The translations under genes were made by a program, and so were the position numbers. This document shows positions 1 to 36,675 of a stretch of DNA of 36,675 nt, one piece after another. Within the stretch, counting starts at the first letter, position 1; the number at the start of each line of letters is the position of its first letter. The notes beneath the pieces were generated by a model. The model was given only the letters and a program-made list of their open reading frames with translations. It had not been told where the DNA came from and made no database searches. The stretch comes from Acidobacteriota bacterium. Its GTDB lineage: Bacteria; Acidobacteriota; Thermoanaerobaculia; UBA5066; Gp7-AA6. Location: assembly GCA_003222385.1 (NCBI GenBank), contig QHVV01000002.1:1-36675 (forward strand), given 5' to 3'.

Positions 1-394
1 TGACGCGCGCCGAGAAGTCGGTCGTATCGCTCGTGGTCACCTGCGCCCCCGAGAGCTGCGAGGCCGCCGGCTGCTCGTTGTGCGCGCGGGTCAAGGCCGC
101 TTCGGCCAGCGGGTCGAAGATCCCCATGTTCGAGAAGAGAACGTACCGGGACGCCTCGGCGTTATAGACCGAGACGTTCAAGTCCTGGTTGTTCGCCACC
201 GCCAGAGCGACCGCCTCGGCGAGAGAGAGACGGATTCCCTGGGCGCCCGCTTCGGGCAGCGCCCGCGGGGTGCGCTCTCCCGGCCGCGAGGAAAGGACGG
301 CCGTCTCCTGCGCGATCGCGGGGAGGGAAAGGCCGAGCACTCCGGCCGCCAGAAGGACGGCACGGGCCGCCCGGACTCTCGGGAACCTCTTCAT
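1..394 (-). CDS. TolC-family outer membrane efflux protein, N-terminal part
   Basis: This is the first 131 codons of an outer-membrane channel protein; the rest lies beyond the window start. Seen: ATG preceded by AAGGAG at good spacing, a basic N-terminus, a hydrophobic core and an AIA-Q signal-peptidase site near residue 28. From about residue 52 a segment reading LSLAEAVALAVANNQDL matches the opening helix of outer membrane efflux (OEP/TolC) repeats. Known of the family: trimeric periplasm-spanning exit ducts working with RND, ABC or MFS pumps through an adaptor. It is transcribed in the same direction as the ABC ATPases upstream, across a 112-nt gap, so shared transcription is possible. 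No pump or adaptor gene is visible, so the substrate cannot be inferred. Confidence 0.8.
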   Translation of the reverse strand, partial: MKRFPRVRAARAVLLAAGVLGLSLPAIAQETAVLSSRPGERTPRALPEAGAQGIRLSLAEAVALAVANNQDLNVSVYNAEASRYVLFSNMGIFDPLAEAALTRAHNEQPAASQLSGAQVTTSDTTDFSARV

Positions 395-506
395 TCCGTT
401 ACTCCTTCGTCACCCTAACTACGCACCTCCGGCGGGAATGTTTTTCACTTCTCGCCGGAATTTACCCATCCGAAGGACGGCGAATGATAGCTCGATTCCG
501 CCGCGA

Positions 507-1505
507 TCAGGGCGCGCCGGGGGCAAGCTCGCCCGGGAAGAAACAGGCGACCCGTCGCCCGTCGGGCGTCGGGAAAAGCTTCGGCGTTTCTTCGCGACAT
601 CGTGGTCGCGCGATCGGACAGCGCGGATGAAACGCGCACCCGGACGGCGGCGAGGCGGGCGAGGGCGGCTCTCCGGAGAGCGCGATCCGCGGACGGCGGC
701 GAGCGGGATCGGTTTCCGGCGACGCCGACAGAAGCGCGGCCGTGTAGGGGTGAAGAGGACGCGCGACGATGGCCGCCGCGCTTCCCTCTTCGACGATGCG
801 GCCGAGATACATCACCGCGATGCGATCGGCCACGCGCGAAACGACGGCGAGGTCGTGCGAGATGAACAGGTACGAGAGGTGACTCTTCTCGCGAAGCTCC
901 GCCAGGAGATTCAGCACCTGCGCGGCGACGGAGACGTCGAGCGAGGAAACCGGCTCGTCGCAAACGACGAACTTGGGGCGCGTCGCGAGAGCGCGCGCGA
1001 TCGCGACCCGCTGGCGCTGTCCGCCCGACAGCTCCGCCGGAAAGCGGCGGGCGATGTCGGCGGACAGACCGACTTCCGCCAACAGCGAACCCACCCGTTC
1101 CTTGAGATCGCGGCCGCGCGCGAGGCCCTGGACGGAGAGAGGCTCGGAGACCTGCGCGCCGCACGTCATACGGGGGTTGAGCGAAGTCTGGGGATCCTGG
1201 AACACGATCTGGACGTCGCGGCGGCGCCGCGCGAGCTCCCGGCCGGAGAGAGCCAGCCAGTCCTGACCCTCGAAGAAGACGTTCCCTCCGGTCGGCTCTT
1301 CCAGCCGGACTACGAGGCGGCCAGTCGTGCTCTTTCCGCTTCCGGACTCCCCGACGAGACCGAGAGTCTCGCCGCGCTCGACGTCGAACGAGACGCCGTC
1401 GACTGCGGCAAAGGTGGCGCCGCGCCCGAAAACTCCGGCCGAGAGCGCGTAGCGCTTGGTCAGATCCCGGGCCGAAAGAAGCGGCGCGGCCGGCTCGCGG
1501 CTCAC
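507..1505 (-). CDS. Oligopeptide/dipeptide ABC transporter ATP-binding protein (OppF/DppF type)
   Basis: A 332-residue ATPase that would power peptide or nickel-type import at the inner membrane. Seen: Walker A GESGSGKS at 52-59, Q-loop Q103, signature LSGGQ at 159-163, Walker B CDEP with D183/E184, and switch histidine H217 in ISHD. The C-terminus carries the cysteine motif CAFHPRCP and two later cysteines, typical of the oligo_HPY extension of Opp/Dpp ATPases. The GTG start overlaps the stop of the preceding ATPase as GTGA, which argues for translational coupling. A reading frame extends further upstream but only as an out-of-frame shadow of that ATPase. No permease or binding-protein gene lies nearby. 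The exact substrate is unknown. Confidence 0.88.
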
Positions 1506-2512
1506 GAGCGCAGCCGCGGGTCGTAGAGAAAGCAGCGCGCGATGCTCTCTCCCGCCGGGTAGAGCGTGGGCTCGTCGGAGTCGCAGGGATCGAACCGCTC
1601 CGGGCACCGGGGGGCGAACGAGCACGTGCCGGCGGGACGCGACGCGAGATCCGGAACGACTCCGGGAATCGCGTCGAACCGACGGGCGGCGTTGCGAGTC
1701 CGCGCCGAGAGACGGGGCAGCGACGCGAGAAGGGCGCGCGTGTAAGGGTGGCGCGGCTCCCGGAAGAGATCCACGGCGCGGGCCTCTTCGACGACCCTTC
1801 CCGCATACATCACGATCACGCGATCGGCGTGCGTGGCGACCGTCCCGAGATCGTGCGTGATCAGGAGCAGCGTCAGTCTTCGGCCGAGCCGGAGACGATC
1901 GAGGAGCTCCAAGACCTGCGCCGCGACCGTCGCGTCGAGAGCGGTCGTCGGCTCGTCAGCCACGAGGATCGCGGGGTCCGACGCGAGAGCCATCGCGAGA
2001 AAGGCGCGCTGTTTCAAGCCACCCGAGAGGCGGTGTGGATACTCGGCCATCCCTCTCGCGGGATCGGGGAAGCCCACCTCGCGAAGGCGCTCGATCGCGA
2101 TCCGGCGGGCTTCGGAACGGGCGACCTTGCGGTGCGCCCGGACCGCTTCGACGATCTGGGCCCCCACGGTCGCGACCGGATCGAACGCGCTCGCCGGCTC
2201 CTGGAAGACGAGCGCGATCTCTTTGCCGCGCACGCGCCGCCACTCTTCCGCGCTCGAGCCGACCAGCTCGCGCCCGCCGATCGAGATCGAGCCGGACACG
2301 CGGGCGCCCTCGGGGGCGAGGCCGAGAAGCGCTCGGGCGAGCAGAGTCTTTCCGCAGCCGCTCTCCCCGACGACCGCGAGCGACTCCCCCGCCGCGAGAT
2401 CGAAGTCGACGCCGTCGACCGCGGCCACCCGGCGGCCGCCGATCGGGACCTCCACGCGAAGGTCCCGCACGGAAAGGAGAGCCGCTGGTTCCGACGCGCG
2501 GCTGAGAATCAG
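1502..2512 (-). CDS. Oligopeptide/dipeptide ABC transporter ATP-binding protein (OppD/DppD type), probable CTG start
   Basis: Partner ATPase of the downstream OppF-type protein, about 336 residues. Seen: Walker A GESGCGKT near 49-56, FQEP Q-loop, signature LSGGLKQ, Walker B VADEP, ITHD switch, and the C-terminal cysteine motif CSFAPRCP followed by two cysteines. The start is unusual: homology requires the protein to begin just before LLSVRDL, but no ATG, GTG or TTG exists there in frame. The first plausible codon is CTG at 2512-2510, overlapping the TPR gene's TGA as CTGA; the next codon, ATT, is an alternative. A GTG at the V of SVRDL would cut into the first beta strand. The ATPase identity is firm, the start is not. 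Confidence 0.82.
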   Translation of the reverse strand: MILSRASEPAALLSVRDLRVEVPIGGRRVAAVDGVDFDLAAGESLAVVGESGCGKTLLARALLGLAPEGARVSGSISIGGRELVGSSAEEWRRVRGKEIALVFQEPASAFDPVATVGAQIVEAVRAHRKVARSEARRIAIERLREVGFPDPARGMAEYPHRLSGGLKQRAFLAMALASDPAILVADEPTTALDATVAAQVLELLDRLRLGRRLTLLLITHDLGTVATHADRVIVMYAGRVVEEARAVDLFREPRHPYTRALLASLPRLSARTRNAARRFDAIPGVVPDLASRPAGTCSFAPRCPERFDPCDSDEPTLYPAGESIARCFLYDPRLRS

Positions 2513-4899
2513 TGGACCGACTCGCGTGAGTTCTTCCTCGCTTCCTCGAGGTCGCGCACGCGCTCGACGACGTCCCGGTAGTTCGTGTTGATGCCGTAGA
2601 CCTCCAGGAACGTGGAGTACGCGAGGTTCATGTCGCCGGTGTCCTGGTAAACCTTCGCCAGGTCGTAGAGCAGCCCGGCCGTATCGGTCTCGCGGATCCC
2701 GGGGGTCGCGAGCCCCTTTCCATACCACTTGATCGCCAGCTGGGGCATTCCCTTTTCCAGGAAGCAGAGCCCGAGAAGGCTGCAGCACTCGACCGTGAGC
2801 GCCGGCGCCTTGCTCGCAAGCTGAAACTCGCCGATCGCCTCGTCCAAGAGACCCATCTCCTTGTATGCGATCCCGAGGTTGTAGTGCGTTTCGTAGTCCT
2901 CCGCGGAAAGCTGCTGCTCGACGCCCTTGCGGAATTCGCGAAAGATCTCCTGGAGCGAAGCTTCGTCCTGCGTTCCCGAGAGATCCGGCGCGGCCGGAGG
3001 CGCCGCCGTCTCTTCGGTCAGCTCTCGTTCGAGCTCCTCGGCGAGGTTGAAGAACTGTTGCTCGTCCGCGAACAGGTTGTCGTCCTCCACCACCGGAACG
3101 GCCGGCCTCGAAGGTCGCGCCGGCTCGGACGTCGCGCGCTGCATCTTTTCCTGGATCACCGATCGCAGCTCCGGCGCGAGGACCCCGAATCCGGAATCGG
3201 CCGGACCATGCGGAGTCAACCGGGCCCCGGAGGCGTCCAGCCACGGCGAGGCCGGTTGAGGCAGCGGGGCCGGGACCTCCCCCGGCTCGCCGAAGGAATC
3301 GAAGGCGACGGGCGCTGCGATCGGCTGCGCCGCCGGAGCCGGAAGGACGTCGAACTCGTCGAACTCCACCTCGATGGCGGGAGAGGGCGATGCGGGCGAG
3401 GCGGGCGGCGCCGGCCGGACCCGCTCGGGACGCACGGCGGTCGACAGTCCCAGCCGCGCGAAGAGCGCGGCGGCGAGGGTGTCCTGTCCCCGCCGGCGAT
3501 AGGCTTCGGCCAGCGATTCCGCCTCGCGCGGAGCCGCCGGGTTGCCGATTTCGGCCATCAGCTCGACCAGGCGCTCCCGGACAGCGAGGTCCGCGGGCTG
3601 CCGGCGCGAGAGGGCCAGGAGGCGCTCGATCGCGCGATCCTGCAAGCCATATCGAGCGAGGATGTCGGCTTCCTGGAGGGCCGCCTGCGTGTCGTCGGCA
3701 ATCGTCTCGGCGGACGACGGCTCGGCGACGGCCGGCCCCGCCGGAGCAATCTCGGCGAGCCGCGACAGGGCCTCGGCGTGGGCCGGATCGGCGATGAGAA
3801 TACGACGGTAATGCTGGGCCGCGGAGAACGGGTCGCCGCGTCCCTCGGCTTCCCGCGCCAGCGTCAGCCGCACCGAGATAGACTCGGCCGCGTCCCCTTC
3901 GGCCTCGGAGAGCTCGGCCATCTTTTCCAGAGTTCCCCGGTGCTTGGGAAACCGCTCCAGGATCGGCCGCAGATGCCCGACGGCGAGCTCGAAGTCTCTC
4001 GCGGAAGCCGCGGCATCCACGAGCGGGGAAACCGTCTCGAAAGCCGCGTCAGCCCCGCCCTCGTCCAGTCGGATCCGTGCGAGCAGGAGCCGGCCGGCCT
4101 CGTTGTCGGGTTCGAGACCGAGGGCTTCTTCGGCGGCTGCGGCGGCCGCGCCCCGGTCGCCCGCGGCGAGGTTCGCTTCTGCGAGCAGGATCCGGGTCTC
4201 GGCCGTGCGCGGAGCAGCGGAGAGCGCCGAGATCGCCGAGGCGACGTCGTTCGAGGCGAGATGGGAGCGGATCACCTGCATCCGCGCGGCCGAGTCGTCC
4301 GGGTCGAGATCGAGCGCCTTGCGGAAGAAGGTCATGGCTTCTTCGTGGGCGCCGCGTCGCTGGAGCATCGTCGCGATTGCGTCGTAGCGCGCGACCGCCT
4401 GAGCCGTCTGACCCGCGACGCGCTGCAGGTCGGCGAGACGAGCCTGGATCTTCAGGTCGGTGGGGTCGAGCGCCGCCATGCTCGAGAAGGCGCCGATCGC
4501 GCTCTTCAGGTCGTTCTTTTTCAGCCACTGCTCGGCCAGCGTCGAGTAGTGGCTGCGGGCGTCCTGCGTGAGCCCCTGTTTCGTGTACAGCCCCGCCAGC
4601 CGCTCGTACACGTCGAGCCGGGTCGGGTCGATCTTGTTGATTTTTTTGTAGATCGCGATCGCCTTCAGGAAGAAGCCGTCGGCGGAGTACGAGTCGGCGA
4701 TCCGCGCGAAGTGGCCGATCGCGTCGGCGGGGCGGCCCATCCGGACGCACAGGTCGCCCGCCTTGTTCAGGGCGAAGACGTCCTTGGGGTTGTCGTCCAA
4801 GACCCGCAGATAGTCCTTCAGCGCCTGGTCGAGCCTTCCCCGCGACAGGTTCTTCTCGGCGGATTGGACGATCCGGTCGCGTGTACCGGACATTGGCAC
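2509..4899 (-). CDS. Large tetratricopeptide-repeat protein
   Basis: A 796-residue TPR scaffold protein. Seen: the N-terminal half is made of successive TPR units (for example ALKDYLRVLDDNPKDVFALN, then AIAIYKKINKIDPTRLDVYE). A middle stretch around residues 490-620 is rich in Pro and Ala and looks disordered, and a second short TPR block follows (AEDYETHYNLGIAYKEMGLL and after). No signal peptide or membrane segment is visible, so it is probably cytoplasmic. The first start is GTG; an ATG two codons later at 4893 is equally likely. It lies 7 nt after rnhB and overlaps the OppD-type gene, so it belongs to the same transcript. TPRs mediate protein contacts; the partner is unknown. Confidence 0.8.
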   Translation of the reverse strand: MPMSGTRDRIVQSAEKNLSRGRLDQALKDYLRVLDDNPKDVFALNKAGDLCVRMGRPADAIGHFARIADSYSADGFFLKAIAIYKKINKIDPTRLDVYERLAGLYTKQGLTQDARSHYSTLAEQWLKKNDLKSAIGAFSSMAALDPTDLKIQARLADLQRVAGQTAQAVARYDAIATMLQRRGAHEEAMTFFRKALDLDPDDSAARMQVIRSHLASNDVASAISALSAAPRTAETRILLAEANLAAGDRGAAAAAAEEALGLEPDNEAGRLLLARIRLDEGGADAAFETVSPLVDAAASARDFELAVGHLRPILERFPKHRGTLEKMAELSEAEGDAAESISVRLTLAREAEGRGDPFSAAQHYRRILIADPAHAEALSRLAEIAPAGPAVAEPSSAETIADDTQAALQEADILARYGLQDRAIERLLALSRRQPADLAVRERLVELMAEIGNPAAPREAESLAEAYRRRGQDTLAAALFARLGLSTAVRPERVRPAPPASPASPSPAIEVEFDEFDVLPAPAAQPIAAPVAFDSFGEPGEVPAPLPQPASPWLDASGARLTPHGPADSGFGVLAPELRSVIQEKMQRATSEPARPSRPAVPVVEDDNLFADEQQFFNLAEELERELTEETAAPPAAPDLSGTQDEASLQEIFREFRKGVEQQLSAEDYETHYNLGIAYKEMGLLDEAIGEFQLASKAPALTVECCSLLGLCFLEKGMPQLAIKWYGKGLATPGIRETDTAGLLYDLAKVYQDTGDMNLAYSTFLEVYGINTNYRDVVERVRDLEEARKNSRESVH

Positions 4900-4906
4900 C
4901 GAGATT

Positions 4907-5623
4907 TTAACCGGTCGAGTGGAGTTTCCCGGCGCGAGAGGACCGGGAAGACGGGATCAGGGGCTCGGGCTCGCCGGCTCCCGGCACCACTCCGTGGTAG
5001 CTCAAACGGTGCTCCGGGCAGGGACCGTGGATCGAAAGCGCGTGGCAGTGCTCCGCGGTTCCGTACCCTTTGTGGTGCTCGAACCCGTAGGCCGGAAACC
5101 GCCCGCCCAGCTCGTTCAGGATCCGATCGCGCGCGACTTTCGCGACGATCGAAGCCGCGGCCACCGAGGAGCAGAGAGCGTCACCGTGCACGATCGGCAG
5201 CTGCGGGAGGCGGACCCCCGGAAGCGAGACCGCGTCCAGCAACAGTGCATCGGGGGGCGGATCGAGAGCGAGAATCGCCAACCGCATCGCCGCGAGGCTC
5301 GCGCGCAGGATGTCGCGCAGGTCGATCTCGGCCGCGCTGACGACGCCGACTCCGACGGCGATTGCGTAGCTCCGGATCGCCGGCTCCAGCCGTTCACGGG
5401 AGGGCGCGTCCAGGCGCTTGGAGTCGTCGAGTCCGACGAGAAGACATCCCGCCGGCAGTATGACCGCCGCCGCGACGACCGGGCCGGCGAGCGCGCCGCG
5501 ACCCGCTTCGTCCACTCCTGCCACCCGGAGGTAGCCGCGCCGCTGGAGCTCCTGTTCCGCCTTTCCGAGCTCCCGCAGCCGACCGAGCTCCGCGAAAAGA
5601 GTCGAGAGCGGGTCGGGCTTCAT
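4907..5623 (-). CDS. rnhB: Ribonuclease HII
   Basis: Cleaves the RNA strand of RNA-DNA hybrids and initiates removal of single ribonucleotides from DNA. Seen: the VDEAGRG motif at 37-43 gives catalytic D38 and E39; the remaining acidic residues are D130 (LLLDAV) and D148 (VHGD), whose 18-residue spacing matches the family. The SIVAKVARD block and the late HHKGYGT segment are also characteristic. At 238 residues it has the usual length plus a short polar C-terminal tail. The ATG is preceded by GGAGAG. Its position between rplS and further genes of the translation operon is common in bacteria. Confidence 0.95.
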   Translation of the reverse strand: MKPDPLSTLFAELGRLRELGKAEQELQRRGYLRVAGVDEAGRGALAGPVVAAAVILPAGCLLVGLDDSKRLDAPSRERLEPAIRSYAIAVGVGVVSAAEIDLRDILRASLAAMRLAILALDPPPDALLLDAVSLPGVRLPQLPIVHGDALCSSVAAASIVAKVARDRILNELGGRFPAYGFEHHKGYGTAEHCHALSIHGPCPEHRLSYHGVVPGAGEPEPLIPSSRSSRAGKLHSTG

Positions 5624-5681
5624 GCTCTCCGCATTCTGCCAGCGCGGAGCGAACTCGGAAACCGAAATCGCGAATCGGGAA

Positions 5682-6032
5682 TTATTCGGTGCGCTTCTCG
5701 CCGATCCGCGCGGCCTTGCCCTTGCGTTCGCGAAGATAGTAGAGCTTGGCGCGCCGGACGGCGCCCCTGCGGTCCACCTCGATCTTGTCGATGACGGGAG
5801 AATGAAGCGGAAACACTCTTTCGACGCCGATTCCGCTCGAGATCTTCCGCACCGTGAACGTCTCGCGCGCTCCGCCGCCGCGCCGGGCGATCACGACTCC
5901 GGCGAAGATCTGGATCCGTTCCTTTTCCCCCTCGCGAACTTTCACGTGCACCCGGACGGAGTCCCCGGGAGAGAAGTCGGGCAAGTCCTTGCGCAGGGAT
6001 GGCTTTTCCACGTCCAGCAGGATGTCGGTCAT
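5682..6032 (-). CDS. rplS: 50S ribosomal protein L19
   Basis: Ribosomal protein at the 30S-50S interface. Seen: 116 residues, the usual size, with the family blocks [32 protein letters not shown] and the C-terminal [18 protein letters not shown]. The ATG follows AAAGAGG at suitable spacing. It lies downstream of trmD across a 65-nt gap that is larger than other gaps in this operon and contains a TATAAT hexamer, so rplS may have its own promoter besides readthrough. The order rpsP-(khpA)-rimM-trmD-rplS is a widely conserved translation operon. Confidence 0.97.
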
Positions 6033-6086
6033 CGAAAACCTCTTTCGAAACTCCGGCTTCGTCAGCCAGGATCAGCGGGATCGCGG

Positions 6087-6092
6087 ATTATA
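6087..6092 (-). promoter_or_regulatory. Possible internal -10 element for rplS
   Basis: A perfect TATAAT on the minus strand lies 54 nt upstream of the rplS ATG, in the only sizeable gap between trmD and rplS. No good -35 hexamer is seen 16-18 nt upstream, so this is a candidate only. Confidence 0.4.
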
Positions 6093-6097
6093 CAGGA

Positions 6098-6814
6098 TCA
6101 CTCCTCCGCTTCCCCCGGCTCCTCGGGCCGCCGCTCGAGGAGGTCCGGACGGCGCTCGCGGGTGCGGGCGAGGGCGCGGGCGCGCCGCCAGCGGAGAATC
6201 TTCGCGTGATCTCCGGAGACGAGGGGATCGGGGACGGCCAGGCCGCGGAACTCCCTCGGCCGCGTGTAGTGTGGGTAGTCGAGCCGATCGCGCGCGAAGG
6301 ATTCCTGCTCCACCGACTCCGAGGAGCCGACGACACCCGGCACGAGCCGTGAGATCGCTTCGGTGACCGCGAGAGCGGCCGACTCCCCTCCGGGAAGGAC
6401 GAAGTCGCCCAGAGAAATCTCCTCGTCGAAGAGCGCAAGCTCCCGCGCTCGCTCGTCGATCCCTTCGTACCGGCCGCAGATGAGCAGGATCCGTTCGCGC
6501 GCCGCGAGCTCCTCGACCGCTCTCTGGTCGAGCCTCCGGGCGTCGGGGGACAACAGAATGGTCCAGGCCCGTGGGAGCGACTCCGCGTCCCGGCGCGCTT
6601 CGATCGCGGCCGCGAGGACGGGCGCCATCATCACCATTCCGGCGCCGCCGCCATACGGCTCGTCGTCGACCTTGCGGTGCCGGCCTTCCGCGAACGACCG
6701 GAGGTCGATGACGGTGACCTCGAGTAAGCCGGCGTCGATCGCCTTGCCGAGAAGGCTCTCGCGGAGCGGCGAGGCGAAGTAGCCCGGAAAAATCGTGAGG
6801 ATCTCGATCTTCAC
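6098..6814 (-). CDS. trmD: tRNA (guanine-N1)-methyltransferase TrmD
   Basis: Methylates G37 of tRNAs reading CNN codons, which prevents +1 frameshifting; it is normally essential. Seen: the N-terminus MKIEILTIFPGYF, the DDEPYGGGAGMVMM loop that binds tRNA and SAM, the knot segment ILLICGRYEGIDERARE, and the ISLGDFVLPGGESAALAV block. These are the SPOUT trefoil-knot signatures of TrmD. The length of 238 residues is typical, though the C-terminus ends in a short Arg/Glu-rich tail. It starts 4 nt after the rimM stop, consistent with one polycistronic message. Confidence 0.96.
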   Translation of the reverse strand: MKIEILTIFPGYFASPLRESLLGKAIDAGLLEVTVIDLRSFAEGRHRKVDDEPYGGGAGMVMMAPVLAAAIEARRDAESLPRAWTILLSPDARRLDQRAVEELAARERILLICGRYEGIDERARELALFDEEISLGDFVLPGGESAALAVTEAISRLVPGVVGSSESVEQESFARDRLDYPHYTRPREFRGLAVPDPLVSGDHAKILRWRRARALARTRERRPDLLERRPEEPGEAEE

Positions 6815-6818
6815 GGCT

Positions 6819-7322
6819 TCAGAGGTCCATCAGACCCGCCGGCGGATCGAGAACGATTCGCTTCTCTTCCCGCTCGACGGAGACCACGATCGGCCGGACG
6901 AACGGCACCGGAACCGGCTCGGAACGGCCGGTGTCGACGTAGAGCATCGCGCCTCCCGCCGTCTGCGCCACACTCCGCGCCTTTCCCAGAACGCGCCCCG
7001 CCCGGTCTTCGCAGCGCCAGCCCTCGACCTCGTGCCCGTAATAGAAGTCCTCGGGAGGCGGGATTGCGTCTTCGTCGGAGACCCAGAGCTCTCCCCCCGC
7101 GAGCGAGCGGGCGTCCGAAGCCCGTTCGACCCCTTCGAACCGGATCAGGATCCGCGCCCCGTGGGGACGAGCCGTGACGACCGAGACGGCGCGTTCGACT
7201 TCCTCGCGTCGCCAGAGGAAGCGGGCGCCGGCCGCGAAGCGTTCGAGAAAGTCGGTCGCGGGCTCGACCGAGACTTCGCCCCCGGTTCCGTGAGGCCGGC
7301 GGACGATTCCGACGAGGATCAG
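6819..7322 (-). CDS. rimM: Ribosome maturation factor RimM, probable CTG start
   Basis: Assists maturation of the 30S head by binding S19. Seen: an N-terminal ILVGIVRRPHGTGGEV block, the YYGHEVEGW segment and a C-terminal PRC-barrel with PVPFVRPIVVSV, as expected for about 167 residues. The start is non-standard. The protein must begin at or just before ILVGIV, and no in-frame ATG, GTG or TTG is present until far inside the khpA gene in another frame. CTG at 7322-7320 overlaps the khpA stop as CTGA; ATC just after it is an alternative. The identity is firm; the start is inferred from homology and gene overlap. Confidence 0.88.
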   Translation of the reverse strand: MILVGIVRRPHGTGGEVSVEPATDFLERFAAGARFLWRREEVERAVSVVTARPHGARILIRFEGVERASDARSLAGGELWVSDEDAIPPPEDFYYGHEVEGWRCEDRAGRVLGKARSVAQTAGGAMLYVDTGRSEPVPVPFVRPIVVSVEREEKRIVLDPPAGLMDL

Positions 7323-7549
7323 TCCCGCACGCGCACCGTCACGCGCTTGCCCCGGGCCGCCGCGGCGGCGCCGACGAACGCGCGGATCGCACGGACAGTC
7401 CGGCCGTCGCGGCCGATCAGTCGGCCGCGCTCCGGCTCCGGAACGGAGATCTCGTAGACGAGCGTGTGCCCTTCGACGCCCTCGGTCACCCGCGCCTCGT
7501 CCGGGCGGTCGGAGAGACGCCGGACGATCGTCTCGATCAGGCGGCGCAT
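7319..7549 (-). CDS. khpA: KH-domain RNA-binding protein KhpA
   Basis: Small RNA chaperone of the KhpA (YlqC) family. Seen: 76 residues with one KH domain; the GxxG loop is GRDG at 46-49, preceded by PERGRLI and followed by TVRAIRAFVGAAAA. It sits between rpsP and rimM, the usual place for this gene in many phyla. In other bacteria KhpA pairs with KhpB (Jag) and influences cell-division and envelope genes; that is family knowledge, not shown here. Start: ATG 17 nt after rpsP. Confidence 0.93.
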   Translation of the reverse strand: MRRLIETIVRRLSDRPDEARVTEGVEGHTLVYEISVPEPERGRLIGRDGRTVRAIRAFVGAAAAARGKRVTVRVRD

Positions 7550-7565
7550 GCAACCTCGATCGGGG

Positions 7566-7817
7566 TCACGACGCCTTGCTCTCCGGCTCTCCGCCGGCGA
7601 GAAGCGCTCGAACGGTCGGCGAGACGTTCGCGCCGCGTCCGATCCAGTAGCGGGCGCGTTCCCGGTCGAACGAAAGCACGGTCGGATCGCGAATCGGGTC
7701 GTACGCGCCGAGCTCTTCGAGCACCTGGGCGCGCGCGGTCGATCGCGAGTCCGAGACCACGATTCGATAATGCGGACGGTTGCGGGCGCCCATGCGCCGC
7801 AGTCGGATTTTCAGCAT
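7566..7817 (-). CDS. rpsP: 30S ribosomal protein S16
   Basis: Ribosomal protein needed for early 30S assembly. Seen: MLKIRLRRMGARNRPHYRIV at the start, then SRSTARAQVLEELGAYDP, and the RYWIGRGANVSPTVRALL block. I chose the ATG at 7817, preceded by AAAGGAA, because it gives the universal MLKIRL start; an in-frame start nine codons upstream would add residues not found in the family. The resulting 83 residues are of normal length. First ribosomal gene downstream of ffh in this operon. Confidence 0.95.
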   Translation of the reverse strand: MLKIRLRRMGARNRPHYRIVVSDSRSTARAQVLEELGAYDPIRDPTVLSFDRERARYWIGRGANVSPTVRALLAGGEPESKAS

Positions 7818-7881
7818 GACGGTTCCTTTCTGCGAGTCGGTCACATTCTAGTGTGTGGGGCTCCGGTCCTACCTGGAATAC

Positions 7882-9225
7882 TCACCCCCGGGGGGCCGGC
7901 AGCGGAAGGCGCGACAGATCCAGACCGCGCACCCCCTTGCGGGCTGCCTTCATCAGTTTTCGCATCTGCTGGTACTGCTTCACAAGACGGTTGATCTCCG
8001 CCACCGTGGTCCCCGAGCCGGCGGCAATTCGCTTCTTGCGGCTGCCGTTCAAGACCTGCGGGTAGCGCCGTTCGTCCGGCGTCATCGAGTCGATGATCGC
8101 GGCGATGCGGACGAGCGAGGAGTCGTCGACGGCGTCGGTCGAGGCGAGGCTCTTGAATGCTCCCCCCTTCGGCAGCAGATCGAGAAGGCCCGAGACCGGC
8201 CCCATCTTCTTCATCGACCGGAGCTGGTCCCGCAGGTCCTCGAGCGTGAAGTCGCCGGCGCGGGCCCGGTCGGCCATCTTTTCCGCGGTGGAGGCGTCCA
8301 CCTGAGCCTCGACTTTTTCGATCAGGGTCAGGACGTCTCCCAGGCCCAGAATCCGCGAGGCCATCCGGTCGGGATGAAACGGCTCGAAGTCCTGAGGCTT
8401 CTCGCCGACGCCGACGAACTTGATCGGCTTGCCGACCGTCGAGACCACCGAAAGCGCGGCGCCGCCGCGCGCGTCGCCGTCCGCCTTCGTGAAGACGATC
8501 CCGGTCAGCGGCAGAGCCGCAGCGAAGCCGGCGGCCGAACGGACCGCGTCCTGGCCGGTCATGGCGTCCGCCACGAAGAGGACCTCTCCGGGGTGAACCG
8601 CGTCGGTGACCGCACGGACTTCGTTCATCAGGTCTTCGTCGAGATGGAGCCGGCCGGCCGTGTCGAGAATCACGGTGTCGCGCCCGGTCAAACGCGCCTC
8701 GGTCACCCCTTCGCGCGCGACCGCGACGGCGTCCCGACCTTCGCCCGGCTCGAAGACCGGAACCCCGATCTGACGCCCGAGCGTCTTCAGCTGCGACACC
8801 GCGGCCGGCCGCGAGAGGTCGGCCGCCACGAGAAGCGGATAGCGCCCGCGCCCTTTCAAGTGGAGAGCGAGCTTGCCCGCCGAAGTCGTCTTGCCGGATC
8901 CCTGGAGGCCGACCATTTCGATGATCGCCGGACGGCCCTCGAGGAGGAGATCTTCCTTCTGACCGCCGAGCAGGAGGACGAGCTCGTCCCGGACGATCCG
9001 CGTCACTTCCTGCGCCGGCGACAGCTCCTGCATCACCTTCCCGCCGACCGCCTTCTCGCGAACGCGCGCGGTGAAATTCCTGACGACCGGAAGCGCCACG
9101 TCCGCCTCCAGGAGCGAGAGCCGGATCTGTCGGAGCGCCGAGTCGAGATGGTATTCGGTCAGGTGGCCTTCGCCCTTGAGCTCCTTGAAGACTCCCTGGA
9201 TTCGATCTCCCAACGATTCGAACAC
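7882..9225 (-). CDS. ffh: Signal recognition particle GTPase Ffh
   Basis: Protein component of the signal recognition particle, which brings ribosomes making membrane proteins to FtsY. Seen: an N-terminal helical bundle, the P-loop GLQGSGKTT at 106-114, the DTAGRLHLDEDLM motif, TKADGDARGG, and the G-domain end GVGEKPQDFEPFHP, followed by the M domain with its SMTPDERR and GSGTTVAEINRLVKQY segments. Length 447 is typical. The GTG at 9225 is preceded by CGGAGG and gives the expected VFESLGDR N-terminus; the much longer open frame upstream is an artefact. It is the first gene of the long minus-strand operon and has a promoter candidate just upstream. Confidence 0.95.
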   Translation of the reverse strand: MFESLGDRIQGVFKELKGEGHLTEYHLDSALRQIRLSLLEADVALPVVRNFTARVREKAVGGKVMQELSPAQEVTRIVRDELVLLLGGQKEDLLLEGRPAIIEMVGLQGSGKTTSAGKLALHLKGRGRYPLLVAADLSRPAAVSQLKTLGRQIGVPVFEPGEGRDAVAVAREGVTEARLTGRDTVILDTAGRLHLDEDLMNEVRAVTDAVHPGEVLFVADAMTGQDAVRSAAGFAAALPLTGIVFTKADGDARGGAALSVVSTVGKPIKFVGVGEKPQDFEPFHPDRMASRILGLGDVLTLIEKVEAQVDASTAEKMADRARAGDFTLEDLRDQLRSMKKMGPVSGLLDLLPKGGAFKSLASTDAVDDSSLVRIAAIIDSMTPDERRYPQVLNGSRKKRIAAGSGTTVAEINRLVKQYQQMRKLMKAARKGVRGLDLSRLPLPAPRG

Positions 9226-9248
9226 TCGGCCTCCGATGGAAGGGCGGA

Positions 9249-9277
9249 AGGATACCGGCCCCGACGAAACGCCGCAA
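9249..9277 (-). promoter_or_regulatory. Sigma-70-like promoter for the ffh operon
   Basis: On the minus strand TTGCGG (9277-9272) is separated by exactly 17 nt from TATCCT (9254-9249), 23 nt upstream of the ffh GTG. The -10 is good, the -35 moderate. It is divergent from the promoter at 9305. Confidence 0.55.
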
Positions 9278-9304
9278 CGCGCGGGCAGGACGGGGTTTCC
9301 CGGC

Positions 9305-9332
9305 TTGACAGACCCCCTCGTTGGGATATCAT
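9305..9332 (+). promoter_or_regulatory. Strong sigma-70-like promoter of the Thr-rich lipoprotein
   Basis: A perfect -35 TTGACA (9305-9310) and a -10 TATCAT (9327-9332) with a 16-nt spacer. It is the best plus-strand consensus promoter in the window and gives a leader of about 65 nt before the lipoprotein ATG. Confidence 0.75.
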
Positions 9333-9405
9333 GCGCTCGCTTTTCCCGCTGTTCGAGGCGGTTCGCAAAGAAGCAGTTCGCCAGTAACGAGAAGGAGAGA
9401 GGGAG

Positions 9406-9645
9406 ATGAAGAAGTTCCTGACCCTGGTCTTCGCAGCCGTTTTCGGAACGGTGCTCCTCACCGGTTGCACCAAGAAGGAGGAGACGACCACAACGACCGA
9501 AACCTCGACGACCGAGGCGCCGGCCGTGGTCGAGGAAACGGCCACCACCATGACCGCGACGACGATGACGGAGACCCCCGCGATGACGACGACCACGGAG
9601 ACGACCACCACGATGACGACGACGACCACCACGAATACTCCGTAA
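9406..9645 (+). CDS. Threonine-rich mini-lipoprotein, function unknown
   Basis: A 79-residue secreted lipoprotein. Seen: MKKFLTLVF start, hydrophobic core and lipobox LTGC, so C21 would be lipidated. The mature 59-residue chain starts CTKKEE and is then almost entirely low complexity; about 32 of 59 residues are Thr, broken up by Met, Glu, Ala and Pro in TTM/TTE-like units. No fold is expected; it would form an extended, possibly O-glycosylated stalk. Expression signals are strong: a near-consensus promoter, AAGGAG before the ATG and an intrinsic terminator just after, so it is an isolated monocistronic gene that may be abundant. I do not recognise a named family. An outer-membrane spacer or wall-tethering role is speculation. 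Confidence 0.82.
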   Translation: MKKFLTLVFAAVFGTVLLTGCTKKEETTTTTETSTTEAPAVVEETATTMTATTMTETPAMTTTTETTTTMTTTTTTNTP

Positions 9646-9667
9646 CTCTTTCTCTTTCGTCTGTCGG

Positions 9668-9698
9668 AGGCCCCCGCGAACGGGGGCCTTTCGTTTTG
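9668..9698 (+). terminator. Rho-independent terminator after the Thr-rich lipoprotein
   Basis: Perfect 9-bp stem AGGCCCCCG / CGGGGGCCT with a CGAA tetraloop (9668-9689), followed by TTCGTTTT. It lies 23 nt after the stop codon and closes the lipoprotein unit before the next gene. Confidence 0.9.
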
Positions 9699-9738
9699 GA
9701 GAAGCCGGGGCGGCCGAGCTTTCGAGAGCTCCTGCCGC

Positions 9739-9744
9739 TACACT
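9739..9744 (+). promoter_or_regulatory. -10 element for the diguanylate cyclase gene
   Basis: TACACT sits 8 nt before the GTG start at 9753 and no Shine-Dalgarno sequence lies between. Transcription would begin at or next to the GTG, suggesting a leaderless message. No clear -35 is seen. Confidence 0.45.
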
Positions 9745-9752
9745 CCAATCGG

Positions 9753-10886
9753 GTGCTGCCTCTCTGGGGAGAAGCTCTTCTCGCGTTCGTGGCGATCGCT
9801 GCCGGTGTCCTCGCGTGGCAGGCCCGGTCGCGCGAGCAGGCGCTGGCGGCGCGCCTCGCGGCCCGCGAGCGCGGCGGCCACTTCCTGGGCGAGTCTCCCG
9901 AGCCCGCCGAGATCCTGAAGCACGCCTACACCGCGGCGGCCGCGATTCTCCCGGTGACATGCTTCGATCTCTACAGGATCGATCCGGAGGGCAAGGTCGA
10001 CGAAGTCTGGACCTTGTCGCCCGGCGAGGCCGGGGAGCTCGAGCCGGCGCTCGACCCGGCGAGCCCCCTCCTCGCATCGCCCGTCGACGCGCGAAGGATC
10101 CGCGATCTGTCGGCCACGGAGACGGAACGCTCCTTCGCCCCGCGCGATCTCCTGGCGGGCGGTCCCGTCCGCCGCCTCCGTCTTCCCCTCTTCTCCGGGG
10201 ACCGCCTGGTCGCTCACCTCGATCTCGCGAGCTCGGAGCCGATCGACGAGGAGAAGAAGAGCGAGATCCGCGCCCTGCTCGGTCCGCTCACGGTCTCTCT
10301 CCACGCCTCCCGCAACTGGAGGGTCGCCGTCACCGACGAGCTCTCGGGCCTCGCCTCGCGCCGCTATTTCGAAGCGCGCCTGGCGGAGGAGTGGGCGCGC
10401 CGCGACCGTTACGAGACCCCTCTCTCCATCGCCTGCTTCGATCTCGACCGGTTCAAGGCGGTCAACGACACCATGGGCCACGCCGCGGGCGACCTGGTCC
10501 TGCGCCGGTTCGGCGTCATCATCGGCAGCGTCGTGCGCGCGAGCGACCTCGCCTGCCGGTTCGGCGGGGAGGAGTTCGCGATGCTCTTCCCGAACACGGC
10601 GGCGGCCTCCGCCCGGATCGTCGTCGAACGAATCCGTCGGGCGCTCGAGCGGAACCGTTTCGAGACGGACGGCCGGGATTTCTGGGTCACCGTCTCGGCG
10701 GGAGTGGCCGACGCGACGGCCACGGAAGGGCTCGACCCGAGCAAGCTCCTCGCGCGCGCCGACCAGGCGCTCTACGCGGCGAAGGCCGGTGGCCGCAACC
10801 GCGTGCGGATCTGGACGGAGCGCGTCGGGCGCGACGCGGCCGCGACGACCGGGCGTCCTCCGGCGGTTCGGCCAGAGGGAACGTGA
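9753..10886 (+). CDS. Membrane-anchored diguanylate cyclase (GGDEF protein)
   Basis: Makes the second messenger c-di-GMP from two GTP. Seen: an N-terminal membrane segment at about 5-24 (ALLAFVAIAAGVLAW), a GAF-like sensory region at about 45-190 without a specific family match by eye, then a GGDEF domain from about 200. The active-site loop is GGEEF at 271-275, a catalytically competent variant. An RxxD product-inhibition site (RASD, 262-265) sits at the standard five-residue distance, so feedback inhibition is expected. FDLDRFKAVNDTMGHAAGD is the substrate-binding block. The GTG start is supported by the membrane helix and the adjacent -10 hexamer. The 3' end overlaps the next gene as GTGA. 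Confidence 0.88.
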   Translation: MLPLWGEALLAFVAIAAGVLAWQARSREQALAARLAARERGGHFLGESPEPAEILKHAYTAAAAILPVTCFDLYRIDPEGKVDEVWTLSPGEAGELEPALDPASPLLASPVDARRIRDLSATETERSFAPRDLLAGGPVRRLRLPLFSGDRLVAHLDLASSEPIDEEKKSEIRALLGPLTVSLHASRNWRVAVTDELSGLASRRYFEARLAEEWARRDRYETPLSIACFDLDRFKAVNDTMGHAAGDLVLRRFGVIIGSVVRASDLACRFGGEEFAMLFPNTAAASARIVVERIRRALERNRFETDGRDFWVTVSAGVADATATEGLDPSKLLARADQALYAAKAGGRNRVRIWTERVGRDAAATTGRPPAVRPEGT

Positions 10887-11119
10887 GCGCCGAAGACGAC
10901 GTCGAAAAGCTGCTCGAAGAGATGATCTCGTCGCAACGGGAGCGGCTGCTCGCGCTCGCGAGGAGGATCGAGCCGGACCTGACTCCCGACGACCTTCTCC
11001 AGCCGCACGACCACCCGTCGCTCGAGACGAGCCCCGACTTCAATTTCGAGGACGGGATCCTCGCCGGCTATCTGGCTTTCCGCGCCGCCTTCCGCGCGAA
11101 CCGAAAAAGCGACAGATAG
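10883..11119 (+). CDS. Conserved-looking small acidic protein (78 residues), unknown function
   Basis: A small cytoplasmic protein translated from a GTG overlapping the diguanylate cyclase stop (GTGA), so probably co-translated with it. Seen: an N-terminal amphipathic helix EDDVEKLLEEMISSQRERLL, then IEPDLTPDDLLQPHDHP, then a Phe/Asp-containing stretch ending in EDGILAGYL and a basic tail RANRKSDR. The PDDLLQP and EDGILAGYL pieces look like a genuine domain rather than random coding, but I cannot name the family. Its 3' end overlaps the convergent gene on the opposite strand by 52 nt. Coupling to the c-di-GMP enzyme is inferred from position only. Confidence 0.65.
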   Translation: MSAEDDVEKLLEEMISSQRERLLALARRIEPDLTPDDLLQPHDHPSLETSPDFNFEDGILAGYLAFRAAFRANRKSDR

Positions 11120-11304
11120 CCGCGCCGCTTCGGCCGAGCGCGACCCGCCAGGCTCGCAATCGATTCGGCGTGCTCCCGGATCCACCCGGAGTCTTCGGGA
11201 CGGACGCCGAGCTCCGCCAGAACGGCGCCCGATTCCCGCGCCAGCCGCGTCCAGACGTCCATCGAGACGTCCATCGAGTCGTCTTCTTCGGGACCGTTCT
11301 TCAC
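11068..11304 (-). CDS. Small basic protein (78 residues), unknown function
   Basis: A second small gene, starting with GTG overlapping the glycosyltransferase stop as GTGA. Seen: an acidic N-terminus with a tandem MDVSMDV, a helical middle (WTRLARESGAVLAELGVRPED, WIREHAESIASLAG), and a very basic C-terminus RRGYLSLFRFARKAARKAR. No signal peptide or named domain. Either ATG of the MDVSMDV repeat could also be the start. Translational coupling to the glycosyltransferase supports it being real, but its last 52 nt are shared antisense with the plus-strand small gene, so one of the two C-termini may be dictated by the other. Function unknown. Confidence 0.5.
   Translation of the reverse strand: MKNGPEEDDSMDVSMDVWTRLARESGAVLAELGVRPEDSGWIREHAESIASLAGRARPKRRGYLSLFRFARKAARKAR
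11253..11276. repeat. Perfect 12-bp tandem duplication
   Basis: AGACGTCCATCG occurs twice head to tail (11253-11264 and 11265-11276). On the minus strand it encodes the doubled MDVS unit near the start of the small basic protein and keeps the frame open. Confidence 0.9.
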
Positions 11305-12371
11305 GGGACGTCCAGGCCGGCCGCCGCCAGCAGGGTCTGGATGGTGGCGTCCCACGACAGCTCCGACGCGCGCGCGAAACCCCGCCGACCCAGGGCTTCG
11401 AGAGCCTCGCCACGCTCCCACGCCAGCCGCAGGGCGGCGCCCAGAGCTTCGGGAGTCGGCGGCACCACGAACCCCGTCTCACCATCGATCACGAACTCGA
11501 GCGGTCCCCCGGCGTCGTCGGTTGTCAGCACCGGCTTGCCCGAAAGGAACGCCTCCAGCGGGACGTACCCCAGGTCTTCTCCCTCCGGAGCCACGACGAC
11601 GAGCCGGGCCCCGGCGTAGAGCTCGAGGAGCGCTTCGTCGCCGGCCTCCGGCACCCACTGCACGCGGGGCTCGAGATCGAGCTCGCGCGCGAGGCGCTTC
11701 AGCCGCTCCTCCTCCGGGCCGCGTCCCACCACCACGAGCCGCGCCTCCGGGGCGTGCACGAGGGCGCGCAGAGGCAGATCGGGGCGCTTCCAGCCATCCA
11801 GCCGTCCGACGGAGAGCGCATAGTCGCCGGGCGGCCCGGTCCGGTACCGGCCCACGAGCGGCGGCGGATGATAGAGCGGCTCGCTCTCGATCCCGTTGTA
11901 CTTGCGGAGGCGCGCCGCGACGGTCCGCGAGTTCGCGAAGACGCGCCGCGCCTCGGAAAGGCCGAGCCGATCGATCTCCGCGATCGTCTCGCGCGCGCGT
12001 CGGTCTTCCTTCGAAGCGGTGAAGTCGCTCCACGGCGAGCCGAACTGGTCGTACGCCTGCCGGTACTGGTGGATGACCCAGACGACTTTGTTCGGGTGCC
12101 GGACCGCGTAGCTCGGAAAGCGGGTCGCGACGACGGCATCGACCGGCCGGCCGCCGAACTCGGTGACGTCGAGCGAGCGCCAGGCGAGCGCGGACCGGAC
12201 GAGGTCGAACCTCTCGCGTTCGATGAGCGGGATCGTGACGAGGTCCGCCTCGACGCCCCGCGCGACGAGCTCCTCGGTCAGCCGGCGGACGTGAAGTTCG
12301 GCCCCGCCCTCCGAGAACGGGCTTTGCACGGCCGCGACGAGAACGCGCGAAGGCGTCTTCAAGACCGGCAA
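11301..12371 (-). CDS. Glycosyltransferase family 4 protein (GT-B fold)
   Basis: Transfers a sugar from an activated donor, probably during surface polysaccharide or LPS assembly. Seen: an N-terminal acceptor domain (SPFSEGGAELHVRRLTEEL), the linker segment YALSVGRLDGWKRPDL, and the C-terminal donor domain with VVVGRGPEEERL and the E-x7-E motif in PEGEDLGYVPLEAFLSGKPV. Length 356 fits GT4. The TTG at 12371 is the first start; a second TTG at 12362 is equally possible and neither has a clear Shine-Dalgarno. It follows the methyltransferase gene by 28 nt and is probably co-transcribed with it. Donor and acceptor sugars cannot be told from sequence. Confidence 0.85.
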   Translation of the reverse strand: MPVLKTPSRVLVAAVQSPFSEGGAELHVRRLTEELVARGVEADLVTIPLIERERFDLVRSALAWRSLDVTEFGGRPVDAVVATRFPSYAVRHPNKVVWVIHQYRQAYDQFGSPWSDFTASKEDRRARETIAEIDRLGLSEARRVFANSRTVAARLRKYNGIESEPLYHPPPLVGRYRTGPPGDYALSVGRLDGWKRPDLPLRALVHAPEARLVVVGRGPEEERLKRLARELDLEPRVQWVPEAGDEALLELYAGARLVVVAPEGEDLGYVPLEAFLSGKPVLTTDDAGGPLEFVIDGETGFVVPPTPEALGAALRLAWERGEALEALGRRGFARASELSWDATIQTLLAAAGLDVP

Positions 12372-12399
12372 CCGGGAGAGCGCCGCGGGGCTCGCGCGA

Positions 12400-13539
12400 T
12401 CACGGAACCGGCACGCGCCCGATCACCGCATAATCCTGCGGGCCGAAGAGAACCGCGTTCAATCGAGCGTCGTTTTCGGACAGCTCGTGAAGACGCATTC
12501 CGGCCGGAAGCGGCGAGAGGAACTCGACCGTGAGGTCCCGGAAGCCCGCGGCGTCGCAGAGGAACTCGAGCGCCTGCGGGGGAACCGGGCGCATGTGCGT
12601 CGGGTCGAGGTAGAAGGCGTTCATCGCGGCGAGCGAGTCTGTATTCACCGTCTCGACGATGACCACTCCGCCCGGGGCAATCGCGCGGCGGGCCTCCGCG
12701 AGGAAGCGGAAAGTCGAGGACGCCGGCCAGTGCTCGACGACCTGGAAAGCCACGACGCCGCCGAGGCTGCTGGTCGGCGCCGCCGCGAGCGCCTCGATCG
12801 CGTCGCCCCGGCTGACGTCGAGACCCGCGGCGCGGCCGGCCTCCGCCGCCAGTGTGCTCGACTCCACTCCGCGCGCCGCGATCCCCTCCTCCGCGAGCAG
12901 CCGCAGAAATTCTCCCCGGCCGCACCCGGCATCGAAGACCGGCCCCGGCAGCCCGCGGACGTAGCGGAGATAGAACCGCTGCTTCTCGGCGACCTCGGTC
13001 GGAGATCCCCGGAACCGCTCTTCGAAGAGCGCATAGATGCTTTCGGGAAGAGAGGGGACTTCCGCGGAGGGCGGGGCCGACGCGGTCGGAAGGCGCTTCG
13101 GGAGCGTCTCCAGATAGGAGATCCGCGCGTCCTGGGCGGCGTCGCGTCGCCGGAACTCCTGCTCGGTCGCCTCCCGCCAGCGCGCAACCTCACGATACCG
13201 GCGCGCCTGCTCCTCCATCGCCTCGCGGTTTCGCTCCAGGGCCGCGACGACTCCGTTTGCCGCCTCGAGGGCGAGAGCGTTGAACGAAGCCTGGTTTCTC
13301 CAGAGAAAGCGCAGCATCCGGAGGGCGAGCGTTTTCACCCGGGCGAACCGGACCGCCGGCGGGATGGTCGGCGTCAGGTGATCTTCCGCGCGGCGGATCG
13401 GAAGACGCACGTCGTCCAAGTCGGAGCTCGCGGGAGCGGTCGCTCGCAGTCCCGCCTCCGGGCGCGCCGCACCCGCGATCGCATCGCGGATTTCCTTCGC
13501 GAGCTCTTCCACGAGATCCGGTTTCCCCGCCGTGGTCAC
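12400..13539 (-). CDS. SAM-dependent methyltransferase with N-terminal coiled coil
   Basis: A class I methyltransferase likely acting on a surface glycan. Seen: an N-terminal region with FLWRNQASFNALALEAANGV, a predicted coiled coil rich in Arg/Glu (AALERNREAMEEQARRYREV onward), then a Rossmann domain with SAM motif VFDAGCGRGEF and later GGVVIVETVN. The coiled coil plus methyltransferase arrangement recalls enzymes that cap or modify O-antigen-like chains, and the glycosyltransferase next door supports a polysaccharide role; this is inference. The GTG at 13539 is chosen because a GATAAT hexamer lies 6 nt before it and no start with a ribosome site is seen upstream. Length 379. Confidence 0.82.
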   Translation of the reverse strand: MTTAGKPDLVEELAKEIRDAIAGAARPEAGLRATAPASSDLDDVRLPIRRAEDHLTPTIPPAVRFARVKTLALRMLRFLWRNQASFNALALEAANGVVAALERNREAMEEQARRYREVARWREATEQEFRRRDAAQDARISYLETLPKRLPTASAPPSAEVPSLPESIYALFEERFRGSPTEVAEKQRFYLRYVRGLPGPVFDAGCGRGEFLRLLAEEGIAARGVESSTLAAEAGRAAGLDVSRGDAIEALAAAPTSSLGGVVAFQVVEHWPASSTFRFLAEARRAIAPGGVVIVETVNTDSLAAMNAFYLDPTHMRPVPPQALEFLCDAAGFRDLTVEFLSPLPAGMRLHELSENDARLNAVLFGPQDYAVIGRVPVP

Positions 13540-13545
13540 TGCCCG

Positions 13546-13551
13546 ATTATC
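13546..13551 (-). promoter_or_regulatory. -10 element for the methyltransferase-glycosyltransferase operon
   Basis: GATAAT on the minus strand ends 6 nt before the GTG at 13539, so the transcript would start at or within a base or two of the start codon. An inverted repeat covers the place where the -35 should be. Confidence 0.5.
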
Positions 13552-13568
13552 CAATAGGGAGGCGGGTG

Positions 13569-13585
13569 CAGGTCCGCAGGACCTG
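13569..13585. repeat. Inverted repeat, possible operator
   Basis: CAGGTCC-GCA-GGACCTG, perfect 7-bp arms, in the 167-nt divergent region between the methyltransferase and the lipoprotein genes. It coincides with the -35 position of the minus-strand promoter. It has no T-run, so it is not an obvious terminator. Apart from this, the region shows only the ribosome site of the lipoprotein gene. Confidence 0.6.
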
Positions 13586-13706
13586 TCCCCGCGACGATCA
13601 AATGGCGGGGGTTCAAGCGCATCCGCGGCCGCCGCGAATTGCAATAGAGTTCCTGCCGCGTGTCGTCGGATTCCAGAGAACCCGAATCCATCGAGAGGAG
13701 GTCGTC

Positions 13707-14084
13707 ATGAGAAGAACTGCGGCGCTTCTGCTGGCGCTCGCGCTGGCGGCGGGATGCGCATCGAGCGGTCCGCCGGTGGCGCCGGCCGTTCTCGCGGAAA
13801 CCGAAGCCGCCGTGCACAGAGCCGAGAGCGCCGGAGCGCGGGAGCGCGCGGCGGACCTGCTCGCGAAGGCGCGCCGGGCCTGGGACGAAGGGCGGCTCGC
13901 CTCCACCCGCGGAGAGGGGGAAATCGCCCGCCACCGTCTCGAAGAAGCCCACGCGTATGCGGAGGCGGCCGAGGCGCAGGCGAACGCCGAAAGGTTGAAG
14001 AGCGAGGCCGCCTCGCTTCGGCGGGAGGCGGACGATCTCGAAGCGAAGATCCGGCAGATCCGGGAGCAGTCCCGGAACCCATGA
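13707..14084 (+). CDS. DUF4398-like lipoprotein
   Basis: A 125-residue periplasmic lipoprotein. Seen: MRRTAALLLALALAAGC, with lipobox AAGC putting the lipidated Cys at 17, followed by a helical hairpin rich in Ala/Glu/Arg (VLAETEAAVHRAESAGARER, AHAYAEAAEAQANAERLKSE) as in DUF4398 proteins. The ATG at 13707 follows GAGAGGAGG; an open frame upstream lacks a signal sequence and is not used. It precedes the OmpA-domain lipoprotein by 13 nt and shares the same N-terminal architecture, so the two are probably made and used together at the cell envelope. Exact function unknown. Confidence 0.83.
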   Translation: MRRTAALLLALALAAGCASSGPPVAPAVLAETEAAVHRAESAGARERAADLLAKARRAWDEGRLASTRGEGEIARHRLEEAHAYAEAAEAQANAERLKSEAASLRREADDLEAKIRQIREQSRNP

Positions 14085-14097
14085 GCGAGGTGCGCAA

Positions 14098-15273
14098 ATG
14101 AAGAAACTCTGGAAGCTCATTCCGATCGCGCCGGCTGTTCTCGCGGCCGCCTGCTCCGCCGGTCCTCCGCCCCGGGAGATCGCGGAAGCGCGCCTGGCGG
14201 TCCAGGACGCGAAGAATGCCAACGCCGACCAGCTGGCGACCCGGGAATACGACGCGGCGATCGCGCACCTCCGCATCGCGGAGAACACCTGGAACGAAAG
14301 GAAGGAAGGTCCCTTGGCCGCGCACTGGGCGCGGGTCGCCGAAGGCGAGGCCCGGACGGCCCAGTACCGCGCGGAGGCGCGCCGCGCCGACGAGGCGGTG
14401 CGTCGCGAGACCGAGCGAAAGCGGCAGGGAGAGCTCTCCGTGCGGGACGCGGAGATCGCGGCTCTCCAGGCGCGGGCACGGACGGACGCCGAGAGGCGTG
14501 CGGCGGAAGCGGAGGCCCGAGCGGCGGCGGAGAGGCGCGCCGCCGAGGACAGGCTCGCCACGCAGGAAGCCGGGGCGCGCGAGCGGGAACAGGCCCGGCT
14601 GGACCTCGAGGCGCGGCTGGCGGCCGAGCGCGCGGCGGCGGACCGCGAGGCCGCGGCACGGACGCAGGCCGACCGGGAACGCTCGGCCGCGGAGCTCGAG
14701 AAGACCCGGGCGGAGCTCGAGGCCAGCCGCAAGGCCGCCGAAGAGGCGCAGAGGTCGGCCGAGGCGGAGCGGCAGAGGCTCGAGGGAGAGCGCAAGGCGG
14801 CGGCGGACCGTTCGGCCGAGATCACCCGACTCCAGGCCGAGCATGAGAAGACCCAGGAGGAGCTGCGCAAGACGCTCTCGGCCCTCGCGTCGGTGCGCGA
14901 GGAGGCGCGCGGGCTCATCGTCACCCTTCCCGGCAACATCTATTTCGACGTGAACAAATCGGACGTGAAGCCTTCCATGCGCGCGCGGCTGACCGAGATC
15001 GCCCGCGCGCTCGCATCCGTCCCCGGACAGCGCGTTCTCGTGGAAGGGCATACGGATTCCGACGGCTCTTCGGAGTACAACCTGCAGCTCTCGCGGCTCC
15101 GCGCGCAGTCGGTCCGGTCGGCGCTCGTCGAAGGCGGGGTCTCCCCCGACCGCATCGAGGCGCAGGGATACGGAAAGACGCGCCCGGTCGCGAGCAACGC
15201 CACGGCCGCCGGAAAAGCCCAGAACCGCCGGGTCGAGCTGGTCCTCGAAGGGGGCGCCGCTACTCCGAAGTAA
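14098..15273 (+). CDS. OmpA-family peptidoglycan-binding lipoprotein with DUF4398 N-terminus
   Basis: Likely tethers the outer membrane to peptidoglycan. Seen: a signal with lipobox AAAC (Cys near 19), a DUF4398-like helical segment at about 25-100, then a long coiled coil at about 100-280 made of Ala/Glu/Arg heptads, then a C-terminal OmpA domain from about 285. The OmpA domain has NIYFDVNKSDVKP, VLVEGHTDSDGSSEYN and NRRVELVLEG, including the Asp and Arg that grip diaminopimelate in this family. Length 391. The ATG is preceded by GAGCGAGG. The last 14 nt overlap the convergent permease gene. The coiled coil could span a good part of the periplasm; that is inference. Confidence 0.88.
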   Translation: MKKLWKLIPIAPAVLAAACSAGPPPREIAEARLAVQDAKNANADQLATREYDAAIAHLRIAENTWNERKEGPLAAHWARVAEGEARTAQYRAEARRADEAVRRETERKRQGELSVRDAEIAALQARARTDAERRAAEAEARAAAERRAAEDRLATQEAGAREREQARLDLEARLAAERAAADREAAARTQADRERSAAELEKTRAELEASRKAAEEAQRSAEAERQRLEGERKAAADRSAEITRLQAEHEKTQEELRKTLSALASVREEARGLIVTLPGNIYFDVNKSDVKPSMRARLTEIARALASVPGQRVLVEGHTDSDGSSEYNLQLSRLRAQSVRSALVEGGVSPDRIEAQGYGKTRPVASNATAAGKAQNRRVELVLEGGAATPK

Positions 15274-16312
15274 CCGCCTCTCCTCCGTTCGGCGCGGCCG
15301 GCGCGCGATCCTCTTCGGCGAACCGGATGAACGCGAGAACGAGCGCGATCACGATCGGTCCGAGAAAGAGCCCGATCGGACCGAACGCGGCGACGCCGCC
15401 GACCGCGCCGATGAAGACCGGAAGCGTCGAGATCTGCGCCCGCCCGGAGATGAAGATCGGCCGCAGAAAGTTGTCGATGGTCCCGACGACCCCGATCGCC
15501 CAGGCGAGCACGAAGAGCGACCAGCCCCACTGCCCGGCGAAAGCGAGCGCGATCGCGGCCGGGATCAGGACGAGACCGGTGCCGAGCGCCGGAATGAGCG
15601 CGGCGATGGCGCCCAGCACGCCGAAGACGACAGGCGAAGGAAGCGGCGAGATCCAGAAGGCGAACCCGACGAGCGCTCCCTGAATGAGGGCGGTCAGGAC
15701 GTTTCCGTAGACCACGGCGCGCGTGACGTCGGCGACGTGAGACTCGAGCCGCCGTTTGCGCTCCTCGTCCAGCGGTACGAGCGCCATTCCCCGCTGGATC
15801 ATCTCGTCGCCGTCCCGAAAGAAGAAGTAGAGGACGAAGAGCATCAGGAAGAGCCCGACGACCGCGCCGAGCGCCCCGAGGAACACGAACCTGCTGTGCG
15901 CGAGCGCGAACTCGAGAGCGGTGCGGAGCCCGTTCACGATCCACGCCTGGACCTGGTCCACCGTGACGGGAGTGTGCTCCGCGAGCCAGTGCACGACGCG
16001 ATCCACGATGGGAAGTCGGACGATGTCGCTCGGGCGCGCGATCCGGTAACGGTCGGCGAGGCTGCCCAGGCGCTGAATCAGGTCGGCCGCCTGTCCCGCG
16101 AACGCGATGGCGACGAGAGCCGCCGGCAGAATGATTGCGAGCGTGACCGCGACCGTCATGAAGAGCGCCGCGCGGCCGCGCCCCTTCCCCGGGGGCAACC
16201 GCCTCCGGAGCGCGGCGTTGACCGGGTGCAGGAGAAAAGCGAGCAGGAGCGCCCAGAGGATCGGGCCGACGAAAGGCTTCAAGATCGAAACGAGCGCCGC
16301 CGCGAGCAGCAC
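15260..16312 (-). CDS. AI-2E family (PerM-like) membrane permease
   Basis: A polytopic inner-membrane protein of the AI-2 exporter superfamily; members export autoinducer-2 or act as Na+(Li+)/H+ antiporters, and the substrate here is unknown. Seen: about eight hydrophobic segments, a soluble loop around 95-150, the FVLYFFFRDGDEMI motif, and the C-terminal PALGTGLVLIPAAIALAF and NFLRPIFISGRAQISTLPVF blocks typical of the family. The first canonical start, GTG at 16312, begins inside the first membrane helix. Upstream codons still read like family sequence (SHDRFYARVFGLVVA) with G/C-rich third positions, so the true start may be ATT at 16360 or ATC at 16375. Family assignment is firm. Confidence 0.85.
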   Translation of the reverse strand: MLLAAALVSILKPFVGPILWALLLAFLLHPVNAALRRRLPPGKGRGRAALFMTVAVTLAIILPAALVAIAFAGQAADLIQRLGSLADRYRIARPSDIVRLPIVDRVVHWLAEHTPVTVDQVQAWIVNGLRTALEFALAHSRFVFLGALGAVVGLFLMLFVLYFFFRDGDEMIQRGMALVPLDEERKRRLESHVADVTRAVVYGNVLTALIQGALVGFAFWISPLPSPVVFGVLGAIAALIPALGTGLVLIPAAIALAFAGQWGWSLFVLAWAIGVVGTIDNFLRPIFISGRAQISTLPVFIGAVGGVAAFGPIGLFLGPIVIALVLAFIRFAEEDRAPAAPNGGEAVTSE

Positions 16313-16425
16313 TGCGACGACGAGCCCGAAGACTCGCGCGTAGAAGCGGTCGTGCGAAATGAGCGTCGTTTCGATCCCCGCTCGGTCCGTGGCCCGTTGC
16401 GCCCGAGAATACCTCCGCCGGGTGC

Positions 16426-16431
16426 TAGCAT
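16426..16431 (+). promoter_or_regulatory. Possible extended -10 for queG
   Basis: TGC-TAGCAT, an extended -10 form, ends 12 nt before the queG ATG. There is no -35 and no Shine-Dalgarno, so the leader would be only about 6 nt. Weak candidate. Confidence 0.3.
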
Positions 16432-16443
16432 CGCGGGACGGGC

Positions 16444-17487
16444 ATGACGGCGCGGTCCGATCGACTCGAAGCCGCCCGGATCTTTCGGGAGGTAGCGCTC
16501 GCGGCCGGGTTCTCCCGATTCGGCGTGGCGCGCGCGGAGGCCCCGGCTCGATTCGAACGGTTCCGCGACTGGATCGCGGCCGGCCGGCACGCCGGCATGG
16601 CCTACCTCGAGCGGACCGCCGACGTCCGGTCGAGGCCGCAGAACCTCCTGCCGGACGCGAAGTCGGTCGTCTGCCTGGCCGCGCCGTACCGGACCGACGC
16701 GCTCTGCGCGCAAGACGGCTCGATCCTCGCCCGCTACGCCGCGGGGCCCGACTACCACGGCACGCTGCGCAAGAGGGCGATCCACGTGGCCCGCGCGGCC
16801 GTCGCGCGGATCGCCGGCCCGGTCCGCTGGCGCGTGTGCGTGGATTCCACCCCGCTCGCGGAGAGATCGTTCGCGGCGGCCGCGGGTCTCGGCTGGATCG
16901 GCAAGAACGGCTGCCTGATCGATCGCGAGCTCGGCTCCTATCTCCTGCTCGCGGAAATCGTCACCGATCTCGATCTGCCGCCGGACGATCCGGTCGCGGA
17001 GCTGTGCGGATCGTGCGTCCGATGCCTGGAGAGCTGTCCCACCGGCGCCTTTCTCGAGCCGGGTCTGCTCGATGCCGCCCGCTGCCTCGCTTACTGGACG
17101 ATCGAGCACCGCGGTCCGCTTCCGGACGCGGTCAAGGAGAGCGTCGGCAACCGGGTCTTCGGGTGCGACATCTGCCAGGAAGCGTGTCCCTGGAACGGGC
17201 CCGTGAGACCGGACGCCACGGACCCGGAGGTCCCGACGCGCGCCGAGTGGCTGCAGATGGGTAAAGGCGAGTGGCGGCGCCGGTTCGGGGCGACCGCCTT
17301 GAACCGCGCCGGACGGCGGGGAATCCAGCGCAACGCCGCAGCGTCTGCGGGCGCGACCGGAGACCGCGCGCTCCTCCCCGCGCTCGGCCGCGCCGCGGAG
17401 ATCGCCGACCGCGGCTTCTCCGACGCGGCGCGCTGGGCGATCGATCGCCTGACCCCCCCTCCGGCCACTTCGAAAGGACTTCGATGA
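16444..17487 (+). CDS. queG: Epoxyqueuosine reductase QueG
   Basis: Last step of queuosine synthesis: cobalamin-dependent reduction of epoxyqueuosine to queuosine in tRNA. Seen: the N-terminal GFSRFGVARAE and HAGMAYLERTADVR blocks, the active-site region VDSTPLAERSFAAAAGLGWIGKN, and two [4Fe-4S] motifs, C188-x2-C191-x2-C194-x3-C198-P and C241-x2-C244-x3-C248-P. The cluster cysteines are complete. Length 347 is normal. A short C-terminal HEAT-like stretch follows. It is translationally coupled to the next gene (ATGA overlap). Other queuosine genes are not in this window. Confidence 0.95.
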   Translation: MTARSDRLEAARIFREVALAAGFSRFGVARAEAPARFERFRDWIAAGRHAGMAYLERTADVRSRPQNLLPDAKSVVCLAAPYRTDALCAQDGSILARYAAGPDYHGTLRKRAIHVARAAVARIAGPVRWRVCVDSTPLAERSFAAAAGLGWIGKNGCLIDRELGSYLLLAEIVTDLDLPPDDPVAELCGSCVRCLESCPTGAFLEPGLLDAARCLAYWTIEHRGPLPDAVKESVGNRVFGCDICQEACPWNGPVRPDATDPEVPTRAEWLQMGKGEWRRRFGATALNRAGRRGIQRNAAASAGATGDRALLPALGRAAEIADRGFSDAARWAIDRLTPPPATSKGLR

Positions 17488-18761
17488 CCGCAAAAACCCT
17501 GATCTTCGCGGTGCTCCTCGTTCTGTCGCTGGTGCTCTGCGCGTTCTTCGCGGGCGCCGAGACGGCGCTCGTCTCGCTCTCGCGCATCGACCTGCAGCGG
17601 ATGCGGGAAAAGGGGGACCGGCGGGGCGGCATCATCCGGAACCTCAAGGCGCATACGTCTCGCCTCCTGGCGACGATCCTGATCGGCCAGAACCTGTTCG
17701 TCTCCGCGGCGTCGGCCCTCGCGACGGCGCTCGCGACCGCGTGGGTCGGCGAGACTTACGGCGTTCCGGCGGCGATCCTGTTCTCGACGGTCGTGCTCTT
17801 CATCTTCGCCGAGATGATCCCGAAAGCCGTGGGCGCGGCCTCGCCCGTGCCGATCTCGCGGGCGGTCGCGATTCCAATGGCCTGGATCACGCGGGTTCTT
17901 TCCCCGATCGTCGAGGTCTGCGTCAAGCTCTCGACCCGCATCCTGCAGCTCTTCGGGATCCCGGAGAAGACTCCGACCCTGACCGAGGAGGAAATGAAGA
18001 GCGTCATCAACCTCGGCGCCGACGAGGGGGTCATCCACGGCGAGGAGAGGCGCCTGCTCCACAAGGTGATCGAGTTCGGCGACAAGACCGTGCGCGACAT
18101 CATGGTGCCGCGCACGAGAGTCATCGCGCTGCCGGAGACCGCGAAATTCGACGACGTCGGCCTGGTGCTCAAGGAGCACAAGCTCTCGCGCCTCCCCGTC
18201 TACCGCGGCTCGCTCGACAACGTCGTCGGCATCCTCCACGCGAAGGACCTGTTCGACCTGTCCGACGAGGAAGAGCGGAAGTTCTCGCTCGGGCGCTACC
18301 TCGATCCTCCGTTCCTGGTGCCGGAGTTCAAACGCGCCGAAGACCTGTTCCGGGAGATGCGCCGCCGCCGCACTCACATGGCGGTCGTGGTCGACGAGCA
18401 CGGAGGCACGGCAGGCATCGCCACCATCGAGGACGCGCTCGAGGAGCTGCTCGGGCCCATCCAGGACGAGTTCGACGAGGAGGAGACGCCGGGTTTCGTC
18501 GCGGCGGGAGACCGGACGTTTCTTCTCGAAGGCAGCTACCGGCTGGACGATGTCGAGGAGCAGTTCGGTCTTTCGCTGCCGCGCGACGAGGCCGAGACGA
18601 TTGCGGGCCACTTGATGCTGCGGTTCGGCCGGATCCCGCGGAAGGGCGAGCGGTGGAAGGGTCGCCGCGCGGAGTTCATCGTCGAGGACGCGACGCCCAC
18701 GGCGATCAAGAGCGTGCGGATGATCCTGCCGCCTCCGCCGGCCACGCCGCCCGCCGGATGA
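17484..18761 (+). CDS. CNNM/CorC-type transporter protein (DUF21, CBS pair, CorC_HlyC)
   Basis: Integral membrane protein linked to Mg2+/Co2+ efflux in characterised relatives; many were called hemolysin C. Seen in order: a DUF21 membrane domain at about 1-180 with FFAGAETALVSLSRIDLQRM and an IGQNLFVSAASALA segment; a CBS pair at about 195-330, with VPRTRVIALPE and MAVVVDEHGGTAGIATIEDALEE; and a CorC_HlyC domain at the end. The total is 425 residues. The ATG at 17484 overlaps the queG stop as ATGA; the longer frame upstream lies inside queG. Its own stop overlaps the following dehydrogenase start in the same manner. Confidence 0.92.
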   Translation: MTAKTLIFAVLLVLSLVLCAFFAGAETALVSLSRIDLQRMREKGDRRGGIIRNLKAHTSRLLATILIGQNLFVSAASALATALATAWVGETYGVPAAILFSTVVLFIFAEMIPKAVGAASPVPISRAVAIPMAWITRVLSPIVEVCVKLSTRILQLFGIPEKTPTLTEEEMKSVINLGADEGVIHGEERRLLHKVIEFGDKTVRDIMVPRTRVIALPETAKFDDVGLVLKEHKLSRLPVYRGSLDNVVGILHAKDLFDLSDEEERKFSLGRYLDPPFLVPEFKRAEDLFREMRRRRTHMAVVVDEHGGTAGIATIEDALEELLGPIQDEFDEEETPGFVAAGDRTFLLEGSYRLDDVEEQFGLSLPRDEAETIAGHLMLRFGRIPRKGERWKGRRAEFIVEDATPTAIKSVRMILPPPPATPPAG

Positions 18762-19771
18762 CGTCGCAGCCGAGAGAGCGCGTCGTCACCCTGATCCGCG
18801 GCGACGGGATCGGGCCGGAAGTCACCGACGCCGTGCTCGCGATCCTGGATGCGGCCGGCGCGCCGCTCGATTTCGAGGACGCGGTCGTCGGTCGGAAGGC
18901 CGAGGAGGAGGAGGGCGACCCGCTTCCGGCGCGGGTCATCGAGTCGATCCGGCGGAACCGCGTCGCGCTGAAGGCCCCGGTCGGAACTCCCATCGGAAAA
19001 GGTTTTTCGTCCGTGAACGTCCGGCTGCGGCAGACCCTCGAGCTCTTCGCGAACCTGCGGCCGGTGAAGACCGTGCCCGGGATTCCGGCGCGCTACACGG
19101 GTGTTGACCTCGTCGTCATCCGCGAGAACACGGAGGATCTTTACAGCGGGCTCGAGCACGTGGTCGTGCCCGGAGTGGTCGAGTCGCTCAAGATCATCAC
19201 GGAGGTTGCCTCGACCCGGATCGCCCGCTTCGCCTTCGAGTACGCGAAGCGGGAGGGGCGCCGCCGGATCACGGCGGTTCACAAAGCGAACATCATGAAG
19301 CTCTCGGACGGGCTCTTTCTCGACTGCTTCCGCCGCGTCGCCGCCGGATATCCGGAGATCGCGGCGGACGATCGGATCGTGGATGCGGCGTGCATGCGTC
19401 TCGTCCTGAACCCGGATATCTTCGACGTCCTGCTGCTCGAGAATCTCTACGGCGACATCGTGTCGGATCTCGCGGCCGGGCTGGTGGGAGGGCTGGGTCT
19501 CGTGCCGGGCGCGAACCTCGGCAGGGAAGCCGCAGTGTTCGAAGCGGTGCACGGCACCGCTCCCGACATCGCCGGAACGGGCCAGGCCAACCCCACAGCT
19601 CTGCTCCTGAGCGCGGTCCTGATGCTGCGACACATCGATCTCCCGACCTATGCCGAGACGATCGAGCGGGCGCTGTTGGCGACGTTCGCGGCCGGAATTC
19701 GCACCCCGGACGTCGGCGGAACGGCGACGACCTCCGAGTTCGCGAAAGAAGTGGCGAGGCGGCTGACCTGA
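18758..19771 (+). CDS. NAD-type isocitrate dehydrogenase (beta-decarboxylating dehydrogenase family)
   Basis: Oxidatively decarboxylates a 2-hydroxy acid with NAD(P); most likely isocitrate to 2-oxoglutarate in the TCA cycle. Seen: GDGIGPEVTDAVL at the N-terminus, the substrate loop SSVNVRLRQ, VVIRENTEDLYSGLEH, the catalytic Lys in AVHKANIMK, the metal aspartates in ENLYGDIVSDL, and EAVHGTAPDIAGTGQANPTA. The SSVNVRLRQ and ENTEDLYSG forms fit isocitrate or homoisocitrate rather than 3-isopropylmalate dehydrogenase. Length 337. The ATG overlaps the upstream stop (ATGA). Homoisocitrate dehydrogenase is the main alternative; no leucine or lysine genes lie nearby. Confidence 0.9.
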   Translation: MTSQPRERVVTLIRGDGIGPEVTDAVLAILDAAGAPLDFEDAVVGRKAEEEEGDPLPARVIESIRRNRVALKAPVGTPIGKGFSSVNVRLRQTLELFANLRPVKTVPGIPARYTGVDLVVIRENTEDLYSGLEHVVVPGVVESLKIITEVASTRIARFAFEYAKREGRRRITAVHKANIMKLSDGLFLDCFRRVAAGYPEIAADDRIVDAACMRLVLNPDIFDVLLLENLYGDIVSDLAAGLVGGLGLVPGANLGREAAVFEAVHGTAPDIAGTGQANPTALLLSAVLMLRHIDLPTYAETIERALLATFAAGIRTPDVGGTATTSEFAKEVARRLT

Positions 19772-19791
19772 TCCGGAACGGGAGGCGGACT

Positions 19792-20085
19792 TCAGTCCAT
19801 CTCGACCTTCGGCACCATGAGCACGCGCACGCCGACGTTTCCGAGCACGCGCGCCTGGCAGCCGAGCCGGCGGCCGGAGCCGAGGTCGTAGGCGATCTCC
19901 TGCGGGTTGATCGCCGTCAGGTTCTCTCCACCGGCCACGACCTCCACCCGGCACGTCGAGCAGATCCCGTTTCCGCCGCAGACGTGGCTGATGTGGACTC
20001 CCAGATCCACGGCGGCCCGCAGGAGCGTGGTTCCGGACGGGACGATCCCGGCCTTCCCTTCGTTGACGAAGACCACCGTGGGCAT
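19792..20085 (-). CDS. 2Fe-2S ferredoxin, adrenodoxin-like spacing
   Basis: Small electron carrier of 97 residues. Seen: a beta-grasp N-terminus (PTVVFVNEGKAG), then cluster ligands C36-x5-C42-x2-C45 and a late C76 in RRLGCQARV. The C-x5-C-x2-C pattern is that of adrenodoxin/ISC-type ferredoxins, although the CGGNGICSTC loop also resembles those of succinate dehydrogenase-like or RnfB-independent ferredoxins. I chose the ATG at 20085 because it gives the canonical start; the long open frame upstream is antisense to trmB. It is convergent with the dehydrogenase and divergent from trmB. The redox partner is unknown. Confidence 0.88.
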   Translation of the reverse strand: MPTVVFVNEGKAGIVPSGTTLLRAAVDLGVHISHVCGGNGICSTCRVEVVAGGENLTAINPQEIAYDLGSGRRLGCQARVLGNVGVRVLMVPKVEMD

Positions 20086-20103
20086 GAGAATTTCGGGACT
20101 CTC

Positions 20104-20730
20104 TTGACCGGTCAGATTAGCACGACGAAGAGCGCGCGGTCCCGTTTTCCCGCCACGGCCGACGAGGAGCTCTGGTTCGCGCGGCCGTTTTCCGGTCACG
20201 AGATCTTCGGGCGCCGGGCGCCGCTCGAGATCGAGCTCGGCACCGGAAAGGCGCGCTTCCTGATCGCGGCGGCCGGCGCGAATCCTTCCCGGGACTTCGT
20301 CGGGATCGAGCGCTCGCTCTCGTACTATCGGATCGCGAGCCGGCGAATCTCCCGGGCACGACTCGCGAACGCCCGGATCGTGCGCGCCGACGCCCGGATG
20401 TTCGTCGACGGCTGCCTCGCCGCCGGATCCGTGCGCGCGTTCCACGTCTACTTCCCGGACCCGTGGCCCAAGAAGAGGCAGCGAAAGCGGCGGCTCTTGG
20501 ACGGCGTGTTCCTCGAGGTGCTCGCTTCGAAGCTCGAGCCGGGCGGAGTCCTCAAGATCGCGACCGACCATCCCGGCTACGCGGGAGAGCTCCGCCCTCT
20601 TCTCCAGACGGTCGAGGATCTCGAGGAGATCGAGTGGGACTCGCTTCCCACGCCCCCGCCCACGCACTACGAGATCAAGTACCGCGCAGAGGGCCGGGCC
20701 ATTCAGCGCTTCCTGCTGCGCCGGAAGTGA
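20104..20730 (+). CDS. trmB: tRNA (guanine-N7)-methyltransferase TrmB
   Basis: Makes m7G46 in the variable loop of tRNA. Seen: the SAM motif IEIELGTGKARFL, FVGIERSLSYYRIASRRI, and the signature HVYFPDPWPKKRQRKRRLL, followed by GGVLKIATDHPGYA and the end IKYRAEGRAIQRFLLRRK. The body is of normal length, 208 residues from the TTG at 20104. That TTG is the first standard start after the ferredoxin gene but has no Shine-Dalgarno; an ATT four codons later is possible. The gene is convergent with pgsA, 16 nt between stops. Confidence 0.92.
   Translation: MTGQISTTKSARSRFPATADEELWFARPFSGHEIFGRRAPLEIELGTGKARFLIAAAGANPSRDFVGIERSLSYYRIASRRISRARLANARIVRADARMFVDGCLAAGSVRAFHVYFPDPWPKKRQRKRRLLDGVFLEVLASKLEPGGVLKIATDHPGYAGELRPLLQTVEDLEEIEWDSLPTPPPTHYEIKYRAEGRAIQRFLLRRK
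20105..20114. repeat. 10-bp palindrome between ferredoxin and trmB
   Basis: TGACCGGTCA is a perfect palindrome in the short divergent gap. On the minus strand it directly follows a TAATCT hexamer (20119-20114), so it would cover the ferredoxin transcription start; it also overlaps the trmB TTG codon. Confidence 0.5.
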
Positions 20731-20746
20731 CGGGGCCAGCCTGCGC

Positions 20747-21340
20747 TCAATGCTCCGGCGGCGGGAGCGGGCCGGCGATCGAAACGATCCGTCGGAGAAA
20801 GAGCACGAAGTAGTGGATTCCGGACAGGAGCGCGATTCCGACGGTCAGCCAGAGAGCCATCTTGCCCGGCAGGAGAAAGACTTCGTGCCGGATGGCGAGG
20901 ATCAGGAGCGACGCGGCCAGGATCTGCGACAACATCTTCGCTTTTCCCCAGCCGGTCGCGGCGATCACGAGACCCTGCGCCGAGGCGATCGAGCGCAGTC
21001 CGGAGACCGCGAACTCGCGACCGAGGATGACGACGACCATCCACGCCGGGGCCAGCTGGAGCTCGACGAGCGAAACGAAAGCCGCGGAGATCAGAAGTTT
21101 GTCGGCGATCGGGTCGAGGAGGGTGCCGAGCGTCGTGATCTCGCCGCGCCGCCGCGCCAGCCAGCCGTCGAAAAAGTCCGTCGCCGTCGCGAAGAGAAAG
21201 ATCAGCAGCCCGACGGTCTCGCGCCCTTCGAACTTCGTCAGGAGAACGACGAGGAGGAACGGGACCAGGAAGATGCGCAGGAGCGTCAGCGCGTTCGGGA
21301 GGTTGATGTTCAATTGCTCTTCCGTCTCGAGGATTTCCAT
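20747..21340 (-). CDS. pgsA: CDP-diacylglycerol-glycerol-3-phosphate 3-phosphatidyltransferase
   Basis: Forms phosphatidylglycerol phosphate, the committed step to phosphatidylglycerol and cardiolipin. Seen: NLPNALTLLRIFLVPFLL at the start, then the CDP-alcohol phosphotransferase motif D-x2-DG-x2-AR-x8-G-x3-D-x3-D spanning TDFFDGWLARRRGEITTLG and LLDPIADK, and several hydrophobic helices, ending with SGIHYFVLFLRRI. Length 197 is typical. ATG start; only a weak purine-rich stretch (GAAAG) precedes it. Divergent from the phosphohexomutase gene by 84 nt. Confidence 0.94.
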   Translation of the reverse strand: MEILETEEQLNINLPNALTLLRIFLVPFLLVVLLTKFEGRETVGLLIFLFATATDFFDGWLARRRGEITTLGTLLDPIADKLLISAAFVSLVELQLAPAWMVVVILGREFAVSGLRSIASAQGLVIAATGWGKAKMLSQILAASLLILAIRHEVFLLPGKMALWLTVGIALLSGIHYFVLFLRRIVSIAGPLPPPEH

Positions 21341-21424
21341 GCGTTATCTTTCGGCGAAGGCCGAAATCCGAGAAGTGACTAAGGTAACACCGGCGAGCCG
21401 GCGCGCGGGCCGGCGCTCCATGCC

Positions 21425-22831
21425 TTGAGCATCGCGTTCGGGACCGACGGCTGGCGAGGCGTCATCGCCGACGACTGTACGTTCGACGCCGTTCGCCGGG
21501 TCGCGGCCGCCACGGCCCGCGTCTACTCGGCGTCGCGCGGCCCCGGCGACCGGACCCGCATCGTCGTCGGGTACGACACGCGCTTCCTCTCGCCGGAGCT
21601 GGCTCGCGAAGCCGCCGAGATCTTCGCCCGCTCCGGCATCGACGTTCTTCTGACCGACCGGCCCGTCCCCACGCCCGTGGTGTCCTACCACGTCCGGCGG
21701 CTCGGGCTTGCCGGCGGGATCGCGATCACGGCCAGCCACAATCCCGCGCCTTACAACGGCTTCAAGGTGAAGGCGCACTTCGGCGGGAGCGCGCCGCCCG
21801 AGCTCTACGAGGAGATCTCCCGGGCGGCGGACCGGCCTCTCCCCGTGCCCGCCCGGCCCGGTTGGATCGCGAGCGTCGATCTCGTGGCGCCTTACCGCGA
21901 GCGGCTCGCGGCGCTCCTCGATCTGCCCGCGATCCGCGAGGCCGGGCTCTCCGTTCTCGCCGACTCGATCCACGGCGCGGCGGGGACCCTGGTCTCCGAC
22001 GTCGTCGGGCCCGGCGCGACACGCATCGTCTCTTTCCGCTCGGAGCGCGACGCGCTCTTCGGCGGCGTCCATCCCGAGCCGATCTGGGCGAACCTGCACG
22101 CGGCTCACCGGGAAGTCGTGGCCCGGCGGCTCGACCTCGCAGTCGCCCAGGACGGCGACGCCGACCGGCTCGGAGTGCTCGACAGGAACGGCGCGTTCGT
22201 GTCGCCGCATCGCGTGCTCGCCCTGCTCCTTCTTCACGCCTTCCGGCGCCGGCGGCTCACGGGCGGGATCGCGAAGACCTTCTCGACGTCGCTCCTGATC
22301 GACCGGGTCGCCGAGAAGTTGAACGCCCCGCTCTTCGAGACGCCGATCGGGTTCAAGCACGTCGCGGACCTGATGAACCGCGGCCAGGTGTCGGCGGGAG
22401 GCGAGGAGAGCGGAGGTTACGCCTTCGCCTTTCATCTCCCGGAGCGCGACGGCGTCTTCAACGCGCTCCTGCTCTTAGAAAGCCTCGCCCAGAGCGGCAA
22501 GGACCTGGCCGGGGCGCTCGCCGACCTCGCGCGGGAATTCGGGAGCTTCGCCTACGACCGGCGGGACGTGCACCTGCCGGTCGGAGTCGTCCGGGCGTAC
22601 CTGGACGGCGTGCGGCGCGACCCGCCCGCGAAGGTGGCGGGAGTCGCGGTCTCGAAGGTCACCGAGAAGGATGGGGTCAAGTACGTCTTCGACTCGGAGG
22701 GCTGGCTCCTCCACCGTCTCTCGGGCACAGAGCCGATGGTCCGGCTCTATTGCGAGCACCGCGAGGAGGAAAAGGTGGCGTCGATCTTAGACGAGGCGGA
22801 GGAGAGACTGCGGTCGTTCGCGAAAACGTAG
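21425..22831 (+). CDS. Phosphoglucomutase/phosphomannomutase family enzyme
   Basis: Interconverts hexose 1- and 6-phosphates, feeding sugar nucleotide and surface glycan synthesis. Seen: FGTDGWRGVIADD at the N-terminus, the phosphoserine loop TASHNP with catalytic S104, the Mg2+ loop DGDADR with D243, D245 and D247, the sugar-binding loop GGEESGG at 325-331, and the C-terminal phosphate-binding LSGTEPMVRLY. All four active-site loops are intact. Length 468. The TTG start gives the expected MSIAFGTDGW; the nearby ATG at 21420 runs into a stop. Whether glucose, mannose or both are used cannot be told. Confidence 0.93.
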   Translation: MSIAFGTDGWRGVIADDCTFDAVRRVAAATARVYSASRGPGDRTRIVVGYDTRFLSPELAREAAEIFARSGIDVLLTDRPVPTPVVSYHVRRLGLAGGIAITASHNPAPYNGFKVKAHFGGSAPPELYEEISRAADRPLPVPARPGWIASVDLVAPYRERLAALLDLPAIREAGLSVLADSIHGAAGTLVSDVVGPGATRIVSFRSERDALFGGVHPEPIWANLHAAHREVVARRLDLAVAQDGDADRLGVLDRNGAFVSPHRVLALLLLHAFRRRRLTGGIAKTFSTSLLIDRVAEKLNAPLFETPIGFKHVADLMNRGQVSAGGEESGGYAFAFHLPERDGVFNALLLLESLAQSGKDLAGALADLAREFGSFAYDRRDVHLPVGVVRAYLDGVRRDPPAKVAGVAVSKVTEKDGVKYVFDSEGWLLHRLSGTEPMVRLYCEHREEEKVASILDEAEERLRSFAKT

Positions 22832-22834
22832 CTG

Positions 22835-23524
22835 TCAAAAACTCTTGAACACCGGCCGGTTTTGCGCGTCGCGCTCCACCCGGACCGGCTTGCCGGAGAA
22901 TGACTCTCCGGCCGCTTTCCCGAAGCCACCGCCGAGCGTTCCGGTTCCGCCGTACGGCGTCCCGTAGTAGGCCGTCAGAGCTTTGCGGACGTAGTCCCGC
23001 GTCTCGCCGTAGGGAGGGATCCCGCCGTACCGGGCCACGGCGGCTTCCCCGGCGTTGTAGGCGGCCAGCGACTTCTCGAGGTTCCCGTCGAAGAGGCCGA
23101 GCAGATGGGAGAGGTACCGGGTTCCCGCCGCGATGTTCTGGGCCGGGTCGTGGACGTTGCGGGCGCCGTGGCGGCTCGCGGTCCCCGGCATCAGCTGCAT
23201 GAGGCCGCGCGCGCCTTTGGGCGACACGGCCGCTGGGTTGAAACCGGACTCGACGAGCATCACGGACTTGACGAGCCGCGGGTCGAGCGAGTGGTCGTTC
23301 GCGGCCCGGTTGATGAGCGGATCGAACTGCGAGGGTCGGGAGATCCGCGCTGCGAGCCACTGCTCCCTCCCGGCCGAGCGCTTCCCGACGGCCGCGGTCT
23401 TCTCCCCGATGCCGTCGTTGTAAATCACCCTCTTGCCGTTGACGATCTGGATGCGGACCTTCGCCGACCCGGTCGCCGCGATGGCGAACAGGACGGCTGA
23501 GATCACCAGACTCTTCGAACGCAT
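22835..23524 (-). CDS. Secreted lytic transglycosylase (SLT domain)
   Basis: Cuts peptidoglycan glycan strands in the periplasm. Seen: a signal peptide at 1-21 ending TGSA-K, a short beta segment VRIQIVNGKRVIYNDG resembling DUF4124-type leaders, then an SLT domain with catalytic E92 in VMLVESGFNP, GARGLMQLMPGTASRHG, NIAAGTRYLSHLL and LAAYNAGEAAVARYGGIPPYGET. The C-terminus is Gly-rich and low in structure. Length 229. It has a perfect TATAAT 39 nt upstream of its ATG and is convergent with the mutase gene with only 3 nt between stops. Confidence 0.92.
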   Translation of the reverse strand: MRSKSLVISAVLFAIAATGSAKVRIQIVNGKRVIYNDGIGEKTAAVGKRSAGREQWLAARISRPSQFDPLINRAANDHSLDPRLVKSVMLVESGFNPAAVSPKGARGLMQLMPGTASRHGARNVHDPAQNIAAGTRYLSHLLGLFDGNLEKSLAAYNAGEAAVARYGGIPPYGETRDYVRKALTAYYGTPYGGTGTLGGGFGKAAGESFSGKPVRVERDAQNRPVFKSF

Positions 23525-23563
23525 GATCAGTTTTGGGACGGTCTCGTCAACCGGAGTGCGATC

Positions 23564-23569
23564 ATTATA
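23564..23569 (-). promoter_or_regulatory. -10 element for the lytic transglycosylase gene
   Basis: Perfect TATAAT on the minus strand, 39 nt upstream of the ATG at 23524, in an intergenic region that is locally A/T-rich. No convincing -35 hexamer at 16-18 nt. Confidence 0.5.
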
Positions 23570-23629
23570 TTCCGGCGTTTTGGGCAGCCGGACGCATTTT
23601 CCGGCCGAAATAGCCCGCCGTGACGCCGG

Positions 23630-24643
23630 TCACGCCGCCAGGATCTCGCGAACTGCTTCCCGGCCGGCGCGAAGGCCTTCGGACAGAAGGTCTTCCCGTT
23701 TGCCTCCGGCCTGAGCGAGGTCGGGCTTCCCCCCGCCGGAGCCCCCCAGGGCCTGGCCGATCCGCGCCGCTACGCGCGAGGCCGGAACGCGTTCGACCAG
23801 ATCCGGCGTCACCGCCGCGACGACGGACGTCTTGCCTTCCCGGGACGTCCCGACCAGGACGACCCCGCTCTTGACCCGGGACCGCAGCGTGTCGGAAAGA
23901 TTCCGCAGCTCCGGGATCGACAACCCCGGGACGAGGCGGGTGACGACGCGGACTCCTTCGATCTCTTCACTCTCTCCTTCGTTTCCCGAGTCGCCCGAGG
24001 CGAGCTTCATCTTGAGCGAAGCGACCTCGCGCTCCAGCGTTTTCAACCGCTCTTCCCGCTCTTCCCATCGATCGAGGAGGGTTTCCCGGGGCGCCTGCGC
24101 TGCGGCGGAGAGCCGGTTCAAGGCCTCCTCGTCGCTCTTCAAGAGCTCGACGGCGCCGAGCGAGGTGACCGCCTCGAGCCGCCGGACGCCCGCCGCGAGA
24201 GATCGGTCCGAGACGATCTTGAACGCGCCGATCTCGCCGGTGCGGGGGACGTGGCAGCCTCCGCAGAGTTCGGTCGAGAAGCCCGGCACTTCCACCACGC
24301 GCACGCGATCGGAGTACTTGTCCCAGAAGAACATGTCCGCGCCGCGCCGCCGCGCTTCCTCCATCGGGAGGATGGACTTCGTCACCTCGCGGTCGCGCAG
24401 AACCTCCTCGTTGACCAGGCGCTCGATCTCGGCGATCTGTGCGGGCGTGGGCGGAGCCGCGGCCGCGTAGTCGAACCGTAGCCGATCGGGCGCGACGAGT
24501 GAGCCCATCTGGCGCGCTCCCGCTCCGAGCACCTTCCGCAGGGCGGCGTGCAGGAGGTGGGTGCCGGTGTGGTTCGCCTGGGTGCGCCGGCGGATCCATT
24601 CCGGCACGCGCATGTCGACGGTGGCGTTGCGCTCGAGGCGGCC
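23630..24643 (-). CDS. alaS: Alanyl-tRNA synthetase, C-terminal part after a frameshift
   Basis: The second half of alaS, in the -1 frame relative to the first half. Seen: the editing-domain zinc ligands in NHTGTHLLHAALR and CGGCHVPRTGEIGAFKI, the DYAAAAPPTPAQIAEIERLVNEEV block, then a coiled coil and a C-terminal C-Ala domain ending GGSGGGKPDLAQAGGKREDLL. These clear mischarged Ser/Gly-tRNA(Ala) and bind tRNA. If read alone, translation could only begin at an internal codon such as ATG 24613, giving a fragment without catalysis. Conservation through to the C-terminus shows the frame is under normal selection and that the break is recent, recoded or a sequence error. Confidence 0.85.
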   Translation of the reverse strand, partial: GRLERNATVDMRVPEWIRRRTQANHTGTHLLHAALRKVLGAGARQMGSLVAPDRLRFDYAAAAPPTPAQIAEIERLVNEEVLRDREVTKSILPMEEARRRGADMFFWDKYSDRVRVVEVPGFSTELCGGCHVPRTGEIGAFKIVSDRSLAAGVRRLEAVTSLGAVELLKSDEEALNRLSAAAQAPRETLLDRWEEREERLKTLEREVASLKMKLASGDSGNEGESEEIEGVRVVTRLVPGLSIPELRNLSDTLRSRVKSGVVLVGTSREGKTSVVAAVTPDLVERVPASRVAARIGQALGGSGGGKPDLAQAGGKREDLLSEGLRAGREAVREILAA

Positions 24644-26301
24644 CGCACGACCCGCACGCGGTGGGCAATCGTGTCGGGTCGCGGCTTCCAGACGTGGAGG
24701 ACTTCGGCCTGGCCGCCGGGCCATTCCCAGGAACCGGTGTCGGCGATCTGTCCTCCTCCTTCGGGATAGAAGACGGTCCGGTCGGCGACCGCTTCGCCCG
24801 TCTCGCCGGCCTCGAGCCGCGCTGCGGGAGCGCCCTCCTTCGCGAGCCCCACGATCCGCGCCCCGTCCAAAGAAACGAAGTCGTGCTCCGGATATCCGCG
24901 GAAGACCGAGTGACCCGGAGGCAGGTCGAGTTTGTCGTAGACGGAGACGTCGGCGGCCGCGAACTTCGCGGCCGAGCGCGACGCCCGACGCTGCTCTTCC
25001 AGCAGCTTCTCGAACCCTTCCTCGTCGAGCGAGACCCCTTCGTCCGCCGCGATCTCGTGGATCACCTCGATCGGGATCCCGTAGGTGTCGTAGAGCCGGA
25101 AAACGGTCTCTCCCGAAAGGACCGACTCGTGTCGCTGCCTCGCCCGGCTCGCGGCTTCGCCGATGCGGTCGATTCCCTCGGTGAGCGTCCGCGCGAAGCG
25201 CTCTTCCTCCGGACGAAGGACGTCGGCGACGCGCCGGATCACCCCGTCCGCCTCTCCCGCCTCGATGTGGATGCCGCGGTAGACGTCGACGACCGGCCGG
25301 GCCAGACGGTGGAGGAACGGCTCGTGGAGCCCGAGACGGCGACCGTAACGCAACGCGCGACGCAGGATCCGCCGCAGCACGTAGCCGCGCCCCTCGTTCG
25401 AGGGGAGCACGCCGTCGGCGATCAACATGGTCGCGGCCCGCGCGTGGTCCGCGATGACGCGATAGGGGATGTCCTCGACCGCGAAATTTCCGCGATACCT
25501 CGGTCCGCCGCTGCCGGATACGATGTCCGAAAGGCTCGAGAGGATTCCGGCGAAGAGGTCGGTGTCGAAGTTGTTTCCGACCCCCTGGAGCACGGCCGCC
25601 AGCCTCTCGAGACCCGCTCCCGTGTCCACCGACGGTCGGGGCAGAGGCTCGAGCTTGCCGGAACCGTCCCGCTCGAACTGCATGAACACCAGATTCCAGA
25701 CCTCGATCGTCTCGTCGCCGGGGGCGTTGACCCGATCCGCGGAATTGCCCGAAAGATCCTTCCCGCGGAAGTAGTGAACCTCGGAGCACGGCCCGCACGG
25801 CCCGGTGTCCCCCATCGCCCAGAAGTTCTCGGACTCGCCGAAACGGAGGACCCGCTCCTTCGGAAGAAAGCGCTCCCAAATCGCGGCGGCGTCGTCATCG
25901 GACAGGAAGACGGTCGCCCACAGGCGCGCGGGATCGAGGCCGTAGCCGACGTCGCGATCGGTCAGGAGCTCCCACGCGAACCGGATCGCGTCTTCCTTGA
26001 AGTAGTCGCCGAACGAGAAGTTGCCGAGCATCTCGAAGAAGGTGTGGTGCCGTCCGGTGTACCCGACGTTGTCGAGGTCGTTGTGCTTCCCGCCCGCCCG
26101 AACGCATTTCTGCGAGCTGGTGGCGCGCCTGTAGTCGCGGGCTTCCCGTCCCGTGAAGACGTCCTTGAACTGGACCATGCCGGCGTTGGTGAAGAGAAGG
26201 GTCGGATCTTCCGCCGGGACGAGCGAGGACGACGGGACGCGGCGGTGCCCACGCTCCTCGAAGAAGCTAAGAAACCGTTCGCGGACCTCGTTGGTTGTCA
26301 T
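24643..26301 (-). CDS. alaS: Alanyl-tRNA synthetase, N-terminal catalytic part, frameshifted
   Basis: Charges tRNA(Ala) and is essential. Seen: ATG at 26301, class II motif 1 (LLFTNAGMVQFKDVFTG), motif 2 region GYTGRHHTFFEMLGNFSFGDYFK, motif 3 EGRGYVLRRILRRALRYGR, then the tRNA-recognition helices and the start of the editing domain (FYPEGGGQIADTG). The frame is correct until HRVRVVR near 24645; beyond that it reads through about 85 unrelated residues to a stop at 24382. One extra G in the GGG run at 24644-24642 would restore a continuous protein with exactly the family spacing to HTGTH. The 5' end overlaps the recX 3' end by 35 nt. Confidence 0.9.
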
Positions 26302-26797
26302 TCGCGTTTTGGAGTTTTTTCTCGAACCGATCGATCATCTCAGAAACCTTCGCCGGCGAGAATCCCCGGCGCGCCAGAGAATCGATCACGCGGCGCCGCC
26401 GCACGCGGGAGGGAAGGCGGGCGTTCGATTTCCAGGCTCGGTCCAACGACTTAGAGAGCGCGATTTCTTCCCGCTCGGGACCGCGCTCGGCGAGGGCCGT
26501 CTCGACCGTCTCGCGGGAGAAGCCGCGCGTCGAGAGTTCTCTCTCGAGGCGCCGCGCGCCGTAGCGCTCGCCGCGGGTCCGCACCGCGGAGCGGGCGGCG
26601 CCGAGGTCGTCGAGCCAACCTTCGCTTTCGAGCCGATCGACCGCGTCGTGGACGGCGGCCCGATCGAAACCGCGATCGCCGAGCGCTCGGGTCAGCTCCG
26701 TTCGGCCGCGCGGCCGGATCGAGAGGAGCCGCAGGCCTCGCTCGCGCGCCGCGTCGGGCGAGGAGGTGTCGGGAGGGGCCTTCTTCCCCGTGTCTAT
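26267..26797 (-). CDS. recX: Regulatory protein RecX, start codon non-canonical
   Basis: Modulates RecA filaments. Seen: three-helix RecX repeats, for example RGLRLLSIRPRGRTELTRAL, DRLESEGWLDDLGAARSAV, RYGARRLERELSTRGFSRET and RRRRVIDSLARRGFSPAKVSEMI. About 170 residues fit the family. No in-frame ATG, GTG or TTG exists before roughly residue 60, or for over 100 codons upstream into pilT. The likeliest start lies at the pilT stop, where ATA (26797-26795) overlaps TAG as ATAG; this is inference. recX commonly sits between recA and alaS; here pilT occupies the recA position. Downstream it overlaps alaS. Confidence 0.78.
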   Translation of the reverse strand: MDTGKKAPPDTSSPDAARERGLRLLSIRPRGRTELTRALGDRGFDRAAVHDAVDRLESEGWLDDLGAARSAVRTRGERYGARRLERELSTRGFSRETVETALAERGPEREEIALSKSLDRAWKSNARLPSRVRRRRVIDSLARRGFSPAKVSEMIDRFEKKLQNANDNQRGPRTVS

Positions 26798-27765
26798 CTT
26801 CCGGGCGGGACCTGATTCGAGAAATCGAACGGAGACTCCTCGTCGAGAGGGTTGAACGCGGTCGGCATCTCGAGCACCGAGTCCATCGCTTCCTGGGCGA
26901 CGTCGCTCGTCGACTGGATCCCCTGGATCTTCAGCCGGAACTCGTTGGGGTTCGTCGCGCGGCGCAGCGCCTCTTCCAGCGTGATGAGACCGGCCCGGTA
27001 GAGGCCGTACAGCGACTGGTCGAACGTCTGCATGCCGTACTGCGAAGTCCCGGCCTGGATCGCGTCCCGCAGGAGGCTCGTCTTCTCCTTGTTCTCGATG
27101 CATTCGCGCACGTAGCCGGTCCGGACGAGGATCTCGACGGCGGGCACCCGCCCGAGGCCATCCGCCCGCGGCATGAGACGCATCGACAGGACTGCCCGGA
27201 TCACTGCGCCCAGCTGGAGCCGGATCTGTTTCTGCTGGTGGGGAGGCACGACCGAAATGATGCGGTTGACGGTTTCGGTCGCATCGAGCGTGTGCAGCGT
27301 CGAGAGCACCAGATGGCCGGTCTCCGCCGCGACGAGCGCCGTTTCGATCGTCTCGTAGTCGCGCATCTCTCCCACCAGGATGACGTCCGGATCCTGGCGC
27401 AGTGCGCTGCGAAGCGCGATCGAGAAGCCCTTCGTATCCACGTCCACTTCGCGCTGGTTGATGATCGACTTCCTGTCCCGGTGAAGGAACTCGATCGGGT
27501 CCTCGATCGTCATGATGTGCTCGTTGCGGGTCGCGTTGATCAGGTCGATCATGGCCGCGAGGGTCGTCGACTTCCCGGATCCGGTCGTTCCCGTGCAGAG
27601 GATGAGTCCCCGCTGCTCCTGGCAGATCTTTTCGATCACCGGCGGGAGCAGGAGCTCCCGAATCGTCCGGATCTTCTGGGGAATCACTCGAAGGACGAGC
27701 CCGACGGTCCCCCGCTGCTGAAAGATGTTGCAGCGGAAGCGGCCGAGCGTCGGCACCGAGTATTC
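26794..27765 (-). CDS. pilT: Twitching motility ATPase PilT, C-terminal part after a frameshift
   Basis: Retraction motor of type IV pili; a hexameric ATPase. Seen in this frame: the end of the N-terminal PAS-like domain (YSVPTLGRFRCNIFQQRG), Walker A GTTGSGKST, the Asp box MTIEDPIEFLHR, Walker B DPDVILVGEMRD, the His box ETGHLVLSTLHTLDA, and the retraction-associated AIQAGTSQYGMQTFDQSL. Catalytic motifs are complete. Standing alone it could begin at the GTG at 27756, lacking the first 60-odd residues. The frame is -1 relative to the N-terminal part, and about nine residues of the family consensus are missing at the junction. Confidence 0.88.
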   Translation of the reverse strand, partial: EYSVPTLGRFRCNIFQQRGTVGLVLRVIPQKIRTIRELLLPPVIEKICQEQRGLILCTGTTGSGKSTTLAAMIDLINATRNEHIMTIEDPIEFLHRDRKSIINQREVDVDTKGFSIALRSALRQDPDVILVGEMRDYETIETALVAAETGHLVLSTLHTLDATETVNRIISVVPPHQQKQIRLQLGAVIRAVLSMRLMPRADGLGRVPAVEILVRTGYVRECIENKEKTSLLRDAIQAGTSQYGMQTFDQSLYGLYRAGLITLEEALRRATNPNEFRLKIQGIQSTSDVAQEAMDSVLEMPTAFNPLDEESPFDFSNQVPPGR

Positions 27766-27950
27766 TCCTTCTGTCGCGCCGACATGATCGAAAACGCCAT
27801 GGCCACGGTCTCTTCCTGCATGAGCGGGCGCAGCTCGGCGAGCGGGATGAGTGTTCCGTCCACACGGATGACGGGATGGGCGCCGACCTTGAGATGAAGG
27901 TCGGAGGCGCTGCGGTCGACTGCGATCTTGAGCAGGTCGTTGATCAGCAC
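27765..27950 (-). CDS. pilT: PilT, N-terminal fragment
   Basis: First 62 codons of pilT from a GTG with GGAG upstream. Seen: INDLLKIAVDRSASDLHLKV, IRVDGTLIPLAELRPLMQEE and AFSIMSARQKE, a close match to the PilT N-terminal domain. After RQKE the frame drifts into unrelated residues ending at 27684. The ATPase part resumes one frame away. In the Pseudomonas protein an FEExLExDF-like segment stands between these points; it is absent here, so about 28 nt seem to be missing, not just one base. Confidence 0.85.
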
Positions 27951-27971
27951 GGATTTGTCTCCAAAGTGGAT

Positions 27972-27977
27972 AGGGTA
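27972..27977 (-). promoter_or_regulatory. Possible -10 element upstream of pilT
   Basis: TACCCT on the minus strand, 21 nt upstream of the pilT GTG and identical to the hrcA -10. The -35 region is poor. ilvE ends only 46 nt upstream, so readthrough is also possible. Confidence 0.3.
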
Positions 27978-28023
27978 CGCCCGATGGGCGCGGATTGGAA
28001 GCCGCCGGAACTGGACCTAGGTC

Positions 28024-28962
28024 TTAGACCCGTGCTTCGACGGGCAGCGGGGTCAACCACCCGTATCGGTCCTCGGCCTCGCCGTCCAAGAGCGCGAAGA
28101 AGTCTTTCTGGAGGCGCTCCGTGACCGGACCCCGGGAGCCCGTCCCGACCGGGATCCGATCGACCGACCGGACCGGCGTGATCTCGGCCGCGGTGCCGGT
28201 GAAGAAGACTTCGTCGGCGATGTAGAGCATCTCGCGGGCAATCTGCTGCTCGACCACCTCGAACCCGGCGTCGCGAGCGAGCGTGATCACGGACTCGCGC
28301 GTGATCCCCGGCAGGATCGTGCCGGCCAGCGGCGGGGTCAACAGCCTGCCCTTGTACACGAGAAAAATGTTTTCGCCGCTCCCCTCCGAGATGCGTCCGG
28401 CGTTGTCGAGCGCGATCCCCTCCGTGTAGCCGTTGACGATCGCTTCCATCTTGATCAGCATCGAGTTCAGATAGTTGCCGGTCGCCTTCGCCATCGCGGG
28501 AAACGTGTTCGGCGCCATCCGGTTCCACGACGAGACGCAGACGTCGACGCCGTTCTGCACCGCGTCCTCGCCCAGGTACTGCCCCCACTTCCAGACCCCG
28601 ATGACGACGTCGACCGGGCTCTTGAACGGATTGACGCCGAGAGCGCCCAGGCCCCGGTAGATCACGGGCCGGATGTAGCAGTCCCCGAAACCGTTGGCGC
28701 GAATCGTGTCGAAGATCGCGTCCCGGAACTCGGCCGCCGAGTACGGGATCTCCATCCGGTAGACCTTGCACGAGTGATAGAGCCGCTCGATGTGATCGTC
28801 GAGACGAAACGCCGCCGGGCCGCTGCGCGTCTTGTAGACGCGCATGCCTTCGAACATTGCCGATCCGTAGTGGAAGACGTGCGCGAAAGCGTGGATCTTC
28901 GCCTCGGCGAAATCCACGAGCCTTCCGTTCATCCAGACTCTGGAAACCTCTTCGTACGACAT
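28024..28962 (-). CDS. ilvE: Branched-chain-amino-acid aminotransferase
   Basis: Last step of Leu, Ile and Val synthesis and first step of their breakdown; a PLP enzyme. Seen: VWMNGRLVDFAEAKIHAFAH, GSAMFEGMRVYKTRSG, the Schiff-base lysine context AMAKATGNYLNS, the PLP-binding EGIALDNAGRISEGSGENIF, and the C-terminal FFTGTAAEITPVRSVDRIPVG. Length 312 is typical of class IV IlvE. The ATG follows GGGAGG. It is the most upstream gene of the ilvE-pilT-recX-alaS run, 73 nt before pilT; it is not associated with other branched-chain genes here. Confidence 0.95.
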   Translation of the reverse strand: MSYEEVSRVWMNGRLVDFAEAKIHAFAHVFHYGSAMFEGMRVYKTRSGPAAFRLDDHIERLYHSCKVYRMEIPYSAAEFRDAIFDTIRANGFGDCYIRPVIYRGLGALGVNPFKSPVDVVIGVWKWGQYLGEDAVQNGVDVCVSSWNRMAPNTFPAMAKATGNYLNSMLIKMEAIVNGYTEGIALDNAGRISEGSGENIFLVYKGRLLTPPLAGTILPGITRESVITLARDAGFEVVEQQIAREMLYIADEVFFTGTAAEITPVRSVDRIPVGTGSRGPVTERLQKDFFALLDGEAEDRYGWLTPLPVEARV

Positions 28963-29029
28963 CGCGCGGGCCTCCCGTGTCGAGGAGTGGACCGGGTCGC
29001 GGCAGTATCCGCCGAGCGCGAGAGCGGTG

Positions 29030-29278
29030 TCAACGTTTCGCGGCCGCGGCCACGAGCGCGAGCGCGGCGATCGCGGCGGTCTCCGCGCGGAGCGTTCCCG
29101 TGGGAAGAGCGACGATCTTCCACCCGCGCTTCGACGCCTCCGTTCTTTCCGGGTCCGTCCATCCTCCTTCCGGACCGACGAGGAGGGCCGAGGACTCTCG
29201 ATCGAGCCGGAGCGGAAAACGGGCGCCGTCCGCGTCGAGAAAGAGTCGCTCCCGGCAGTGCTCGTCTTCCAGCACCTG
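29030..29278 (-). CDS. rsmE: RsmE, C-terminal SPOUT part downstream of an in-frame TAG
   Basis: Continues in exactly the same frame as the N-terminal part after a TAG at 29281-29279. Seen: QVLEDEHCRERLFLDAD, then the SPOUT knot core ALLVGPEGGWTDPE and LPTGTLRAETAAIAALAL, which form the SAM-binding site. The protein as a whole would be of normal RsmE length if the TAG were sense. A GTG at 29275 could start this fragment alone, giving 81 residues that lack the RNA-binding PUA-like domain. Confidence 0.85.
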   Translation of the reverse strand, partial: QVLEDEHCRERLFLDADGARFPLRLDRESSALLVGPEGGWTDPERTEASKRGWKIVALPTGTLRAETAAIAALALVAAAAKR

Positions 29279-29746
29279 CTAGAAATCGACGGGCCCGGAG
29301 ATCGCGGGCCATTCAGCGCGCCCGCACTGTTTGGAAGATTCCCGCACGATCCGCTCCAGCCGCGGAAGAAGGCCGGCCGAGGCGCGAAAAGACTGCGTGC
29401 GCGCGGTCCGGACGAGGACGACCCCGGCCGCGCCGAGTTCCGTCGCCTTCTCGACCGCCCAGGCGAGTCTCTCGGGCCTCAACCCCGCGAGATACAGCTT
29501 GACGCGAAGCTCCTGCGGCCTCCGGTCGACGATTTCAGAAACGCAGACGATCATCTCTTTCCGGGAAATCCGGACGACGTGACCCGTACCTTCGGCACCG
29601 CTGCCGTCGGAGAGCAGGACCGGGTCGCCGGCAACGAGCCGGCGCGCGCGGGCGTGGAGAGCCTCCTCCCGGGAAAGACGGAGCGTCTCTCCCGCCGCGG
29701 GAAGTGCGGGCACGATCAGGCGCGTTCGAGAGTGACGCACGTCCAT
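29279..29746 (-). CDS. rsmE: 16S rRNA m3U1498 methyltransferase RsmE, N-terminal part ending at TAG
   Basis: Methylates U1498 of 16S rRNA. Seen: the PUA-like N-terminal domain (RLIVPALPAAGETLRLSREE, VAGDPVLLSDGSG) and the linker into the SPOUT domain (KATELGAAGVVLVRTARTQ, ESSKQCGRAEWP). It stops at TAG right after GPVDF, before the SAM-binding knot, so this product would be inactive. The start is uncertain: ATG 29746 and GTG 29740 both lie inside the end of prmA, and a CTG overlapping the prmA TGA as CTGA would give the minimal IVPALP start. Last gene of the heat-shock operon. Confidence 0.82.
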   Translation of the reverse strand: MDVRHSRTRLIVPALPAAGETLRLSREEALHARARRLVAGDPVLLSDGSGAEGTGHVVRISRKEMIVCVSEIVDRRPQELRVKLYLAGLRPERLAWAVEKATELGAAGVVLVRTARTQSFRASAGLLPRLERIVRESSKQCGRAEWPAISGPVDF

Positions 29747-30543
29747 CCGTTCTCGCGACGGCAGCCGACGAGAGTCCACCTGCGCGCGCGGAGCTTCGAA
29801 ACGACTTCACCCTCGCGGTCCGACGGAATCCCCGACACGATCGCGATCCCTTTCGCGGCGACGCGGGCGAAGATCGCGGCGCGCATCGGGAGGAGCTCCT
29901 CCGGCAGCAGGTTGGCGACCACGATCGGGAAGCTGCCCGTCACCGCCTCCGCGGAACACGCCGCGAGCCGGACTCTCGCGCCGAAGGCATGCCGCCGGAG
30001 GTTCTCGCGCGCCACGAAGACGGCCTCCGGATCGGAATCGAACCCGATCGCGAGAGCCGCTCCGAGCGCCGCCGCCGCGAGCGCGACGATCCCCGATCCT
30101 GTTCCGACGTCCAGGAGCCGGCGGCCTTCCAGCGGCACCTCTTCCAGGGCGAGAAGTGCGAGCCGCGTCGACTCGTGGTGGCCGGTCCCGAATGCGCGCG
30201 AGGCGGGAAGGCGAAGAGCGATGCGCCCCGCCGGCGGCGGCCGGTCCGACACCTCGCCGGGCTCGATCCAGAACCGTTCTCCCACCGGGAAGGGCCGCGA
30301 CGCAGCGCGATAGGCCTCGAACGGGTCTTCCTCGGCGAGGTCCGTCACGAGCTCGTGCCGGATTCGCGTCGCGTCGAGCGCTCCGGCCGCGGCCCGCGCC
30401 GAGCGAGCCTCCCGGTAGTACGCGACCAGATCGTCCCCGCTTTCGAGATATCCGAGAGGGTCGAAGAGGGAAAGGAGACCGACGACCGAGTCGTCCTTCG
30501 CTTTGCGGGGGACGGTCAGGCGGGAGTACTTGAGCCGCGACAG
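29716..30543 (-). CDS. prmA: Ribosomal protein L11 methyltransferase PrmA, CTG start
   Basis: Trimethylates ribosomal protein L11. Seen: N-terminal substrate-binding domain (KYSRLTVPRKAKDDSVVGLL), then WIEPGE, the AFGTGHHESTRLALLAL motif, SAM motif LLDVGTGSGIVALAAAALG, and the NPPY-like ANLLPEELL. The canonical GTG at 30348 would remove the whole N-terminal domain. Upstream in frame, CTG at 30543-30541 gives MSRLKYSRLTV and lies 7 nt after an AAGG ribosome site, so I use it. A GTG overlapping the dnaJ stop is in another frame and ends after 13 codons. The resulting 275 residues match the family. dnaJ-prmA-rsmE is a common order. Confidence 0.88.
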   Translation of the reverse strand: MSRLKYSRLTVPRKAKDDSVVGLLSLFDPLGYLESGDDLVAYYREARSARAAAGALDATRIRHELVTDLAEEDPFEAYRAASRPFPVGERFWIEPGEVSDRPPPAGRIALRLPASRAFGTGHHESTRLALLALEEVPLEGRRLLDVGTGSGIVALAAAALGAALAIGFDSDPEAVFVARENLRRHAFGARVRLAACSAEAVTGSFPIVVANLLPEELLPMRAAIFARVAAKGIAIVSGIPSDREGEVVSKLRARRWTLVGCRRENGWTCVTLERA

Positions 30544-30550
30544 CTGTGGA

Positions 30551-30554
30551 CCTT
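30551..30554 (-). promoter_or_regulatory. Ribosome binding site supporting the prmA CTG start
   Basis: AAGG on the minus strand, its first A being the last base of the dnaJ TGA, followed by 7 nt and then CTG at 30543. This is ideal spacing and the main sequence support for CTG as the prmA start. Confidence 0.5.
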
Positions 30555-31657
30555 CACGAGAAGATCTTCTTCGCGGAATCGATCACCCGGCTGCCGCTGC
30601 CGACGGGAGCGCCGATCAGCCGAGCGTACTCGCGAAGGAGTTCTTTTTCCTTCGCCGTCGGCTTCTCGGGGACCGAGACGCCGACCCGCACGACCAGGTC
30701 GCCGCGGCCGCTCTTTCCGAGCCGTCCGAGGCCGCGTCCCCGGAGCTTGACCTCGTTTCCGGGCTGGGTGCCGGCGGGGATCGCCACTTTGTGCGGCTCG
30801 CCGTCGAAGGTCGGCACCGAGACCTCCCCTCCCAGCGCGACCGTCGGGAAGGGTAGGTTGAGCGCGAGGACCAGGTCGTCGCCCTCGCGGGCGAATATTT
30901 CGTGGGGCAGGATCGTCAGCACGACGTAGAGATCCCCGGAAGGGCCTCGGGACGGGCCGGCGTCTCCTTCGCCGGCGAGGCGCAGACGCGATCCCGTCTC
31001 GACCCCGGCCGGAATGCGGATCTCGAGCTTGCGCTGCCCGCGCTTTCTCCCCTCCCCGCGACACGTCCGGCACGGCTTCTCGATTATCTTTCCTTCTCCG
31101 CCGCAGTTCGGACATGGACGCGTGACCACCAGGAAGCCTTGCGAGACGCGTTGCCGCCCCCGGCCGCGGCAGGCGGGACAGGTCGTCGGAGAGGTCCCGA
31201 CCTCCGCGCCCGACCCGTCGCAATCGCTGCAACGCTCGAGGCGCGAAACGACGATCGGAGCGTCGATGCCGAACGCCGCGTCCTTCAACGTGATCTCCAT
31301 CCGGTAGACGAGATCGCTTCCCGCCATCGGCCGTTCGCGCGGGCCGGAAAATCCGAAGAGCTCGCCGAAGAGGTCCGTGAAGTCCGCGAACGTGGACGGA
31401 TCGAAGCCGCCGAATCCTCCGCCCGCCGATCCGAGGCCGGAATGGCCGAAGCGGTCGTAGCGCTGCCGCCGCTCCGAATCCGAAAGGACCGCGTAGGCCT
31501 CGGACGCCTCCTTGAACTTCTCGGAAGCGGCCGGGTCGTCCGGGTTGCGGTCCGGGTGGTACTGGAGGGCGAGACGCCGGTACGCGGACTTCAACTCCCC
31601 CGCGTCCGCGCCGCGGGACACGCCCAGCACCTCGTAGTAATCGCGGCGGGTGGCCAT
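30554..31657 (-). CDS. dnaJ: Chaperone protein DnaJ
   Basis: Hsp40 co-chaperone that delivers substrates to DnaK and stimulates its ATPase. Seen: J domain at 1-70 with HPD at 34-36 (YHPDRN); a Gly/Phe-rich linker (GLGSAGGGFGGF); a zinc-finger region with four CxxCxGxG repeats (CSDCDGSG, CPACRGRG, CPNCGGEG, CRTCRGEG); then two beta-barrel substrate domains (RIPAGVETGSRLRLAGEG, IPAGTQPGNEVKLRGRG). All eight zinc cysteines are present. Length 367. It begins 2 nt after dnaK, in the same operon. Confidence 0.97.
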   Translation of the reverse strand: MATRRDYYEVLGVSRGADAGELKSAYRRLALQYHPDRNPDDPAASEKFKEASEAYAVLSDSERRQRYDRFGHSGLGSAGGGFGGFDPSTFADFTDLFGELFGFSGPRERPMAGSDLVYRMEITLKDAAFGIDAPIVVSRLERCSDCDGSGAEVGTSPTTCPACRGRGRQRVSQGFLVVTRPCPNCGGEGKIIEKPCRTCRGEGRKRGQRKLEIRIPAGVETGSRLRLAGEGDAGPSRGPSGDLYVVLTILPHEIFAREGDDLVLALNLPFPTVALGGEVSVPTFDGEPHKVAIPAGTQPGNEVKLRGRGLGRLGKSGRGDLVVRVGVSVPEKPTAKEKELLREYARLIGAPVGSGSRVIDSAKKIFS

Positions 31658-31659
31658 GT

Positions 31660-33501
31660 CTACGATCCGGGCGCGGCCGCCTCGCCGCTGCCGGCGGCGG
31701 CGCGCTGCAGGATGACTCGGGTCAGGACCTTCGAGACCCCCTGCATGTCGAAGAGGGCTTCATTCAGCTCGTCGCGTGACTCGCTCGAAGCAATCTCCCG
31801 GGAGCGCAGCAGGGTTTCCTCGATACGCTCTCTCTCGTCCGGCGCGAGCGCCGAGGAGAACTCCGCCAGCACGCGCTCGTTGGAAGACAGCATTCCCTCC
31901 AGCCGATTGCGCATCTGGGCGAGCTCGCGCCGGTCGCTGTCGGCGGCCGCGAACGTTTCGGCCTCGCGGATGATCCGGTCGATCTCCGACTTGGAAAGTC
32001 CTCCTGCCGGGTTGATCTGCATGCCCTGCGCCTTGCCCGTAGCGAGGTCGCGGGCGGAGACGTGAACAATCCCGTTCGAGTCGATGGCGAACGTGACCTC
32101 GATCTGGGGCACTCCCCGGGGCGCCGTGGGCAGGCCGACCAGCTCGAACCGGCCCAGCGACTTGTTCTCGCGGGCGAGCTCGCGCTCCCCCTGCAGAACG
32201 TGGATCTCCACCACCGACTGGTTGTCGGCGACCGTCGTGAAGACCTTGGTGTTCTTCGTCGGGATCGTCGAGTTCCGTTCGATCAATTTCTCGAAGAGTC
32301 CCCCGTGGGTCTCGATCCCGAGCGAGAGCGGCGTGACGTCGAGGAGCACGACCTCCTTGATCTCGCCTTTCAGCACCCCGCCCTGGATCGCGGCGCCGAT
32401 CGCGACGACCTCGTCCGGGTTGATCTCCCGCGACGGGTCCCTCCCGAAGAGCTCCGCCACCATCCGCTGAACTTTCGGGGTACGGGTCTGTCCTCCCACC
32501 AGGATGACCTGGTCCACGTCGGAGGGCTCCATCTTCGCGGAAGCGAGCGCGTCGAGACACGGCGCCGCGGTGCGGTCGATCAGGTCCGCGACGAGCTGCT
32601 CGAACTTCTCTCGCGTCAGCGTCCGGCTGATGTGTTTGGGTCCCGTGGCGTCCGCCGAGATGAACGGGAGCGTGATCGTCGTCTCCATCGCGCTCGACAG
32701 CTCGCATTTCGCCTTCTCCGAGGCTTCTTTCAGCCGCTGGAGCGCCATTCGGTCCTGCTTCAGATCGATGCCGGCCGACTTCTGGAAGTCTTCGAGGAGC
32801 CAGTCCATGATCTTCTTGTCGAAGTCCTCGCCCCCCAGGTACGTGTCGCCTGCGGTCGCCTTGACTTCGTAGATCCCGTCGCCCAGCTCCAGGATCGAGA
32901 TGTCGAACGTGCCGCCGCCCAGGTCGTACACCGCCACGACCTCGCTGCCTTTCCGGTCGAGACCGTACGCGAGCGCCGCCGCCGTCGGCTCGTTGATGAT
33001 CCGCAGCACGTCGAGCCCCGCGATCCGCCCGGCGTCGCGCGTCGCCTGGCGCTGCGCGTCGTCGAAATACGCGGGCACCGTCACGATTGCCTCGGTGATC
33101 TCCTCGCCCAGCACCTCTTCCGAAAATTCTTTGATCTCGTGGAGGATGAACGCCGAGATCTCCTCGGGGCTGTACTCGCGGCCGCGCGACCGGATCTTCA
33201 CGTCCCCGTTGGCCGCGCGTGCGATCTCGTAGGGCAGGACTTCCCGCGCGTGCGCGGTCTCCTGAGAATCGAACTTCCGACCGACGAGCCGCTTCACCGC
33301 GAAGACCGTGTTCAACGGGTTCGTGATCGCCTGACGCTTCGCGATCTGGCCGACCAGCCGATCGCCGTCTTCGGTGAATGCCACGATGGAGGGGGTCGTG
33401 CGGCTCCCCTCCCGGTTGGCGAGGACCTGCGGCGAAGTCCCCTCGACCGCGGCGACACAGCAGTTGGTCGTCCCGAGGTCGATGCCCAGGATCTTGGCCA
33501 C
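31660..33501 (-). CDS. dnaK: Chaperone protein DnaK (Hsp70)
   Basis: ATP-driven folding chaperone. Seen: GTG start giving [16 protein letters not shown], the phosphate loops [15 protein letters not shown] and [14 protein letters not shown], the adenosine motif [14 protein letters not shown], the interdomain linker [13 protein letters not shown], and the substrate-binding domain with [22 protein letters not shown]. Length 613, slightly shorter than E. coli DnaK, mainly in the lid and tail; the C-terminus ends in a short Gly/Ala-rich stretch instead of an EEV motif. Starts 1 nt after grpE. Under hrcA/CIRCE control by position. Confidence 0.97.
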
Positions 33502-33502
33502 G

Positions 33503-34114
33503 TTACCGGCTCTCTTCTTCGGACCGGTTCTCGTCCGACCCTTCGCCCGGACGGAGCGCGACTTTAACGAGCGCCGGACGGATCAGGCGGTCGCCGATCA
33601 TGTATCCCTTCCGGAGGACCTCGAGAACGGTGTTTGCCGGCTCGGCCGACTCTTCGGTCGCCACCGCCTCGTGGAGGTTCGGGTCGAAGCCGCCGGCCGT
33701 ATCGACCTCGCGCAGACCGTGCTTTCGCCACAGGTCGGTGAGCTGCCTGTGGATGAGAAGAATGCCCTGGCCGAAGTCGCTCTCCAGGTCCGCCGAAGAG
33801 GCGTGCGAGAGCGCGCGCTCGAAGCTGTCGACGACCGGCAGGAACTCACGGGCGAGGTCGGCCAAGGCCAGACGGCGCGACTCCGCCTTTTCGCGCTCGC
33901 TTCTCTTGCGCAGATTCTCGAACTCGGCGAGCTTACGGAGATGGCGCTCCTTCAGCTCCTCGAGATCATTCTGGACCGACTTCAGCTTCTCCTCGGCCGC
34001 GGCGATCGCCGACCGCTCTTCCTCCTCGAGCGCGGAGTCGAGCGACTCGCCCGTGTCCTCGACGAGGATGCGGTCGTCGTCCTCGATCTCTTCCCGCCGG
34101 TCGCGGTCAACCAT
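33503..34114 (-). CDS. grpE: Nucleotide exchange factor GrpE
   Basis: Releases ADP from DnaK. Seen: an acidic N-terminus, a long coiled coil (SAIAAAEEKLKSVQNDLEEL, RKLAEFENLRKRSEREK), and the beta domain with GFDPNLHEAVATEE and VLEVLRKGYMIGDRLIRPALV. Length 203. The ATG at 34114 overlaps the end of hrcA by 8 nt, so the two are coupled. The order hrcA-grpE-dnaK-dnaJ is the classic class I heat-shock operon. Confidence 0.96.
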   Translation of the reverse strand: MVDRDRREEIEDDDRILVEDTGESLDSALEEEERSAIAAAEEKLKSVQNDLEELKERHLRKLAEFENLRKRSEREKAESRRLALADLAREFLPVVDSFERALSHASSADLESDFGQGILLIHRQLTDLWRKHGLREVDTAGGFDPNLHEAVATEESAEPANTVLEVLRKGYMIGDRLIRPALVKVALRPGEGSDENRSEEESR

Positions 34115-35171
34115 TGTTCGGCTCCCGCCTCCGGTTCTCGCGGCTCTCCAACCTCTCGGAGAGCGCGCGGCCGAGGAGCTCGACGACCGGAATCACTCGC
34201 GGATACTCGCGCCGCGCCGGCCCGATGACTCCCAGCATCCCGGTCAGTCTCTCGCCCGGCCCATACGAGGTCAACACCGCCGACAGCCTCGGATCGGACG
34301 CGAGGCTCGCCTCCGATCCCAGCACGACGCAGGTTTCCCGCGCATCGAGGTATCTCGTGACCAGATCGAGCAGGCGCGCCTTCTCGTCGAATGCGCGGAA
34401 GATCTTCTTCAGGCTTTCCACGTCGGAGAACTCCGGCTTGTCGAGCAGCTTCGAGGCGCCGTCGACGTAGACGCGCTGTTCCCCTTCCCGCGCGTCGAGT
34501 GCGAGCCGCGCGAGATCGAGAGCACGCGCGAGCATCCGATCGCACGCCGCCCGCTGTTCGGTGACCTCGTCGAGAAGGCGGCGCCGCACGTCGTCGAGCG
34601 TCCTGCCCGCGTACTCCCGGCTGAACCGCTCGCTCGCGTCGTCGAGCTCGCGGGCTGCGTAGTCGCCGCCGGTCTCGATGACCCGGGACAGGACCACGTC
34701 CGGCTCGTTGACCTGCACGACGAGGACTTTCCCCGGCGCGACCGAAAGGAACCGCAGCGTCTTCAGAACGGTGTGGAGCGCGTCGGGGGCCACGACGAAG
34801 CCGACTTCGCCCGAGAGACGCGAGAGCAACCGGGAGGCGGTCTGGAAAAGGCCCGTCACCTCCGGACCCGCGGAGGCCAGGTCGGAATCGACCTGCTCGC
34901 GGACGCCCACGTGGATCCGCCGGTTCTTCACGAGCTCGTCGATGTAGAGCCGATAGGCTCGATCCGTCGGCACGCGGCCGGCGGAGGTGTGCGGCTGCGC
35001 CAGATATCCGCCGTCGGTCAGGTCCGCCATGATGTTACGGATCGACGCCGGAGAGAGATGGAAGCGGCTGGACTTGAAGAGGGTCCGGGAAGAGACCGGC
35101 TTGCCGGTGTCGACGTGGACCCGGATGATCTCTTTCAAGATCGCCTGGCTGCGTGTGTCGAGAGTGCTCAT
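34107..35171 (-). CDS. hrcA: Heat-inducible transcription repressor HrcA
   Basis: Represses class I heat-shock genes by binding CIRCE, with GroEL as its folding sensor in model organisms. Seen: an N-terminal winged helix (RSQAILKEIIRVHVDTGKPVSS, SPASIRNIMADLTDGGYLAQ), HTSAGRVPTDRAYRLYID, and the GAF-like and dimerisation region ending GPARREYPRVIPVVELLGRALS. I chose ATG 35171 because the alternative GTG at 35189 lies inside the CIRCE operator; MSTLDTRSQ is also a normal HrcA start. Length 354. A promoter and CIRCE immediately upstream imply autoregulation of the whole operon. Confidence 0.95.
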   Translation of the reverse strand: MSTLDTRSQAILKEIIRVHVDTGKPVSSRTLFKSSRFHLSPASIRNIMADLTDGGYLAQPHTSAGRVPTDRAYRLYIDELVKNRRIHVGVREQVDSDLASAGPEVTGLFQTASRLLSRLSGEVGFVVAPDALHTVLKTLRFLSVAPGKVLVVQVNEPDVVLSRVIETGGDYAARELDDASERFSREYAGRTLDDVRRRLLDEVTEQRAACDRMLARALDLARLALDAREGEQRVYVDGASKLLDKPEFSDVESLKKIFRAFDEKARLLDLVTRYLDARETCVVLGSEASLASDPRLSAVLTSYGPGERLTGMLGVIGPARREYPRVIPVVELLGRALSERLESRENRRREPNNG

Positions 35172-35182
35172 GTCCGCTGCTT

Positions 35183-35209
35183 CTGGCACTCTCGCGCGGA
35201 GACTGCCAG
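35183..35209 (-). promoter_or_regulatory. CIRCE operator (HrcA binding site)
   Basis: Minus strand CTGGCAGTC-N9-GAGTGCCAG: 9-bp arms with one mismatch and the exact 9-nt spacer of the CIRCE consensus (TTAGCACTC-N9-GAGTGCTAA). It lies between the hrcA -10 and start codon. Confidence 0.88.
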
Positions 35210-35213
35210 ATTC

Positions 35214-35242
35214 AGGGTAGCGGCGGGAGCGGTTTCAGTCAA
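35214..35242 (-). promoter_or_regulatory. Sigma-70-like promoter of the hrcA-grpE-dnaK-dnaJ operon
   Basis: TTGACT (35242-35237), 17-nt spacer, TACCCT (35219-35214) on the minus strand. CIRCE begins 4 nt downstream of the -10, so repressor binding would cover the transcription start. Confidence 0.8.
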
Positions 35243-35258
35243 GGAAGGGCGACGCGCG

Positions 35259-35272
35259 CCGGTTCGAACCGG
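35259..35272. repeat. Perfect 14-bp palindrome, possible operator
   Basis: CCGGTTCGAACCGG in the divergent region between hrcA and the DUF2520 gene, about 16 nt upstream of the plus-strand -10 and overlapping its -35 zone. It resembles a tRNA T-arm by chance but no tRNA fits. Confidence 0.55.
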
Positions 35273-35288
35273 ACCGGGAACGTGGTCG

Positions 35289-35294
35289 TAGACT
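35289..35294 (+). promoter_or_regulatory. -10 element for the DUF2520 gene
   Basis: TAGACT, 6 nt before the GTG start at 35301, with no Shine-Dalgarno in between. This predicts a leaderless transcript. Confidence 0.45.
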
Positions 35295-35300
35295 CGGCGC

Positions 35301-36218
35301 GTGTCGGACGATTCGAACGATCCCGTCATCGTCCTCGTCGGGCCCGGGCGGGCGGGGCGCGCGTTCGCGCGGTCCTGGTCCGCCGCCGGCGGCCGGATCC
35401 TGCTCGCGGGCCGCGACGCGGACGCGACCCGCAAATTCGCGGCCGAGCTCTCCGCGCCGGCGCTCGATCTCGCCGGCGGCGGAACGCTCGAAGGAGACGT
35501 GCTCGCGCTTTCCGTTTCCGATGACGCCATCTCCCACGTCGCGACGCTTCTCGCTCCGAGAGGGAGATGGCGCTTCGCTCTCCATTTCTCGGGCGCGCTC
35601 GGGAGCGACGTCCTGACGCCGCTCCACTCCGCCGGCGCGACGCTCGCATCCTTACACCCTCTGCGCGCTTTCAGCGGCGGTGCCGACGAGAACTGGAAAG
35701 GCGCCTTCGTCGCCGTCGAAGGCGAAGAGCCGGCATCGCAAGCCGCCGCGGCGATCTGCCGGCGCGTCGGGGCGCGCCCGCACGGGATTCCCGCTTCGGG
35801 CAAACCTCTCTACCACGCCGCGGCGACGCTCGCCGCGGGAGGTTCGGCGGCCCTGCTGTCGTTCGCGGCGAGGGCCTGGGCGAGCGCCGGGCTCGACGAA
35901 TCGGAAGGCCGCGTCGCGCTCGCGGGGCTCGCATCGACGGCGGTCGAGGCGGTGGGCCGATTTCCGTTCGACGAAGCCATGACCGGACCGGTCGCGCGTC
36001 GCGACGTCGCGACGGTCCGTCTTCACAAGGCCGCGCTGGCGGATCGACCCGACCTCGCCGCGCTCTACGCGCTTCTCGCGCGGGAGACGCTCGCGCGGAC
36101 CTTCGGTCGCGGCCGGGAGTCAGAGATCGGCGAGATCGTGGGCTCCGCCGAGAGCGCGGGTCCCCGGGATCCCGCCGGAACCGGAAAGAAATTGGACAGT
36201 CGGGGTCCGCGCGGCTGA
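35301..36218 (+). CDS. Rossmann-like and DUF2520 domain protein, putative NAD(P)-dependent reductase
   Basis: A 305-residue soluble protein. Seen: an N-terminal dinucleotide-binding beta-alpha-beta with VIVLVGPGRAGRAFARSW, then LALSVSDDAISHVA and HFSGALGSDVLTPLHSAGATLASLHPLRAF, followed by a helical DUF2520 domain with LYHAAATLAAGGSAALLSFA and FPFDEAMTGPVARRDVATV. The architecture resembles ketopantoate or pyrroline-5-carboxylate reductases, and the family is often annotated next to pantothenate genes; none are here, so the substrate is unknown. The GTG start is fixed by the dinucleotide fold. It is divergent from hrcA. The last 20 or so residues are polar and probably disordered. Confidence 0.85.
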   Translation: MSDDSNDPVIVLVGPGRAGRAFARSWSAAGGRILLAGRDADATRKFAAELSAPALDLAGGGTLEGDVLALSVSDDAISHVATLLAPRGRWRFALHFSGALGSDVLTPLHSAGATLASLHPLRAFSGGADENWKGAFVAVEGEEPASQAAAAICRRVGARPHGIPASGKPLYHAAATLAAGGSAALLSFAARAWASAGLDESEGRVALAGLASTAVEAVGRFPFDEAMTGPVARRDVATVRLHKAALADRPDLAALYALLARETLARTFGRGRESEIGEIVGSAESAGPRDPAGTGKKLDSRGPRG

Positions 36219-36270
36219 CAGGCTGACCAAAAGTGGCGCACGGCGCGGGCTTCCGGCCGGCTCCGGGTGC

Positions 36271-36276
36271 TAAAAT
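36271..36276 (+). promoter_or_regulatory. Extended -10 element for the mglA-like gene
   Basis: TGC-TAAAAT, an extended -10 form, 33 nt upstream of the ATG at 36310. No clear -35. This separates the gene from the DUF2520 gene. Confidence 0.5.
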
Positions 36277-36309
36277 CCAGACGCGGGAGCAGAGCCCGCC
36301 CCGACAAAA

Positions 36310-36675
36310 ATGGTTTTTTTCAACTACGCCACGATGCAGATGGCGGCCAAGATCGTCTATTACGGTCCGGGTCTGTGCGGAAAGACCACCAACCTGCACC
36401 ACATCTATGGCCGGACCGCCCCCGACTCCCGGGGAGAGATGGTGTCGCTCGAGACCGAGACCGACCGGACTCTCTTCTTCGACCTGCTGCCGCTCGACGT
36501 GGGGGTCATCAGCGGTTTCAAAACCCGGGTGCAGCTGTACACGGTCCCCGGCCAGGTCTTCTACAACACGACCCGAAAACTCGTCCTGAAAGGGGTGGAC
36601 GGCATCGTCTTCGTGGCGGACTCGCAGCGGGCAATGAAAGAGGCGAACCTCGAGAGCCTCGCGAACTTGAAGACG
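36310..36675 (+). CDS. mglA: MglA-like small Ras-family GTPase, N-terminal part
   Basis: Polarity switch GTPase that positions gliding motors and type IV pilus machinery in Myxococcus; the 3' end runs off the window after 122 codons. Seen: [19 protein letters not shown], the P-loop GPGLCGKTT at 19-27, [20 protein letters not shown], the G3-region [21 protein letters not shown], and FVADSQ. These are diagnostic for the MglA subfamily, in which the G3 motif is TVPGQ instead of DxxG. CGK replaces the commoner GGK in the P-loop, a known variant form. With pilT at 27 kb it suggests regulated twitching or gliding. No mglB partner precedes it within the window. Confidence 0.92.

Follow-up and report, generated by a model that had tools for sequence, protein, structure and literature searches.

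What does a short, threonine-rich lipoprotein gene beside ffh contribute to the cell envelope of an Acidobacteriota bacterium, and is it a genuine gene at all? The gene lies in a stretch of 36,675 nt (hereafter the window). The original prediction described a self-contained unit, likened its product to Lpp-type major lipoproteins, and considered the mature chain suited to dense O-glycosylation. We compared the gene and its protein with those of related genomes and with known lipoprotein families.

The gene, its product and its expression signals

The unit and its two neighbours are arranged as follows:

7882..9225, minus strand: ffh (SRP54), divergent neighbour (554 bits for TIGR00959, cut-off 473); start codon approximate
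9305..9332, plus strand: sigma-70-type promoter TTGACA-N16-TATCAT, with TTGACA at 9305-9310 and TATCAT at 9327-9332
9392..9397, plus strand: ribosome-binding site AAGGAG, 8 nt 5' of the ATG, from the sequence and the orthologues
9406..9645, plus strand: small lipoprotein gene, 79 aa plus stop; open reading frame with orthologues found by search
9406..9465, plus strand: signal peptide MKKFLTLVFAAVFGTVLLTG with lipobox LTGC; MKK and Cys21 invariant in 12/12 aligned orthologues
9466..9468, plus strand: Cys21, putative lipid acceptor and first mature residue
9514..9537, plus strand: conserved core EAPAVVEE (residues 37-44); PxVVEE invariant in 12/12 aligned orthologues
9538..9642, plus strand: low-complexity tail, 66% Thr in the window protein, taken as disordered from its composition and a low-confidence model
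9668..9697, plus strand: intrinsic terminator-like hairpin and T-rich run, from the sequence, with the hairpin also in orthologues
9753..10886, plus strand: GGDEF diguanylate cyclase, downstream neighbour (PF00990, 5.9e-44); start codon approximate

The promoter, predicted to be near consensus, matched the consensus at 11 of 12 positions and was the single promoter found in a scan of 8800-10200, where shuffled sequence gave a mean of 0.1. A perfect TTGACA followed by a 16-nt spacer and TAnnnT was present upstream of all 14 orthologues (described below), 13 of which also passed a stricter 9-of-12 test (G012 failed). The pattern TTGACA-N15..18-TAnnnT occurred in 14/14 upstream regions of 300 nt, compared with 7 of 7000 mononucleotide shuffles; when both strands of the 14 loci were divided into 300-nt tiles, 14/280 contained it. 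The ribosome site was likewise as strong as had been proposed, and AAGGAG lay at most 20 nt upstream of the ATG in every one of the 14 orthologues.

The predicted intrinsic terminator also stood up to inspection. The G+C-rich hairpin AGGCCCCCG-CGAA-CGGGGGCCT at 9668-9689 begins 22 nt past the stop codon and is followed by TTCGTTTT. A stock terminator scan of 8800-10200 reported none (0.8 expected in shuffles); we think that the stem may continue into the T run through G-T pairing. All 14 orthologues have a perfect hairpin of 8-13 pairs located 19-26 nt past the stop, a raw count without shuffle control. Promoter and hairpin accompany the gene even in G011 and G016, which carry it at a site away from ffh. 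The joint conservation of promoter, ribosome site and hairpin makes strong expression of the gene as a single unit likely. Codon usage is uninformative in this respect, because the Thr codons of the gene are mostly ACC and ACG, as in the seven other window genes that were tallied.

A further element was noted in the leaders of a second family, f2 (L037-L043, L045, L046, L048 and L049). All 11 f2 orthologues carry GAAGCTYG after the -10 box, close to where the transcript is expected to begin, and the leader measures 120-238 nt from this motif to the ATG. Promoter plus GAAGCTYG occurred exactly once in each of those 11 genomes and was absent from the remaining 9 of the 20 genomes searched, and a reversed-pattern control gave no match. 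The motif is absent from the window genome. An ungapped leader stem of 5-7 pairs can be drawn in 9/11 cases, with only 2-3 pairs in G008 and G016. This hairpin is suggestive only: no single sequence went beyond its shuffles, and at best 116 of 2000 shuffles reached the stem. Rfam at gathering score, applied to the window and 12 loci, found only two neighbouring tRNAs, and we therefore rejected a known RNA element in the leader; the remaining sub-threshold matches were taken as chance.

The encoded protein has an MKK n-region and an LTGC lipobox, read from its sequence, which are the general marks of bacterial lipoproteins and agree with the predicted lipobox. Its mature chain of 59 aa is 54% Thr, the value originally estimated, and contains 8 acidic, 2 basic and no aromatic residues. 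It ends in NTP, with Pro rather than Lys as the last residue. The near-constant distance from stop to hairpin across orthologues argues that this end is real and not the product of a frameshift. A single-chain structure model had low confidence (mean pLDDT 63.5); it showed a helix only at residues 4-12, within the signal peptide, and neither helix nor strand in the tail or the rest of the mature chain. Because of the low confidence of the model, disorder of the mature chain is proposed mainly on the basis of composition.

Two irregularities of reading frames were seen in the window. A second open frame at 9321-10886 (plus strand) spans the lipoprotein gene and runs into the GGDEF gene, and in this frame the tail would read Asp/His-rich; it was taken as a by-product of G+C-rich repeats. 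At 23630-26301 and 26794-27950 (both minus strand), the genes read as alanyl-tRNA synthetase and PilT each seem to be divided between two overlapping frames, suggesting either indel errors in this draft genome or real frameshifts.

Distribution in the order and genomic position

Low expression and the absence of a conserved gene in relatives had been named as what would refute the original prediction, and the second of these is contradicted by the searches described here. A search with the single sequence matched only 4/100 genomes, the source genome included, owing to the divergence of the tail; in the other three genomes the gene adjoins ffh as in the window. Paralogues in its own genome were discounted, as the four other matches there were weak, the best of them at E 0.19. 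We then read the upstream flanks of ffh with a lipobox pattern at the 30 loci that scored best in a search of 60 genomes. A divergent small lipoprotein ORF was present upstream of ffh in 13 of 14 loci from the order, the exception being G011, and the copy in G006 was cut by a contig end. With the same pattern, no such ORF was seen at 16 ffh loci from other orders of the class, among which the flank was only 6 nt in L019 and 652 nt in L011. The one pattern match at these loci (L023) is an unrelated 36-aa ORF with a GTG start.

In a profile search of 148 genomes of the class, 14 genomes matched with E no higher than 6.5e-13. All of them belong to the order, and they include G011 and G016, in which the gene sits elsewhere than beside ffh. 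The gene was thus found in 14 of the 19 genomes of this order (phylum Acidobacteriota) that came up in the searches, with a truncated fifteenth copy in G006, and 13 of these 15 copies are divergent beside ffh. The four listed genomes without it (G002, G015, G017 and G018) also lacked a full-length ffh match, so that missing contigs may explain the absence. In a draw of 396 genomes of the phylum, 7 genomes matched at 1e-5, all in the order.

Outside the order, 8/148 class genomes gave weak matches (E 6.7e-8 to 8e-4). The best, in G073, is a different Thr-rich lipoprotein without PxVVEE. The lipobox pattern found ORFs at the weak-match loci L050, L053 and L056, which are small Thr/Asp-rich lipoproteins of another kind, lacking this motif, and no ORF at the weak-match loci L051, L052, L054, L055 and L057-L060. 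A second match in G011 (E 1.7e-6) was weak and was excluded from the orthologues. The Thr/Asp-rich lipoproteins of L050, L056 and L053 belong to family f7 of the class, where they are paired a few hundred bases apart and end in ATK or KKH.

An obligate pairing with the GGDEF gene was rejected, as a tblastn search of loci with roughly 1.5 kb of flank placed GGDEF beside the lipoprotein gene in just two genomes other than that of the window, G001 and G004. A functional link to the signal recognition particle through ffh is weak in view of the different location of the gene in G011 and G016. In these two genomes (L049 and L046, respectively), a tRNA gene rather than ffh lies upstream, and the downstream ORFs resemble, by eye, a HAD hydrolase and a thioredoxin.

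The recurrence of protein, promoter and hairpin in relatives indicates that the window unit is more than a product of chance. Judged by these searches, the lipoprotein belongs to a genuine gene family that is conserved within a single order and seems to be unnamed.

A conserved core and an exchangeable tail

Orthologue lengths ranged from 76 to 89 aa (n=14). In an alignment of 12 of them, the invariant residues were M1, K2, K3, C21, E25, P39, V41, V42, E43 and E44. G011 and G016, which were compared separately, likewise have MKK, the Cys and PKVVEE. The tail past VVEE comprises 35-48 residues in the 14 orthologues. Of its codons, 80-88% have C as their middle base, encoding Thr, Ala, Pro or Ser; charged residues number 2-6 and bulky residues 0-4. 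Within these bounds its composition changes widely, with Thr from 9 to 66% and Ala plus Pro from 10 to 76%. The tail is Thr-rich (51-66%) in seven orthologues, and in the remaining seven Ala and Pro together account for 60-76% and Thr for 9-22%. Both states occur in one genus, g9 (G016 versus G011).

This exchange bears on the proposal that the tail serves dense O-glycosylation. A surface-displayed lipoprotein forming a mucin-like brush of densely O-glycosylated Thr would fit the seven Thr-rich tails. Moreover, two of 12 members weakly match the Pfam Mucin model (best E 0.0021), and PMT-family proteins (PF02366) scored above cut-off in 20/20 genomes, the window genome included. However, the PMT search is non-specific, as it was also positive in 8/14 control genomes, among them E. 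coli and B. subtilis. The swap between Thr and Ala/Pro among orthologues, even within one genus, makes dense Thr O-glycosylation unlikely as a shared function. We rejected a conserved Thr glycosylation platform because half of the orthologues (7/14) are Ala/Pro-rich, and regard the brush as quite improbable and glycosylation as the purpose of the tail as probably mistaken. For the Thr-rich members, dense O-glycosylation is possible.

The tails of the window gene and of G010 show repeat structure, which suggests that they grew by slippage. Such repeats resemble what would be expected of a spurious or dispensable low-complexity ORF, and the relaxed dN/dS of several pairs points in the same direction. 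In genus g8, three pairs have 7-12 synonymous versus 1-2 non-synonymous differences. The other five pairs have dN/dS of 0.23-0.84, the highest value being that of G005/G009, and the range across all eight pairs is 0.03-0.84. These values indicate that the reading frame is clearly and strongly constrained in g8, with a constraint between moderate and weak in the other pairs. The existence of orthologues and the conserved promoter, hairpin and motif speak against a spurious or dispensable ORF, to which we give hardly any credence.

The most likely reading, which we hold with about even confidence, is a lipid-anchored chain that is disordered, works as a spacer and carries a single docking motif. 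The protein would be an envelope lipoprotein peculiar to this lineage and probably abundant, transcribed from a strong promoter of its own, exported by the Sec system, lipidated at Cys21, and probably retained in the outer membrane. In E. coli, the +2 rule places lipoproteins without Asp after the Cys in the outer membrane, and by analogy this location is likely for the window lipoprotein. The mature part would be an unfolded hydrophilic chain without a folded domain and with two sections. The first, about 25 residues past the lipid, would close with PxVVEE; the second would be the tail of mostly small, interchangeable residues. The lipid would anchor the chain. PxVVEE may dock a partner, perhaps one with a sheet in the periplasm or outer membrane that the motif extends by a short strand. 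The tail may serve as an entropic spacer or brush, separating the envelope layers and keeping them hydrated. In this way the protein could partly stand in for Lpp as a structural element, with neither coiled coil nor covalent tether. PxVVEE, being short and acidic, may also simply be a sorting or export signal.

A more far-reaching version, which we put forward only tentatively and consider rather doubtful, is that selection acts on nothing but the lipid, the short docking motif PxVVEE, the length of the chain and the smallness of its residues. A fully disordered polymer would then serve as a major envelope lipoprotein, its tail drifting between poly-Thr and poly-Ala/Pro under fixed expression signals. 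If true, this polymer would be an outer-membrane spacer of a different type from Lpp with its coiled coil, and it would show with unusual clarity how selection acts on the properties of a polymer and not on its sequence.

The family is a natural experiment in which promoter, lipid anchor and motif are shared and tail chemistry is exchanged, so that requirements for tail length, disorder and charge are directly testable with it. It also provides a candidate major envelope protein for these Acidobacteriota, known here from draft genomes. Lineage-specific abundant lipoproteins may organise the envelopes of many non-proteobacterial diderms, and few are known.

Comparison with known lipoproteins

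The original prediction knew of no named family of this type, and the model libraries agree. The window protein was below the gathering score of every Pfam-A family, with DUF4969 as the only match (13.5 bits versus 31.4), and below the cut-off of every NCBIfam model. At E up to 0.01, the only Pfam families among 12 members were New_glue and Mucin, with two members each. The top NCBIfam match was the PG1828 family lipoprotein (NF050142; 26.1 bits, cut-off 50), which covers residues 1-53, from the signal peptide into the early part of the mature chain; it was also the most widely shared NCBIfam model (5/12 members at E up to 0.01).

The main rival to the spacer, which we consider unlikely, is a small cofactor of an outer-membrane machine like LptM (NF047847), which would bind a barrel or assembly factor through its lipid and the short conserved segment and could do without its tail. 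Conservation in the window family is indeed centred on the lipid Cys and one short motif, and LptM is also a short lipoprotein with its function in a short conserved segment. Weak matches to the LptM model were obtained for three of 12 members (best E 0.0033). The score of the window protein is nevertheless sub-threshold (13.6 versus 27.7 bits) and confined to residues 1-21, the signal peptide and Cys. Motif and motif position differ, the invariant motif lying about 20 residues past the Cys, and no counterpart of the mature LptM motif is apparent. LptM is reported to act on the LPS translocon through substrate-binding mimicry (PMC10567701), and this mode of action speaks for the cofactor role.

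The window protein shares with Braun lipoprotein Lpp its small size, a single gene with its own promoter and terminator, a predicted lipid anchor, and likely abundance. The likeness in size and layout that had been predicted thus holds in part, but membership does not. The Lpp model PF04728 matched in 0/20 genomes, the source genome included, with a positive E. coli control; the window protein has no C-terminal Lys; and its chain is of low complexity, with no coiled coil and no helix past the signal peptide in the low-confidence single-chain model. A Lpp-like tether, in which an L,D-transpeptidase joins a C-terminal Lys to peptidoglycan and a disordered chain replaces the coiled coil, would be in keeping with the C-terminal Lys of 12/14 orthologues and with YkuD-family proteins (PF03734) in 14/20 genomes searched, among them two in the window genome. 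Yet in two genomes that do have YkuD the last residue is Pro (the window protein) or Asn (the protein of G014), and G003, G005 and G009 have the Lys without a YkuD match, a comparison limited to the YkuD family and to draft genomes that may miss genes. Altogether, Lys and YkuD coincide in 9/14 genomes, three (those just named) have only Lys, and two (G000 and G014) only YkuD. A Lpp-type cross-link was rejected for this inconsistent co-occurrence, and we judge the tether very improbable.

Mycobacterial lipoproteins such as LpqH are Thr/Ala/Pro-rich, O-mannosylated, and have a folded domain. The window family resembles LpqH in the Thr-rich segment past the lipid Cys, but no folded domain is apparent in it and Thr is not conserved.

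Among the papers found on threonine-rich or small lipoproteins of Acidobacteria, none concerned the window family, judged by title and opening of the abstract. The nearest published parallel that we found, likened by its description (PMC10260701), is WP_009060351 of Methylacidiphilum fumariolicum, an abundant lipoprotein proposed to link outer membrane and peptidoglycan. It is likewise a highly expressed, lineage-restricted lipoprotein with a conserved Cys and a C-terminal Lys; it differs in its length of 139 aa and in a 53-aa part confined to Verrucomicrobiota. The words "threonine", "alanine" and "disordered" did not occur in a word search of the PMC10260701 text. Small lineage-specific envelope lipoproteins are thus known as a general kind, and what sets the window family apart is the seeming lack of any folded part together with a tail whose residues can be exchanged.
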